DNA of 64,000 nt from Desulfobacteraceae bacterium. Its GTDB lineage: Bacteria; Desulfobacterota; Desulfobacteria; Desulfobacterales; Desulfosarcinaceae. The stretch covers positions 1-64,000 of the forward strand of contig QZKV01000003.1 in the NCBI GenBank assembly GCA_003599575.1. Reading direction: 5' to 3'. Each line of letters opens with the position of its first letter. Position 1 is the first letter of the stretch. Below are positions 1 to 64,000 of this stretch, in pieces. A program made the translations under genes and the position numbers. The notes below the pieces were generated by a model. The model saw only the letters and a program-made list of their open reading frames with translations, had not been told where the DNA came from and did no database searches.

Positions 1-2
1 TC

Positions 3-935
3 GCCGGGCCGCAACAGATCCGGCTTGAACCGGTGGCCTTGCCCAGTCCGGGTCCCGGTCACATCCGCGTGCGGCTGCAGGGTTGCGGCTTGTGTGCGTC
101 CAACCTGGGCCCCTGGCAGGGCGGCCCCTGGCAGAAGTACCCCCTGGAACCCGGAGCACCCGGGCACGAGGGCTGGGGAATTGTCGATGCGCTTGGGGAG
201 GGTGTCACCGGGCACAGGCTGGGGCAACGCGTGGCTGTTCTTTCGCAGCATGCCTACGCGCAGTATGACAGTGTACCCGCCGCCGCGGCGCTGGCGTTGC
301 CCCCCGAACTGGACGATCAGCCCTTTCCGGGCGAACCGCTGGGCTGCGCCATGAACATTTACAAACGCAGCCGAATCGAGCCCGATCAGACCGTTGCCAT
401 TATCGGCATCGGATTCCTGGGCGCCTTGCTCACCCGTCTGTGTGTCGAACGAGGCGCCCGGGTGGTGGCGGTGTCCCGGCGGCCATACGCACTCGAGGTG
501 GCCCGGCAGTGCGGCGCCCAGATCCGCCTGAGCTCCGCAGAACCCTCGCTTGCCGGGCGCATCATGGAGTTGACCGGCGGCAAAGGTTGCGAGCGGGTCA
601 TCGAAGCCGTCGGCATGCAATGGTCCTTGGATCTGGCGGCCGAGGCCAGCGCCGTGCGCGGTCGTCTGATCATTGCCGGCTACCATCAGGATGGCGCCCG
701 CCAGGTCAATATGCAGCAGTGGAACTGGCGGGGCATCGATGTCATCAATGCCCATGAACGCGAAACGCAAATCTGCCTGCAGGGCATCGCCGAGGCCATC
801 GCAGCGGTGCGCGGCGGGCGTATTAAGCCTGCCGGCCTGTATACCCACTGGTTCCCCTTGGAAAAACTATCCGATGCCTTCGAGCTCCTGCAGCAGCGGC
901 CGGAAGGATTTTTGAAAGCATGGATCAGGCTGTAA
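3..935 (+). CDS. Zinc-type alcohol dehydrogenase-like (MDR family) oxidoreductase, 5' truncated by window edge
   Basis: Open frame runs from the window edge (AGPQQIRLEPVALPSPGPGHIRVRLQGCGLCASNLGPW...), with GHEGWGIV and Rossmann-like VAIIGIGFLGALLTRL. No convincing start inside the window. Confidence 0.8.
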   Translation, partial: AGPQQIRLEPVALPSPGPGHIRVRLQGCGLCASNLGPWQGGPWQKYPLEPGAPGHEGWGIVDALGEGVTGHRLGQRVAVLSQHAYAQYDSVPAAAALALPPELDDQPFPGEPLGCAMNIYKRSRIEPDQTVAIIGIGFLGALLTRLCVERGARVVAVSRRPYALEVARQCGAQIRLSSAEPSLAGRIMELTGGKGCERVIEAVGMQWSLDLAAEASAVRGRLIIAGYHQDGARQVNMQQWNWRGIDVINAHERETQICLQGIAEAIAAVRGGRIKPAGLYTHWFPLEKLSDAFELLQQRPEGFLKAWIRL

Positions 936-1951
936 AAACAATGCCCGTAATGAGGGAACCGTCGAGTTCCAAGCCGCGCCTCGGCTTTCTGGGGGTGGGT
1001 TGGATCGGGGGACATCGCCTCAAGTCCCTTGTACAAAGCGAAACGGCCGAAGTGGCGGCCATTTGCGACCCCAGCAACGACAATTGCAAAGAGGTTCTGG
1101 GCATTTGCCCCCAGGCCCAGCGCGTGGCGGATTTGAAAGGCCTCCTTGGGCTGCATCCGGACGGCATTGTGATCGCCACACCCAGCGCCCAGCATGCTGA
1201 ACAGGCCCGCTCGGCACTGGAAGCCGGAGTGCCGGTGTTCTGCCAGAAACCTCTGGCGCTCAGCGCCGCTGAGACCCGCCAGGTCATCGCAGCCGCCCGT
1301 GAGGCCGGCTGCCTGCTGGGCATCGATCTGAGCTATCGCCATCTGAGGGGATTGGACCGGATGCGCCGGATGCTCTCCGAAGGGACCATCGGGAAGGTGT
1401 TCGCGGTGGACCTTTTGTTTCACAATGCCTATGGCCCCGATAAAGCCTGGTATTACCAAAAACACAATGCCGGAGGGGGATGCGTCATCGACCTGGGTAC
1501 GCACCTGGTGGATTTGATGCTCTGGGTGCTGGGATACCCGCGCGTCTTGAACGTCGCAAGCCAGCTGTATGCCGGCGGTGTGCCGCTCGACGGCCGTCCC
1601 CTGGTGGAAGACTATGCGGCCGTGCAGATCGCGCTGCACGGCGACATCAGCGCCCGTCTGGCCTGTTCATGGCATTTGCAGGCCGGCCGCGAGGCCGTCA
1701 TACAGGCGGTATTTTACGGCACCCGGGGCGGTTTATGCGTTCGGAACGTAAAGGGTTCGTTCTTCATGTTTCAAGCCGAGCACTTTAAAGGCACGCACTG
1801 CGACATTCTTGAGCCGCCCTCGGATGACTGGTGGGGTGCGGCGGCGGTGCAGTGGGCCCGCCGGCTGAAGGAAAATCCGAACTACGATGCAGAGGTAGAA
1901 GGCTTGATTGCGGTGGCCGAGGTTCTGGATGCCATCTACGGGGTTGATTGA
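920..1951 (+). CDS. Gfo/Idh/MocA family oxidoreductase
   Basis: N-terminal Rossmann motif RLGFLGVGWIGGHRLKSL; EAGVPVFCQKPLALSAAETRQVIAAARE is typical of the family. Overlaps the preceding CDS by 16 bp. Confidence 0.9.
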   Translation: MDQAVKTMPVMREPSSSKPRLGFLGVGWIGGHRLKSLVQSETAEVAAICDPSNDNCKEVLGICPQAQRVADLKGLLGLHPDGIVIATPSAQHAEQARSALEAGVPVFCQKPLALSAAETRQVIAAAREAGCLLGIDLSYRHLRGLDRMRRMLSEGTIGKVFAVDLLFHNAYGPDKAWYYQKHNAGGGCVIDLGTHLVDLMLWVLGYPRVLNVASQLYAGGVPLDGRPLVEDYAAVQIALHGDISARLACSWHLQAGREAVIQAVFYGTRGGLCVRNVKGSFFMFQAEHFKGTHCDILEPPSDDWWGAAAVQWARRLKENPNYDAEVEGLIAVAEVLDAIYGVD

Positions 1952-2118
1952 AGGCATCTCACCCACTTCTTTCGCCTGCGCTGAACCCTGGGTTCATGCG
2001 GAAAGCCGGCTCAGGGCTTGGATTGGCGAAGATGACCACCCGGTCAAAAAAACGGATCACCCGGACAAGGGTTAAAATGAGAGAGCTTCCACTATCCCGG
2101 CGCCCATCGCTCGGGGGT

Positions 2119-3216
2119 ATGAACCGGGTCTTGATCACATCCGATACGGTCGGCGGTATTTGGCAATATACGATCGAGCTCGCCGCGGGGTTGAAGCGCT
2201 TGGGGGTGGAGCCCATCATTGCGGCGCTGGGTGCGCCGTCCCCGCCGGGGTTCTTGAGCATCGGCAATTGTTCGGTTTTCTTTTTCCCCTGCCGTTTGGA
2301 GTGGATGCAGGACCCGTGGGAAGATGTGAAGCGGTCAGGCGACTGGCTGCTCCGGCTGGCCGATCACCTGAAGCCGGACTTGGTTCATATCAATGGCTAC
2401 GCGCATGCCGCGCGCAATTTCCCGGTTCCGGTCCTGGTGGTGGGACACTCCTGCGTCTATTCATGGTACCAGGCCGTCAGGGGCCGCCCGCCGTCCGCAC
2501 GCTGGGAACATTACCGCCAAGCGGTTGCCGACGGGCTGAAGGCGGCCAGGGGCGTAACGGCCCCCACCGCGGCCATGCTGTCGTCCCTTGCGCACCACTA
2601 CGGAACCTTCAGGCGGTTGGAACCGATTGCCAACGGCAGGCGCAGCGCCAGTTTTCCGCCCGCCGCCAAAGAGACCTTAATCTTCAGCGCAGGACGACTA
2701 TGGGATGAGGCCAAAAACATCGCCACGCTCACCCAGGTTGCCGGCGGGCTCGCCTGGCCGGTGGTGGTGGCCGGCGAACAAACCCACCCCGATGGCGGCA
2801 AAGTCCATTTCCGCAATGTGCGTCTGCTGGGTGTTTTAACCCAACAACAGATCGCCGCCTGGTTTGCCCGGGCGGCGATCTATGCGCTTCCGGCGCTGTA
2901 TGAACCTTTTGGGTTGACCGCCCTGGAAGCGGGGCTTGCAGGCTGTGCGCTGGTGCTGGGAGACATTCCGAGCATGCGCGAGACATGGGAGGGCGCCGCT
3001 CTTTTCGTACCCCCGCGGCGCAACGATCTGCTCGAAGCCGCCTTGAACCGCCTGATCGATGACGAACGGCTGCGCCGAAGTTTTGCCCGCAAGGCCAGGC
3101 AAAAGGCCCTGGCGTTCACCACCGAGAAGATGGTGCGCAGATATGCCAAATTGTATGGGCAGCTGCTCGGAGAAGAGGAAAAGGAGATCATTCCGTGGCA
3201 GCCTAAAATCGCCTAA
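2119..3216 (+). CDS. Glycosyltransferase (GT4/GT1-like)
   Basis: MNRVLITSDTVGGIWQYTIELAAGL and C-terminal ALPALYEPFGLTALEAGLAGCALVLGDIPSMRETWEGAALFVPP. ORF opens at 1948, but the ATG at 2119 fits the fold start. Confidence 0.85.
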   Translation: MNRVLITSDTVGGIWQYTIELAAGLKRLGVEPIIAALGAPSPPGFLSIGNCSVFFFPCRLEWMQDPWEDVKRSGDWLLRLADHLKPDLVHINGYAHAARNFPVPVLVVGHSCVYSWYQAVRGRPPSARWEHYRQAVADGLKAARGVTAPTAAMLSSLAHHYGTFRRLEPIANGRRSASFPPAAKETLIFSAGRLWDEAKNIATLTQVAGGLAWPVVVAGEQTHPDGGKVHFRNVRLLGVLTQQQIAAWFARAAIYALPALYEPFGLTALEAGLAGCALVLGDIPSMRETWEGAALFVPPRRNDLLEAALNRLIDDERLRRSFARKARQKALAFTTEKMVRRYAKLYGQLLGEEEKEIIPWQPKIA

Positions 3217-3257
3217 GCGCGGGCGTTTCGTCCGATGATCCAACACATCCAGGAGCA

Positions 3258-4376
3258 ATGATGGCCAATCGAAACTTGAATATCGCTTTTTTCGGATCGT
3301 CTCTGGTTTCCGCATATTGGAACGGTGCCGCTACTTATTATCGCGGCCTGATCCGTGCCTTGAATGCGCTGGGCCACCGGATCACGTTTTTTGAACCGGA
3401 TGCCTATGAACGGCAGCAGCATCGGGATATGCCCGACCCTGATTATGCGCGCGTGGTTGTTTACCCGGTGGATGATGAAAGCGGGGTTCGGCAGTCCCTG
3501 CTGGCCGCCCGGGATGCGGACATCGTGGTCAAGGCCAGCGGCGTAGGGGTGTTTGACCATCTGCTGGAGGCGGCCGTACTGGAATTGAAAAATGGCCGCA
3601 ACGCCATCGTGTATTGGGATGTGGACGCCCCGGCCACATTGGCCGCGATTCACCAGGATGGATGCCACGCCCTGGCGGCCTTGATTGGGGATTACGACCT
3701 GGTGCTGACCTACGGGGGGGGCCCGGCGGTTGTGGACGGCTTCGGACGACTCGGCGCGCGGCAGTGCGTGCCGATATACAATGCCCTGGACACAACCACC
3801 CATTATCCGGTGGCCGGCCATCCCTCTTACCATGCGGATCTTGGCTTTCTGGGCAACCGAATGCCCGACCGCGAAGCGCGCGTGCACGAATTTTTTTTCA
3901 AACCGGCCGCGGCCCTGGGCAAACGGCATTTCCTGCTGGGCGGCAGCGGCTGGGCGCAGCATGCGCCCGAACTGCCCAATGTGCGCTATCTGGGACACGT
4001 CTATACGGATCAGCACAACGCCTTCAATTGCACGCCGCTGGCCATTTTGAATATCAATCGGCAGAGCATGGCCGATGTGGGGTTTTCCCCGGCCACCCGC
4101 ATATTTGAAGCCGCAGGGGCAGGCGCATGCCTGATCAGCGATGCCTGGCCGGGAATGGACCAATTTCTTACGCCCGGCAGGGAATGTCTGGTTGCCGGAA
4201 GCGGAGAAGGGGTCATCGAACTGCTGGAAACATTGCGCCCCCAACAGGCCAGAGAAATCGGCCTTGCCGCCATGCAGCGGGTTCGATCGCAGCACACCTA
4301 TGCCTTGCGCGCCGCGCAGGTGGAAAAACTTTTCCTGGCCATGTTGGAGGAGCAAAGGCAATGCCAGCATCAATGA
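3258..4376 (+). CDS. CgeB-like glycosyltransferase
   Basis: NIAFFGSSLVSAYWNGAATYYRGLIRALNALGHRITFFEPD...; GFSPATRIFEAAGAGACLISDAWPGMDQFLTPGRE, typical of CgeB/DUF3880-type transferases. Confidence 0.8.
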   Translation: MMANRNLNIAFFGSSLVSAYWNGAATYYRGLIRALNALGHRITFFEPDAYERQQHRDMPDPDYARVVVYPVDDESGVRQSLLAARDADIVVKASGVGVFDHLLEAAVLELKNGRNAIVYWDVDAPATLAAIHQDGCHALAALIGDYDLVLTYGGGPAVVDGFGRLGARQCVPIYNALDTTTHYPVAGHPSYHADLGFLGNRMPDREARVHEFFFKPAAALGKRHFLLGGSGWAQHAPELPNVRYLGHVYTDQHNAFNCTPLAILNINRQSMADVGFSPATRIFEAAGAGACLISDAWPGMDQFLTPGRECLVAGSGEGVIELLETLRPQQAREIGLAAMQRVRSQHTYALRAAQVEKLFLAMLEEQRQCQHQ

Positions 4377-5500
4377 ACATCGTATTTATCGGTCTGTCGA
4401 TCACTTCGTCGTGGGGCAATGGACATGCCTCCACCTATCGCGGCTTGATTGCATCGCTTGCCCGCCGCGGGCATTGCATCACCTATCTGGAACGCGATAC
4501 GCCCTGGTATGCGGCCAACCGGGATTTGACCGTCGCCGGCTACTGCCGGATCGACCTCTACACGACTTTGCCCGAGTTGAGGCGCCGTCACGAAACGCTC
4601 GTGCGCGACGCAGACCTGGTGGTGGTCGGCTCTTACGTGCCCGAAGGTATTGCCGTGGGCCAATGGGCAGTCGAAACCGCCGGCGGATTGACGGCTTTTT
4701 ATGACATCGATACACCCGTCACGATGGCCGACCTGGAGAAAGCGCGCTGCAGCTATCTGAGCGCCGATCTGATCTCCCGCTTCGACGTGTACCTGTCGTT
4801 CACCGGAGGACCTTTTCTGTCCGCGATTCAAAAAAAGTACAACGTCAAAAATGTGGTTGCGCTGTATTGCAGCGCCGACCCGGCCTTGTATTACCCGACC
4901 GGCGCACCCAGCCGCTATGACATGGGCTATATGGGCACCTACAGCCCGGATCGCCAGCCGGGTCTGGATCGATTGCTGATCCGGGCCGCGCGCAACTGGG
5001 CGCAGGGCCGTTTTGTCATTGCCGGCCCGCAGTATCCGGAAAGTCTAAATTGGCCCGACAACCTCACCCGGGTCGATCATATCGCCCCCGAAAATCACCG
5101 GGATTTCTACAATGCCCAGCGCTATACCCTCAATCTGACCCGCGCGGACATGATCCGGTCGGGCTATTCCCCCAGCGTGCGGCTGTTCGAAGCGGCCGCC
5201 TGCGCGACGCCGATCATCAGTGATTACTGGCCGGGTCTGGAGACTTTTTTCGTGCCCGGAGAAGAAATACTGGTCAGCCGCAGCGCCGCGGAGACGTTGC
5301 ATTATTTGCGCGATTTGAATGAAACCCGCCGGCGCTCGCTGGGAGAAAAAGCGCGCCGGAGGCTTTTGAGCGCCCACACTCCCGACCACCGCGCAGCCGA
5401 GTTGGACAACGTGGTAACGGCGCTGTTGCAGCACCGGCCGTTTGCCTCCGATGCTGCCCCACAAGCGGAAAGAAGCACTTATGCCGGCAAAACCCTTTGA
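4361..5500 (+). CDS. CgeB-like glycosyltransferase, paralogue of the preceding gene
   Basis: MNIVFIGLSITSSWGNGHASTYRGLIASLARRGHCITYLERD; GYSPSVRLFEAAACATPIISDYWPGLETFFVPGEE. ATG at 4361 overlaps the upstream stop. Confidence 0.8.
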   Translation: MPASMNIVFIGLSITSSWGNGHASTYRGLIASLARRGHCITYLERDTPWYAANRDLTVAGYCRIDLYTTLPELRRRHETLVRDADLVVVGSYVPEGIAVGQWAVETAGGLTAFYDIDTPVTMADLEKARCSYLSADLISRFDVYLSFTGGPFLSAIQKKYNVKNVVALYCSADPALYYPTGAPSRYDMGYMGTYSPDRQPGLDRLLIRAARNWAQGRFVIAGPQYPESLNWPDNLTRVDHIAPENHRDFYNAQRYTLNLTRADMIRSGYSPSVRLFEAAACATPIISDYWPGLETFFVPGEEILVSRSAAETLHYLRDLNETRRRSLGEKARRRLLSAHTPDHRAAELDNVVTALLQHRPFASDAAPQAERSTYAGKTL

Positions 5501-6275
5501 ACCCGATGGGTCTTCCTCCTCGACAGCCCGCATGGTGGCCGAACTGGCGCCCTGGTTTCACAACATCCACCTGCCGGGCGGCCTCCAGACGGCACCCGAG
5601 CATGTCCTGGGGGATTTTCCGGCCAACAAATGGCTCCGCATCCGGGATCATTTGCCGGGCGATCTGCGCGGGTGGCAGGCACTCGATATCGGCTGCAATG
5701 CAGGCTTTTACAGTTTCGCCCTGGCCCGGCTCGGCGCCCAGGTAACCGCCATCGACAACAATGCGCATTACCTGCGGCAGGCCCGCTGGGCGGCCGGGCA
5801 GCTCAACCTCAGCCCCTCGATCCATTTCGAGCAGATGTCGGTGTATGCGTTGGCCCGCACCCGGCGGAGCTTCGACCTGATTTTGTTCATGGGGGTATTC
5901 TACCATCTGCGCTATCCCCTGCTCGCCTTGGATATCGTGGCGCGCAAAGTAAAGCGGCGGATGGTTTTTCAAACCTTATCCTTGCCGGGCATGGAGATAT
6001 TTGATACCGGTGAGGACCGCGGCCTTGCGGAGCGCAGCGATCTGCTGCATCCCGGCTGGCCCAAAATGGCCTTTATCGAGCACAAGATGGCCGGAGACCC
6101 CACCAACTGGTGGGTTGCCAATCATGCCGGCGTAACGGCCATGCTGCGCTCCAGCGGTATGCGCGTCATCGAGAATCCGGCTGAGGAGATCTATATTTGC
6201 GAGCCCGGCGGCAAAAACGACTGGACGAGCGATTTCATCGATAAGGGACTGAGGGAACTCTTCGATCCCGTCTGA
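5481..6275 (+). CDS. SAM-dependent methyltransferase (CmoB/DUF1698-like)
   Basis: ALDIGCNAGFYSFALARLGAQVTAIDNNAHYLRQARWAA; FDLILFMGVFYHLRYPLLALD. Confidence 0.8.
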   Translation: MPAKPFEPDGSSSSTARMVAELAPWFHNIHLPGGLQTAPEHVLGDFPANKWLRIRDHLPGDLRGWQALDIGCNAGFYSFALARLGAQVTAIDNNAHYLRQARWAAGQLNLSPSIHFEQMSVYALARTRRSFDLILFMGVFYHLRYPLLALDIVARKVKRRMVFQTLSLPGMEIFDTGEDRGLAERSDLLHPGWPKMAFIEHKMAGDPTNWWVANHAGVTAMLRSSGMRVIENPAEEIYICEPGGKNDWTSDFIDKGLRELFDPV

Positions 6276-6303
6276 AGTGTTCCGGGCATGGCCGTCCGGC
6301 TTT

Positions 6304-7818
6304 TCATTCCGATCGCGATCCCGCCGCCGGGCGCGCAACCCCATTGGTTCCCGCGCTCAAGCGGACTTTCCGCCCGTTCCACGGGATCTTGAATTTTTCA
6401 AGTATTTTCGTCATGAAGAAATCGACCTCATCGATGTTCAGTTTGCGCAGAATCGCCAAATACACCGCCACATAAATGCTGCTGAAGATCACGGCGGCCG
6501 CAATCGGATTCAGATCGAACAAATACCGCAAGAGAAGAATGGGCATGACAGCGACACTAAGGGCTGTGATGAGACCGATTTTCTTCCAGTGGAACAAATC
6601 CGCAAAGGCAATGTTGTAGGTCGAGACGATTTTAAAAGCCAAAAAGACAGCCAGCGCGACTTCGGCCGTTACAAAGGCGATGGCGGGGCCGTAAAAACCG
6701 ATCATTTTGTAGAGCACATACAGTAGAACAATGTTGACGGCCAGAGAAAATGAGTTGCTGACCACAAAATACTTGTTCTTGTTCATGGCCCTCAGCGGCG
6801 CGCCCACTTCGAAACACCTTCGCAGAAGCAGAACCAGGTAAATTCTGAAAAGAGGAATGGCGGCGCTGTAGGTATCCGTGAACAGCGTGTTGATCAACAC
6901 ATCCGCATAAACCAGCAGAATGAAAAAACACGGCACCAGCAGGAAAACATACAAAACATTGGATTGATTCCAGAGATTCAAGGCGAGAAGAGGGTCTTTG
7001 CGGGTTCTTTGGGCCATTTCCGGAAAGATGACGTAGGTCACCGACTGGCTGATGATATTCAGGATGGGGATGTTTTGGCTGCCGATCGCGTAGATGGCCA
7101 AGGCCGAGGCGCCCAGGTTGGCCGAAATGATCACCTTGCTCAGATTGGTGTTCAAGTGCGTGATCAAGGCGGCGAAACCGAGCGGCAAAATGTAGATCAA
7201 CTGCTGCTTTAAGAAGGGCAGGTCGACTCGCCAGCCCAGCAATTTCTTCCTCAACAGATAGAGAACCGTAAAGAAGCTTTTGGCCGCTTCGAGCGCGATC
7301 AACAGGTAGACGATCTGCAGGACGTCCCGCGTCCGGTAGGCCACATAGATCAGCAGTGCGGTCCGCACAATGATGTTGCAGGTCGACCAGTACAATACCT
7401 GGTCCGATCTTTTCTTCGATAAAAACAAGGTGTCCAGCAGATCGATATTCTGATAAAAGAAGATATAGGCCATGAGCAGCAGTACAAAATTGTAGGTGGT
7501 CAAACCCTCGATGTAGCCCCTCAGAAAATAGATTGCGACAACCCCGATCAGACTGAATCCGAAAAGCAGGTAAACTGTATTGGTCACGTATTTGCGGTCA
7601 TTGCCCGGATTGACCGAGATGAAATAGAGCAGATTGCTCTTGATGCCGAAGCTGATGAAAGACAGCGTCAAGGAGGAGTAAACGATGAATTCCTTATACT
7701 GTCCATAGGCGGTTTGGTCCAATATGCGAACCAGAAAGACCGGGCTCAGAAACTGCACGGCAAAATTGAGGGTTTGCGAGAAAGCCAGAATTAAGGTTCT
7801 TTGGGTCAGCGAGGCCAT
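6304..7818 (-). CDS. Oligosaccharide flippase / polysaccharide biosynthesis membrane protein
   Basis: Multi-TM hydrophobic protein beginning MASLTQRTLILAFSQTLNFAVQFLSPVFLVRILDQTAYGQYKEF; Wzx-like. Start placed at the internal ATG (7818). Confidence 0.82.
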   Translation of the reverse strand: MASLTQRTLILAFSQTLNFAVQFLSPVFLVRILDQTAYGQYKEFIVYSSLTLSFISFGIKSNLLYFISVNPGNDRKYVTNTVYLLFGFSLIGVVAIYFLRGYIEGLTTYNFVLLLMAYIFFYQNIDLLDTLFLSKKRSDQVLYWSTCNIIVRTALLIYVAYRTRDVLQIVYLLIALEAAKSFFTVLYLLRKKLLGWRVDLPFLKQQLIYILPLGFAALITHLNTNLSKVIISANLGASALAIYAIGSQNIPILNIISQSVTYVIFPEMAQRTRKDPLLALNLWNQSNVLYVFLLVPCFFILLVYADVLINTLFTDTYSAAIPLFRIYLVLLLRRCFEVGAPLRAMNKNKYFVVSNSFSLAVNIVLLYVLYKMIGFYGPAIAFVTAEVALAVFLAFKIVSTYNIAFADLFHWKKIGLITALSVAVMPILLLRYLFDLNPIAAAVIFSSIYVAVYLAILRKLNIDEVDFFMTKILEKFKIPWNGRKVRLSAGTNGVARPAAGSRSE

Positions 7819-7916
7819 TTGGCTCCCTTCTCCGGGCACAGCGGCACCCACTTGGTCGGCCCGTTTGGTCTGTACCCCCTGCGCGCCGGCAGCGTGCCGG
7901 CCGACGGGCGAAGGTT

Positions 7917-10070
7917 TTACAGCCATTGATGGCTTACCCTCAGGCCGCCATAAAAATTTCTTCGCGGCGCGGGTTCAAAGTATCGACCGCCGGCGGCATT
8001 GATGCGCACGTTGTTGTTGTATTCCTCGTCCAGCAGGTTGCGCATTCCCAGAAACGGTTCGACCAGCCAGTGCCTGAGTTTTTTTTCGATTCCCAGGCGC
8101 ACATCCAGGACCGTGGCCGGGTCATTTTTCAGGGTGTTTTCGTCATCTACAAAAAATGCGCCGGCATAACGGAGACTGCCGGCCGCATAAACTCCGGATG
8201 CATGTGCATAGCGCAGTTCGGCAAACAGCCGCTGCTCAGGAACTCCGGGCACATGCTTGCCGGCAAGGTCAAGCCCCTGCTTTACATACCTTTCGAATTC
8301 CGGCTCCAGATAAGTGTAGGCCAGATCGAACCGCCAGGCCTGTCCGAATCTTTTCGTGATGCCCAGCTCGGCGCCCACGCGCCGCGATTCACCCGCATTT
8401 CTGTAAAACACGCGGTCGGTCGCATCCCTGAAGGCGATCAACTCATCTTCCAGCCGGATCAGAAACAGCGCCGCATCCAGTTTGAAACCCCGGCCCAGGT
8501 CCATCTTCAGACCGATCTCGTAGTTGACCGCCCGCTGAGGCTCGATATCCGGGTTGATACCGCCGCCGCCTTCGGGACGATTGACCACTTCGGTGGTCGT
8601 CGGGGTTTCAAACGATTGGGCGAGATTGCCGTACAGCCGGAGTCCTGGATGCACTGTGTACATCAAGCCGAAGCGGCCGGTGAATTGATCGAAGGTCTTG
8701 GAACCGGAGTCATCCGCATCGGACGGAAAATGATCATCGATGGCGAAACGCACATTGTCGTAGCGTCCGCCGAGAAGAACGGACAGGCCGCAGGCAAGGT
8801 CGACTTCTTCCTGCAAATGGACGCCCAGGGCGGTGACTGCTTCATCTTGGGCGAGCAACAGCGTGCCCCCCGGCTCCCCACCGATATTGTCGTAGTTGAC
8901 ACGATCGTCGGCCTGATGCTGCAGATCGATTCCGGAAACCAGCCGGTGCGCATAACCGAAAAGCATTCCGCTGAGGTCGTACTGAATCCTTCCGCCCGCC
9001 ACCCGGCGGTCCAGTTCGATGAATCGAAAGGGAATGGCGTTTTCCAAATCGCGGCGGTTGAAAAAGCCGGCCACTTCCAGATTCTGGCGGGCAAAGAGCT
9101 CGCGCCGGTAGATCAAGCCGACGCGCTGGTCTGAAACGGTTTCGCCGGCACCGTACAACAGATTCAAGGCCGCCGCCAGCGAGGGGTCGGCATCGGCCTG
9201 GGCCGCCGTCAAGCCGCCCGGATCTTGTGCTTCGGGCGTCCGCACGGCACTAAGGATCAGGGTCATATCGGAAGCGGCATCGATGTCGCGGCGCAGTTTG
9301 CCATTGAAGAGGGTGCTTTTGGCCCGGCTGTGCGCGCGAAACCCATCGCTTTCCACATGGGACAGGGAGGCGAAGTAATTGAGCGCTCCGTTTTGCCCGC
9401 CGCCCTTGAGCAGACTTTTCCATAAGCCGTGTTCGCCAGCGACTGCGCGGGCTTCCCAGAAGGGATGCGCCGGACCGTCCTGGGTGGTGATGTTGATGAC
9501 CCCGCCGGCGCTGTTGCCGTACAGGGCTGAAATCGGACCGCGCAACACCTCCAGTTGGGCGATGACCTCCGGATCCACGGTATCAAAAGCGCTTTGACCA
9601 TCCGGAAGCGTATGCGGAATGCCGTCCACGTAGATCTGAATTCCGCGGATTCCGAAGGCCGAGCGCGCGCCGAATCCGCGGATGTCTACGCGCAGGTCCT
9701 GCGCAAAGTTCTCTTCGTTCTGAACAAAAACCCCCGGTACGCGCACCAGTGCGTCATTGAGCTTGATGGCCGGCCGGCCCTGCTGGATATCTTCGCTTTT
9801 CAGCGTGGTTACGGCCGCCGGCACCCGGCCGGCATCCGCAGCGACGCGCGTGGCCGTGACGATGACAGGTTCAAGCTGTACCGGCTTTGCGCCAGGCTTC
9901 GCCGTGGCCTGCCTGGTTGAGGTCTGCGGATCGCCCGCCGCTCCTGCAGCAGAGGGTTCCGCGCCGTCCAGGATCAATGCCATGCAGAGCGCAGAACAAA
10001 AGAGGCGGATCGCGGCAGGCTGGAACAGGCTGCTGTTTCCACCCTGCTGAACAGCTTTTGTCTTTTTCAT
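7917..10070 (-). CDS. TonB-dependent outer membrane receptor
   Basis: Plug domain (QLEPVIVTATRVAADAGRVPAAVTTLKSEDIQQG...QLEVLRGPISALYGNSAGGVINITTQDG) and a beta-barrel ending in W-L. Confidence 0.93.
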   Translation of the reverse strand: MKKTKAVQQGGNSSLFQPAAIRLFCSALCMALILDGAEPSAAGAAGDPQTSTRQATAKPGAKPVQLEPVIVTATRVAADAGRVPAAVTTLKSEDIQQGRPAIKLNDALVRVPGVFVQNEENFAQDLRVDIRGFGARSAFGIRGIQIYVDGIPHTLPDGQSAFDTVDPEVIAQLEVLRGPISALYGNSAGGVINITTQDGPAHPFWEARAVAGEHGLWKSLLKGGGQNGALNYFASLSHVESDGFRAHSRAKSTLFNGKLRRDIDAASDMTLILSAVRTPEAQDPGGLTAAQADADPSLAAALNLLYGAGETVSDQRVGLIYRRELFARQNLEVAGFFNRRDLENAIPFRFIELDRRVAGGRIQYDLSGMLFGYAHRLVSGIDLQHQADDRVNYDNIGGEPGGTLLLAQDEAVTALGVHLQEEVDLACGLSVLLGGRYDNVRFAIDDHFPSDADDSGSKTFDQFTGRFGLMYTVHPGLRLYGNLAQSFETPTTTEVVNRPEGGGGINPDIEPQRAVNYEIGLKMDLGRGFKLDAALFLIRLEDELIAFRDATDRVFYRNAGESRRVGAELGITKRFGQAWRFDLAYTYLEPEFERYVKQGLDLAGKHVPGVPEQRLFAELRYAHASGVYAAGSLRYAGAFFVDDENTLKNDPATVLDVRLGIEKKLRHWLVEPFLGMRNLLDEEYNNNVRINAAGGRYFEPAPRRNFYGGLRVSHQWL

Positions 10071-10223
10071 AAGACCGTCTGAGTGGGTTGCCCGGATTGC
10101 ACCTGCGCGATGGTGCCGCGTGTGTTCAAGCAAGCTTAGATGGTTCGGGAAAAACTTAGTATAGGGTCCATAAGGTATAGCGCGGTGCGCGAATCCCCAA
10201 CCGCTCCTGCGCGCAAAACGTGC

Positions 10224-11210
10224 TCAGCCACGCTTGCGGACCTGGCGTTTTTTCTCGATCGCGGCGGCAAGCGCCTCCTTGCTCATGGTGCTGCGCCCGG
10301 GGATCCCCAAGGCTTTGGCCTGTTCGTAAAGCGCCTGCCGGCTGGGTTGGTCCGCATCCGCCGTGCGGGAGGCGGCGTCTCCGCCGCGAGCCTTTGGATC
10401 ACTTTTCAACCCCACGCTGCGCTTTAAAATTTCCATCAGGTCGATCACCTTGCCTTCCTCATCGGCTTCTTCCACCGGGCCGGCGGGCATGAGGATGCCT
10501 TCGCCTCTTTTTCTTTTCTCTTCGATCAACAGCCGGAGTTTCCGGTTGTAGGGGTCACTCAGTTCTTGCATATCCAGGTCGCGGGCAGCCCCGGCGCGAA
10601 TTTCCTCGGTCATCATCTTCAGGGTCTTCGCGGAGACGCTGGCCGGGCGGCCCAGGCCGATGTCGGCCGGCGCGCGGATCTCATCGGCAAAGCGCAGCGT
10701 TTCGGCGCGCAGAATGCCTTTTTCGGATATAATGGCAACCAGATATTCCTTGCCGCGCATCACGAAGGTGGCGATACCGGCCCTTCCGGAGGCTTCCATG
10801 GCGCCGGCCAGAAGGCGGTAGGGTTTGATGGTTTCACCCAGCGGTGAAAGAAAATAGGCCCGCTCGAAATAGGCCGGATCGATTTGCTTGAGCGGGACAA
10901 AACGCCGCAGGTCGATCTCCTTGCTCCTTTTCGGGGCTAGAGCCTCCAGTTCATCATCCTCGATAATGACAAACCGGTCCTTTTCGATCTCGTAACCCCT
11001 TACGATCTCCTCGGCATTCAGGGCGCGTTCTTCTTTGGAGCAATAATAGCGCCGGCGCAGCGGCGTACCATCGGGCGCCAGCATTCGCAATGAGATCCTG
11101 CTTGAGCGCTGCGCGGGCAAAAGCGCCACCGGAACGCTCACCAGGCCGAATGTGATGACCCCGGACCAAATGGCATGGCTGCGTATTTCAGCTGCATCAG
11201 CCGTGGGCAA
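10224..11210 (-). CDS. ku: Ku protein (NHEJ), long form with C-terminal SAP-like tail
   Basis: SHAIWSGVITFGLVSVPVALLPA...; C-terminus QALYEQAKALGIPGRSTMSKEALAAAIEKKR resembles a SAP/Rho-N motif. Confidence 0.92.
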   Translation of the reverse strand: MPTADAAEIRSHAIWSGVITFGLVSVPVALLPAQRSSRISLRMLAPDGTPLRRRYYCSKEERALNAEEIVRGYEIEKDRFVIIEDDELEALAPKRSKEIDLRRFVPLKQIDPAYFERAYFLSPLGETIKPYRLLAGAMEASGRAGIATFVMRGKEYLVAIISEKGILRAETLRFADEIRAPADIGLGRPASVSAKTLKMMTEEIRAGAARDLDMQELSDPYNRKLRLLIEEKRKRGEGILMPAGPVEEADEEGKVIDLMEILKRSVGLKSDPKARGGDAASRTADADQPSRQALYEQAKALGIPGRSTMSKEALAAAIEKKRQVRKRG

Positions 11211-11991
11211 TTTTTCTTTCCTCCTTCACTTTGAGAATGCTTTGCTTCAGCATCTCCGATAGAGAGACCACCTCGGGCCGGCGCCGCTCCACTTTCTTGA
11301 ATGCGATCGTTCCGCCGCGGGCCTTGGTCATTACTAGATCGCGCACCCGCTCCCGGTATTCGTCCCGAAACGCATGCGGGTCGAAGTCATCTTCCAGCGC
11401 GCCGACCAACTGTTGCGCCATCTGCATCTCCTGGCGGGTCAATTCGCGGAATTGCGGTGCTTCCAGGCCGGAGACATCCACAACTTCATCGGCACGGCGC
11501 AGGGTGATCATTTGCAGATACCCATCTCCCGCGTTGAGAACGCCGCAATAGGCTTTCTTGCGCATGGTCCAACTGGCGATGCCTTGCAAATGCTGCGCGC
11601 GCAATGCTTCGGCGAGCGCGTAGTAGGATTGCCGATCCGTATCGGGCCCGATGTAGTAGGGCCGTTCATACCACTGGTGGTTGATCCGGACGGGGTCGAT
11701 AAAACGGGTGATCCTGATCTCCCGCGATTCGGGGGGTTCGAGGGACTTGAGTTCATCCTCTTCCAAAAGGACGATTTCCCCGCTTTCAATTTCCAGCCCG
11801 CGGCGAATCTGCTCGGGCGAAACGGGTTCTCCGGTCTGGGAATGAACCATCTTTTGTTGGACCGGCGCTTCATCATCTTTATGCAGCAGCCGGAAGTGAA
11901 CCTTTCGATCTTCAACGGCGGCATAGAATTTGATTGGAACACTGACCGCGCCGAACCGGATCACGCCCTTCCACATGGCCCTGGCCGGCAT
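11197..11991 (-). CDS. ku: Ku protein (NHEJ), short form
   Basis: MPARAMWKGVIRFGAVSVPIKFYAAVEDRKVHFRLLHKDDEAPVQQKMVHSQTGEPVSPEQIRRGLEIESGEIVLLEEDEL. Overlaps the next ku by 14 bp. Confidence 0.93.
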   Translation of the reverse strand: MPARAMWKGVIRFGAVSVPIKFYAAVEDRKVHFRLLHKDDEAPVQQKMVHSQTGEPVSPEQIRRGLEIESGEIVLLEEDELKSLEPPESREIRITRFIDPVRINHQWYERPYYIGPDTDRQSYYALAEALRAQHLQGIASWTMRKKAYCGVLNAGDGYLQMITLRRADEVVDVSGLEAPQFRELTRQEMQMAQQLVGALEDDFDPHAFRDEYRERVRDLVMTKARGGTIAFKKVERRRPEVVSLSEMLKQSILKVKEERKIAHG

Positions 11992-12010
11992 GAGGGGTTC
12001 ACCTCCTTTA

Positions 12011-12075
12011 CCTCAGTGGGTCTCATCAACAAGGGGACGATGTCCTCAGTGGGTCTCATCAACAAGGGGACGATG
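12011..12075. repeat. Tandem direct repeat, 2 copies with a 33-bp period
   Basis: cctcagtgggtctcatcaacaaggggacgatg occurs at 12011-12042 and again, identical over 32 bp, at 12044-12075. Confidence 0.97.
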
Positions 12076-12396
12076 GGGATGACAAACCGGTTACGCAATC
12101 CTGCCCGCTGAAATTGCGGCATCGGGGTGGCCGAAATGGGGTGTGGACCTGAGCGCCATGCAATTTGATTTTTTTCGGGCACGATACGCAGATCAAAGGC
12201 GCGTCCAGGTGCGGTGGAGTATTTATGGGCGGGTGGCCTGTAGCCAGGATTCGCGGGGATAATCGTGCCGACCGGGTGCGATTGCTCCAGCCGCAGTTTA
12301 AACCTTTTTTACCCCCTTTTTAAAGCCTCTTGCCCATGCCACGTCCGGTGGATGCGACCTAATTTTATAGATAAAAAATGGGAAAGGAGGTTCAGC

Positions 12397-13164
12397 ATGG
12401 CCAAGCCAAACGGAACCGAAACACTGGAAAGGGGTCACATCTACTTTCTGTATCGCCCGCGCGTGGAAAACGAAAACCCGGCTGGTGTCGGCGATATCCA
12501 GAGATTGTATGTCGTCTTGAGCCCCGCAGAGAAGGAGCGCTACCGCCTGGCGGTATTGGGAACCAAACGGCTGCCGCAAGCCTCCCAAGAAGGCGCTGAA
12601 CGCAATTGGGGCTTCATCGAAATGGTGCGCAAAAAGCCCCAATCGATCACCAAGGAGCTGAAAGCCGCTACATACAAAACCAAGACCAGGGGCGAACGGC
12701 AGCGCCCCGCGGCTCGCCCGCTGGGCGAAGGGGTCTACCGCATCCTGCGGCACGGCGACCATACCCACTTGGTATACGCCCTGGAACTGCCGGAGAAACC
12801 GGGCGAGCCGCAAAGACAGATGCATGTCGATCAGGAGGCCAGCTACATCATCAGTATCAAAAACCCCGCCAAGGGCAGTCCCAAGAATGCCGGCCTTTCA
12901 GGAGGACGCCAGGCCCGCTATCCGCGGAAACTCATGCAGGTATTCGAAGATAAACGTTTCGCGGATGCGGACCCGCCCGAGTTTCTGGACCATGAAGGCG
13001 CCGAGTTTGTCCTGGTTGCCGCATCCGAAGATATCCAGGAAGAGCTGGGTATACGGCTCGATACACAACACGAAACCCAATCTTCGGCCGACATGTTCAA
13101 GGATCTGCACCTGGACCGGTCCAAGCATCCGGTTAAACCCCTGTTCACCGGCGAATGGGCCTAA
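12397..13164 (+). CDS. Conserved hypothetical protein (HIYFLYRPRVE... type)
   Basis: ATG at 12397 preceded by ggaaaggagg. MAKPNGTETLERGHIYFLYRPRVENENPAGVGDIQRLYVVLSPAEKERYRLAVLGTKRLP; no domain I can name. Confidence 0.75.
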   Translation: MAKPNGTETLERGHIYFLYRPRVENENPAGVGDIQRLYVVLSPAEKERYRLAVLGTKRLPQASQEGAERNWGFIEMVRKKPQSITKELKAATYKTKTRGERQRPAARPLGEGVYRILRHGDHTHLVYALELPEKPGEPQRQMHVDQEASYIISIKNPAKGSPKNAGLSGGRQARYPRKLMQVFEDKRFADADPPEFLDHEGAEFVLVAASEDIQEELGIRLDTQHETQSSADMFKDLHLDRSKHPVKPLFTGEWA

Positions 13165-13438
13165 CCGGGCGAATCCGGTATGGGCAAAGCGTTCCTTTCA
13201 GCCGCCGGATGGTGCTTCCGGCGATGAATGCAAACGGGCTTTGCGAAATACGGGCGCTGCCTGAAAAAAAGCAGGTCCATCGCCCATTTTCTGAATGCTG
13301 CGCAGAAGTTACCGTCCATGTTGCCACGCCCGAAGACAGCCCGACGCGGGCATTTCTCCGGTAGTGGTAAAAAAAGCTGTGATTCCCTGTACGGTGGACA
13401 AGCACGGGGAAATCGCGGAAAAAGGAGGCCCAAAGCCT

Positions 13439-13915
13439 ATGAAGCCATCGGAAGCCAGATTGCGCGTCAGCAAGCATACCGCAGATCATGTGCAGGAACA
13501 AATCCGCCAAAGGATGCGTGAAGACATTCACTACTATGCGCAGGCGGGGGCGGATGCCATAGAACACCGCTTGCAGGAATTGGAAACCGAATGGGACATC
13601 GAAAGAACCCTGCAAGCCAATGCAGCCGCAGCCAGTTTGCTGGGCCTCTTCTTGGGAAAAACGGTCAGTCCGAAGTTTTACTGGCTTTCCGCGGCTGTGG
13701 CCGGATTTTTGCTTCAGCATGCCCTGCAGGGGTGGTGCCCGCCCCTGCCGGTGTTCCGGCGCATGGGCATCCGCACGACCGAGGAGATCGAGGCGGAGCG
13801 TTACGCCCTGAAATTAATTCGCGGAGACTTCAAAAAAGCGCTGCAGTCGGCGCAATCGCAAACATTGAATATTGATGAAATCGTGGAATCGGTAGCGGCC
13901 GGCAATTTTGCCTGA
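13439..13915 (+). CDS. Small membrane protein, DUF2892/YgaP-like region
   Basis: WDIERTLQANAAAASLLGLFLGKTVSPKFYWLSAAVAGFLLQHALQGWCPPLPVFRRMGIRTTEEIEAERYALKLIRGDF. Confidence 0.65.
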   Translation: MKPSEARLRVSKHTADHVQEQIRQRMREDIHYYAQAGADAIEHRLQELETEWDIERTLQANAAAASLLGLFLGKTVSPKFYWLSAAVAGFLLQHALQGWCPPLPVFRRMGIRTTEEIEAERYALKLIRGDFKKALQSAQSQTLNIDEIVESVAAGNFA

Positions 13916-14200
13916 CCGGCCCAAACGACTCGCCGCGTTCAAAATAGAGGCTGCGAAACACCCGGATACCATCACCGCCCCATGTACCTGATTACCCTTC
14001 CGGAATAAATTCCAGAGGTCAGGTTTACTCATGTAATCGGCTGCAAGGCGAGATTTCTTTTCTCCTGGGGCCTCCTTCGGGTGCGCAGCAGTCTCCGCAT
14101 CACGCTTATCTATCTGGATAGCAAGGCCTGGGTGAGGTGCAAAGACGGCCCCACGCCGTGAATGCATCATTCAACAACTATTTTGAGAAAGGAGTTTGTC

Positions 14201-14614
14201 ATGGCGCAAGGGAATGAAGAATTCAAGGGGCAAACCGAAACCGCGTATGCCCAAGGAGATCAGGAGGTGGGGGCTGTTACTGAAAAAACCGCGGAGAAGA
14301 CCAAAAAGCGCGTCCAGCCGTACCTTTCCGATCGAAAGGAGCAGTTCGTGCAGCAGTTGAACCAAACCGCGGGAGCGCTGCGCGAGACCGGAACGCACAT
14401 GGATGATAACCGCGGTGGAGATTTGATCAGAATATCGGCTGACAAGATCGAACAGCTCGGCGCCTACTTGGGGACGCGGGATATTGACGAGCTGATCGAC
14501 GACCTGAAGAGTTTCGCGCGTTCCAGGCCCTGGGCGGTAATGGGCGGGGCATTTGTAATCGGCTTGGCGGCCGCCCGGTTCATGAAAGCCGGCGGGCGAC
14601 CGACCGGTTCCTGA
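14201..14614 (+). CDS. DUF883/ElaB-like or nutrient-deprivation-type membrane-anchored protein
   Basis: RBS gagaaaggag upstream of ATG 14201; helical region plus C-terminal RSRPWAVMGGAFVIGLAAARFMKAG. Confidence 0.6.
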   Translation: MAQGNEEFKGQTETAYAQGDQEVGAVTEKTAEKTKKRVQPYLSDRKEQFVQQLNQTAGALRETGTHMDDNRGGDLIRISADKIEQLGAYLGTRDIDELIDDLKSFARSRPWAVMGGAFVIGLAAARFMKAGGRPTGS

Positions 14615-14637
14615 TCCCCGATTCAAGGAGTTAAATT

Positions 14638-15051
14638 ATGCAAAGATATTATCAAGGAGAATACGAAGGGAAATCAGAAAATCGTTCTCTGGGCGGCTTG
14701 ATTTCCGATTTGACCAGCCAGCTCTCAACGCTCGTGCGTCAGGAGATCGAGCTCGCGCGGGTGGAATTGACCCAAAAGGCATCCGGCATGGCCAAGGATG
14801 CGATGATGATGGGCGCCGGAGGAGCGCTGGTGTATGCAGGTTTTCTCGCGCTTCTGGCGGCCGTTGCGATTCTATTGTCCAAGTGGATGGCGGTATGGCT
14901 GGCTTTTGGGGTTGTAGCGGTGGTCGTCCTGGCCGCCGGGGCCGCGTTCCTGATGGCCGGCAAACGCCGCCTGCAAAAAAGAGATCTCAAGCCCACACAG
15001 ACCATCATTTCCCTTAAGGAGAATAAAAAATGGATAAAACAACAGACCTGA
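14638..15051 (+). CDS. Phage-holin-family-like (DUF1469) membrane protein
   Basis: RSLGGLISDLTSQLSTLVRQEIELARVELTQKASGMAKDAMMMGAGGALVYAGFLALLAAVAILLSKWM. Confidence 0.8.
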   Translation: MQRYYQGEYEGKSENRSLGGLISDLTSQLSTLVRQEIELARVELTQKASGMAKDAMMMGAGGALVYAGFLALLAAVAILLSKWMAVWLAFGVVAVVVLAAGAAFLMAGKRRLQKRDLKPTQTIISLKENKKWIKQQT

Positions 15052-16166
15052 ATCCGGACCGGACCAGCATCGTTCCAAGCGGTCCTGCCTACGAAGACAG
15101 GCCTGCCGCGCCGTCCGGCAATAAGGATATTGATGAGATCCGTGCGGAGATCGAAAAAACCAGGCAGGAGACCATACGAACCATTAACGAGCTGGAGAGG
15201 CGTCTTTCTCCATCCCGCCTCATGGCGGAGATCAAAGAAAAGACCCGCGAAGCAACCGTAGGGAGGGCAAGCGCAATGGCCAGACAGACAGGTGAAACAT
15301 CCAAACGCTGGGGAACAGCGCTGGTGGATACACTCAAAAACAATCCCATTCCGACGATGATGCTGGGCGGCGGATTGGCTTGGCTGATAGCCAACGGTGT
15401 GCGCAGGGAGGCAGAAGAGTCGTTTGAAACCGAGGCGGAATTCATCGAAAGAAGAAGGAGCGTCGGCACCGATGTCACCGGTACGTACGGCATGGGGTTC
15501 ATTGACCGGAGAAGATCTTCATCCGAAACTATCGACCGCCGCGAAAAGGCCGCGGAAAAAGCCGCGCAGGTGAAGTCCCGCCTTCGCGACAAAACCGATG
15601 AAGCCCGCGGCAAGGCCGCGGAATGGAGCAATCAGGTGCGTGAAAAAGCGTCCCAAACCAGCGAGCAGGTCAAGGTTAAGGCCCAGGAGCTGGGAATTTC
15701 GGCGGATGAGTATCGCCGGCGCGCCCAGCAAAGCCTCGTGCAGGGGGGACGCAGTGCAAAAGCAGGCTTCTTCCGGTCGGTGGAAAGCAACCCGCTGGCT
15801 GTCGCCGGCGTGATGATGGCCGCAGGAGCCGCCATAGGGTTGCTTTTTCCTGAAACCACCTATGAACATGAGAAAATGGGACCCCAGCGCGATCAGATGC
15901 TGGACCGCGCGCGCGAAGCAGGACGTGAAAAAATAGAGCAGGTTCAGGCGGTCGTTCAGGAAGCCAAGGAGAGCGCCAAGGATGAAGCCGAACGGCAGGG
16001 GCTGGTTTCCCGGGAAACGTCCGAAAAAGTCGAGCAAAAGGCCGCAGGCGTAGGGCAGGAAATCCGCTCCGAGGCTGAAGAGAAAAGCGCCGAATGGCAG
16101 GAGAAGAGCTCCGGGTCGCCTGGTTCGTCCGGATCCAAGGGGCCATCCGGTTCCTTTGGTCAATAG
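15030..16166 (+). CDS. DUF3618 domain-containing protein
   Basis: IDEIRAEIEKTRQETIRTINELERRLSPSRLMAEIKEKTREATVG; long Lys/Glu-rich helical C-terminus. Overlaps the upstream CDS by 22 bp. Confidence 0.8.
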   Translation: MDKTTDLNPDRTSIVPSGPAYEDRPAAPSGNKDIDEIRAEIEKTRQETIRTINELERRLSPSRLMAEIKEKTREATVGRASAMARQTGETSKRWGTALVDTLKNNPIPTMMLGGGLAWLIANGVRREAEESFETEAEFIERRRSVGTDVTGTYGMGFIDRRRSSSETIDRREKAAEKAAQVKSRLRDKTDEARGKAAEWSNQVREKASQTSEQVKVKAQELGISADEYRRRAQQSLVQGGRSAKAGFFRSVESNPLAVAGVMMAAGAAIGLLFPETTYEHEKMGPQRDQMLDRAREAGREKIEQVQAVVQEAKESAKDEAERQGLVSRETSEKVEQKAAGVGQEIRSEAEEKSAEWQEKSSGSPGSSGSKGPSGSFGQ

Positions 16167-16301
16167 CAGCCATGTGGTGAGTATGCGCGGCGCTTGCGAA
16201 ACTGCGCAGATGATCTGCGGCATCGCGGGGTGTCATTCACAGAGGAGCGCCCTTTCCGGACCACCTGGGGAAGCCGGCCGGGCCGGCAAGGGGCGCCTGC
16301 A

Positions 16302-17960
16302 ATGATGGCATGGCCAGATCTTAAGCGGTATTCTGACCTGATCGGATTGTTCCTGCAGTTCGGTTGGTTGGAAACCCGAAAAAGCAAGTCCGCCGAACCG
16401 GTCTTCAGCGATGATGCCCTGGTCACTCCCATCAATGCCGCCCAGGCGGACAAGATCACCCAGAGGCTGGAACAACTGGGGCCCTGCTACATTAAGCTGG
16501 GACAGTTTCTTTCCAGCCGCTCCGATATTCTGCCCAGAGTGATGGTGACCTCCCTGAGCCGGCTGCAGGACCGGGTGCAGCCTTTTGCTTTCGATCACGT
16601 CCGGCGGATCGTTGAAGGCGAACTGGGCGTGCGCCTGTCCAGGGGCTTTGCCGAATTTGAAAGCGAGCCTTTTGCGTCGGCGTCGCTGAGTCAGGTGCAT
16701 CGGGCCGCGCTGCCCGGCGGCCGCAGAGTGGCCGTAAAAGTCCAGCGCCCGGATATCCAATCCGGTATCTACAAGGATATCGAAACGCTGCAAAAAGTCG
16801 CCGCCATCGTGGACCGGACCACCCGGGTGGGCCGGCGATTGAGGACCCGGCAGATCATTGAAGAGTTCAGAAAGGTGGTCACCCGAGAGTTGGATTTTCG
16901 CATCGAAGCGGCTCAAATCACAGCTTTGCGGGAAAATCTGCGCCGCTTTGACCACATCGTGCTGCCCGAGCCGGTGGACGCATACAGCACCGGCAAGGTG
17001 CTGACCATGTCCCTGATCGCGGGGCGCAAGATCACCGAAATCACACCCCTCAGCCGGACCGAGTTCAACGGTGCGCAGCTAGCCGATGAAGTGTTTGGTG
17101 CCTATCTGCACCAAGTCCTGATCGACGGGCTGTTTCACGCCGATCCGCATCCCGGCAACATCCTGATCACCGATGATCATAAAATCGCCATGGTCGATCT
17201 GGGCATGGTTTCGGCCCTGACGCCCGATGTTCAAAACAAGCTGATCAAATTCCTGAATGCTTTAAACGAAGGCAACGGCCATCAAGCCGGCACCCAACTG
17301 CTTGATCTGAGTACGCGCGCCTATGATTTCAATGAAAAAGCCTACTTCAACCAGATGACCGTCCTGATCGGCAAATACCAAGGCTTCGGCAGCAAACCCC
17401 TCGAAATAGGGCGCATGGTAATGGATATCCTGCAGATCTCGGCCCAATGCGGCATCATCCTGCCGACCGAACTGACCCTGCTCGGAAAGACCATGCTTAA
17501 TCTGGACCAGGTCGGCCGCACCCTGAATCCGGATTTTGACCCCGCCGTGGCCATCCGCAATCATATCCGCAAGATCCTGCGCCGCAAAATGCGCCGCGAA
17601 TCCTCCCTGAACGGACTGCTCAACACCATGTTCGAGGCCAGGGAACTGGTCACCATGACGCCGCAGCGCTTGAATGCCTTTCTGGAAAAACTGGCCGACA
17701 ACAATCTGAGCCTGCGGCTGGATGTGCTTGATGAAAAGTACCTGATGACCGGTTTTCAAAAGATCGCCAACCGTTTGACCACCGGCTTGATTCTGGCGGC
17801 GCTGATTATCGGGGCCGCGTTCATGATGAACGTCCGTACGGCCTTTACCCTGATGGGGTATCCTGGATTGGCCGTCATTTTCTTTTTCCTGGCCGGCCTG
17901 GGCGGATTGGTCCTGATCTTGACCATCCTGTTTCAAGATGAAGCTTCCCGCCGCAAATAG
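16302..17960 (+). CDS. AarF/UbiB (ABC1) family protein kinase-like
   Basis: LGPCYIKLGQFLSSRSDILPRVMVTSLSRLQDRV; FADPHPGN-type motif GLFHADPHPGNILITDDHKIAMVDLGMVS. ORF opens at 16194; start uncertain. Confidence 0.92.
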   Translation: MMAWPDLKRYSDLIGLFLQFGWLETRKSKSAEPVFSDDALVTPINAAQADKITQRLEQLGPCYIKLGQFLSSRSDILPRVMVTSLSRLQDRVQPFAFDHVRRIVEGELGVRLSRGFAEFESEPFASASLSQVHRAALPGGRRVAVKVQRPDIQSGIYKDIETLQKVAAIVDRTTRVGRRLRTRQIIEEFRKVVTRELDFRIEAAQITALRENLRRFDHIVLPEPVDAYSTGKVLTMSLIAGRKITEITPLSRTEFNGAQLADEVFGAYLHQVLIDGLFHADPHPGNILITDDHKIAMVDLGMVSALTPDVQNKLIKFLNALNEGNGHQAGTQLLDLSTRAYDFNEKAYFNQMTVLIGKYQGFGSKPLEIGRMVMDILQISAQCGIILPTELTLLGKTMLNLDQVGRTLNPDFDPAVAIRNHIRKILRRKMRRESSLNGLLNTMFEARELVTMTPQRLNAFLEKLADNNLSLRLDVLDEKYLMTGFQKIANRLTTGLILAALIIGAAFMMNVRTAFTLMGYPGLAVIFFFLAGLGGLVLILTILFQDEASRRK

Positions 17961-18166
17961 CCAAATCGGTTATCCGCTTCCAAATAGGGGTTTCGGCAAC
18001 CTCCAATAAGATTCATTGCCCATTTAAAATCAATCGCTTCGAGCCCATACTGTAGGAACAACAAGGCCGGAATTGTCTGAGGTCTGGGCGGTGGAAAAGC
18101 CGAAAAACCGCCGGCCGGTCAGCAGGCTGCCGGCTTTGAATTATATAAGAATGTCGGAGGAGTCCC

Positions 18167-18679
18167 ATGCAACTAGATAATCTTAAACAACTGTATGTTC
18201 ACGAGCTGCAAGACCTTTACTCAGCCGAAAATCAAATCACGGATGCATTGCCCAAAATGGCCGACGCAACCAAAGATGAGCGGTTGAGAAGTGCTTTTCT
18301 AAAGCATCTAGAGGTCACCAAACATCAAAAGCGGCGCCTGGAGGAGATTTTTGACCAGCTGGGCGAAAAACCCGCAAGCTCCAGCTGCGAGGGGATGCAG
18401 GGCATCATTAAAGAAGGCGAGAGTTTTATCAAGAAAGAAAAAAGCTTCTTCAGAGGCGATATCGATAGCGATGTCCTGGATGCGGCCTTGATCGCCAGCG
18501 CCCAGCGCGTCGAACACTACGAAATGTCCGGCTATGGTACGGCGCGGACCTATGCCGAACGGCTTGGATACCCTGAACAGGCGTCTTTGCTGCAACAAAC
18601 GTTGGACGAAGAAGTCAGCACGGATCGTGAACTGACCCAATTGGCCGAATCATCGATCAACATCAAGGCCCAGAAGTAA
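18167..18679 (+). CDS. Ferritin-like DUF892 (YciE/YciF) protein
   Basis: LKQLYVHELQDLYSAENQITDALPKMADATKDERLRSAFLKHLEVTKHQKRRLEEIF. Confidence 0.92.
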   Translation: MQLDNLKQLYVHELQDLYSAENQITDALPKMADATKDERLRSAFLKHLEVTKHQKRRLEEIFDQLGEKPASSSCEGMQGIIKEGESFIKKEKSFFRGDIDSDVLDAALIASAQRVEHYEMSGYGTARTYAERLGYPEQASLLQQTLDEEVSTDRELTQLAESSINIKAQK

Positions 18680-18687
18680 CACAACCG

Positions 18688-18715
18688 AAGGGCCGGCCGA
18701 GGCGCGCCGGCCCTT
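18688..18715 (+). terminator. Strong hairpin downstream of DUF892 gene
   Basis: Perfect 10-bp stem AAGGGCCGGC (18688-18697) / GCCGGCCCTT (18706-18715) with an 8-nt loop; no long T tract. Confidence 0.55.
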
Positions 18716-18746
18716 GAAAATTTCCCTCAAGCATGATGCTGCCTGT

Positions 18747-19556
18747 CTATTGCACAGGATGTGTTTCAGTGCTCCCTTTCTGGAGCAGCAGCATGACGGT
18801 TTTTTCCGCTTGCGACAGGCCGTCCATCCCATCGTTGCCAAGGCGTTCGGCCTCTTTCCAGAGGCCGGACAGCTCCCCGCTCAGGTAACTTTCGACCACC
18901 CACGGGTGGACATAGTATTTGCGGCAGCTCGCAAGGGTGTTGCCCAGCCGCCGGGCAGTTTTTCGAATGGCGCGAGTCACATTGCGCAGATCGGCTCTCT
19001 TTGTCCCGAAAGATCCCACGCGGACCAGTTAGGCGGCGGTCAACACGGTGGCGCACCAGGTGCGGAACTCTTTGGCCGTGAAATTTTCTTCCGAGATTTC
19101 CATCAGGTAGGCGTTGACGTCTCCGGATTCAACGGTGACGTAGCATCCCTCTCCATTGAGATGGCGGATCAATTCCTGACCAGGCAGCTCCTGGTATTTT
19201 TGGGCCAGGCGGACCAGGCGGCGGTCGTGTACATCCACCAGCTGCTGCTTCTGGCCTTTGCCAGGAAAATTCAAGTGCATCTGTGAGCCGCAAAACTGGA
19301 CATGATCCGCGCGCAGGGTGGTCAGGCCATACGAACGGTTCAGCCGTGCATATTCCGGATTGCCCGATGCGCAGCAATATCGTGTCCAGCAGCCGCACCA
19401 CGAAAGCCAGAGCGCGTTCCTTGGACATGCCCGGCCGGGCAAGATTCCGCTCCACCCGCTCGCGCATGCCCGGCAGCCAGCGCCCGAAGAGCACCAGGCG
19501 ATCGAACTTGGTCTGATTGCGCAACTCCTGCCATCTGGCGTGATAGATATACTGTC
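18747..19556 (-). pseudogene. DNA topoisomerase IB, N-terminally truncated, frameshifted and with an in-frame stop
   Basis: Fragments in order: GQYIYHARWQELRNQTKFDRLVLFGRWLPGMRERV...FVVRLLDTILLRIG (frame 1), GNPEYARLNRSYGLTTLRADHVQF...EENFTAKEFRTWCATVLTAA (frame 2), stop TAA at 19029-19031, then LVRVGSFGTKRADLRNVTRAIRKTARRLGNTLASCRKYYVHPWVVESYLSG. Confidence 0.85.
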
Positions 19557-19624
19557 CAACCCGACAAACCCAACAAACTCAACAAACCCACCCAACCCAA
19601 CAAACTCAACAAACCCAACAAACC
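19557..19624. repeat. GTTTGTTGGGTT-type low-complexity repeat array
   Basis: ccaacccgacaaacccaacaaactcaacaaacccacccaacccaacaaactcaacaaacccaacaaacc; sits between the topo IB remnant and the stop codon of the next gene. Confidence 0.95.
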
Positions 19625-19626
19625 GA

Positions 19627-21012
19627 TCAGGTGACTGCCTTCGCAGGCGATGTCGGAAAAATATCTCCTTTCCAGGCAATCAGGGCCTCCAGGTAGATCG
19701 ATTGGAGCTGTTTTCTGGCCATGGCCTGCTTGATGGGCGGCAGCTTAAAAATGGCGCCCAGGACAGCCGCCATCATGCGGTGACTCAAAAGGGCCTGGTT
19801 ATCGAAGATCAGGTTTTGCAGCAGGCCTCTTTCCACGGCCATCAAGACGGTCCGATGGACCATATCCACCGGCGTGATGGCCCGCCTGGCCCTGGCCTCG
19901 AGGCGAATGGCCGCCTGAGCGCAATTGCGGGCACAGATGCCGCACCCCAGACAGATCGTCTCGTCCACGACGGCTGTCGGCCGGGCTTCCTGACCGGGCG
20001 CAGCCTGCATGCGCACGGCACCGGCCGGGCAGATGCGCGCGCATTTGCCGCAGCCTTTGCAGCTCTGGGAGTTGAACCGGGGGATGAAATTGGCGGGATG
20101 GATGGGCATGTGCGAACCGAACTTGCGGGCCGCAATCAGCCCTTCACAGCAACAGGCGCAGCAGTTGCAAATGAAACTGACCTGGCGCTGGACATTTTCC
20201 CCCCCCTGCACCAGATTGCAGTCATACGCCTGCTGCAGCAGGTCCATGCATTCGGCGGCCTCCACCCTGCGTGCGAAACCGTTGCGGACCAAAGGATCGG
20301 CCACCTGGTTGAAGGTCATGCAAATGGCCTTGGGAGCGTTACAGGCCCGCCCCACATGTTCCATCTTGTGTCTGCAGTAGCAAATCCCGACGGCAATCGC
20401 AGATGCGCTTTGAATCACTTCGCTGGCGCGTTCGTAATCCAATATTTCCGCGGCGACGGAAGCCGGCAAGGCGGGTTCATGGACAAAGACCCTGCCCAGA
20501 GAGGTGTTTCCGGAAAGGAAAAGGTCCTTGATGAAATCTTCCTCGACATTGATGTATTCGTAAAGCAGACGGGACAGTTTCTGCTGATCGATGTCACCGC
20601 GCACGCGCATCAGGGAAAACTCCAAAAAGCCGGCCATGGGCGGCGGCAGGACATAGAGCCTTCCGCCGGAAGCCTGCATGATATCCATCAATATTCCCCG
20701 CGCCGCCATTTTTCGCAGTTTCTTACAAGCCTCCCTTTCCGGCACTTTCCATATGCGCGCGGCTTTGGCGGCGTTGAACGGACGCAGCGGCAGCAATGCT
20801 GCCAAATGGGCCTCTGCGGGGGTGAAGAGTATTTCCAGGATTTGGTGAAGCAGGGGTGACGACGGCGCCCGCTGGGGGAAGCGGTTGAGGCGCCGCCCCA
20901 GCCGTTTATAGACAGCTAAAGTCGTTGATTGCGACAAGTGGGCCTGCCTTTCTGGTTTTCCGTTGGAAAAGGCGCTACGCTGAACTGCAGTGGCCTGCTT
21001 GATCCGATCCAC
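19627..21012 (-). CDS. 4Fe-4S dicluster domain-containing protein
   Basis: CKGCGKCARICPAGAVRMQ and CLGCGICARNCAQAAIRLE ferredoxin motifs; additional ICYCRHKMEHVGRAC and ICNCCACCCEG cysteine clusters. Confidence 0.88.
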   Translation of the reverse strand: MDRIKQATAVQRSAFSNGKPERQAHLSQSTTLAVYKRLGRRLNRFPQRAPSSPLLHQILEILFTPAEAHLAALLPLRPFNAAKAARIWKVPEREACKKLRKMAARGILMDIMQASGGRLYVLPPPMAGFLEFSLMRVRGDIDQQKLSRLLYEYINVEEDFIKDLFLSGNTSLGRVFVHEPALPASVAAEILDYERASEVIQSASAIAVGICYCRHKMEHVGRACNAPKAICMTFNQVADPLVRNGFARRVEAAECMDLLQQAYDCNLVQGGENVQRQVSFICNCCACCCEGLIAARKFGSHMPIHPANFIPRFNSQSCKGCGKCARICPAGAVRMQAAPGQEARPTAVVDETICLGCGICARNCAQAAIRLEARARRAITPVDMVHRTVLMAVERGLLQNLIFDNQALLSHRMMAAVLGAIFKLPPIKQAMARKQLQSIYLEALIAWKGDIFPTSPAKAVT

Positions 21013-21333
21013 ATTATCATACTGCCGAATGCTGGAATCAAGCCCCCAAGCCTAACGATTTGTATGACCCCGTGAAAGAAATCTGAATACCGGCCAAACC
21101 CTATTCGCGGCGATGTGCAAATGTATTCGGCTGCGCAAAAGATTCCCTGATATGGGGTCGTCCGGGGAGATGAATACACAGAAATCTCAGTTTGCGATCA
21201 CCCTTCCGCGTGAAGATCATATGAGTTTGTAGGCCGCTTTCTCCGGCCAGGAATCATGGCGGGTGGTCGTTAGGGCCGAGCTCGAATGCCGATGAACTGT
21301 TTTAACGAACCCCCGATCAGGACGAGGTCGATC

Positions 21334-22119
21334 ATGAAAAAAGTACTGCGGCTCGCCGCTGTCGGAGATCTGCACTGCAAACTTTCGAGCACGGGCAGCT
21401 TTGCACCCCTGTTCAAGCGCGTCCACGAGCATGCCGATGCCCTGCTCTTGTGCGGCGATCTGACGGATTACGGCCTGGTCGAGGAAGCGCGCGTTCTGAC
21501 CAACGAACTCAAAGAAGTGGTCGACCAGATGCCCGTCATCGCGGTTCTGGGAAATCATGACTATCAGTCCGGAAAACAACTGGAAATCCAGGACTTGCTG
21601 TCGGATCACGGCATTATTCTGCTGGATGGCAACTGCTATGAAATTTGCGGGGTCGGTTTTACCGGTACAAAGGGTTTCGGGGGTGGATTCAAAAAAAGGG
21701 GGCTCCAAGCCTGGGGAGAGGATGCCATCAAAGCATTCGTGGAAGAATCACGCCTGGAAGCCATGAAGCTGGAATCCAGCCTGGCCCGGCTCGACTCTAC
21801 GGGGCGGGTCGTGTTGCTCCACTACTCCCCCATCCGCGACACGTTGATCGGCGAGTCGCCCGAAATATTCCCCTTTTTGGGATCGAGCTTCCTTGAAGAG
21901 GCATTGAATCGCCATCCTGTCAGCGTGGTGTTTCACGGTCATTCCCATGGCGGCAGCCCCGAAGGTTATACATCCAGGCAGATTCCGGTTTACAATGTTT
22001 CATTGTCCCTGATGAGGCGCCTGTTTTCCGAGGAGGCGCCCTATCGTCTTTTCCAGATCGAAATCGAATCGACCGAATGCTTTCCGGACCGGATCCAGGA
22101 AGAGGTCAAAGATGTCTGA
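21334..22119 (+). CDS. Metallophosphoesterase
   Basis: LAAVGDLHC, LLCGDLTDYG, VLGNHDYQSG and VFHGHSHGG metallophosphatase motifs. Confidence 0.92.
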   Translation: MKKVLRLAAVGDLHCKLSSTGSFAPLFKRVHEHADALLLCGDLTDYGLVEEARVLTNELKEVVDQMPVIAVLGNHDYQSGKQLEIQDLLSDHGIILLDGNCYEICGVGFTGTKGFGGGFKKRGLQAWGEDAIKAFVEESRLEAMKLESSLARLDSTGRVVLLHYSPIRDTLIGESPEIFPFLGSSFLEEALNRHPVSVVFHGHSHGGSPEGYTSRQIPVYNVSLSLMRRLFSEEAPYRLFQIEIESTECFPDRIQEEVKDV

Positions 22120-22945
22120 ACGCGACGAAACGCAAAGTGGCCATTCAGCGCACTTCGAGGATCGAAAACCCTCCGATCCCAAACGCAGGATATACCGCGG
22201 GGCGCTGGATATCCTCACCGGCTCGAATTTCCCTTTTCTGGTCGGCGGTGCTTTCGCGCTCACATTTTACACCGGTGTGCGGCGCGACACGAAGGATATC
22301 GATCTGTTCATTTTGCCGCAGGATTTCGAACGCGGGCTGAACATTCTATCGCAAGCCGGGTTCGAAACAAGCCGTACCTTTCCCCACTGGCTCGGCAAGG
22401 CCTCCTGGGGAGAGCACCAGATCGATATCATTTTCAGCTCGGGCAATGCCATCGGCAAAGTGGACGATCTATGGTTCAGGCATGCCGAGGACGGACAGAT
22501 TCTGGGTGCCCCGGTGAAGATCTGTCCGGTTGAGGAGATGGTCTGGTCCAAAGCCTTTGTGATGGAGCGCGAACGCTACGACGGGGCCGATATCCAGCAC
22601 CTGCTGCTTTTCCGGGGCAAGAACCTGGATTGGGTGCGCCTGCTGGACCGGTTCGGCGTTCATTTCCGGGTTCTTTTGAGCTACCTGGTCCTGTTCGGTT
22701 TTGTCTATCCATCGCAACGCTCGATCATCCCGGATGCCATAATGAACCGGCTGCTCGCGCGCCTGAGGGACGAATCGGCCCGGCCCGCTCCCCAGGAGCG
22801 GATTTGTCAAGGGACGCTCTTGTCCAAAACGCAGTATCGCCCGGACGTGGAACAGTGGGGGTTTTCCGATGCCCGGCTGCGCCCTCTGGGGGAAATGAGC
22901 GAGGAAGAAATTGATCGATGGAGCGCTCCGGAAAGCAAGGAATAG
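22112..22945 (+). CDS. Nucleotidyltransferase family protein
   Basis: FPFLVGGAFALTFYTGVRRDTKDIDLFILPQDFERGLNIL; overlaps the upstream stop by 8 bp. Confidence 0.78.
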   Translation: MSERDETQSGHSAHFEDRKPSDPKRRIYRGALDILTGSNFPFLVGGAFALTFYTGVRRDTKDIDLFILPQDFERGLNILSQAGFETSRTFPHWLGKASWGEHQIDIIFSSGNAIGKVDDLWFRHAEDGQILGAPVKICPVEEMVWSKAFVMERERYDGADIQHLLLFRGKNLDWVRLLDRFGVHFRVLLSYLVLFGFVYPSQRSIIPDAIMNRLLARLRDESARPAPQERICQGTLLSKTQYRPDVEQWGFSDARLRPLGEMSEEEIDRWSAPESKE

Positions 22946-23036
22946 GACTGGGGCAGGCTTGAGAATCGCCGCCTTGTCCAATCCTCGGCCGGAGATTCGG
23001 ACCGCCGGTCAAAAATAATGCTTAAAGGCAAAAGAG

Positions 23037-24401
23037 GTGAATATCATGCGTAAAATGGATGCCATCATCATCGGCAGCGGGCAGGGCGGCGTGCCCTTGG
23101 CCACGGAATTGGCCCGATCGGGCAAGCAGGTGGGTATTTTCGAACGCAGCCGCTTTGGCGGAAGCTGCACCAATTGGGGCTGCACCCCCTCCAAGGCGTT
23201 TCTGGGGGCCGCCCACGCGGCCGGGCGTGCCCGCGCGGCGGCCGGATTGGGCGTGCATGCACAGGTGCAGGTCGATTTCGGACAGGTCATGCAGCGGGTG
23301 CGCCGGATCCGTGACAGTTTTACCCAAAACGTCGAAGAACGCCTGCAGCAGGAGAACTTGACAGTGGTCCAGGGCGAGGCCGCTTTTACCCCCGAGGGGC
23401 ATGTGCGCTGCCATGGACAGGACTTTTCCGCTCCGCTGATCGTCATCGATACGGGCAGTTCAGCCGCAACGCCGCCGGTTAAAGGATTGGCCGACACCCC
23501 CTTCCTGACCGACCGAACCTTCTGGGACCTGACCCGCCTGCCCGAACGCACCCTGGTAATGGGCGGCGGTTATGTAGGTTTGGAGTTGGGGCAGGGCATC
23601 GCGCGTCTTGGAAGCAAGGTGAGCATCATCGACCGCTCCGAGCGCCTGATGAGCAGGGAGAGCCCCGAAGTGGGCGTTGTGCTCGCCCAGGCGCTCGCCC
23701 GTGACGGCGTGGAACTGCATCTGGGTGTCGAAATAGAGCAGGTTTCATTTCGCGACGGACGGTTTAGCGTGCGCCTGTCCGGACCAAGCATCCTTGAGGG
23801 CGAGGCCCTGCTGGTGGCCGCCGGGCGCCGGCCCAACACCGCGGCCTTGAACGCCCCGGCCGCAGGCATTCAACTGGACGGGAAGGGGTTCGTGCAGGTC
23901 AATGACCATTTTGAAACCACGCGTGCGGGCGTCTACGCCATCGGCGAAGCCGCGGGACAGCCGGCCTTTACGCATGTCTCCTGGGAAGATTACCGCCGCC
24001 TGCAGGCCATCCTGAACGACCGCCCGCGCAGCCGCGACGACCGGGTTTTGGGATATGCGGTTTTCACCGACCCGCAGGTCGGCCGCACGGGGCTGAGCCT
24101 GGAACAGGCCCGCCGGAAAGGCATTCGCGCGCGCGACGCCCGCATGGAAGTGAAAAACATGGCGCGGGCCATCGAATGGGGCCATGAGCTCGGGTTTTAT
24201 CAGATGGTCATCGACGAGGACAGCGGGCGCATATTGGGCGCCACTCTGGTGGGATATGAGGCCGGCGAACTGGTGCATGTGTTCATGGACCTGATCGAGG
24301 CCGGGGCGACCTGGGAACTGCTCGAGCGGGCTCAGCATATTCATCCCACCTACGCTGAGAATCTGCCGAGTCTTGCGCGGATCTTCAAGTCGCGGGGGTG
24401 A
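23037..24401 (+). CDS. Mercuric-reductase/dihydrolipoamide-dehydrogenase-like pyridine nucleotide-disulfide oxidoreductase
   Basis: IIIGSGQGGVPLATELARSGKQVGIFERSRFGGSCTNWGCTPSKAFL redox-active CxxxxC; TLVMGGGYVGLELGQ; C-terminal HIHPTYAENLPSL. Confidence 0.9.
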   Translation: MNIMRKMDAIIIGSGQGGVPLATELARSGKQVGIFERSRFGGSCTNWGCTPSKAFLGAAHAAGRARAAAGLGVHAQVQVDFGQVMQRVRRIRDSFTQNVEERLQQENLTVVQGEAAFTPEGHVRCHGQDFSAPLIVIDTGSSAATPPVKGLADTPFLTDRTFWDLTRLPERTLVMGGGYVGLELGQGIARLGSKVSIIDRSERLMSRESPEVGVVLAQALARDGVELHLGVEIEQVSFRDGRFSVRLSGPSILEGEALLVAAGRRPNTAALNAPAAGIQLDGKGFVQVNDHFETTRAGVYAIGEAAGQPAFTHVSWEDYRRLQAILNDRPRSRDDRVLGYAVFTDPQVGRTGLSLEQARRKGIRARDARMEVKNMARAIEWGHELGFYQMVIDEDSGRILGATLVGYEAGELVHVFMDLIEAGATWELLERAQHIHPTYAENLPSLARIFKSRG

Positions 24402-24454
24402 GCTGTTATCCCTGCGCAGTGGTCCTGCAGTCAACGAACGCGCATGCGGGAAAA

Positions 24455-24940
24455 TCACTCCGGCATCTGCCGCATGAAGTGTATCACCGACCAGATATCG
24501 TCTTCGAGCATGGTGTGGCTCAGGTTGGGGTGGCGTTTGAAGCCGAAACCGATTTTGAAAAAAAGGTCTCCGTCATCCTGGCGCTGCACCCGTTCCGATC
24601 GCAGATCGGTGGGCAAGGGCGCGAAGCTCTGCCCCACCGTCCCGTGGCCTTCTCCGCGCGGACCGTGGCAGTGGGAGCAGAAATAGCCGTATCCGCGACG
24701 GCCCTGCGCCACTACGGGCGGCGTGGCCTGCAGGGGATTGCGCAATGCGGCCGGCCCCATCATCTTGAGGGCGGGGAGGTCTTCAGAAAAGGAAACCGAG
24801 CCGGCCGGCATGACCGGCATGTGAGCTTCATAGGTGTCGTATCCATCGTCCGTGGTCATGCGGGCATAATCGCAGCCCGCGCAGAGCAGAGTAAGAACAA
24901 CCGCCAAGGCAACCATTTGGGCGGACTCATTGCGAACCAT
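24455..24940 (-). CDS. actE: Monoheme cytochrome c, ActE-like subunit of Alternative Complex III
   Basis: Lipoprotein-like LTLLCAGCDYAR signal; heme motif CSHCH; FKRHPNLSHTMLEDDIWSVIHFMRQMPE. Located in the act/cco operon. Confidence 0.78.
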   Translation of the reverse strand: MVRNESAQMVALAVVLTLLCAGCDYARMTTDDGYDTYEAHMPVMPAGSVSFSEDLPALKMMGPAALRNPLQATPPVVAQGRRGYGYFCSHCHGPRGEGHGTVGQSFAPLPTDLRSERVQRQDDGDLFFKIGFGFKRHPNLSHTMLEDDIWSVIHFMRQMPE

Positions 24941-25238
24941 CGGGATCTCCCTTCAGGTAAGGGTTGACCGGGTCGGTGCGGCCGTCGATATGCTGCGGCG
25001 GTATTCTTTCCCTCAACCGGCGCGTCAGTTCCTCGTTCTCCTCCGTTTCCCGGCCCTTCCTTTCGACCGAATAGGGGCTCGAGCCCGGCACATCGGGCAG
25101 CTCTCCGAAATCCCAATCACGCGGTTCTTTATCCCCGACGGTGTAAAAGACCAGCAACCCCCACCCGATAAACGCCAGGGCGATCGCCACTGGCAGCAGC
25201 ATGCTCACCATTGTTGATTTCTCTTGGGTGCTGCTCAT
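24927..25238 (-). CDS. Small membrane-anchored protein of the ACIII/oxidase operon
   Basis: MSSTQEKSTMVSMLLPVAIALAFIGWGLLVFYTVGDKEPRDWDFGELPDVPGSSPYS; overlaps actE start. Confidence 0.65.
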   Translation of the reverse strand: MSSTQEKSTMVSMLLPVAIALAFIGWGLLVFYTVGDKEPRDWDFGELPDVPGSSPYSVERKGRETEENEELTRRLRERIPPQHIDGRTDPVNPYLKGDPDGSQ

Positions 25239-25252
25239 CGGTTTTCCTCCCC

Positions 25253-25525
25253 TTAGATGATCGCTCTTCCCAGGACCCCGACCACCAGCCAGTAGCTGAC
25301 GATCCATATGCCCACCGCCACATACAAGAACACCAGAACCGGCGTGACCGGATGGTGCTCGGACTGCGGCACGAAATCGGGCTGAAGTTCCTGGAAGGGA
25401 TCGTCGGCGGACTCACGGTCATGCGGGTATCCCCGCCAGGTGATATAGACCGCTATAACAAGAATGATCCCCAGCGCCGTTCCGTAAACCCAGTGCTGAA
25501 AATCGAGAAGCGGGAAAAAGCGCAT
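25253..25525 (-). CDS. Small two-TM protein of the oxidase operon
   Basis: MRFFPLLDFQHWVYGTALGIILVIAVYITWRGYPHD...FLYVAVGIWIVSYWLVVGVLG. Confidence 0.65.
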   Translation of the reverse strand: MRFFPLLDFQHWVYGTALGIILVIAVYITWRGYPHDRESADDPFQELQPDFVPQSEHHPVTPVLVFLYVAVGIWIVSYWLVVGVLGRAII

Positions 25526-25537
25526 GGCCGTTTCCTC

Positions 25538-25798
25538 TCATGCGTCGCCTGCGCCCAGCAGGACCGCGAGAAATATTGCCACGAAAAATGTTACAGCGGT
25601 GAAGGAGAATACATAAAGTTCCGCAATACGTCTGGCCGGGCGTTCCTGAACGGTCTCGGGCGGCAGATCCAAAAGCGGAAAATAGGCCGCCCGTTTCTGT
25701 TCGTCAAATTGTCCGTTCTTTAATGCCCAGTAAAAGGCCGCGAAGCTGACCACCAGGGTTACCGCGATCAAGGTGATCCATAAAATGAGGTGAAACAT
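25538..25798 (-). CDS. CcoS-like small membrane protein of the oxidase operon
   Basis: FAAFYWALKNGQFDEQKRAAYFPLLD resembles the CcoS/FixS signature WA...GQFDD. Confidence 0.55.
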   Translation of the reverse strand: MFHLILWITLIAVTLVVSFAAFYWALKNGQFDEQKRAAYFPLLDLPPETVQERPARRIAELYVFSFTAVTFFVAIFLAVLLGAGDA

Positions 25799-25800
25799 GC

Positions 25801-26757
25801 CTATTCCCCCTTTTTGACCGGAATGTCAGCGATCTCATTGGCGATATCGATCTCCTGCATCCCGCCGCTATCGCTCTCTCCGATAAAATACACCGCCACA
25901 TAATCTCCCACGGACCAGATTTTCTCCGACTCGAGTTCTTCCTTGAAAAACGGCATGGCCGTACCGGTGATGCCATTCATGATCTGATAGTAGAGAATGC
26001 CGCCGCTGACGCCCCTGCCCCTCAACAGGGTGAAATTGAGGGGCGGCGGATCGAGATAGGGTTGAGCCGGCCCCATCCCGTCTCCGATCGGCCCGTGGCA
26101 GCCGATGCAAAAAGCCTGGTAGGTCCGGCGGCCGCGCTGCAGGCGGTAGTCGCTGGTGGCATAGGGATTGGGCAGTTCCTGCCAGGGGCGTGGAACGTGA
26201 TCGTGCAGCCAGCGGACATTTTCATCCGGGCCGGCCCGGAAAGCCGCCAGCGCCCTTTCCTTCCAGTAGTTCTGGCGCGCCATGCGGTGATCTGCCAGCT
26301 TGAACCCCAGGCTCTGCTTGTAGGCGATCAGGGCATTGATCTGTTCCATGCCCAGGAACTCCCAGTTGGGCATGACCGATTCGGGCCGTGTGAAGCGGGG
26401 ATTGATGAAATGGGCCACGTGCCAGTCATCCGGGTGCAGCCCGCCTTCCTGGGACAGATCCGGCCCCCAGCGCTCGGTCCCCACCAGGTGGGGCACATCC
26501 AGAACGTAGTCTCCGGGTTGGGAAATTCTTTCGGCGCCGGTGCCCCAATCGATGGGACGCACGAACTGAGTATGACAATAGGTGCAGCCGTTGTTCCTGT
26601 AAATTTTACGGCCTTCCTCTTCCAGGGGGGTGCGCGCCCGCACAATGGCCGACGGCTCCTCGGTGATCGTATGCCACGGCAGGAGCATCGAAACAAACAA
26701 GACGGCCGAAAAAATCAACAGGCAGCCGGCCACGACGACAACGGGGACCATCTTCAT
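25801..26757 (-). CDS. Diheme CcoO-like cytochrome c subunit with an appended c-type cytochrome domain
   Basis: CcoO-type EGRKIYRNNGCTYCHTQFVRPIDWGTGAERISQPGDYVLDVPHLVGTERWGPDLSQEGG plus a second domain QAFCIGCHGPIGDGMG. ATG at 26757 overlaps the upstream stop by 4 bp. Confidence 0.87.
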   Translation of the reverse strand: MKMVPVVVVAGCLLIFSAVLFVSMLLPWHTITEEPSAIVRARTPLEEEGRKIYRNNGCTYCHTQFVRPIDWGTGAERISQPGDYVLDVPHLVGTERWGPDLSQEGGLHPDDWHVAHFINPRFTRPESVMPNWEFLGMEQINALIAYKQSLGFKLADHRMARQNYWKERALAAFRAGPDENVRWLHDHVPRPWQELPNPYATSDYRLQRGRRTYQAFCIGCHGPIGDGMGPAQPYLDPPPLNFTLLRGRGVSGGILYYQIMNGITGTAMPFFKEELESEKIWSVGDYVAVYFIGESDSGGMQEIDIANEIADIPVKKGE

Positions 26758-28124
26758 GGCGAACCCTCCTTGATGCTCCCCGGCCAGTACATGGTGCGCA
26801 GCAGAGCGTACAATCCGGTATAGGCCGCGGCGATGATGAACAATCCTGCAAAGAGGCGCAGGACCATGTAGATATGTGTCATGGGCAGCGTGCGGTAGAT
26901 CGCTTCTCCGTTGAGCCAGCTGTTGCCCTGGACCAGACCGGCCGTGGAGAGAATCAAATGAAAAGCGGTCAGTCCGAAGATCAGGAACCAGTGTTGAATG
27001 TCGACCAGGCGTCTCTGGTAAATCGGACGGCCGGCGATGCGCGGAATGATCAGCCAGATGCCCGCCAGGCCGATCGATCCGGAAAACCCCAGGACCCCCA
27101 GGTGCGCGTGGGCGATCACAAAATTGTTCAAATGGGTCACACGCTGCACCGAGGGCAAAGATTGCAGCGGTCCGGCAATGCAGGTCAAGGCATACCACAC
27201 CAGCCCGGCAAAAACGAATTTGCCGGCCAGATTGGCATGCAGGATCCCAAGTCGCCCGCGCATGGTCAGCCACAGATTGATCACAACGGTGGCCACGGGC
27301 AGAAACATGCTCAGGCTGCCGGTGATGGCCACCACCTTCAACCAGGTAGGAATGGGCGTCTGGATGATGTGATGGGCGCCGATGTGGGAATAGAGCACCA
27401 GGACCGACCAGAAGCCGATCATCGAAAGGCTGTGGCTGTAAAGCGGCGTACGGCACACGATGGGTACGACGTAGTAGGCCACGGCCACCGCCAGGGGTGT
27501 CATGAACAGACCGATGATGCCGTGGCCGTAAAACCAGGCCAGGTTGGCATCGGCCAAACCGACCAGCGACCCGGTGCGCGGGTTCCAGACGGCGTTGCCG
27601 AAGAAATAGAAGCACCAGGTGAATACAAGCGCGGCGAACAGGTACCAGGTGCTGACGTAGAGCATTTTCTCTTTTCTTCTCAGGGTCGTCCCCAGATAGT
27701 TGGCGAAAATCAGGGCAAAGGCGGTCAGAATACCTATGTCCACCGGCCAAACCCATTCCGCATATTCGCGTGATTGCGAATAGCCCAGACCCAGCAGGAT
27801 ATTCCCCGTCAATATGGAAAGATTCCAAACCCACAGCGAGAGTTTGCCCAACCGTTCACTGTACAGGGTCGTGCGGGCCATGACCGGGATCAGGTAAAAA
27901 CCGGCGCCCATGAGGCTGGTGCCGATGAATCCGAAAATCACCGTGTTGGTGTGCATGGGCCGCAGGCGGCTGAAGACCAGAAAGGGAATATTGCCGAGCA
28001 GTTCCGGGGCGATCAGATGGGTGGCATCGATGCCGCCCAGCGTCGTCCCCACAACGAACCAGATGGCCGAACTGAGCAGATACAACTTTGCGGTCCCCCA
28101 CGGTTCGACTTTTAAGAGTCTCAC
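26754..28124 (-). CDS. ccoN: cbb3-like (C-family) heme-copper oxidase subunit I
   Basis: RPMHTNTVIFGF, WFYGHGIIGLF, VLVLYSHIGAHHIIQTPIPTW, FVIAHAHLGVLGF: His ligands and the helix-VII Tyr-x5-His-His arrangement of CcoN. Confidence 0.9.
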   Translation of the reverse strand: MRLLKVEPWGTAKLYLLSSAIWFVVGTTLGGIDATHLIAPELLGNIPFLVFSRLRPMHTNTVIFGFIGTSLMGAGFYLIPVMARTTLYSERLGKLSLWVWNLSILTGNILLGLGYSQSREYAEWVWPVDIGILTAFALIFANYLGTTLRRKEKMLYVSTWYLFAALVFTWCFYFFGNAVWNPRTGSLVGLADANLAWFYGHGIIGLFMTPLAVAVAYYVVPIVCRTPLYSHSLSMIGFWSVLVLYSHIGAHHIIQTPIPTWLKVVAITGSLSMFLPVATVVINLWLTMRGRLGILHANLAGKFVFAGLVWYALTCIAGPLQSLPSVQRVTHLNNFVIAHAHLGVLGFSGSIGLAGIWLIIPRIAGRPIYQRRLVDIQHWFLIFGLTAFHLILSTAGLVQGNSWLNGEAIYRTLPMTHIYMVLRLFAGLFIIAAAYTGLYALLRTMYWPGSIKEGSP

Positions 28125-28152
28125 GGAATTCTACTCCTCGCCGGCAAATCCG

Positions 28153-28183
28153 GAATTTGAAATTTCAAATTTGAAATTTGAAA
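28153..28183. repeat. AT-rich palindromic repeat between actA and ccoN
   Basis: gaatttgaaatttcaaatttgaaatttgaaa; a related block gaatttcaaatctcaaattgaaatctcaat lies at 28261-28290. Confidence 0.85.
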
Positions 28184-28285
28184 AGCGCTGCATCCCAAGC
28201 CCTCAAACCTTTCCATGCATCTTAAATGATGCCCCAACCTCACAACCAAGCCGTCTCTTTGAATTTCAAATCTCAAATTGAAATC

Positions 28286-28834
28286 TCAATGGTGGCACGC
28301 CAGCCAGCAATCGATCTGCGCCCCCAGCCGTTTGTGGCAATCGATGCAAAAACCCATTTGAAAGCGCCTGCGGAGCAATCGATCCTGAGCTTCCACCGCA
28401 CCATGGCACTCGGCGCAGTCCAGCCCTGCCCAGCGCATATGCGGCTGGTGGTTGAATTGTACATAATCGGGTACATAGAAAACCCGCTTCCACTCGATGG
28501 GCCGGCCGGTCGTCAGCGTCTGTTTCTCCTTCAGAATCTCCGGGTGGATCGGAATGATGTAATCGTGGCAGAAAAAGCATTTGCTCATTTCAGGCAGCCC
28601 GGAGCGGGGGCCGTGATCGGGAAACGGATGACAGAAGCGACAGGCGATCTGCTTGGTGCCCGCGTGCACCCGGTGGCTGAAAGGAATCGGCTGCTCAGGT
28701 CCGATGTCGCGGTACGGAAAAACGTAATAGTAAAAGAGCATGAAAATACCGATCACGGCTATGCCGATATAAGCCCACTTTCCGCGTCGCGGATGATAGG
28801 GCGGAACCAGCTTTTGGGGATCGTTTGTTTGCAT
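28286..28834 (-). CDS. actA: Multiheme cytochrome c, ActA-like subunit of Alternative Complex III
   Basis: Four CxxCH motifs (CRFCH, CFFCH, CAECH, CIDCH) plus a C-terminal CWLACHH; single N-terminal TM. Confidence 0.85.
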   Translation of the reverse strand: MQTNDPQKLVPPYHPRRGKWAYIGIAVIGIFMLFYYYVFPYRDIGPEQPIPFSHRVHAGTKQIACRFCHPFPDHGPRSGLPEMSKCFFCHDYIIPIHPEILKEKQTLTTGRPIEWKRVFYVPDYVQFNHQPHMRWAGLDCAECHGAVEAQDRLLRRRFQMGFCIDCHKRLGAQIDCWLACHH

Positions 28835-28835
28835 A

Positions 28836-30059
28836 CTATTGCACCCGCTCCAAGCCTTTCCAGAATAAGGGATCGGACACCGGCAGCAGCGGGAAGCTGT
28901 TCAAGAAAATGAGCATGCACAGGGCGACCAATCCGAAAAACCCGGCGCTGATCAACAGCTCCATGATCCCCAGCGGCAGACTGTTTTCCTTCCACAGCGA
29001 CGGGGCGATGAGCAGAAAACGCTCCAGCCACATGCCGACCAGGATCAGCAGCGAGAGGGCCACCATGAAGCCGTGTTTCATTTTGATGCGGCGGCTGAGC
29101 AGAATGACGAAAGGCACCGCGAAGCAGACGATCAGCACGGTCCAGGCCAGCGGCTCCCAGGGGAGTCCGCGCACGCGCTGGAGCACGAAATGGGTTTCCT
29201 CTGGCAGATTCCCGTACCACGTGATGAAAAACTGCACGTAGAAAAAGTCGGCCGTAATCAGGCAGAACCCCAGCAGCAGTTTGCCCAGGTTGTGCAGGTG
29301 CAGCGGTCGGATGTAAGGTCCCAGACCGAGCCGGCGCTTGGCATAAAAGCACACAATGATCACAGCGGCGATGCCGGTGAAGAAACTGCCCACGAAGTAA
29401 TACGCGCCGAAAAGGGTGCTGTAGTAATGGGGGGTAAGCGACATGATCAGATCGAAGGCCACAATCGTGAGCAGCACGCCGAAAAAAATGCCGTAGATGT
29501 TGGCCAAGATGGTCTGAGCCCTGGCCTGCGGCGCTTTTTCGGGCAAATCCAGCACGCCTTGCTTCCGGCCGACCAGCTGTGCGTCTCCGCGTACGCCCGT
29601 GAAAACCATGCCCACTGCGGAGAGCGCCAGCAGCAGCAGGGCCGCGCCTTCCCGTAAGAAGAAGAACGGAGTATTCAACCAGGCCTGTTTTTCGGGAACC
29701 GGTTCGTGAATCCACGGAAACAGACCATCCTTGCCGATCCACAGCACCCAGAAAAGTACAAATGCCAGCGGCAGAAAGAATACCGGCGCTTCGGCCAGGC
29801 GCTTGATGGAACGCCCCCAGTCGGCCTTGGTGATGATCAGCACGGCCGAAAACATCACCGCCCCGCAGCTCAGCCCGGTCCAGAACATCAGATTGACCAG
29901 AAAGGCCTGCCAGGCGCGCTGGTGCATGGCGCCGCCGGCGCCGTACAGGAAGGCGGCAGCGCCGACTGCGACGCACGCCGCCGGCAGCCAGAGGATCCAT
30001 CCGCCGGCCGGACGGCCCTGGGCGTCCCGGAAAACAGCTTTGCGGTCGATTTCAGACAT
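28836..30059 (-). CDS. actF: ActF-like membrane subunit of Alternative Complex III
   Basis: Multi-TM NrfD-like protein: MSEIDRKAVFRDAQGRPAGGWILWLPAACVAVGAAAFLYGAGGAMHQRAWQAFLVNLMFWTGLSCGAVMF. ORF opens at 30086. Confidence 0.85.
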   Translation of the reverse strand: MSEIDRKAVFRDAQGRPAGGWILWLPAACVAVGAAAFLYGAGGAMHQRAWQAFLVNLMFWTGLSCGAVMFSAVLIITKADWGRSIKRLAEAPVFFLPLAFVLFWVLWIGKDGLFPWIHEPVPEKQAWLNTPFFFLREGAALLLLALSAVGMVFTGVRGDAQLVGRKQGVLDLPEKAPQARAQTILANIYGIFFGVLLTIVAFDLIMSLTPHYYSTLFGAYYFVGSFFTGIAAVIIVCFYAKRRLGLGPYIRPLHLHNLGKLLLGFCLITADFFYVQFFITWYGNLPEETHFVLQRVRGLPWEPLAWTVLIVCFAVPFVILLSRRIKMKHGFMVALSLLILVGMWLERFLLIAPSLWKENSLPLGIMELLISAGFFGLVALCMLIFLNSFPLLPVSDPLFWKGLERVQ

Positions 30060-30558
30060 CGCGAATCTCCTCTGCGCCGCTTTCATGCAAAAGGCGCCGC
30101 ACCGCCTCGTTGCGTGCAGGCGGACAGGTCAACAGGATGCCGAAGCGGTCCACCGTGAAACGGGCGTCGTAATGCGCAGGAGTACTCAGGCGGGGCATGC
30201 GCGAGAGAATCAGCAGGCCCGCCAAACCTGCCAGGATCGCAAAGAGAATACAAAATTCAAATGAGATGACGACATACGGGATCCTTGGAATCTGAGGCTT
30301 TCCCCAAACGATGAATTTCCACTGGGCGGCCGTATAAGTCGCCAGGACAAAGCCGGAAATAACACCGAACAGGCCGCCGAAAAGAACGAAGCGCCGCACC
30401 GGGCTGGGCCTCATGCCCAGCGCCTCTTCGACTTCGTCATTGCGTGCGGGCGTATATACGTTTTCTACGGCGATTTTTTCGGCCTTCATCTTTTCGATCG
30501 CCTGAATGACATCGTCGACGTAGGCGTAAATGGCCAGTAGTTTCTTGTTTTCTTGCAT
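30052..30558 (-). CDS. actD: DUF3341 (ActD-like) subunit of Alternative Complex III
   Basis: LLAIYAYVDDVIQAIEKMKAEKIAVENVYTPARNDEVEEALGMRPSPVRRFVLFGGLFGVISGF; two TMs; position between actC and actF. Confidence 0.88.
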   Translation of the reverse strand: MQENKKLLAIYAYVDDVIQAIEKMKAEKIAVENVYTPARNDEVEEALGMRPSPVRRFVLFGGLFGVISGFVLATYTAAQWKFIVWGKPQIPRIPYVVISFEFCILFAILAGLAGLLILSRMPRLSTPAHYDARFTVDRFGILLTCPPARNEAVRRLLHESGAEEIRDV

Positions 30559-30646
30559 ATTGTCCGAACCCGATGGTTTATGTCCCCTTCAGACTTCAAA
30601 CTTTTGTTTTCAAGCCCTGCAAACCGTCCAACGGACCACGTGCTTT

Positions 30647-31963
30647 TCATTCCCTGCGCCTTGGTACCGGCAGATCTTCCTTCAACTCGGTCATGGAAAT
30701 GGTGGGAAGGAATTTGGCGAACAGCAGGAAGAGAAAAAAGAAAATGCTGAACGACCCCAGCAGGATACCGAATTCCACGATGGTCGGCCCGAAGTACCTG
30801 CCCCAGGAATATGGATCGAATTCATGCGCCGGAGAACTCAGAATGATGACATAGCGCTCGTACCACATGCCGATGTTGATCAGCACCGAAATGACGATCA
30901 ACGGAACCAGGCGGGTGCGCAGTGTTTTGATATAGAAGAAAAGCGGTACGATGGCATTGCAGAAGAACATCAGCCAGAAGACGAAGGCATAGGGCCCCGT
31001 TGCGCGCCAGTGAAAAATACCCCGTTCGGCCTCATTGCCGCTGTACCAGGCAATGAAAGTTTCGGTCATGTACGAATACAGCATGATCAGACCGGTAAAG
31101 ATGATGGTTTTGGCCACATTTTCGAAAATATCCATGCTCAGGATCTCTTCGAACCGGTACAGGATGCGCAGGGGTATCAAGAGGATGAGGACCATGGCCA
31201 GGCCCGAGTGAATGGCGCCGGCCACGAAATAGGGCGCAAAGATGGTGCTGTGCCATCCGGGCACGATGCCCAGCGCAAAATCCCAGGAAACGATGCTGTG
31301 CACCGAAATCACCAACGGTGTGGCCAGCGCCGCAAAAAGGATGTAGACCCAGCCGTGATGCCCCCACTGGCTGGCGTTTCCGGTCCAGCCGAGCGATATG
31401 ACCGTATAGATCTTCTTGCGCAGCCCCTTGAATCTCTCCCGCAGAATGGCCAGATCGGGGATCATACCCGTGTACCAGAAGATCGTGCTGACCGTCAGGT
31501 AGGTGGAAATGGCGATCACATCGAATACCAGCGGAGATTGGAAATTGGGCCACAGGTTGCGCTGGTTGGGATAGGGCAGGATCCAGTAGACGATCCACAC
31601 CCGGCCCAGGTGGATTAAAGGAAAAAGGCCGGCGATCATGACCGCGAAGACGGTCATGGCTTCGGCGCTGCGCGCCAGGGCCGTGCGCCAGGGCGCTTTG
31701 AACAGATAGAGGATGGCGGAAATCAAGGTTCCCGAATGGGCAATCCCCACCCAGAAGACGAAATTAATCAGATAGGTGCCCCACATGACCGGGTGGTTGA
31801 TGCCGGCCGCGCCCAAACCCGTGGCGATCTGCCATCCCCAGGAAAAGACGCCTATGAGAATGCCCACAAACGCGAGGGCCAGCACGGCCCAGTAGGCCTT
31901 GACGGGCTTGGAAAAGCCGTAAAGGACCTTCTCATTGATCTCCTGATAGCTCAATTGCTTCAT
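30647..31963 (-). CDS. actC: NrfD/PsrC-like ActC subunit of Alternative Complex III
   Basis: YWAVLALAFVGILIGVFSWGWQIATGLGAAGINHPVMWGTYLINFVFWVGIAHSGTLISAILYLFKAPWRTALARSAEAMTVFAV. Confidence 0.92.
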   Translation of the reverse strand: MKQLSYQEINEKVLYGFSKPVKAYWAVLALAFVGILIGVFSWGWQIATGLGAAGINHPVMWGTYLINFVFWVGIAHSGTLISAILYLFKAPWRTALARSAEAMTVFAVMIAGLFPLIHLGRVWIVYWILPYPNQRNLWPNFQSPLVFDVIAISTYLTVSTIFWYTGMIPDLAILRERFKGLRKKIYTVISLGWTGNASQWGHHGWVYILFAALATPLVISVHSIVSWDFALGIVPGWHSTIFAPYFVAGAIHSGLAMVLILLIPLRILYRFEEILSMDIFENVAKTIIFTGLIMLYSYMTETFIAWYSGNEAERGIFHWRATGPYAFVFWLMFFCNAIVPLFFYIKTLRTRLVPLIVISVLINIGMWYERYVIILSSPAHEFDPYSWGRYFGPTIVEFGILLGSFSIFFFLFLLFAKFLPTISMTELKEDLPVPRRRE

Positions 31964-31975
31964 AGGCTTAGGATT

Positions 31976-32030
31976 TTTTGAGTTGGTTGATTCGTTGAGG
32001 TTATCGGGTTATGTGTTTATTGGGTCATTG
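31976..32030. repeat. Degenerate TTGAGTTGGTTGATT-type repeat in the actB-actC spacer
   Basis: ttttttgagttggttgattcgttgaggttatcgggttatgtgtttattgggtca. Confidence 0.6.
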
Positions 32031-32085
32031 ACTAAGTTCAATTCCCAAAAGTTGATCCTGCAAATCCATCACGGCAAACGGACTC

Positions 32086-35037
32086 TCACAGTTCCTGGGT
32101 CAAGCGTTTCAGGTAGATGACCGCCGGTTTGGTATTCAGATGGTGCAGCACCTGATAGGCCCGGGCATCTTTGATCAATCGCGCCACCCGGCTTTTCGGA
32201 TCGAGCAGGTTGCCGAAGATCAAGGCGTCGGTCGGACAAGTCTGGGCGCAGGCGGTGGTGAATTCGCCGTCGCGCAGCGGCCGGTCTTCATTGCGTGCTC
32301 GGACCTTGGCCGCCACTATGCGCTGGATGCAAAAGGAGCATTTTTCCATGATCCCCTTCTGCCGCACGGTCACTTCGGGGTTGAGCTGCATGTTCAGCGG
32401 CTCCGGGCGCCTCCAGGTAAACCAGTTGAAGCGGCGCACCTTGTAAGGATCGTTCTGGGAGCAGAAGCGCGTACCGAAACAGCGGTTGTACACCTGGTTG
32501 TTGAGGCCGTCGACGCTGTGATGGGGCGCGAAAACGGGACAAACCGACTCGCATGGGGCTGCGTCGCAATGCTGGCACAGCATGATCAGCCAGCCCACCC
32601 GCCACGTGCCCGGTTCGAAATAGCGTTGCGTCCGGATCCATGACATTTCGCGCATCTTGAGCATCTGTTGGCGGCCCACGAAGGCCACGTTGTTTTCCGC
32701 GTAGCAGGCCATCACGCAGGCCCCGCAGCCGATGCAGCGGTCCAGGTCGACGACCATGCACCAGCGGAATTCCGTGTGCTGGTGCGGAGCGTAAAAATCC
32801 ACATCGCGATGGTAGCCCTCGGCCAGAGGCATGGTGATGTGCGGCTTGTGCCCGGCGGAGGCAGCCTCCCTGTAATGCATGAAAACTTCGCGCTGCAGGA
32901 TGTCGCGGCCCTGGTCGGTAAAACTCCCGCTGGTGGTGGCAATGGCGAAGCGTTCCTCCAGACGGTTGATCTTGACCACGAAAGAGGTGCCGGCCATCGC
33001 GCCCCTTTCATCGGTCTTGGGGGAAAGCAGTTGGTAGGCATTGCCGGGCAAACCCTCGGCAAACCGTCCGAAATGGGTATGGCCCTGGCCGAGCGGTACG
33101 GCCACCTGGCCCGGCGGGACAGAGGGGATCGGCATCACCGGCACCGCAATGGCTCCATGCGGCGATTCGATCCGGACCAAATCATTTTGGGACAACTCCA
33201 GCCGGCGGGCATCGTCCGGGTTCATCTCGACCCAGCCGCCCCAGGTGATCTGGGTAATGGGATCGGGAAACTCCTGGATCCAGGGCCGGTTGGCCATGCG
33301 ACCGTCATAGAACTGGACGGTCGGGTATACGACCGCGTGAAACGCCCCCAGCTCCGGCTTGCCGGTTTCCTTTGGAAATACGGCTTCGTCCAGCCTTCCC
33401 GCGAGTTTGGGGGGTGACACAGGCCTTTGATCTTCCGGCCAGCGCCCGCCGCGGCGCAGCGTTTCCATCCAGAAGCGCGTGAAATTGCCTGTGCCTTCCT
33501 TTTCCTGCTGCTTGCGCCAGGCGGCCTGGAGCATTTCCAGGAAGCTGGGATGATCTTCGCCCCTGCGGTCAAAAAGCGACTGGATCAGCAGGTCGCCCAA
33601 TGGGCGGGTGTCCATCAGGGGTCCCATGGTGGGTTGCAGGACACTCAGGATGTTCTCCTTGGGGCGGTAATCCCCCCAGGTTTCCAGGAAAGTGTGCGCC
33701 GGAAGCTGCAGATGCGCCAAGGCGCCGGTTTCGTCTGTGAAGCTGGAGAAGCTGATCACTGCCGGCACCTGCCGCAGGCCGTCGCCAATCTGCCAGGCGG
33801 CGGGCAGGGTGAATACCGGGTTGCTGTCGTGAACCAGCAGCACATCGATATCTTTTGCCTGTAAACGCCGGCCGAACTCCTGCATGGCCGCGGCCGGGGC
33901 GGCCGCGCCGATGGCATGCGGGTTTCGAAAATCCAGCAGGGCCAGGCTTTCCTGCTTGAAGGCGCACAATAGATTGGCGGCGATCGCGCTGGGATAGGCA
34001 TTGGGGGTCAACAGGCCGTTGCCTCCCGCCAGGGCCAGTGGCCGGGCGGCGCTTTGAAAGCGGCGCGCGACCCTGCGCAGTTCTTCTTCGGGCACCCCGC
34101 TTTGACCGGCCGCATCGCGGACCGAATAGGGTTCAAGCAGCGCCTGCAGCATGTTGCGCCGCCCGGACGCCCAATGCGCCGGGGCCTCTTGTTCCATGAG
34201 GGCTTTGAGTATGCCCAGGCCGACCAGATACTCCTTGCCCGGCGCCACCAGAAGCACATGGTCGGCGTTGGCGGCCGTCTGGGACCGGCGGGAGCCCACA
34301 TGGACAAAGAAGTTTTTGCGATCCGCGCGGGGTCGATGAAAAAGGCCGAAGCGACGGGCGTACTCCACATTGGAAAGCCAGGTCTCCAGGAATGGGGCGT
34401 CGAAAGAGATCAGAAAATCGGCCTCATCGATCCGGTAGGTGGGCAGCGCCTTTTCCCCGAAAACGGCCTGATTGGCCGCTTGCAGTGCCTCATAGGCCAA
34501 TGGCTCGTACATGAGGTGGCTTTGGGGTCCGGCCCCGAACCCGGCCAATCCCTGATCGATGACCTCTTTGAGCGTGCCGGTGACCAGAGGGGTTAACAGC
34601 ACCAGCCGTTCCTGGCGGCCCTGGTCGCGCAGGCTCTGCAGGCGCTGGGCCAGCAGCCCGGCGGCTTTGGTCCATTCCAGCGCCTGCCGGGAGCCGTCCG
34701 CCAGACGCACGGACGGTTGCCGGATCCGATCCGGATTGTAAAGGCCGGTCAATGAAGCCTGGCCGCGGGGGCAGAGCTTGCCGGCGCTGATCGGGTGCAA
34801 CGGATTGCCTTCGGCCTTGACAATGCGGCCGTCCCGATTCGCCACCAGCATGCCGCATCCAGCCGGGCACTCTCGGCAGGTGGTGGCAAAATAGGTCGGT
34901 TGGCCGGGGATGATACCTTCGGGAGGACGGACGTACGGAATCAAATCCGGTAATTCCGGCGCGCAGCCGGTGGCGAAGGCCACACTGCTCCAGCTCATCA
35001 GTTTGAGGAATTCGCGGCGCTTGATGCCTTTGGCCAT
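32086..35037 (-). CDS. actB: ActB-like Fe-S/molybdopterin-domain subunit of Alternative Complex III
   Basis: CRECPAGCGMLVANRDGRIVKAEGNPLHPISAGKLCPRGQ; C-terminal ferredoxin modules CIGCGACVMACYAEN, CQHCDAAPCESVCP, CSFCIQRI...CAQTCPTDALIFG; N-terminal RREFLK. Confidence 0.93.
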   Translation of the reverse strand: MAKGIKRREFLKLMSWSSVAFATGCAPELPDLIPYVRPPEGIIPGQPTYFATTCRECPAGCGMLVANRDGRIVKAEGNPLHPISAGKLCPRGQASLTGLYNPDRIRQPSVRLADGSRQALEWTKAAGLLAQRLQSLRDQGRQERLVLLTPLVTGTLKEVIDQGLAGFGAGPQSHLMYEPLAYEALQAANQAVFGEKALPTYRIDEADFLISFDAPFLETWLSNVEYARRFGLFHRPRADRKNFFVHVGSRRSQTAANADHVLLVAPGKEYLVGLGILKALMEQEAPAHWASGRRNMLQALLEPYSVRDAAGQSGVPEEELRRVARRFQSAARPLALAGGNGLLTPNAYPSAIAANLLCAFKQESLALLDFRNPHAIGAAAPAAAMQEFGRRLQAKDIDVLLVHDSNPVFTLPAAWQIGDGLRQVPAVISFSSFTDETGALAHLQLPAHTFLETWGDYRPKENILSVLQPTMGPLMDTRPLGDLLIQSLFDRRGEDHPSFLEMLQAAWRKQQEKEGTGNFTRFWMETLRRGGRWPEDQRPVSPPKLAGRLDEAVFPKETGKPELGAFHAVVYPTVQFYDGRMANRPWIQEFPDPITQITWGGWVEMNPDDARRLELSQNDLVRIESPHGAIAVPVMPIPSVPPGQVAVPLGQGHTHFGRFAEGLPGNAYQLLSPKTDERGAMAGTSFVVKINRLEERFAIATTSGSFTDQGRDILQREVFMHYREAASAGHKPHITMPLAEGYHRDVDFYAPHQHTEFRWCMVVDLDRCIGCGACVMACYAENNVAFVGRQQMLKMREMSWIRTQRYFEPGTWRVGWLIMLCQHCDAAPCESVCPVFAPHHSVDGLNNQVYNRCFGTRFCSQNDPYKVRRFNWFTWRRPEPLNMQLNPEVTVRQKGIMEKCSFCIQRIVAAKVRARNEDRPLRDGEFTTACAQTCPTDALIFGNLLDPKSRVARLIKDARAYQVLHHLNTKPAVIYLKRLTQEL

Positions 35038-35608
35038 AAAGGTCTCATATTTTTGACTTTGAAAAGGTCATCTTTTTTGCCAGGGAGCCTCTCAGAGGCC
35101 GGCTCGGGTCGGATTTCCTGTTCGGCGGGTCGGCATCAACGATCGCGATTGAAAGCAACGTCCGAATTGGAACGCAGCCTAGCATTGCGCATGTACAAAC
35201 AAAATCAGGCCAAACATGTATTTTGAATAGGTTCCGGACAGTATGCCGGTGGTCTTCACCCCATCGGCGACCGTGACCACGTGCCTGCCGGCGTGCGCCT
35301 TCCAGCGCGCGGACGCGAACTTATGCTCCGGGGCCGTTCGCGGTCCCGTCCTGGTCCTTATTGGAAGCAGTCTCGGCCGGACGGTCATCCTTCCCCAAAA
35401 CGGTTGCATTCTGATGGTGAAACGATGCATCGGGCGCCTGGCGCGCGCTCAGGCAACCGGGGCCGTTCAGATCGGCGGACACGCGGCACAAATCACAAAT
35501 AGGGTGGATACCTGATACCCCGCTTTCAGCGGGCATTTTATGCTTGGGGATGACTCTGAACACCCGCGCTCATTGCCCAAACAAAAAACCGACCAAGGAG
35601 CAATCGTC

Positions 35609-36187
35609 ATGACCACCCACTCAGCCATCCGCCGCCGGGAAATGCAGGATCCGCACCTAAACAGGTGGTGGGTCTTCCGGATGGGTGCGGCCGGCGGACT
35701 GGCGGCCGGGATCGGTTACATGCTTTTCGAAATGTCGGCGGCCTGGCTGCTGAAGGGTGAACTTTTCAGCCCCTTGCGGTCGATCGCGGCCATGCTGCTG
35801 GGCCGGGATGCGCTGGCCCCCTGGTATTCAGCCTTCGCCGCCGTGCTGATCGGGATGGCGATCCATCTGATGCTATCGATATGTTTCGGCTGGTTGTTTG
35901 CCTTCCTGGCGGCACGCTATCGCATCCGGAGTGGTTCTCCCCTGGCATGGCTGGGATGGGGCGGGATGTTCGGAACGGGATTATGGATCGTCAACTTCTA
36001 TCTTGTGGCACCCCTTTTCGGGTGGTACTGGTTTCCGCTGGGGACCCTCCCGTTCGTCCAGGCATTCCTCGGACATGCCTTCTTCTTTGGTGCGCTCCTG
36101 GGCTGGCTTGTTCATCGCAGGTTAAAACCCTATCTTCCGCCTGGATCGACCAGGGATGTGCCGGTTCATGGGGGCGTGCCCCGATAA
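35609..36187 (+). CDS. Conserved multi-TM membrane protein
   Basis: ATG at 35609 after aaggagcaatcgtc; HLNRWWVFRMGAAGGLAAGIGYMLFEMSAAWLLKGELFSPLRSIAAMLLG... Confidence 0.75.
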   Translation: MTTHSAIRRREMQDPHLNRWWVFRMGAAGGLAAGIGYMLFEMSAAWLLKGELFSPLRSIAAMLLGRDALAPWYSAFAAVLIGMAIHLMLSICFGWLFAFLAARYRIRSGSPLAWLGWGGMFGTGLWIVNFYLVAPLFGWYWFPLGTLPFVQAFLGHAFFFGALLGWLVHRRLKPYLPPGSTRDVPVHGGVPR

Positions 36188-36440
36188 CAATACATACCGC
36201 ACGGTATTCAAACGCTTGCCTTCGATCCTTATGTTTCCGCCACTTGGACGCACTTGCGTCGTTCATTTCCCCCGCTCGCGCATGGTGAGCCGCTTTCAAC
36301 GCCACTAGCCAATTTCCAACGGACCGCACCTCCGGAGATGATGTTGCTGCATGGCGGACTCTGGTGCTGTGTACCTTTACCGCTGCGGTGACCTTTCCAG
36401 GCAAGGCTTCGCGCTTTGCAAAACCTTCAGGAGATGGTTT

Positions 36441-39400
36441 GTGCAAACCTTTTCTAGAGAGCGCCGTGTCCTTTGCGGGATTTGTCCGGCGGGCTGCTGG
36501 ATCGTTGTATCTTACGATCAAGAGGGCCGCATGGCAGCCGTGCGGCCGGATGACACCTCTGCCCTGGGCATCCTGTGCAAACTGGGCGAGCACTCACCCG
36601 AGATCGTCTACTCCCCGCATCGCTTGAAAACACCCCTGCGCCGCAAAGGGCCCAAGGGGACAATGGATTTCGAAGCGATCTCCTGGGATGCGGCTTTCGA
36701 TGAAATCGTCGCCCGCCTCAACGCGCTCAAGGAGGCCTCGGGACCCGAGGCGGCCGCCATTTATACCGGCCGGGGCAGCTTCGAGCTGGGCATGTGCGAC
36801 GTGTTTCAGCCGGCCGGGGTCGCGGTCTCTTCAGCCTCCAGCGTGCTCTTTCCGTTCGGTTCGCCCAACACCATGGGCGTGGGGGCCTTGTGCTACGTCT
36901 CCTACGCCATGATCGCGCCGCATGTCACCATGGGCGGCATGCTGATCAACATGTTTTCCGATCTGGAAAATGCGGATCTGATCGTGGTCTGGGGGGCCAA
37001 CCCGGCCACGGACAGTCCGCCGCTTGATTATTACCGCATTGCGGAAGCGGCCAAACGCGGTGCGCGGGTGGTGGTGATCGATCCGCGGCGCACGGCCACC
37101 GCCAAACTTGCGGGCGCCGAATGGGTGCCCATCCGGCCGGGCACGGATGGAGCGCTGGCCCTGGGGCTGTGCCAGGTGCTGATCGCAGAAGAATTGCATG
37201 ACGAAGCCTTTGCCCGCAACTGGACCCACGGCTTCGACCAGTTCGTCGCCTATTTCCAGCATTTCCGTCCCGAAGTGGTCGAATCGATTACCGGCGTCCC
37301 GCAGGAGACCGTGCGCTCGCTGGCCCGGCGTATCGCCGCCGCACGCGGTGCCTCACCGGTGATGTATACCGGATTGGAGTACAACGACAGCGGCGTGCAG
37401 GCCATCCGGGCCACCATGGTCCTGTGGGGCCTGGCCGGCCAGCTGGATGTGCCCGGCGGGCGCTGCTTTACCATGCCGGGCAGTGAATTTCCGATCAACC
37501 GCCAAGGCTTGATCGCCAACCCCAACATGAAAAAAGCCCTGGGGCTGGAAAGCTTCCCGGTCTACAGTGCTTACCGGGGCGAATCGCATGCCAACGCCCT
37601 GCCCGAAGCAGTGCTCAACGGCCGGCCCTATCCGATCCGCGCGTTGCTCGTTTTAGGGGCTTCGATCACCACGGCCTGGCCGCAACCGAGCGTTTGGCGG
37701 CGCACCCTGGAGGCTTTGGATCTGCTGGTGTGCATCGATGTGAACCTGACGGCCGATTGCGCTTATGCCGATATCGTGCTGCCGGCGGCCACCTGGTACG
37801 AAATCGAATCGTACATGCGCTACGGTCCGGTCTTCCGCATCCGCGAAAAAGTGATCGAGCCGCTGGGACAATCCCGCAACGCCTTTTTTATTCTGACCGA
37901 GTTGGCCGAGCGGCTCGGATACGGCCACCTGTACCCGCGCAACGAAGAGGCGTTGCTGCGCCATGCCCTCAAGGCTTCGCCCTTCACCCTGGAACAGGTG
38001 CGCGCCGCGGGCGGCGCGGTGCGCATCGAAACCGGGCTGATGCAATATAAGAAATGGGAAAAAGGGCTGTTGCGCGCCGACGGGCGTCCCGGATTCGACA
38101 CGCCCACCGGCAAATTCGAGATCGCATCCACGATTTTGGAGGAACACGGCTATGCGCCCCTGCCGGTTTATACCGAACCCCAGGAAGGTCCGCTGGCCCG
38201 GCCGGAACTGACGCGCGACTATCCGCTGGTGTTCAACTCCGGCGCGCGGGTGGCCACCGATTTCCGCAGCCAGTTCCACGGCATCGAGGGGCTGTGCCGA
38301 CAGCGGCCCGAGCCCACCATCATGCTCAACGCCGGCGACGCCGCGGCCAGGGGGATTGCGGACGGGGATGCGGTGCGGGTGCGCACGCCGCGCGGCCGGG
38401 TGCGCATGCGCGCCCTGGTCAGCGATGATATCGTAGCCGGTGCCATCGACGCCAACATGGGCGGCGGCGGCCCGCTCGGACCAGCCGCCTGGCAGGCCTG
38501 CAACATCAATGACCTGACCGGCTTGCGCTACGATCCCATCTCCGGATTTCCCATCTACAAAGCGCTTTTATGCGAGGTGGAAAAAGTCGCTCAGGACGGC
38601 GGCGCCTTGCGCATCGATTCGGGCGAGCCGGCCGCGCTGGCCGGGCATCTGTCCCGTGCCGCCGAAGCACCCGCGAGTGCCGAGCGCATCTATCTGGACC
38701 ACAACGCCACCACCAGCCTGGCCCCTGAGGTGATCCGCTGCATGACCGATGCTTTGCGCGACGGGTACGGCAATCCCTCGTCCATTTACCGTGAGGGCCG
38801 TGCGGCCAAAAACGCGCTGGAAGAGGCCCGCCGCAAAATCGCCAAGCTGCTCGGGTGCACGGCGCGGCGCATCTACTTTACCGGCGGCGGCAGCGAGGCC
38901 AACAACTGGGTGATAAAAAGCAGCGCTTTGGCCCACTGGGATAAAAAGTCGCACTTCATCACCTCGGCCGTCGAACACTCTTCGGTATTGAAGGTGATGG
39001 AATGGCTGCGCGCATACGGTTTCCCGGTGACCCTTCTGCCGGTGGACCGCTACGGCCAGGTCGATCCCGACGACCTGGCGTCGGCCATCACTCCCAAAAC
39101 GGTCCTGGTCAGCATTATGACCGCCAACAACGAGACCGGTACGATTCAGCCGATTGCGCAACTGGCCCGCATAACGCGGGAACGCGGGGTGCTGTTCCAT
39201 ACCGATGCGGTGCAGGCCGCCGGCAAGATCGCCCTGGATGTCATCGATCTGGACGTCGATTACCTGACCATGTCCGCGCACAAGCTGCATGGCCCCAAAG
39301 GGGTGGGCGCGATCTATGTGCGCAAGGGTGTCAACCTCACGCCGTTGATTCATGGGGGCAGGCAGGAGCATGGCGTGCGCGCGGGCACGGAAAACAGTCC

Positions 39401-39842
39401 CGGTATCATCGGATTCGGCCGGGCCGCCGAACTGGCCGAGAACCGTCTGCCGGAATCGGCCGGCCGTGTCGAACGGTTGCGCAACCGCCTGCAGGCAGGC
39501 CTGCTTGCGATCGTTCCCGGCGCCCGGCTCAACGGCCATCCGCGTGAGCGCCTGCCCAACACCTTGAATATCTCTTTGCCGGCGGTGCGGGGGGAGAGCA
39601 TGGTGCTGGCCCTGGACATGAAGGGGGTTTCCATTTCGTCGGGTTCGGCCTGCCGCTCGGGTTCGCCCAATCCTTCACATGCGCTTTTGGCCATGGGCCT
39701 GACCGCCGAGCAAGCCCATTGCGCCCTGCGGTTTTCTCTGGGCCGCGCCAACAGCGAAACCCAGATCGACCGGGTCGTCTCCCTGATCGACGATACCATC
39801 CACCAGTCCATGAACAGCGTGCGGTTCGTGACCTGTCGATGA
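36441..39842 (+). CDS. Molybdopterin oxidoreductase / cysteine desulfurase fusion; candidate metallopterin-dependent ergothioneine synthase (MES)
   Basis: N-terminal [4Fe-4S] LCGICPAGC...ILCKLG, GVGALCYVSYAM, NADLIVVWGANPATDSP and C-terminal NifS-like YLDHNATT...TMSAHKLHGPKG...SISSGSACRSGS in one uninterrupted frame. GTG at 36441 with AGGAG at 36429-36433 is the best start; the listed ORF opens at 36351. Confidence 0.9.
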   Translation: MQTFSRERRVLCGICPAGCWIVVSYDQEGRMAAVRPDDTSALGILCKLGEHSPEIVYSPHRLKTPLRRKGPKGTMDFEAISWDAAFDEIVARLNALKEASGPEAAAIYTGRGSFELGMCDVFQPAGVAVSSASSVLFPFGSPNTMGVGALCYVSYAMIAPHVTMGGMLINMFSDLENADLIVVWGANPATDSPPLDYYRIAEAAKRGARVVVIDPRRTATAKLAGAEWVPIRPGTDGALALGLCQVLIAEELHDEAFARNWTHGFDQFVAYFQHFRPEVVESITGVPQETVRSLARRIAAARGASPVMYTGLEYNDSGVQAIRATMVLWGLAGQLDVPGGRCFTMPGSEFPINRQGLIANPNMKKALGLESFPVYSAYRGESHANALPEAVLNGRPYPIRALLVLGASITTAWPQPSVWRRTLEALDLLVCIDVNLTADCAYADIVLPAATWYEIESYMRYGPVFRIREKVIEPLGQSRNAFFILTELAERLGYGHLYPRNEEALLRHALKASPFTLEQVRAAGGAVRIETGLMQYKKWEKGLLRADGRPGFDTPTGKFEIASTILEEHGYAPLPVYTEPQEGPLARPELTRDYPLVFNSGARVATDFRSQFHGIEGLCRQRPEPTIMLNAGDAAARGIADGDAVRVRTPRGRVRMRALVSDDIVAGAIDANMGGGGPLGPAAWQACNINDLTGLRYDPISGFPIYKALLCEVEKVAQDGGALRIDSGEPAALAGHLSRAAEAPASAERIYLDHNATTSLAPEVIRCMTDALRDGYGNPSSIYREGRAAKNALEEARRKIAKLLGCTARRIYFTGGGSEANNWVIKSSALAHWDKKSHFITSAVEHSSVLKVMEWLRAYGFPVTLLPVDRYGQVDPDDLASAITPKTVLVSIMTANNETGTIQPIAQLARITRERGVLFHTDAVQAAGKIALDVIDLDVDYLTMSAHKLHGPKGVGAIYVRKGVNLTPLIHGGRQEHGVRAGTENSPGIIGFGRAAELAENRLPESAGRVERLRNRLQAGLLAIVPGARLNGHPRERLPNTLNISLPAVRGESMVLALDMKGVSISSGSACRSGSPNPSHALLAMGLTAEQAHCALRFSLGRANSETQIDRVVSLIDDTIHQSMNSVRFVTCR

Positions 39843-39878
39843 TCGGCGGCACCCGGCCGGCACCGGAAAGAGAGTTCG

Positions 39879-41027
39879 ATGAAACCGATTGCAGGAAAAC
39901 AACATCGCTTGCAAAGTTATTCCCCTGCGGAACAATGGGCCGAACCGCGCGGGCAAGTTCAAGACTTGAGCTGGGGCGCCCGGCAGCGCCTGTCTTTCGC
40001 CAACTATGTGCGCGCGGATTTCAAAGATGAAATCGGCAAGGATGTCCGGGAGGGATTGTCCGCCAGGCCGAAGACCCTTCCGTGCAAGTACTTCTACGAT
40101 GACCTGGGCTCGCGTCTGTTCGATCAGATCTGCCGCCTGCCGGAGTATTATCCCACGCGTACGGAAATATCGATTTTGCGGACTTCGGGGGCGGCGATCA
40201 TGTCCTTTTTCGAGCCGCAACCCGGTGACCTGGTGGAGATCGGTTGCGGTGCCGATCTGAAGATCCGCCAGCTGTTCGAGCGGACCGACCCGGACCGTCT
40301 CGCGCACATCCGCTATGTGCCCATGGACATCAGCGCCGGCTGCCTGGTGCAATCCGCGCGCCGGATGCTCGCTGATTTCAGGGGCTTGAAAGTTCATGCG
40401 CTCATCGCCGATTTCACCCGCCATGTGGAACGAATTCCGGCCGGCCGGAAGATGATCGTGTTTTTCGGCGGGACCTTCGGCAATTTTACATTCGCGGAGG
40501 GCATCGATCTGTTAAAGCGCCTGGCCGGCATCATGGGACCGGAAGACCGGTTGGTCATCGGCCTGGACATGATCAAAGAAAAAGAGATCCTGGAAGCCGC
40601 CTACAACGATCGGCAAGGGGTTACAGCCGCATTCAATCTGAATCTCCTCCAGCACATCAACGTGCGGCTCCGGGCGGATTTCGATCTGAATGCGTTCGAA
40701 CATCTGGCGTTTTGGAACGAGCGGCAGGAGCGCATCGAAATGCACCTGCAGGCCAAAAAGGATTTCAATGTTAATCTTGCCGAACTGGGCATCTCCTGGT
40801 CTTTCACCCGCGGGGAGAGCATTCGCACCGAAATCAGTCAGAAATTCAGCCGAAAAAGCGCGCAGGAGCGCTTCCGCAAGGCCGGCTTGCAAGCAATTGC
40901 CTGGCATACCGATCCGGCCGGGTGGTTCTGCCTGGTGGAACTGCGCAGATTGCAGGCCTTGGACCTCGGATATGCCATCCAGCCGTCCGGAAATGGGTGT
41001 GAGAAGGTCGTCCCCTCCGGGGCTTGA
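39879..41027 (+). CDS. egtD: L-histidine N(alpha)-methyltransferase
   Basis: LPCKYFYDDLGSRLFDQICRLPEYYPTRTEISIL, LVEIGCGADLKIRQLF, MIVFFGGTFGNFTFAEGIDLLKRLAGIMGPEDRLVIGLDMIKE; characteristic EgtD motifs. Confidence 0.95.
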   Translation: MKPIAGKQHRLQSYSPAEQWAEPRGQVQDLSWGARQRLSFANYVRADFKDEIGKDVREGLSARPKTLPCKYFYDDLGSRLFDQICRLPEYYPTRTEISILRTSGAAIMSFFEPQPGDLVEIGCGADLKIRQLFERTDPDRLAHIRYVPMDISAGCLVQSARRMLADFRGLKVHALIADFTRHVERIPAGRKMIVFFGGTFGNFTFAEGIDLLKRLAGIMGPEDRLVIGLDMIKEKEILEAAYNDRQGVTAAFNLNLLQHINVRLRADFDLNAFEHLAFWNERQERIEMHLQAKKDFNVNLAELGISWSFTRGESIRTEISQKFSRKSAQERFRKAGLQAIAWHTDPAGWFCLVELRRLQALDLGYAIQPSGNGCEKVVPSGA

Positions 41028-41101
41028 TTCAAAACAGCGCCTAACCATCGGGTCGGGGCATCTCGGGGTCAATCCATCCGAGAGAAAAGTGAGGCCTCGG
41101 T

Positions 41102-42292
41102 ATGAACATACGCGCCTGGCAGATTGCGAATACAAAGGCGGCCTTTTGCTTGATACCGGCTTTCCTGTTTTTCTTCGGCACGGGGGCCGCCCGGGCCGGA
41201 CCCGCGGAGTACACTTGGGATATCGGACGGATTGTCTCCGGTCAATCCCTGTATACTTCTTTGTTGGAAAAACAGATACCTTCGCGTGCCATTCATCACA
41301 TCATAACCGGCTTGAAAGCGCATATCGACTTCGGGAGAATCCAGCCCAACACCGCCTATCATTTCAGAATGGACCCGAGCGGAGAATTGCGCGAATTCAC
41401 CATCGAGTCCGGGCATGATCTTTTTCATCTTTCCATGGGGCAGGAACGCTATGGCCTGAGCCGGTGGAAGGTGCCGCGCAGAATACAGATGGACACCGTC
41501 CGCGCCCGTTTCGAAAAGAACCTGAGCGAAACGATCCGAAGGGCCGGTGAAGCCGATGACCTCACCCAAAGTTTAGAAGAAATCCTGTTGCAGGATCTGG
41601 ACCCGGTCATTGAATTACAACCGGGCGATCACTTCAGATTGGTCGTGGAAAAGATATACGGGGGCGACTGGCTGCTGCGCTATGGGGAGATCGAGGCTTT
41701 CGAACTGCGCAGGGGTGAAGCCGGCGTAATGGCTATCCGCCACGGGGACCAGTATTATGACGGGGTGGGGCGGTCGCTGAAAAGAAAGTTCCTGAGAGTT
41801 CCCCTGCATTACCAGTTCGTAAGTTCCAAATTCATGCAAGAGAGAAAACACCCCATCCTGGGCGGCGTGCGCCCGCATCAAGGCATCGATTTCGCCGCCC
41901 CGCTGGGAACGCCGGTATGGGCCATTGCCGACGGTGTGGTCATTACTGCCGGTTGGATGAATGGTTTCGGACTCACCATCATCCTGCGGCATGCGCATGG
42001 TTATGAAAGCTTTTACGCGCATTTGAACGATTTCGGCCCTGAAATCCGGCCGGGCGGCACGGTCCTGCAAAAACAGGTGATCGGCTATATCGGCACCACG
42101 GGGCTTTCAACCGGACCGCACCTGCATTTCGGCTTGTCCTGCCACGGCGAGCATCGCGACCCCCTCAAGGAAGCTTTTCCAAGGGACACCATCACACAGG
42201 AAGATGAACTGCGTGCCTTCCTGCTGAAGAAGCAGATGATCAGCTCGATCCTGTCCGCCGACGGACAGACCGGCAGGGGACGAATGCCCTGA
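41102..42292 (+). CDS. M23 family metallopeptidase (secreted/periplasmic)
   Basis: Signal-like N-terminus; GGVRPHQGIDFAAPLGTPVWAIADGVVITAGWMNGFGLTIILRHAHGYESFYAHL...GLSTGPHLHFGL. Confidence 0.94.
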   Translation: MNIRAWQIANTKAAFCLIPAFLFFFGTGAARAGPAEYTWDIGRIVSGQSLYTSLLEKQIPSRAIHHIITGLKAHIDFGRIQPNTAYHFRMDPSGELREFTIESGHDLFHLSMGQERYGLSRWKVPRRIQMDTVRARFEKNLSETIRRAGEADDLTQSLEEILLQDLDPVIELQPGDHFRLVVEKIYGGDWLLRYGEIEAFELRRGEAGVMAIRHGDQYYDGVGRSLKRKFLRVPLHYQFVSSKFMQERKHPILGGVRPHQGIDFAAPLGTPVWAIADGVVITAGWMNGFGLTIILRHAHGYESFYAHLNDFGPEIRPGGTVLQKQVIGYIGTTGLSTGPHLHFGLSCHGEHRDPLKEAFPRDTITQEDELRAFLLKKQMISSILSADGQTGRGRMP

Positions 42293-42429
42293 TCCAATGA
42301 GGACTACCTGTTTTTTGATGCCGAATTACGCAGTGCACCTGATTACTTTCGATCATCGGAGCATGATAGCAAGCTAACGATGGAAAGAGACTCTCTCCAT
42401 CGGGAACACCAACCAAGGAGGTGAATGCG

Positions 42430-42603
42430 ATGTGTTACAACTGCGGATGCAATATGCCGAACGACGACCATGGCAAAGGACACATGGGCGTGGATCCCGA
42501 CGGCAAAGCCATTACCGAAAAGACGTTCGAAGCAGCTGGTAAGGCGTTCGATATGTCCAGGGAAGAATCAAAAGAAAATACCCACAACCTGTTGATGAAA
42601 TAA
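42430..42603 (+). CDS. Small Cys-containing protein (57 aa)
   Basis: RBS aaggagg 8 nt upstream of ATG 42430; MCYNCGCNMPNDDHGKGHMGVDPDGKAITEKTFEAAGKAFDMSREESKENTHNLLMK. Confidence 0.7.
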   Translation: MCYNCGCNMPNDDHGKGHMGVDPDGKAITEKTFEAAGKAFDMSREESKENTHNLLMK

Positions 42604-42616
42604 TGCGTACAGCCTT

Positions 42617-42646
42617 GCGGCGGTAAGGCGGCTGTTTTGCCGCCGC
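42617..42646 (+). terminator. Hairpin downstream of the small Cys-containing protein
   Basis: GCGGCGG (42617-42623) / CCGCCGC (42640-42646). Confidence 0.4.
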
Positions 42647-42744
42647 GTTCTCCCTCCTGATCTATTGACTCCAATATCACCTTCCAAGTTTCCCGACGGG
42701 TCCACAACCCCTTCCTCAAAAAACAAGAAAGGAAAAAAACAACA

Positions 42745-43200
42745 ATGACACACGAATTTTTCCGTACGCTTGAGAAGGATCATGAAGAGGTGAAGGACAT
42801 TCTCGATCAACTCGAGAACACTTCGGAACGCGCAGTGAAAAAAAAGGAAGATCTCTTTATGAAACTGAAGCAGGAACTGATGCCTCATATGAAAAGCGAA
42901 GAGAAGCATTTTTATTCTATTTTGCTGGACAAAAAAACGGCCCGCCAAGAGGCCATGCAGGCCATTGAAGAACACCATGTAGCCGAAATGGTCCTCAAGG
43001 AATTGGATAAGTTAAGCAAAGACGCGGACAACTGGACCGCTAAGCTCAAGGTGTTCAAGGAAATCGTTGAGCACCATATCGAAGAAGAGGAGGCGGAGAT
43101 ATTCGAGGCGGCTGAGGATAGCCTGGATGAAAATCAGTTGGAGGAAGTCATGACGGCCTTCAGCGAGGAAAAAGAGAAGGCCCGAAAAAAATACACGTGA
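42745..43200 (+). CDS. Hemerythrin HHE domain-containing protein
   Basis: LEKDHEEVKDILDQLE, LMPHMKSEEKHFY, EEHHVAEMVLKEL, VEHHIEEEEAEIFEAAE. Confidence 0.92.
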   Translation: MTHEFFRTLEKDHEEVKDILDQLENTSERAVKKKEDLFMKLKQELMPHMKSEEKHFYSILLDKKTARQEAMQAIEEHHVAEMVLKELDKLSKDADNWTAKLKVFKEIVEHHIEEEEAEIFEAAEDSLDENQLEEVMTAFSEEKEKARKKYT

Positions 43201-43276
43201 GTTGAAGTTCCATCCAAACTCGCCCGTCAGGTCCGGCGAAACTAGGTTCCGACGACCGGATCGGAGAAGAGCCACT

Positions 43277-43582
43277 ATGAAAAAAAAAATCTCATCATGC
43301 ATCATCATCTTCTTTTTGATCAACGGCATCGGCTTCGCCGATATTGGGTCGGATAAATACATGCACACCAGCGCCTGCGCCGCCATCAGCGCCACGGCCG
43401 ATACGGCCCTGGCCCAGATATGGCCCGACTTGCCGCAGGTTTACCGGATTATGGCCGCCGTTACTGCGGCCATGCTCGTTGGGTTGGGCAAGGAGTTAAT
43501 CGACCAAAAGATAGACAACCAGGATCTGGTGGCCGATTTCGCCGGCGCCCTGGTAGGGGTTTCATTTAAAATAGAATGGTAG
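43277..43582 (+). CDS. Small exported protein, YfiM/DUF2279-like
   Basis: MKKKISSCIIIFFLINGIGFADIGSDKYMHTSACAAISATADTALA...VGLGKELIDQKIDNQDLVADFAGALVGV. Confidence 0.65.
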   Translation: MKKKISSCIIIFFLINGIGFADIGSDKYMHTSACAAISATADTALAQIWPDLPQVYRIMAAVTAAMLVGLGKELIDQKIDNQDLVADFAGALVGVSFKIEW

Positions 43583-43898
43583 AATAGAAGGAATCGATCA
43601 CCGCTTATCCCCGTGGCGGTCGGGCGTGCCGTCCGGTACGCCTCACGCCGCGGGGAACATTGACCACCCGCAAAAGATACCCTCCAAGAAAACCGCGAGC
43701 CGGAAAGGGTTCTCAAATCGATCGGCAAGACGGCCCTTTCGGTATGCGCCAAACGCACCCCACCCAGTATTTTCAGCTGGCTTTCCACGGCCAGGCACCG
43801 CGCCGGTACGCATAAAACCGCCAGCACCCTGAACTCTGTCATAGTCGTGTAGCGTGGGGCTTGTTGAATCGTCGAGACGTGTACAGGCGATTGAATAA

Positions 43899-44735
43899 AT
43901 GATAAAGGAGCCTATCTTTTGGAACCGATCAAGGCACGCCATGCATGCGTTTTTCAAGGATGAAAGGAGAAACATCGCCATGGAGCATGTCAAAGCCTTC
44001 TCCCGACCCGTAGCGGTCTGGGTTGGGTTTTTCAATTTGCTGACCTGCCTGCTTGTGCTGGGGGGCATATACTGGATCCTGCAGATCGTCTCGGCCGAGT
44101 TGCGGGGTCTTATGCAAACCGCTCCGGCTGCCCCGCAAATCGCACGCCTGGCGCAGTGGTCCGGGACGGCGCTGAAGTTTTTCTGGACGGCCTTGGCCCC
44201 CGCCGCACTGTTGTTTTTCATATTCTTGACCTTCTTGACATGGGCGATCCTGCGCTCCGTTTTTAAACGCAGGCTGCGCGTCGCCGCCGCACAACGGCCT
44301 GCCGCGGCCGCTGCAGCTTCAAAAGAAGATGCCGCCAGACAATCGGGCGATATGAACAAACGCATTTTTTTACATCTGATTGCCGTGCTGCAAAAGGAGG
44401 GGCGCTTGTTGGATTTCTTTTCCGAGAATCTGGCGCAGTACAATGACAGCCAGATCGGGGCCGCGGTTCGCAGCATTCATGAAAACTGCAAAAAGGCGAT
44501 CGATAAGTACCTGTCTCCCAAGGCCGTGCTCGATCAGAATGAGGGTGATGAGATCTCCGTAAGCCATGATTTCGATCCCAATGCCCTGAAACTGGTCGGC
44601 AATGTGACCGGCCGGCCGCCCTTCCAGGGCGTCGTGCGCCATCGCGGCTGGCGCGCCTTGAAAATCGATATGCCCATGCTTTCAGGCCAACAGGACCCCT
44701 GGATCATAGCGCCGGCTGAGATAGAAATACGTTAA
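43899..44735 (+). CDS. DUF2760 domain-containing membrane protein
   Basis: Two TMs then LIAVLQKEGRLLDFFSENLAQYNDSQIGAAVRSIHENCKKAIDKYLSPKAVLDQNEGDEISV...RHRGWRALKIDMPMLSGQQDPWIIAPAEIEI. Start uncertain. Confidence 0.8.
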   Translation: MIKEPIFWNRSRHAMHAFFKDERRNIAMEHVKAFSRPVAVWVGFFNLLTCLLVLGGIYWILQIVSAELRGLMQTAPAAPQIARLAQWSGTALKFFWTALAPAALLFFIFLTFLTWAILRSVFKRRLRVAAAQRPAAAAAASKEDAARQSGDMNKRIFLHLIAVLQKEGRLLDFFSENLAQYNDSQIGAAVRSIHENCKKAIDKYLSPKAVLDQNEGDEISVSHDFDPNALKLVGNVTGRPPFQGVVRHRGWRALKIDMPMLSGQQDPWIIAPAEIEIR

Positions 44736-44898
44736 TCCGCAAGCGCGTCGATCCATTGAGGGGCTTACACGCGATTGGACGCCACCCTGATGGACTTTCC
44801 GGCAATTGCGATGCCCATACCGACCCGGGGCCCACAGGCCGATGGGCCAACCGGCTGACGCGCAAGCGGGTACCGGGCCAACGTCTTTAGGAGAAAAC

Positions 44899-46713
44899 AT
44901 GACCGACTCCGCCTATATCATCGGTATCGATCTGGGGACCACCAACAGCGTCGTTGCTTTCATCGACGCGGACGTACAAAGCCTCGAAGATGCGCGCATT
45001 CGCCTGTTTGAAATTCCCCAGGTGGTGGATGCCGGGGTGCTCGAAGCCAGGCCGATTCTGCCATCCTTCGTGCTGCTGCCGGCCGAACAGGAAACACCGC
45101 CGGGCGCCCTGGCCTTGCCCTGGGATGCCTCGGCCCGCACCAGCGTGGGCGAGTATGCGCGGCGGCGCGGCGAAGAGATCCCCCAGCGTCTGATCGCCTC
45201 ATCCAAATCGTGGCTCTGCAATACCATGGTGGACCGCAATGCGCCGATCCTGCCCTGGGATTCCATACGCCCCGGCCATAGCCCCAAGTCAGCCAAGCTT
45301 TCCCCGGTGGCGGCCTCGGCCGCCATCCTGCGGCATATCCGCGATGCCTGGAACCACCGCATGGCGCGTACCGCCTCAGGGCTGGACGAACGTCTGAAGA
45401 TGGAGAATCAAACGATTTACTTGACCGTGCCGGCGTCGTTTGACGCCGTGGCCCGTGAACTGACCGTAGCGGCGGCGGATATGGCCGGATTGAGGCAGGT
45501 GACGCTGCTGGAAGAACCCCAGGCCGCTTTTTATGCCTGGATCTCGGGCAGCGCGGGCGACTGGCGTGATGAAGTCGCACCGGGCGATCTGATTCTGGTG
45601 TGCGACGTGGGCGGCGGCACCAGCGATTTCAGTTTGATACAAGTGGCGCAAGAAGAGGGAGACCTCGTGTTGGAGCGTATCGCCGTAGGCAACCACCTGC
45701 TGGTCGGCGGCAACAACATGGACCTGGCCCTGGCCTATGCGCTTGCACGCCAATTGGCCGAAAGCGGCCCCCGTCTGGACGCTTGGCAAATGAACGGTCT
45801 TTGGCACAGCTGCCGCAGGGCCAAGGAACAGATCCTCTCCGATCCGCAGTGCGAGCGTCTGCCGGTCACGATCCTTGGGCGCGGCAGCAGTCTGATCGGC
45901 GGCATGGTCCAGGCCGAGTTGACCCGTGAGCTGGTCCAAGACGTACTGCGGGACGGGTTTTTCCCGGCCTGCGAGCCGGGTGACAAGCCCAAGGCGGCCC
46001 GCAGGGCGGGCATTCAGGAATTCGGTTTGCCGTTTGAATCCGATCCGGCCATTACCCGGCATCTGGCCGCTTTTCTGGATCGCCGCGATCCATCCGGTCA
46101 ACCGATCAATCCCACGGCCGTCCTTTTCAACGGCGGGGTCATGAAATCCAAGCTGCTGCGCGAACAGGTGGTCACGGTTTTGAACAGCTGGAGATCGGGT
46201 AACGCCGTTCGCGAAATCAAAGGCACCGATTTCGATCTGGCCGTGGCGCGCGGGGCCGCTTATTACGGCTTGGCGCGGTTGGGCAGGGGCATCCGCATTC
46301 GCGGCGGACTGGGACGCTCCTATTACATCGGCGTTGCCGCCGCCATGCCGGCCGTGCCGGGGCTGCCCGCGCCGACCAAAGCCTTGTGCGTCGCTTCCTT
46401 CGGCATGGAAGAAGGCACTTCCGCGGCCATTTCCGGGCAGGAGTTCGTGCTGCGCGTGGGCGAAGCGGTGGCTTTCGATTTTCTGGGCGCAACCACGCGC
46501 ACCGATGATGCGGTCGGCACGATTGTGGAGGACTGGCAAGGCGAGATCGAAGCCATCACCACCCTTGAAACGACCCTTGAAGGCGACTACGGCCAAACCA
46601 TTCCGGTCACCCTGGAACTACGTATCACCGAAGTGGGTACCCTCGAGCTGTGGTGCGTATCCAAAATCGACGACCGCAGGTGGAAACTGGAGTGGAATGT
46701 GAGGGAGCAGTGA
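44899..46713 (+). CDS. Hsp70 family protein (DnaK-like ATPase)
   Basis: YIIGIDLGTTNSVVAFID, LEEPQAAFYAW, LILVCDVGGGTSDFSL, AVLFNGGVMKSKLLREQV. ATG 44899 after aggagaaaac. Confidence 0.92.
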   Translation: MTDSAYIIGIDLGTTNSVVAFIDADVQSLEDARIRLFEIPQVVDAGVLEARPILPSFVLLPAEQETPPGALALPWDASARTSVGEYARRRGEEIPQRLIASSKSWLCNTMVDRNAPILPWDSIRPGHSPKSAKLSPVAASAAILRHIRDAWNHRMARTASGLDERLKMENQTIYLTVPASFDAVARELTVAAADMAGLRQVTLLEEPQAAFYAWISGSAGDWRDEVAPGDLILVCDVGGGTSDFSLIQVAQEEGDLVLERIAVGNHLLVGGNNMDLALAYALARQLAESGPRLDAWQMNGLWHSCRRAKEQILSDPQCERLPVTILGRGSSLIGGMVQAELTRELVQDVLRDGFFPACEPGDKPKAARRAGIQEFGLPFESDPAITRHLAAFLDRRDPSGQPINPTAVLFNGGVMKSKLLREQVVTVLNSWRSGNAVREIKGTDFDLAVARGAAYYGLARLGRGIRIRGGLGRSYYIGVAAAMPAVPGLPAPTKALCVASFGMEEGTSAAISGQEFVLRVGEAVAFDFLGATTRTDDAVGTIVEDWQGEIEAITTLETTLEGDYGQTIPVTLELRITEVGTLELWCVSKIDDRRWKLEWNVREQ

Positions 46714-46722
46714 AGGTATGCA

Positions 46723-49527
46723 ATGCTAAGCAACGATCCCATTATCGAATCCCGGACCGCCAACCGCTACATCATCGGCATCGATCTGGGGACCACCAAT
46801 TCGGCGGTGTCGTATGTCGATTTGGCCGAGCCGGCGGGCAATATCCAAATTTTCGAGGTCCCGCAATTGACCGGTCCCGGCGAATTCAGGCGGCTGCCGG
46901 TCCTGCCGTCCTTTTTGTATATCCCCGGTATCTACGATATCGATGCCGCGGCGGTGAGGCACCCCTGGCCCCGCTCCGAAGATCATTTTGTCGGCAGCTT
47001 GGCACGCGATCAGGGCGCTCAGGTGCCTGCCCGGCTGGTCTCGTCGGCCAAAAGCTGGCTTTGCCACGGCAATGTGGACCGCAACGCGCGCATCCTGCCG
47101 TGGGGAGCCCCCCAGGAGGTGTACAAGCTTTCCCCCGTGCAGGCCGGCGCCGCCTACCTGGAACATATCCGGCGCGCCTGGAATTACAGCCGGGGCGATG
47201 AAGAGGAGTTTTTTCTCGAAAATCAGAGCATCGTTCTCACCGTGCCGGCCTCTTTCGACGAGGTGGCGCGCGAGCTGACCCTGGCAGCCGCCAAGCTGGC
47301 CGGCTACCGGCATGTCACCCTGCTGGAAGAGCCGCTGGCGGCCTTTTACAGTTGGCTCGATCGGCATGAGCGTCAATGGGCCGAGCATGTTCAGCCCGGG
47401 GAGTTGATTCTGATTTGCGATGTGGGCGGCGGCACCACCGACTTCACCCTGGTCAGTTTGAATGCGGTCGAAGGCGGCAGCCCGCGCTTCGAGCGCATTG
47501 CCGTGGGCGATCATCTGATCCTGGGAGGCGACAATATCGATCTGGCCCTGGCCCGCCGGGTTGAGGCCCAGTGGGGCCGGCCGGCGCCCAGCCTGGATGC
47601 CAATCGCTGGAAAGCCTTGTGCCATCAATGCCGCCAGGCCAAGGAACGCATCCTTTCCGGTCAGGCCGATACCCAGCGGGTCACTCTGATGGGGACGGGC
47701 AGCCGTTTGATCGCCGGGACCGTTACAGCCGAACTGGACCGCGATACCATCGAACACACCATTCTGGAGGGATTTTTTCCCCTGATCGATGCCGATGCCG
47801 GCCCGCCCGCGATCCAGCGCGCAGCCATCGCCGAATTCGGGCTGCCCTATGAACCGGAACCGGCCATCACCCGGCACCTGCTCCGTTTCCTCACGCGGCA
47901 CCAGTCGGACATAGCCGAAGTGATCGGCAAAAGCACCCCGATGCCGGATATGGTGCTTTTCAACGGCGGCGCGCTCAAACCGGCCAGCATTCAAAACAGG
48001 ATCATGGATTGCCTGCGCCACTGGTACGCGGAAGGGCGATCCGGCCTCCCGCGGGTGCTTGAAAACCCGAACCATGATCTGGCGGTGTCCCTGGGGGCCG
48101 CTTATTACGGGCTGGTCAAAATCGGGCGCGGGGTGCGGGTCGGCAGCGGCAGCGCCCGCGCTTACTACCTGGGCGTCGGATCACCCCAGGCGGCGGGCGG
48201 CACCCGGCAGGCCATCTGCGTGGTGGAGCGCGGCCTGGACGAAGGCACCAATATCCAGCTTGGTGAGAGGGAGTTCGAACTTCTGGCCAACCAGCCGGTG
48301 CGCTTCGACCTTTACAGTTCGAGCTTTCGCAGCCGCGATCGGATCGGCCGATTGGTGAATATCGATGAAACCTTCATGCCCCTGCCGCCTTTGCAGACCG
48401 TTGTTCAGTTTGGAAAAAAAGGAGTCCAAACAGCGATTCCGGCCCGCATCGAGGCTCAGTACACCGAACTGGGCACACTGGCGCTATGGTGTCGTTCGTT
48501 GATCAGCGAGCACCGCTGGCGATTGCAGTTTCAATTGCGCGACAGCGCGCCGCCCATTGAGGTTCGCGAGGAGGTCGTCCTGGACGCGGAGTTGGTGCAG
48601 ACCGCACGACAGGCCGTTCAAACCGCTTTCGCCGGCGCGGAAGCAGGGCGCCTGGAAGGCGTGATTAAACAGATCGGCACCATTGTCGGTTTGCCGCGCG
48701 AGGATTGGCCCCTGGGACTGATCCGCGAGCTGGCCGATACGTTGCTGGGCGACAGCGATGTGCGCGCGAAGTCCGCCTTGCATGAAGCGCGCTGGCTGAA
48801 CCTGGTTGGTTTTTGCCTGCGTCCCGGTTTCGGTGACACGCTCGATCCCGAACGCATTAAAAAGGCCTGGAAGGTCTTCAATCAGGGCGCCGTACGGCCC
48901 AACCACGCCCAGGTACAGTCGGAGTGGTGGATCATGTGGCGCCGCATGGCCGGGGGCTTGTCTCCCGGGCAGCAGCGCCAGATCAGCCAAACCCTGGGAC
49001 CCCTGCTGCAAGGCAAAAAAGGCAAAAAGACGCGCTTGTCCCTTCAGCAGCAGATCGAGATGTGGATGGCCGTGGCCAATCTGGAGCGGTTGTACGTCAA
49101 GGACAAGATCCAGTGGGGCCGCCTGCTGCTGTCCCAGCTTGAACCCAATCAGGCCCGGCACCAGCATTTCTGGTCACTTGCCCGCATCGGCGCGCGCGAG
49201 CTTTTGTACGGACCGGCCGATCGCGTCATTCCACCGCATGAGGTGACCGAATGGATCGATTGGCTGTTGGGCCGGCAGTGGGCCCATCCGCATGTGGTCG
49301 GCAGCTCGCTTTCGCAACTGGCGCGCAAGACCGGCGATCGCACCCGCGATGTGGACGCTTCCGTTGCGGCGCGCATTCTCGAATGGATGTCGCCGCATGC
49401 CGGTCTGTCGGAACAGCGCCGCTATCTGGCAGAGGTGGTGCCGATGGCCAGACAGGAAGAACAAACGCTGTTCGGGGATTCACTTCCCGCAGGTCTCATG
49501 CTGCGGGAAACCGGGCAGGGGAAATAA
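46723..49527 (+). CDS. Hsp70 family protein with long C-terminal extension (DUF3731-like)
   Basis: YIIGIDLGTTNSAVSYVD, LLEEPLAAFYSW, LILICDVGGGTTDFTLVSL, MVLFNGGALKPASIQNRI; about 340 aa C-terminal extension. Confidence 0.92.
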   Translation: MLSNDPIIESRTANRYIIGIDLGTTNSAVSYVDLAEPAGNIQIFEVPQLTGPGEFRRLPVLPSFLYIPGIYDIDAAAVRHPWPRSEDHFVGSLARDQGAQVPARLVSSAKSWLCHGNVDRNARILPWGAPQEVYKLSPVQAGAAYLEHIRRAWNYSRGDEEEFFLENQSIVLTVPASFDEVARELTLAAAKLAGYRHVTLLEEPLAAFYSWLDRHERQWAEHVQPGELILICDVGGGTTDFTLVSLNAVEGGSPRFERIAVGDHLILGGDNIDLALARRVEAQWGRPAPSLDANRWKALCHQCRQAKERILSGQADTQRVTLMGTGSRLIAGTVTAELDRDTIEHTILEGFFPLIDADAGPPAIQRAAIAEFGLPYEPEPAITRHLLRFLTRHQSDIAEVIGKSTPMPDMVLFNGGALKPASIQNRIMDCLRHWYAEGRSGLPRVLENPNHDLAVSLGAAYYGLVKIGRGVRVGSGSARAYYLGVGSPQAAGGTRQAICVVERGLDEGTNIQLGEREFELLANQPVRFDLYSSSFRSRDRIGRLVNIDETFMPLPPLQTVVQFGKKGVQTAIPARIEAQYTELGTLALWCRSLISEHRWRLQFQLRDSAPPIEVREEVVLDAELVQTARQAVQTAFAGAEAGRLEGVIKQIGTIVGLPREDWPLGLIRELADTLLGDSDVRAKSALHEARWLNLVGFCLRPGFGDTLDPERIKKAWKVFNQGAVRPNHAQVQSEWWIMWRRMAGGLSPGQQRQISQTLGPLLQGKKGKKTRLSLQQQIEMWMAVANLERLYVKDKIQWGRLLLSQLEPNQARHQHFWSLARIGARELLYGPADRVIPPHEVTEWIDWLLGRQWAHPHVVGSSLSQLARKTGDRTRDVDASVAARILEWMSPHAGLSEQRRYLAEVVPMARQEEQTLFGDSLPAGLMLRETGQGK

Positions 49528-49812
49528 GTGTTTGTTGTGCCCGCGGGCACGAACGAATGCAGGGCCTCGGCAAAGCAGGCGGCATGCATTGCCCGCAGGA
49601 ACGGAATACAGCATCGCCCTTCTATTTCACCCGTATTCACCTCATATGCCCAAATCTGCGCATGTCCTATTCTTGGAATCGAGTCGTGATTGCATGAGCA
49701 AACTAGCAAAACAGGCCCGGAATGAGCAAGTCGGGTGCGCAGAAGCACAGCACGCGCTTGTCCAGCCCTCAATCAACCCCAAGTCGCATAAACCTAAAAA
49801 GGGAGGCGGAGT

Positions 49813-50121
49813 ATGACCAGCATCATCAATCGTATTGGATCAAAAGGGAGCCCCAGGAAGAACGGTGCCGTTGTCGATGAAAACTATGGCATGGATCAAT
49901 TGATCACCCGGATCGCCAAATCGCTGGTGGACCAACCTGAAAACGTGATGGTTACCACAGTCAACGGCAGCCAGACCATGGTCCTGGAATTGAGGGTGGC
50001 CAAAGAAGACGTTGGAAAAGTGATCGGCAAGCAGGGCCGGACAGCCCAGGCGATGCGCATGCTCCTTGCGGCGGTCTCTTCCAAAGCCAAGAAGCGTACC
50101 GTGCTCGAAATCATCGAATGA
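49813..50121 (+). CDS. KH-domain RNA-binding protein (KhpA-like)
   Basis: LELRVAKEDVGKVIGKQGRTAQAMRMLLAAVSSKAKKRTVLEIIE. Confidence 0.88.
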   Translation: MTSIINRIGSKGSPRKNGAVVDENYGMDQLITRIAKSLVDQPENVMVTTVNGSQTMVLELRVAKEDVGKVIGKQGRTAQAMRMLLAAVSSKAKKRTVLEIIE

Positions 50122-50139
50122 AAGGGGTGCTGGAGGCAA

Positions 50140-50234
50140 CAGGCTGTTGAAAACGGTCACCCGGCGGAGGCCCTCGGTCTGCTGGCTGGTGGCCCTTGGC
50201 GGATCGACATGGATCCTAGTTTTTCAACAGCCTG
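50140..50234. repeat. Short element bounded by perfect 14-bp inverted repeats
   Basis: caggctgttgaaaa (50140-50153) and ttttcaacagcctg (50221-50234), about 95 bp end to end. Confidence 0.85.
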
Positions 50235-50482
50235 CCGATTTCAAACGCACAGTCGCTCCCGCGATACAACTTACCCCGATCGAAACATTGGACGGATTGG
50301 TCCAGCGGATCTCCATCCTCCCCGGTAGAATGCCCGGCCTTTTAGCCTTGCGGCCGGGACCCTTCCCGCCGGCCATCATTTTCATACATCTTCATTCTAA
50401 AATACCGTTTAGTGCCCATTCCCAAAACGAATCCGCCACGTAAGCATGACCTGTTAATTTTCAGGCAACGGTGGGTGGATCG

Positions 50483-53104
50483 ATGGAAAAAAAGCTTTCC
50501 GAAAAAATCGCTATCTTTACGGCTCCGGCCATCCTGATGATCATTTTGGGAGCTCATTTTTTTCTACCCGCGAACGTGCTGGAAAGAAAAGTATATGCCC
50601 CGACGTATGTTCTGGCCGTGTTGAATATCGTTTTTCTCGGGTTCACCTCTTTGTTGATCAGCTATATCGCAGCCAGAAGTTACATCCGCAGTGGTGCGCT
50701 CAGCATCCTGCTGCTGGGGAGCGGCGCGCTGATGTTCGGGGCGGCATCCATCACCTCCGAATGGTTTCTTTACGTCGGCGGCGGCGTCAACATTGCGGAT
50801 ACCATAGATGTCAGCAGTGCTCTTTTAACCGGCGGCTTTTATTTCGCCGCCACCCTTTCGGTGCTGGTGGATTGGCCGCGCGAGATGGACGCCTTCCGGC
50901 GTCAAAAGAAATTGAGGATCTGTTATGCGTCCGTCGTTTTGCTGGAAGCCCTGATTGTGCTGGCCGCTTTTCAAGGCATGTTTCCGACCTTTTATATGAA
51001 CGGGCCCTCGGTTTTGCGGCAAATGCTCGCGGGCGCATCGTCCGCGCTGCTGTTTATCGCCGGGCTGCACATCCTGCTGTTTTACATCGTCAACCGAACC
51101 GATTTCCTTTTTTGGTACGCATTGGCCCTGATGATTATCGCGCAAGGATTTTTGTGCGCCATATTGCAGCGATCGGATCTCGGCCTGATCGGCTGGACCG
51201 GGCGTCTGGCACAGTACCTGGGTGGGCTTTATCTGTTGGTCGCGGCTTCCGTCGTGGTTCGCCAGCGGCCACTTGAGCATGTCCTGGCGGAGCTGCTGAA
51301 CAAACCCAGGGCATTGTATGCGTCCGTGTTCGAAAACAGCATGGAGGGAATCGTGCTGTCGCTTGCGCGGGGCACCCTGCTGGCGGCCAACCCTCAGGCG
51401 CTTTCCATGCTCGGTTACGCTCCCCACGAAGTGCCGCATCTGAATTTAAAGGATCTTTTGAAATCGGAAGATCCGGATGTGTCCGCTTTTCTTCGCGCCC
51501 GTGCCCGGGGCAACCGTTTTCGCGGAGAATTGCCGATGGTCCGCAAGGACGGAAGTTCCTTCCCGGTGGAAATCACTTCTTCCACCTTCGAGGACCACCA
51601 GGGGACGCTGATGAAAGCGATCCTTTTTCGTGACATCACCCTGCGCAAGCAGTCGCAGCAGGCTTTGCGGCAAGCCTATGCCCAGAACGAACGCAACCTG
51701 GCCCAGCTGCGCGCCATTTTCAACCAAATGACCGACGGGCTGGTTACGTTCGATCCTGACGGCAACCTCTCCCAGATCAACCAGGCGGCCTTGAACATCT
51801 ATGGTTTCGAGAGCGACGACGGGATAAAGGGGCATTTGAATCAAATGACGGAATTTCTGGAAATTTTCGATCTGGATGGCAATAAGCTGCCGCCCGACCA
51901 ATGGCCCATCGGCCGCGCGCTGAGGGGTGAAACCTTTACTTCCGTCGAGGTTCATGGAAGGCGTCGCGACATCGACAAGACCTGGATTGCATCCTACGGC
52001 GGCACACCCGTTTACGACAGCGACGGAAAAATGCTGCTCGCCCAGGTGTGCGTGCGGGATATCACCGATCAGAAACGCATGCAGGCGGCGCTGCGCGAAA
52101 CACAGGCCCGGCTGATGGGCTTTTTCAAAGCCAGCTCGGTCTATATGGCGGTCTTGGAACTGACTGAGGATGATTTTATTTATCTGATGCCCAACCAGAA
52201 AGCGGCCGATTTTTTCAAGCTCCCGCTGGAGCGTGTGACCGGCATGACCGGAAGGCAATTGGGGTTGCCGGAAGAGGTCGTTTCCGAGGGGGTGCAGATT
52301 TTGCGCCAATGCGAAAAGAGCGCCGACCCGATCACGTTCGAATATATTTTACCTTACGAAGACGCTGAATACTGCTTTCTTGTGACCGTCAGCCATATTC
52401 CCCTCCAGAACTTCGACGCCCATCCGCGCTTTGCCGTGACGGCGTTCGACATCACACCCCGCCGGCAGGCCGAAGAGCAGATCAAGCAATCCCTCAAGGA
52501 AAAAGAGACCCTGCTGCAGGAGATCCATCACCGCGTTAAGAACAACATGCAGGTGATCATCAGCCTGCTCAACCTGCAGTCCTCCACCGTTCAAGACGAA
52601 AAGGTCAAATCCTTGTTAAAGGAGTCGAGCAGCCGCGTCAATGCCATGGCCCTGATCCACAATTATCTGTACCAATCCGCTTCGCTTTCCGAAATCGACC
52701 TGAACCAATATTTTGAAAGTCTGGCCGGCAGCTTGATCAGCATGTACAAGGCCTCCCGCGTGAGTATCGAAGTATCCGCCGATCACATCAAGCTGAGTAT
52801 GGATCAGGCCATTCCGTGCGGTCTGATAATCAACGAGCTGATCTCCAATGCGCTCAAACACGCTTTTCCCGGCAATAAGGCCGGCCGCATCACCATAGAA
52901 GCGCGACAGGTGGATAAGGACCATTATCTTCTCAATATCAGCGACAACGGGGTGGGCCTCCCGGATGCGGTGTATCATGGGAAAATGGAGTCGTTGGGAT
53001 TAAAGCTGGTCCGGGGCCTGGCCGAGAACCAATTGGGCGGTAGAATGTCGGTGACGCGCGATCAGGGAACGCACTTCACGATTGAAATTCCGGTTGAAAT
53101 GTAA
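50483..53104 (+). CDS. Multi-TM PAS-domain sensor histidine kinase (HisKA_2 type)
   Basis: N-terminal membrane helices; several PAS/PAC modules; LLQEIHHRVKNNMQVIISLLNLQSS and LIINELISNALKHAFP. ORF opens at 50471. Confidence 0.92.
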   Translation: MEKKLSEKIAIFTAPAILMIILGAHFFLPANVLERKVYAPTYVLAVLNIVFLGFTSLLISYIAARSYIRSGALSILLLGSGALMFGAASITSEWFLYVGGGVNIADTIDVSSALLTGGFYFAATLSVLVDWPREMDAFRRQKKLRICYASVVLLEALIVLAAFQGMFPTFYMNGPSVLRQMLAGASSALLFIAGLHILLFYIVNRTDFLFWYALALMIIAQGFLCAILQRSDLGLIGWTGRLAQYLGGLYLLVAASVVVRQRPLEHVLAELLNKPRALYASVFENSMEGIVLSLARGTLLAANPQALSMLGYAPHEVPHLNLKDLLKSEDPDVSAFLRARARGNRFRGELPMVRKDGSSFPVEITSSTFEDHQGTLMKAILFRDITLRKQSQQALRQAYAQNERNLAQLRAIFNQMTDGLVTFDPDGNLSQINQAALNIYGFESDDGIKGHLNQMTEFLEIFDLDGNKLPPDQWPIGRALRGETFTSVEVHGRRRDIDKTWIASYGGTPVYDSDGKMLLAQVCVRDITDQKRMQAALRETQARLMGFFKASSVYMAVLELTEDDFIYLMPNQKAADFFKLPLERVTGMTGRQLGLPEEVVSEGVQILRQCEKSADPITFEYILPYEDAEYCFLVTVSHIPLQNFDAHPRFAVTAFDITPRRQAEEQIKQSLKEKETLLQEIHHRVKNNMQVIISLLNLQSSTVQDEKVKSLLKESSSRVNAMALIHNYLYQSASLSEIDLNQYFESLAGSLISMYKASRVSIEVSADHIKLSMDQAIPCGLIINELISNALKHAFPGNKAGRITIEARQVDKDHYLLNISDNGVGLPDAVYHGKMESLGLKLVRGLAENQLGGRMSVTRDQGTHFTIEIPVEM

Positions 53105-53134
53105 CCCGGACGCGCATATCGCAACCATACCGCT

Positions 53135-54289
53135 GTGCGGAAGGAGTTAACGGTGAATGCCCAGAGTGTGTTGACATTTTTAAGCAAGATGAACCATGAC
53201 TTGCGCACGCCGCTGACGGCCATGCTGAACATGATCAGCCTGATGAGAGACGATCCGCGGCTACACTGCACGCCGGAGAATCTACGGCTGGTCCAGGAGG
53301 CCGGTGAAGAGCTCAAGGTGCTTCTGCAGGACATCATCGATCTGGCCAAATTGGAATCAGGAAGCCTGAAGCTCAAATTGAGTTCATTTGCCGTCCGCGA
53401 TCTGCTGAATCAGACGATTGCGATGTTCGCCCGGGAGGCGGACCGAAAATGCCTGCAGACCGTCCTTGCGGTGGACCGCGGGGTGCCCGACCGGATCATG
53501 GCGGATAAAGAGCGTCTGCGTCAAATTTTAACGCATCTGATTTCCAATGCCGTCCAGTATACGGAAGAAGGCACCATCACGCTGCGGGCGGTCTGCAGCG
53601 AGCCGGGAAGTCCAGGCAGGCCCCGGCTCCTTTTCTCGGTGGAAGATACCGGCACGGGAATTCCCGCTGAGCTGCACGAGCGTCTTTTTGACCGTTTTCT
53701 TCAGCCGGAGGGTGACGGCCTGCTCAAAAGCGCCGCCCACAGCGGTTTGGGCCTGGCCGTCAGCAAACGACTGGTGCAGCTCATGGGCGGTGACCTGAAG
53801 GTGCGCAGTACCGTTGGAAAGGGCAGCACCTTCAGCTTCGATCTATCTTGGGGCGAAGCTGAGCCGGTGCCCGCCGAGGAAGCGACTCGCCCGCTGAACG
53901 GCCTGGCCGGCTTGGGGCCTTTGCGGGTGCTGGTGGTGGAAGACAATTTCATCAACCTGCTGTCCTTCAGCCAAATGCTCGAGCGGCATGGATTCCAGAT
54001 CCGCAGCGCGGCCAACGGCAAGCAAGCTTTGGACAATGTCCGGGAACAAGCCTTCGATATCGTTTTGATGGATGTGAAGATGCCCGTCATGGACGGCCTT
54101 GAAGCCACCCGCCGTATTCGCAGCTCAACGGACCGCCGGGTCAGGGAAACCAAAATAGTGGCCCTCACGGCCTATGCCATGCCGGAGGACCGCAAACGCA
54201 TATTGGCGGCGGGCGTGGACGACATTGTTTCCAAACCCATCGAGGTGGACGAGCTGGCCAGCGTGTTGACGCGGGTGCTGGGAGGGTAG
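53135..54289 (+). CDS. Hybrid histidine kinase / response regulator without a sensor domain
   Basis: FLSKMNHDLRTPLTAMLNMI, LISNAVQYTEEGTI, GLGLAVSKRLVQLMGG, REC domain LRVLVVEDNFINLLSF...DIVLMDVKMPVMDGLEATRRIR. Confidence 0.9.
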   Translation: MRKELTVNAQSVLTFLSKMNHDLRTPLTAMLNMISLMRDDPRLHCTPENLRLVQEAGEELKVLLQDIIDLAKLESGSLKLKLSSFAVRDLLNQTIAMFAREADRKCLQTVLAVDRGVPDRIMADKERLRQILTHLISNAVQYTEEGTITLRAVCSEPGSPGRPRLLFSVEDTGTGIPAELHERLFDRFLQPEGDGLLKSAAHSGLGLAVSKRLVQLMGGDLKVRSTVGKGSTFSFDLSWGEAEPVPAEEATRPLNGLAGLGPLRVLVVEDNFINLLSFSQMLERHGFQIRSAANGKQALDNVREQAFDIVLMDVKMPVMDGLEATRRIRSSTDRRVRETKIVALTAYAMPEDRKRILAAGVDDIVSKPIEVDELASVLTRVLGG

Positions 54290-54385
54290 GTCGTTTGCGT
54301 TGGCCCGCTTCCCGTCGGCCCATGCAAGCGGCTCCGGGTTATTGGGCCATCGGGACACGGGCATACGGGAAAGGTGGCCTCGCTG

Positions 54386-56356
54386 CTATAGCGACTCGGT
54401 GATCAAGTGCTCTATTTTCGCCAGCAGGGCTTTCGCGGAAAAGGGCTTTTGTATAAACTGCAAACCCTCCTTCAACACGCCGTGCCGGGTAATCACATCC
54501 GCGGTGTATCCCGACATGAAGAGCGCCCGGGTTTCGGGGTGGAATTCACGGATGCGCTGATAGACTTCCGGCCCCTTCATGCCCGGCATGATGACATCCG
54601 TCAGCAGAAGGTGAAGCTTTCCCTTGTAATTTTGAGCCCGCCGGACGGCATCATCGGCATTGAGCGCTTCGAACACCCGGTACCCCTTTTCGACCAGGAT
54701 CTTGCAGGTCATGCGCAGTACGGAAGGATCATCTTCCACCACCAGTACGGTGGCCGAACCTTCCATCGATTTCGAGGGCACCGCCGATTCTGATTCCACG
54801 ATACATACATCTTCCGTGAAGCTTGGCAGATAGATTTTGAAAACGGAACCCCGGCCGGGCTCGCTATACACGTCTATGTGCCCGTCGTGCTGCTTGATGA
54901 TCCCATATACCGTCGAAAGTCCCAGCCCGGTTCCGACCTCCTTGCTCTTGGTGGTAAAAAACGGTTCGAAGATTTTTTCAATGGTCTCTTTATCCATCCC
55001 TGTCCCGGTATCCGCGACCACGATCATGATGTAGTCGCCTGGCGTTACTTCGGACCGGGCCGATGCGAAACTACCGTCAAGTTCAACCGTGCCGGTCTGG
55101 ATCGTTAAAGTGCCACCGTCAGGCATGGCATCACGGGCGTTTACCACCAAATTCATCAAGATCTGCTCGATCTGGGTGATATCGGCCTTCACCACGGCCG
55201 GGTTTTGCATCAGGTGGATCTTCAGCTCAATATCTTCGCCGATGACGCGGCCGAGCAGTTTTTCAAAATCCCTGATCACCTGGTTGATATCCACCCAGTT
55301 GATATTCAGGACTTGTTTGCGGCCGAAGGCCATCAATTGTTTGACCAGCAGGCGGGCTCTCTCCGAAGCCGTAAATATCTCCCGCAATCCTTCATAGTGA
55401 GGATGATTTTTGGCCATATTGCCCATCATCAATTCGCTGTAGCCTAAAATAACATAGAGAATGTTGTTGAAATCATGGGCAATACCTCCAGCCAGGCGGC
55501 CGATGGCCTCCATCTTCTGGGACTGGTGCAACTGAAACTCGAGCTTCTTGATTTGCGTGATGTCCGTCAAGTTAACCAGAATGCGGGTTGATTCTTCTCC
55601 CAGGCGAAGCACTGCTTTGTTCTCGCCTGCGGGCATCACGGCGGAATCGGCGATGACTTCGATGCTGGAGCCGTCCTTTCTTTGGAGGCGGAACTCGGCG
55701 GGGCCTTTGCCGAGCCTCAGGAGGGGTGCGCCGTATTCGTCTCGGTCCTCGGCGTGTTCATCAACGAGCGGGAATTCATGTTCTTCAATTTGCAAAAAAT
55801 CGCGTACATCGATGCCTTCTTCAAATTGCACCTGCGAAACACCCAGCATCTTGAATGCGGAACTGTTCATATAGGTGATTCTAAAATCATGATCGATTTC
55901 GAGAATGCCGGTCGGCAGCAGCTCCGCCATGGCCTTGAATCGCTTTTCGCTCAGGCGCAGCTTTTTTTCCATGGCGGCCTTGTACAAGCCGATTTCAAGC
56001 GCCGAATGCAATTCACCTTCATTGAAAGGTTTGATCAAGTAGCCGAACGGTTCAATGGATTTGGCGCGATCCAGCAGGGCCTGATTGCCGAAGGCGGTGA
56101 GAAAAATGACCGGAATTTGAAAGCGCTCGTGAATCTGGCCGGCGGCCTGAATGCCGTCCATCTCGCCCTTTAAGACGATGTCCATGATGACCAGGTCGGG
56201 CTGGTTTTCCTCGGCTTGCTGGATGGCCTTTTCACCCGAATCCGCGTGCGCGCATACCGCGTAACCCATATGGGTCAGACTCGCGATCAGATCCTGGGCC
56301 ACGATGAACTCGTCTTCCACTACCATAATGCATGGTTTTTCCATAGATTTACTCAT
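54386..56356 (-). CDS. REC-PAS-histidine kinase-REC hybrid signalling protein
   Basis: IMVVEDEFIVAQDLIASL, LAGGIAHDFNNILYVILGYSELM, GTGLGLSTVYGIIKQHDG, ATVLVVEDDPSVLRMTCKIL. Confidence 0.93.
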   Translation of the reverse strand: MSKSMEKPCIMVVEDEFIVAQDLIASLTHMGYAVCAHADSGEKAIQQAEENQPDLVIMDIVLKGEMDGIQAAGQIHERFQIPVIFLTAFGNQALLDRAKSIEPFGYLIKPFNEGELHSALEIGLYKAAMEKKLRLSEKRFKAMAELLPTGILEIDHDFRITYMNSSAFKMLGVSQVQFEEGIDVRDFLQIEEHEFPLVDEHAEDRDEYGAPLLRLGKGPAEFRLQRKDGSSIEVIADSAVMPAGENKAVLRLGEESTRILVNLTDITQIKKLEFQLHQSQKMEAIGRLAGGIAHDFNNILYVILGYSELMMGNMAKNHPHYEGLREIFTASERARLLVKQLMAFGRKQVLNINWVDINQVIRDFEKLLGRVIGEDIELKIHLMQNPAVVKADITQIEQILMNLVVNARDAMPDGGTLTIQTGTVELDGSFASARSEVTPGDYIMIVVADTGTGMDKETIEKIFEPFFTTKSKEVGTGLGLSTVYGIIKQHDGHIDVYSEPGRGSVFKIYLPSFTEDVCIVESESAVPSKSMEGSATVLVVEDDPSVLRMTCKILVEKGYRVFEALNADDAVRRAQNYKGKLHLLLTDVIMPGMKGPEVYQRIREFHPETRALFMSGYTADVITRHGVLKEGLQFIQKPFSAKALLAKIEHLITESL

Positions 56357-56568
56357 ATCTAAAAGTCAGTGATAAGTATAAGCAACGGGGGCGAGATGGC
56401 AACCGGCGGGCGTAAATGAAGAGGAAAGGGCGGGGAGCGCAAATGTGCCCCCGCCCGGGGTCAATCGGCCGCATCGCGTGGGGATCTCCAATCCGCTGGA
56501 TGGGCCATTGTAGAACGCCTGCATGATGCTGCCGGAGCCGATCAAGAGGCGCTTGATGGCGCTTCAGC

Positions 56569-57156
56569 TTATTTTTTCATCGTCCCAGTCCCTGTGGACG
56601 GCGACTGCGGCTCGGAGCCGAAGTAGCTGTGGACCTGCTGCTTGTATTCGTCAGAGCCGATCTGAGCCCAATTTTCTCCCTCGAAGCTGGGGGCATTCTG
56701 AAGCTGCTCTTCGGTGATGCTGGCGGTTACTTTGTCATCCTGGCTCATCTGCAAATTGGCCGCCTGCCAGGGTATTGGAAACAATTTATCGCCCATGCCG
56801 ACTACGCCCCCGCGGGACAGGATGATGTACTCCACCTGGCCGCTTTCAGAAACCACCAGATTGTCGATGCTGCCGAGTTCCTGGCCTTGCTGGCTGACGA
56901 CGCTCTGACCGATCAGGTCGCCGGCCTTGTGCATCCCGGACTGGTGCAGGCTTTTCTGCATGTCATCGCTTTTCATGCCCTCTCCGGAACGCGTCATAGT
57001 CCCACTTTTACTATCCGCAGCTCCGCCGGTGGTGCCGGTCATGCTTTTGCTTTTGGACGGATCGGAGCTATAGCCTTCCTTTTCCGCAGCCCAGGCGGAT
57101 CCCGAGAAAATGGCTGCAATGAAGAAAATGGCAATGAATAATGCTTTGAACTTCAT
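56569..57156 (-). CDS. PRC-barrel domain-containing exported protein
   Basis: Signal peptide MKFKALFIAIFFIAAIFSGSAWA; ASDLIGQ-type AGDLIGQSVVSQQGQELGSIDNLVVSESGQVEYIILSRGG. Confidence 0.88.
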   Translation of the reverse strand: MKFKALFIAIFFIAAIFSGSAWAAEKEGYSSDPSKSKSMTGTTGGAADSKSGTMTRSGEGMKSDDMQKSLHQSGMHKAGDLIGQSVVSQQGQELGSIDNLVVSESGQVEYIILSRGGVVGMGDKLFPIPWQAANLQMSQDDKVTASITEEQLQNAPSFEGENWAQIGSDEYKQQVHSYFGSEPQSPSTGTGTMKK

Positions 57157-57538
57157 GATAGATCTCCTTTGTTGAAACTAGGATTTTGAGTCCGGCTTTT
57201 GACCCAATGCAACCAGACTAGCCATGCAGGCGCTGTTTTACAATGTGGAGTAGACTGTATTATCGGTTTCCAAATGGATTAGAAATGTATTCGAAGCACC
57301 TGCGCGGGCGCATTTTTCTGTCGAGGCAAACCCTATTTTCGACCCATTGCAATCATCGGACGCCCCTGCCCGACGATTGAAGCAGCCCAATGCAAAACTG
57401 GGGTTTTGGCAGGTTGCGAATACCTTGGGTGACTTATTCGTCCGGCGGAACCAAGGCATTAAAGTACAATGTTTGAACATCCTAATCACCAAAGGATGGG
57501 GACGGTGCAACGATTCCGCCTCCAGAGGAGAATGGATT

Positions 57539-60067
57539 GTGGTACTTGACCGGTATCGCCGCAAGCGTGATTTTCAAAAAACGCCCGAGCCCGAAGGTGG
57601 TGTATCCGCCACTCCGGGCGGGCGCCTTTTCGTGATTCAAAAGCACGCCGCACGCCGGCTGCACTACGATCTGCGGCTGGAACTCGGCGGCGTGCTGAAA
57701 AGCTGGGCGGTCCCCAAAGGTCCAAGCCTTGATCCCAAGGAAAAGCGACTGGCCGTCGAGGTGGAGGATCATCCAATCGACTATGGTGACTTTGAAGGAG
57801 TGATTCCGGCGCACCAGTATGGTGCCGGCACCGTGCTGGTTTGGGATTACGGCCAATGGGAGCCCGAAGGCGATCCGGAAGAGTCCCTTGCCAAGGGAAA
57901 TCTGAAGTTCAAGCTGCATGGCCGCAAACTCAAAGGCGCATGGGCGCTGGTGCGCATGAACAAGCCTGCGCAGGCAGACAAGCATGAGTGGCTTTTGATC
58001 AAACATCGGGATGCCGAGGCGGTCGGGCCGGGGGCCGATTCCATCCTCACAGACGCGCCGGCCAGCGTTCTCTCCGGCAGGGAAATGGACCAAGTGGCCC
58101 GCGATCGGGATCGGATGTGGCAGGAGGGACGATCCGTGGCGGTTGCCCCTCCTGCCGGTGGCGTTGAAAGTATCGAGCCCAGCCGATTGCCCGGCGCGCG
58201 AAAAGCCGATATGCCCGAAAGGTTTTCTCCCCAAACGGCGCGTACAGTCGCAGAACCCCCTGCGGGCGATGACTGGCTGCATGAGATCAAATACGATGGC
58301 TACCGCCTGCTGTGCCTGGTTCAAGACAAACGCGTGCGGCTGATCACCCGCAACGGCCTGGACTGGACCGAGCGGTTCGCCGGTATCGCCCGGGAAGCGG
58401 CCGACTTGCCGGTGCATACCGCCATCCTGGATGGTGAAGCCACCATTTTGCGCGCGGACGGCACCACCGATTTTCAGGCCCTGCAGAATTTCTTCAAAGG
58501 CCGGAAAAGCGGCAAACTGGTTTTTTACCTGTTTGATTTGCCCTATTGCCAGGGGTACGACCTGACGGCGGTGCCCCTGCTGCAGCGCAAGGCCTTGTTG
58601 AAGGCCCTTGTCCAGTCCAAGCGATCCGCGCAAGCGGCAATGCTGCTCAGCGGAGAAATTCAGGGCCAGGGGGAGGAAGTATACCGCAATGCCTGCCGGC
58701 TGGGCGTGGAAGGCATTGTCTCCAAGCGCACGGACGCCATTTACGAGCAACGCCGCGCCTCCAGCTGGGTGAAAGTCAAATGCATTCTGGGGCAGGAATT
58801 TGTCATCGGCGGGTACAGCGAATCCAAGGCCGCGCCGGCTGGGCTGCGGTCGTTGCTGGTCGGGTATTATCAGGCGGGCCGTCTGACCTATGCGGGCAGG
58901 GTCGGGACGGGATTCAGCATCCAGCAACGCAGCGATTTGAAGCGCAGGTTGGAGGGGCTGCGGCAGCGTTCCGCACCTTTTGACAATCCGCCCAAAGGGA
59001 AGGACTTGCATTGGGCGAGTCCGCAGCTTGTGGCCGAGGTGGCCTTCTCGGAATGGACACAGGAACGGCTGCTGCGCCATCCGGTGTTCAAAGGCTTGCG
59101 CGAAGACAAACCAGCCGATCAGGTTGCGCTGGAAACGCCGGCCTCACCTGCGGACGGTGAAACGGTGCCGCCCAAAGAGAGCGCCTCCGCTTCCAGAAAA
59201 CCAACATCGGTCAGCATCGCAGGCGTGCGCCTGACGCATCCCGAACGCATCTTGTACCCTCATTTCGGCATCACCAAGGCGGACCTGGCCCGCTACTACC
59301 AGCAGGTGGCCGACCGGATGCTGCCGTATATCACTGGCCGTCCGTTGTCACTGGTGCGCTGCCCGCAAGGCAGCACAGGCGCATGTTTTTATCAGAAGCA
59401 TTTCAGCGAAACGCTCCCGGAGCCGCTCAAACCCATTGCCATCCGGGAAGAAAATGAAGAAAAAAACTACATATATATCGAAGATCTGGCCGGGTTGATC
59501 GCCTTGGTGCAAATCAATGTCCTCGAGATCCATCCTTGGGGCTGCCGCATCGACCGGCTTGAGGCTCCGGACACCCTGATTTTCGATATCGACCCGGATC
59601 CGCAGCTGCCGTGGGAGCACGTGGTTCACGCCGCCTGGCACCTGCGGGGCATCCTGCAGGGGCGGGGGTTTTCCGCTTTTGTAAAAAATTCCGGCGGCAA
59701 AGGCCTGCACGTGCAAATGCCGCTCGACCGGGAAGCGGACTGGAACGAGGTCAAAACGTACGCGCACGATGTCGCCGCGCTGATGGCGGCGCAGCAACCG
59801 CAACGGTATACCGCCAACGCGCGTAAAGCCAGCCGCAAAGGCAAGATTTACATCGATTACCTTCGCAACGCGCGCGGCGCAACCAGCGTGGCCCCTTATT
59901 CCACAAGGGCGCGCACGGGAGCGCCGGTTTCCACCCCTTTGTTTTGGGAGGAGCTGTCTTCCCGGCTCGGCCCGGACGCCTTTACGGTTAACAATCTGCC
60001 CGACCGTCTCACGCGGTTGAAAAATGATCCCTGGAACGATTATGCGCGTATCCGCAATTCGCTTTGA
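57539..60067 (+). CDS. ligD: DNA ligase D (3'-phosphoesterase, ligase, polymerase domains)
   Basis: PE: FVIQKHAARRLHYDLRLELGGVLKSWAVPKGPS; LIG: LHEIKYDGYRLLCLVQDKRVRLITRNGLDW; POL: VRLTHPERILYPHFGITKADLARYY...KNSGGKGLHVQMPL. GTG 57539 with RBS agaggag; listed ORF opens at 57347. Confidence 0.94.
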   Translation: MVLDRYRRKRDFQKTPEPEGGVSATPGGRLFVIQKHAARRLHYDLRLELGGVLKSWAVPKGPSLDPKEKRLAVEVEDHPIDYGDFEGVIPAHQYGAGTVLVWDYGQWEPEGDPEESLAKGNLKFKLHGRKLKGAWALVRMNKPAQADKHEWLLIKHRDAEAVGPGADSILTDAPASVLSGREMDQVARDRDRMWQEGRSVAVAPPAGGVESIEPSRLPGARKADMPERFSPQTARTVAEPPAGDDWLHEIKYDGYRLLCLVQDKRVRLITRNGLDWTERFAGIAREAADLPVHTAILDGEATILRADGTTDFQALQNFFKGRKSGKLVFYLFDLPYCQGYDLTAVPLLQRKALLKALVQSKRSAQAAMLLSGEIQGQGEEVYRNACRLGVEGIVSKRTDAIYEQRRASSWVKVKCILGQEFVIGGYSESKAAPAGLRSLLVGYYQAGRLTYAGRVGTGFSIQQRSDLKRRLEGLRQRSAPFDNPPKGKDLHWASPQLVAEVAFSEWTQERLLRHPVFKGLREDKPADQVALETPASPADGETVPPKESASASRKPTSVSIAGVRLTHPERILYPHFGITKADLARYYQQVADRMLPYITGRPLSLVRCPQGSTGACFYQKHFSETLPEPLKPIAIREENEEKNYIYIEDLAGLIALVQINVLEIHPWGCRIDRLEAPDTLIFDIDPDPQLPWEHVVHAAWHLRGILQGRGFSAFVKNSGGKGLHVQMPLDREADWNEVKTYAHDVAALMAAQQPQRYTANARKASRKGKIYIDYLRNARGATSVAPYSTRARTGAPVSTPLFWEELSSRLGPDAFTVNNLPDRLTRLKNDPWNDYARIRNSL

Positions 60068-60204
60068 GCATGACGGCAAACTGTTAAACGGCGTGATGCT
60101 CTTGAAATGGCCAAACCGAAATACAGATTTTACCCCAATTGAATTGCGGGCGACCCACTCCTAAAGTTTATGGTGAAACCCAAAGCATGCAGAGGAGAGA
60201 GATC

Positions 60205-60417
60205 ATGAGCCAACACGCGACAGGTACAAAAGATAAGGACTACAACCTGATCAGCGTCCTTTACCATGCGCTTAGCGGCGCGCATTCGTGCATCCAGTTT
60301 CAGGAGGATGCCAAACGCGAGAATGACGATCAGGTGGTCAAATTCATGGCTGAAGCGCAGGAACAGTATCGCGCGCTGGCCGAAAAAGCCAAGCAATTGC
60401 TGGGCACAAGGCTTTGA
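60205..60417 (+). CDS. Small hypothetical protein (70 aa)
   Basis: ATG 60205 after agaggagagagatc; MSQHATGTKDKDYNLISVLYHALSGAHSCIQFQEDAKRENDDQVVKFMAEAQEQYRALAEKAKQLLGTRL. Confidence 0.7.
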   Translation: MSQHATGTKDKDYNLISVLYHALSGAHSCIQFQEDAKRENDDQVVKFMAEAQEQYRALAEKAKQLLGTRL

Positions 60418-60460
60418 TGGCCCGGGGGTATTGACCACTCCCTCCGCCTTCGAGCCACCG

Positions 60461-60515
60461 GGCACCCGGTTCCATGCGCGGCCAGGCCGTAGCTGGGGCA
60501 GGGTGCCTTTTTTTT
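60461..60515 (+). terminator. Rho-independent terminator-like hairpin followed by T8
   Basis: GGCACCC (60461-60467) / GGGTGCC (60501-60507) followed by tttttttt. Confidence 0.7.
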
Positions 60516-60544
60516 GAACCACCCAGATCAAACAAGGAGGAAAA

Positions 60545-61462
60545 ATGAACCGAAAAATTCTATATGGCGCGATGGCGCTGCTATTGGTTTTTTCAAGCGG
60601 CAGCTTGGTTTCGGCTGCGGAAACCGATCGCGGTCAACGCTCCGAAGAGGGGCAAATGACCGATGATAACCGCACGACCGATCAGAACCGGATGACCGAC
60701 CGAGATCGGACGGACGGGACAACAGGTGGCGCTATGCAGTCCCAGGAGCAATCCGCCGGTGGGGATACGGATCGCGCCGAAATGACCGAAACCCGGCAGG
60801 ATGCGGAAGAGGCAGCGCATAATGCGGCCACGGTCCTGCAGGAGTTTACCGGCGAACAGGGCAGCATTCCTGCTTCGGTGCTTGAGCAAGCCCAGGGGAT
60901 CGTGGTGATTCCCAATGTGATCAAGGCCGGACTGATCGCCGGAGGACGCTTCGGACGGGGCGTGCTGCTGGCCAAAAACCAGGACCAGTGGAGCTTGCCG
61001 GTGATCGTTAATATCGGCGGAGCCAGTCTGGGCGCCCAAATCGGGGTCGAGCAATCCGATCTGATCATGGTTTTCCGCAACCCCCAAGCAGTGGAAAAAC
61101 TGCTTGCGGATAACGAGTTCACTCTCGGAGTGGATGCCTCTGTTGCCGCGGGCTCGGCCGGAGCCAAGGCCGAGGGCATGATCACCAAAGCCGATGTCAT
61201 CACCTATCAACGCTCCAAGGGGCTCTTTGCGGGCGTGGCCCTGACCGGCGGCGTGTTGGACGTCGATGAGAAAGCCATGGCGGCTTTCTACCGCACGGAT
61301 GAACCCTCTGTTCGGGCCTACTACGGCGAAGATGATGCGCAATTGGCCAGAAAAGTCCTGAATTCCTCGGGACAGCAGGAGCAGCAGGCGGGCCAAATCG
61401 CCCCCGCAAGTGCAAAAAACCTGCAAGCGGTGATGAACCAGATCACTTCCACCAACCGGTAA
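60545..61462 (+). CDS. SYLF (Ysc84) lipid-binding domain-containing exported protein
   Basis: Signal peptide; SIPASVLEQAQGIVVIPNVIKAGLIAGGRFGRGVLLAKNQDQWSLPVIVNIGGASLGAQIGVEQSDLIMVF. Confidence 0.92.
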   Translation: MNRKILYGAMALLLVFSSGSLVSAAETDRGQRSEEGQMTDDNRTTDQNRMTDRDRTDGTTGGAMQSQEQSAGGDTDRAEMTETRQDAEEAAHNAATVLQEFTGEQGSIPASVLEQAQGIVVIPNVIKAGLIAGGRFGRGVLLAKNQDQWSLPVIVNIGGASLGAQIGVEQSDLIMVFRNPQAVEKLLADNEFTLGVDASVAAGSAGAKAEGMITKADVITYQRSKGLFAGVALTGGVLDVDEKAMAAFYRTDEPSVRAYYGEDDAQLARKVLNSSGQQEQQAGQIAPASAKNLQAVMNQITSTNR

Positions 61463-61553
61463 TCGACACAGGGGAAGGCTGATACCCCCTGCCCCTCCGT
61501 CGGGCCGGGGGCCGAATCTCCTGGTTTATTTAAATGGGCGACTTCACCAAAGC

Positions 61554-62936
61554 ATGGATCGCACTCCCCTTGCCAAATGGCTCTTCATTGCATCGATGCT
61601 GATCTCGGTTGCCGCGTGCATGCGTTCGCTGCCCGAAGGCTTTCGGATGCCGCCGGAAGGCAGCTTGCCAGACATCCGGGTGCAGGGCATGCCCACCGAG
61701 GAGATATGGCCGCACCTGTTCGGCCCTGCGGATCCCGATCCGCACCAACTCCGCTGGCTGTCGCAATGGATACAGCTGGAACAGCAGATCACCGGTTATC
61801 CGCTGGTCGCGGGCAATCATGTGCAATTGCTGATAGACGGTCCCATGACCCTGGACGCCATGTTCGATGCCATGGCCCGCGCCCGCCATCACATCCATCT
61901 TGAAACCTTCATCATCAGCGATGACCCGGTGGGACAACGACTGGCCGAAATTCTGATTGAGCGGCGCCGCTCCGGGGTTGAAGTACGCCTGATCATCGAT
62001 GCTGTGGGAGCGCTTGAGGCCGATGAAGCCTTCCTGAAGCATTTACGCGAACAAGATATCGAGGTGCATAAATTCCATCCCATCGATCCCAGCGAAGATC
62101 CGCGCATATGGCGTATCAATACACGGCATCATCGCAAAGTGCTCATCGTGGACGGGAGGGTCGGCTTCCTGGGGGGAATCAACATCAGCGGCGTCTATGC
62201 CAAAAGTTCTTACAGTGAACCGGGACGCCAGAAAAACGCGGACGAGGCCTGGCGCGACACGCATATGTTTGTGGAAGGGCCGGTGGTGGCCCACCTGCAA
62301 GAATTGTTCGTGACCCTGTGGGCCCAGTTGCATGACAGCGCGCCTTTGCGCGGGAGCGAGTATTTTCCGGACCTGCGCGAAAAAGGCCGTGTTCTGGTCA
62401 GGCTGGCCAACAACATGGCCGACGATGAAGCCCACCAAGCCTATCGCGTCTACATGGCGGCCTTTCACTTCGCCCAGAAAACGATTTGGATCACCCAGGG
62501 CTATTTTTCGCCCGATCGTGCTTTTCTGGAGGCGTTGAAGACCGCGTCGCGCAGGGGGGTGGACGTACGTCTTCTGCTGCCGGGAATCACCGATTCGTGG
62601 ATCACCATCAGCTCTTCGCGCGCGCACTACGATGAACTGTTGAGTGATGGCGTGCGCATCTTTGAACGCAAAGATGTTTTGCAGCATGCCAAAACCGCGG
62701 TGGTCGACGGCATGTGGTCACTTGTCGGTTCGACCAACCTGGATTATCGCAGTTTGATACATTCGAACGAGGCCAACCTGATGATCTGGGGGCGGGACTT
62801 CGGGGAAAAAATGGAAAACCTGTTCCTCGATGATCAATCCAACAATCAGGAGATTACGCTCACGCACTGGCGCAAACGCCCCTTTTACCATCACCTGCTG
62901 GAAGTATTTGCCAGCATGTTCGACTACTGGCTGTAA
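61554..62936 (+). CDS. Phospholipase D / cardiolipin synthase family protein
   Basis: Two HKD motifs: TRHHRKVLIVDGRVGFLGGINISG and QHAKTAVVDGMWSLVGSTNLDYRSL. Confidence 0.93.
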   Translation: MDRTPLAKWLFIASMLISVAACMRSLPEGFRMPPEGSLPDIRVQGMPTEEIWPHLFGPADPDPHQLRWLSQWIQLEQQITGYPLVAGNHVQLLIDGPMTLDAMFDAMARARHHIHLETFIISDDPVGQRLAEILIERRRSGVEVRLIIDAVGALEADEAFLKHLREQDIEVHKFHPIDPSEDPRIWRINTRHHRKVLIVDGRVGFLGGINISGVYAKSSYSEPGRQKNADEAWRDTHMFVEGPVVAHLQELFVTLWAQLHDSAPLRGSEYFPDLREKGRVLVRLANNMADDEAHQAYRVYMAAFHFAQKTIWITQGYFSPDRAFLEALKTASRRGVDVRLLLPGITDSWITISSSRAHYDELLSDGVRIFERKDVLQHAKTAVVDGMWSLVGSTNLDYRSLIHSNEANLMIWGRDFGEKMENLFLDDQSNNQEITLTHWRKRPFYHHLLEVFASMFDYWL

Positions 62937-62977
62937 GAGTTTGTTGGGTTGGTTGAGTTGGTTGGGTTTGTTGGGGC
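62937..62977. repeat. GTTTGTTGGGTTGGTT-type low-complexity repeat array
   Basis: gagtttgttgggttggttgagttggttgggtttgttgggg immediately after the PLD stop codon; same family as 19557-19624. Confidence 0.93.
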
Positions 62978-63070
62978 GCTTTGCACCCACACATTCGGCG
63001 GTCCTTCGTTTCCTGGGGCGGTATGCGCCAGTTTTTGCCTCAGTTCGCCTTGCTCGACCGCCGCGCGGGT

Positions 63071-64000
63071 CTACTCGGGACTGGACTTTACCACCCGGCG
63101 CGTGGGGCTGAAGGCGGCGCCGTTGGGCTGCTGCATTCTTTCATGGAGGACATCGGCCAGCGCATGACTGGATATCAGGCCGTGTTGCGCCATTTGTTCG
63201 GCCATGGCGAAGCTGTCCGCCGCCAAAAACAGCTGGCTGCCCTGGGCCGCGATTTCTTTGGCCAGCGCTTCTATTGCGGCCACGCGTGCACTTTCATGGC
63301 TGACATTGCGGATATAAACCGCTTTGATGCGGCCGGGGTACTCACGTACCAGACGCGCGTAAATTTCCGGATCGTGCTGACCGCTGTCGCCGATCAGGAC
63401 GCAACCCATATTTTTGTAAAAGTCCAGCATCCTGCGGATGAGCGCACGCTTATGATTTCGGGCCCGCCGTGGAAAAGGTCTGCGCAGGCTCAGCCCCCAC
63501 TCGCGCAAAAAAAGCACCGGACCGACGGGGATTGCATGCATGTTGAAGAACTCATCCAGAATCTCATAGATCCCCCAGGGACCGCGGGATACATACAGCA
63601 TCGGATTCATTTCCGATCCGGTCGATCCCCGGTGCAAGGCAGCGTATAGCGCCGCAGTCCCCGGAAAAGCGACCCGGCTTTGGGCGCCCTGAAGGAAAAG
63701 GCGCACCAGCATTTTCAATTTGTTGGCCACACCGGTAAAGATAACCGTATCGTCGATATCGCTGATCACCAGAAAACGCGCCGTGGAGGGCGCCACCAGA
63801 ATTGCACCGTGTGCGGCGACCAAGTCGGGACCCTCCTGGGCCTCGACCGTTAGTTCGTGCCACATCGACTTCGCAGATGCCTGCAAGGGCCGGGTCAGAC
63901 GCATGTGAAACTGGAAATAGCCCTCACCATCGCTGGTCACAAGCTGCTCCGACCCGTTCAGGCGCGCCCTCAGCCGTACGCCGGGCGTACCACGCCTGAA
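63071..64000 (-). CDS. App1-family phosphatidate phosphatase-like (DUF2183), 5' end beyond window
   Basis: FLVISDIDDTVIFTGVANKLKMLVRLFLQGAQSRVAFPGTAALYAAL; frame stays open to the window edge (FRRGTPGVRLRARLNGSEQLVTSDGEGYF). Confidence 0.85.
   Translation of the reverse strand, partial: FRRGTPGVRLRARLNGSEQLVTSDGEGYFQFHMRLTRPLQASAKSMWHELTVEAQEGPDLVAAHGAILVAPSTARFLVISDIDDTVIFTGVANKLKMLVRLFLQGAQSRVAFPGTAALYAALHRGSTGSEMNPMLYVSRGPWGIYEILDEFFNMHAIPVGPVLFLREWGLSLRRPFPRRARNHKRALIRRMLDFYKNMGCVLIGDSGQHDPEIYARLVREYPGRIKAVYIRNVSHESARVAAIEALAKEIAAQGSQLFLAADSFAMAEQMAQHGLISSHALADVLHERMQQPNGAAFSPTRRVVKSSPE

Follow-up and report, generated by a model that had tools for sequence, protein, structure and literature searches.

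A fused metallopterin–cysteine desulfurase gene beside egtD in a Desulfobacteraceae bacterium: a predicted member of the MES family of ergothioneine synthases, and its unfused relatives

The gene at positions 36441-39842 of the 64,000-nucleotide stretch of contig QZKV01000003.1 analyzed here (the window) from a Desulfobacteraceae bacterium is a well-supported further member of the already described family of metallopterin-dependent ergothioneine synthases (MES), with an activity that is predicted from sequence. Enzymes of this kind were described in 2022 by Beliaeva and Seebeck (PMC9516567). Together with the egtD gene that follows it, the gene very probably forms a two-gene, oxygen-independent ergothioneine pathway with a fused MES, and the closest relatives that are not fused to a desulfurase may make a different sulfur-containing histidine. 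The features of the locus are listed below, with the corresponding residues of the Caldithrix abyssi enzyme (CaMES) in brackets.

36429-36433, + strand: ribosome-binding site AGGAG, read in the sequence; spacer of 7 nt to the GTG at 36441
36441-39842, + strand: MES gene, predicted metallopterin-dependent ergothioneine synthase orthologue, 1133 aa, stop codon TGA at 39840-39842
36441-38594, + strand: metallopterin (bis-MGD) module, aa 1-718 (PF00384, PF01568; phmmer; Foldseek)
36474-36578, + strand: [4Fe-4S] ligands C12, C15, C19 and C46 (C14, C17, C21 and C48), in 64/64 homologues
36891-36893, + strand: codon of C151, metal-ligand Cys (C153), in 64/64 homologues
38595-38681, + strand: variable inter-module linker, about aa 719-747, of low model confidence
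38682-39839, + strand: NifS/IscS-type cysteine desulfurase module, aa 748-1133, with the desulfurase itself at about aa 748-1122 (TIGR03402, PF00266, Foldseek)
39282-39284, + strand: codon AAG of K948, PLP lysine (K952), in 64/64 homologues
39651-39653, + strand: codon TGC of C1071, persulfide-forming Cys (C1074), in 64/64 homologues
39720-39722, + strand: codon of C1094 (C1097, non-essential in CaMES), in 62/64 homologues
39834-39836, + strand: codon of C1132, penultimate residue and relay Cys (C1135), in 64/64 homologues
39879-41027, + strand: egtD, L-histidine N-alpha-methyltransferase, 382 aa, 36 bp downstream of the MES stop and on the same strand

The open frame runs from 36351 to the TGA (1163 codons), a length far above chance expectation, and GTG 36441, with AGGAG ahead of it, was the best start; this choice is supported by the 81% identical protein of a congener, which aligns from the same first residue (it begins ..MMVQSLPKERR). 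Three Pfam domains were found above cut-off, namely Molybdopterin (residues 61-491), Molydop_binding (603-708) and Aminotran_5 (750-1112). The single uninterrupted frame joining two modules that the initial annotation had described was thus borne out, as were its cluster cysteines (C12-x2-C15-x3-C19...C46), its likely metal ligand in GVGALC(151)YVSYAM, its PLP lysine with AAG at 39282 (K948) and its catalytic cysteine with TGC at 39651 (C1071). Missing from that annotation was the penultimate C1132, the counterpart of CaMES Cys1135 and the second cysteine of the persulfide relay, which is regarded here as decisive. Just upstream of the gene lies a putative 215-aa membrane protein (35540-36187, + strand) with 0 Pfam or NCBIfam matches. 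Elsewhere in the window lies a Qrc/ACIII-like membrane redox cluster (28836-35037, - strand). One of its proteins, of 983 aa, combines a QrcB-like with a QrcC-like part, each scoring below cut-off; the others are a membrane protein resembling NrfD/DsrP and two unassigned proteins.

According to the 2022 paper (PMC9516567), the cluster ligands of CaMES are C14, C17, C21 and C48, the metal ligand is C153 and the PLP lysine is K952; its activity and the requirement for K952, C1074, C1135 and C153 have been established, the relay cysteines C1074 and C1135 both being essential, C1097 is non-essential, and the desulfurase module ends at residue 1136. One protein among the collected genome relatives (L058, from Caldithrix abyssi isolate HyVt-577) starts with ATG, has 1136 aa and carries C14, C17, C21, C48, C153, K952, C1074, C1097 and C1135 at the published positions (9/9). 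Because all nine coincide exactly with the numbering of the paper, and from the isolate name, we infer that L058 is the assayed CaMES or a very close protein. The MES protein of the Desulfobacteraceae bacterium is 66% identical to L058 end to end and has all nine of these residues. Orthology, which the initial annotation had proposed as an inference, is supported by this full-length identity, by the nine positions, and by placement in the MES clade (see below). The two enzymes resemble each other in being single chains of similar length (1133 vs 1136 aa) with the nine listed residues and an EgtD partner; they differ in the phylum of the host, the identity to L058 being 66%, and for the present one ergothioneine synthesis is a prediction.

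In an alignment of 64 homologues, C12, C15, C19, C46, C151, K948, C1071 and C1132 were invariant, and C1094 was conserved in 62, which is consistent with the C1097S variant of CaMES losing only about half of its activity in the published data (PMC9516567). Two more cysteines, C119 (36795-36797) and C711 (38571-38573), are invariant in 64/64 MES, and the equivalent of C711 (C710) is invariant in the unfused clade too; neither is discussed in the available parts of that paper (PMC9516567).

Structure prediction of both modules, a check suggested in the initial annotation, with Foldseek searches of the model gave matches to acetylene hydratase and to NifS/IscS/NFS1. The AlphaFold2 model of the protein has a mean pLDDT of 86.3 and a pTM of 0.80, with dips at residues 148-154 (metal-ligand loop), 1070-1075 (Cys loop) and 1129-1133 (tail) as well as at the N-terminus and the linker. 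The first three of these dips are compatible with a mobile persulfide relay, of which they are no proof, and could also reflect plain model uncertainty. For the metallopterin module the top Foldseek match was acetylene hydratase 2E7Z (TM(target) 0.83, 24% identity), the nearest solved relative by phmmer as well; it shares the module fold, the [4Fe-4S] cluster and the Cys ligand, whereas it has neither a desulfurase nor an EgtD and catalyzes another reaction. The desulfurase module matched NifS/IscS/NFS1 (TM(target) 0.89-0.96), is mostly 40-42% identical to solved chains and keeps the PLP Lys and persulfide Cys; unlike NifS and IscS, it is fused, has an extra tail ending in Cys-Arg and reaches 500 bits against TIGR03402, below the NifS equivalog cut-off of 530.75.

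The neighboring EgtD scored 352 bits against TIGR03438 (cut-off 290.9), matched EgtD of the PDB with an E value of 8e-80 and carries the equivalents of Y39, Y56, G161, N166, Y206, M252, E282 and S284 of M. smegmatis EgtD (8/8 identical), which we take to form the histidine site; the adjacent egtD of the initial annotation is thereby confirmed at 39879-41027. EgtD was present in all eight sampled genomes of the same class with a fused MES, and it is a neighbor in 47 of 65 MES loci (loci longer than 9 kb, window included). A match to EgtD in genome G222 (22.5 bits within a 4511-aa frame) was rejected as spurious. No EgtB-type synthase (TIGR03440) was found above cut-off in the genome of the Desulfobacteraceae bacterium or in any of the eight same-class MES genomes, the best EgtB match reaching 61.8 bits where 360 are required; matches to the EgtB N-terminal and OvoA N-terminal models were partial, covered mostly the C-terminal part of the models, lay far below cut-off and were set aside. 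Near MES, a related ABC ATPase occurs in 13 of 65 neighborhoods and a substrate-binding/permease protein in 8 of 65 (e.g. L042:3549-5827). Judged by reading their sequences only, these proteins resemble quaternary-amine importers of the OpuC/EgtU type and are possible transporters of ergothioneine or trimethylhistidine (TMH).

In the proposed pathway, EgtD would trimethylate histidine to TMH. Cysteine would give up its sulfur to the C-terminal desulfurase, forming a persulfide at C1071, and the sulfur would move on to C1132, which sits on a mobile tail at the C-terminus; this tail would re-sulfurize the Mo or W that C151 holds in the bis-MGD cofactor, and TMH would be sulfurized at C2 of the imidazole. 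We infer from orthology that the protein acts like CaMES; its metal is presumed to be Mo or W.

A maximum-likelihood tree was built on the metallopterin modules and bears on a reading that competes with this pathway, in which the protein is a redox metallopterin enzyme (a formate, thiosulfate or polysulfide reductase) whose fused desulfurase only matures its own cofactor. The general NCBIfam matches do point that way, being Fdh-alpha (TIGR01591, 264.8 bits, cut-off 666.25) and PhsA (NF012032, 237 bits, cut-off 694), yet both lie below half of their cut-offs. A grouping with formate or thiosulfate reductases, which the initial annotation had named as evidence against its proposal, was not obtained: the module falls inside the MES clade together with L058 (support 96/98), apart from the formate dehydrogenase of the same genome (TIGR01591, 813 bits) and from its PhsA-like paralogues. 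These paralogues stand on very long branches, so that the only well-resolved division is the one separating MES from its unfused sister clade. Since the pairing with EgtD is strict, the C-terminal relay Cys is invariant and the nearest solved relative is acetylene hydratase and no reductase, we consider a redox role highly unlikely.

Just as improbable, in our judgment, is an MES-like sulfurase acting on a trimethylated or imidazole substrate other than TMH. The unfused sister clade is found with a different methyltransferase, which makes it probable that the fold can accommodate further substrates; against this, the gene next door here encodes a complete EgtD that has every histidine-site residue, and the assayed MES homologues from four sources act on TMH (PMC9516567). 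Least probable of all is a non-functional or misbinned gene, for which the contamination estimate of the assembly (6.93%) and the patchy occurrence within the genus might speak: the frame is intact with every catalytic residue present, and a congener with 2% contamination (L009) has the same MES-EgtD pair at 81% identity.

Because the gene was found in only 1 of 10 sampled congeners, MES is regarded as an accessory trait. Labels in the MES clade include Planctomycetota, Nitrospirota, Gemmatimonadota, Actinomycetota, archaea and others, and fused MES (L038-L117) occur in records labeled as anammox Planctomycetes, Nitrospira, Actinomycetes, Thermoleophilia, Thiodiazotropha, Gemmatimonadota and Thaumarchaeota. 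The set of the 2022 paper was strictly anaerobic, and this spread goes beyond it, although the records are mostly MAGs in which binning errors are possible.

The unfused relatives are proteins of about 730 aa that are 48-54% identical to the MES metallopterin module, are without a desulfurase and are separated from MES by a supported branch (98/97, maximum-likelihood tree); none of the NCBIfam models matched this clade above cut-off. They share with MES the Cys metal ligand, the conserved C711 and a terminal-tail Cys, whereas they differ in the missing desulfurase, in a cluster motif C-x2-C-x5-C and in an OvoM/OvsM-like methyltransferase partner. In all ends that were read, a K/R-rich stretch leads into a closing DP[TSGN][LY]GC[GV]G, one further relative ends in DASLGCVG, and D726, G730, C731 and G733 are invariant in a 23-sequence alignment of the clade. 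The loci are L118-L137 and L158-L160, an example gene being L119:8204-10420 (- strand). A third, tail-less unfused group (L154, L155, L156 and L157, from genomes G171, G478, G485 and G659) has 43-45% identity and about 704-737 aa, and the stretch read contains no EgtD and no OvoM-like methyltransferase; G485 and G659 carry SSLCNN[SA]H at the metal-ligand region, and an in-frame TGA of G478, considered as selenocysteine, was merely a stop codon after residue 706.

Among the 292 genomes of the class sample, 36 hold an unfused protein; G171 belongs to the tail-less group and was set apart, so that it is no counterexample to the pairing described here, which leaves 35 genomes (ends read for part of them). 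A 315-aa methyltransferase was found in 35/35 of these; in 32 of them it is a same-strand neighbor at a distance of at most 151 bp, and in 31 it lies upstream (an example is L119:10424-11371, - strand, beside the unfused gene). Counted over all unfused genomes, it occurs in 35/36 as compared with 51/292 overall (Fisher P about 1e-31, for related genomes that are not independent), and in 16 further genomes it occurs where the cut-off applied gave no unfused protein. G168 is one of the 35 that also has MES and EgtD, and it is the only one of the eight MES genomes with the 315-aa methyltransferase; a credible EgtD was found in 0 of the other 34, and no OvoA sulfoxide synthase was found above cut-off in the 35.

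The best NCBIfam match of this methyltransferase is TIGR04345 (OvoA C-terminal methyltransferase) at 90-122 bits, under the cut-off of 170, and it is therefore a relative and no member of that family. Its N-terminus is a Trm112-like zinc domain, and a profile of 20 such proteins searched against the PDB gave OvsM, OvoM and OvoA at 100-108 bits, the next structure being at 49. From the gene pairing and homology, we tentatively consider it a real possibility that the unfused enzyme and the OvoM/OvsM-like methyltransferase constitute an undescribed oxygen-independent route to a 5-thiohistidine such as ovothiol, or a selenium analogue, in which the metallopterin enzyme, with a Cys tail supplied with sulfur in trans by a general desulfurase, would sulfurize histidine before the methyltransferase methylates the imidazole. 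A search of a literature collection that covers only a minority of subscription papers found neither an anaerobic metallopterin route to ovothiol nor such a gene pair; the MES authors speculated that uncharacterized molybdenum enzymes may put sulfur on heterocycles (PMC9516567).

These results place the oxygen-independent ergothioneine pathway, so far assayed in four MES homologues (PMC9516567), in another lineage, and the comparison identifies the invariant MES residues, C119 and C711 among them. What specialists would most want tested is the unfused sister pair, a concrete candidate for asking whether anaerobes use metallopterin enzymes to make other thiohistidines. If the proposed route is true, MES would represent a single branch within a larger class of metallopterin histidine sulfurases, and the branch point would be a swap of both the sulfur supply (fused desulfurase versus cysteine tail) and the methyltransferase (EgtD versus OvoM-like).
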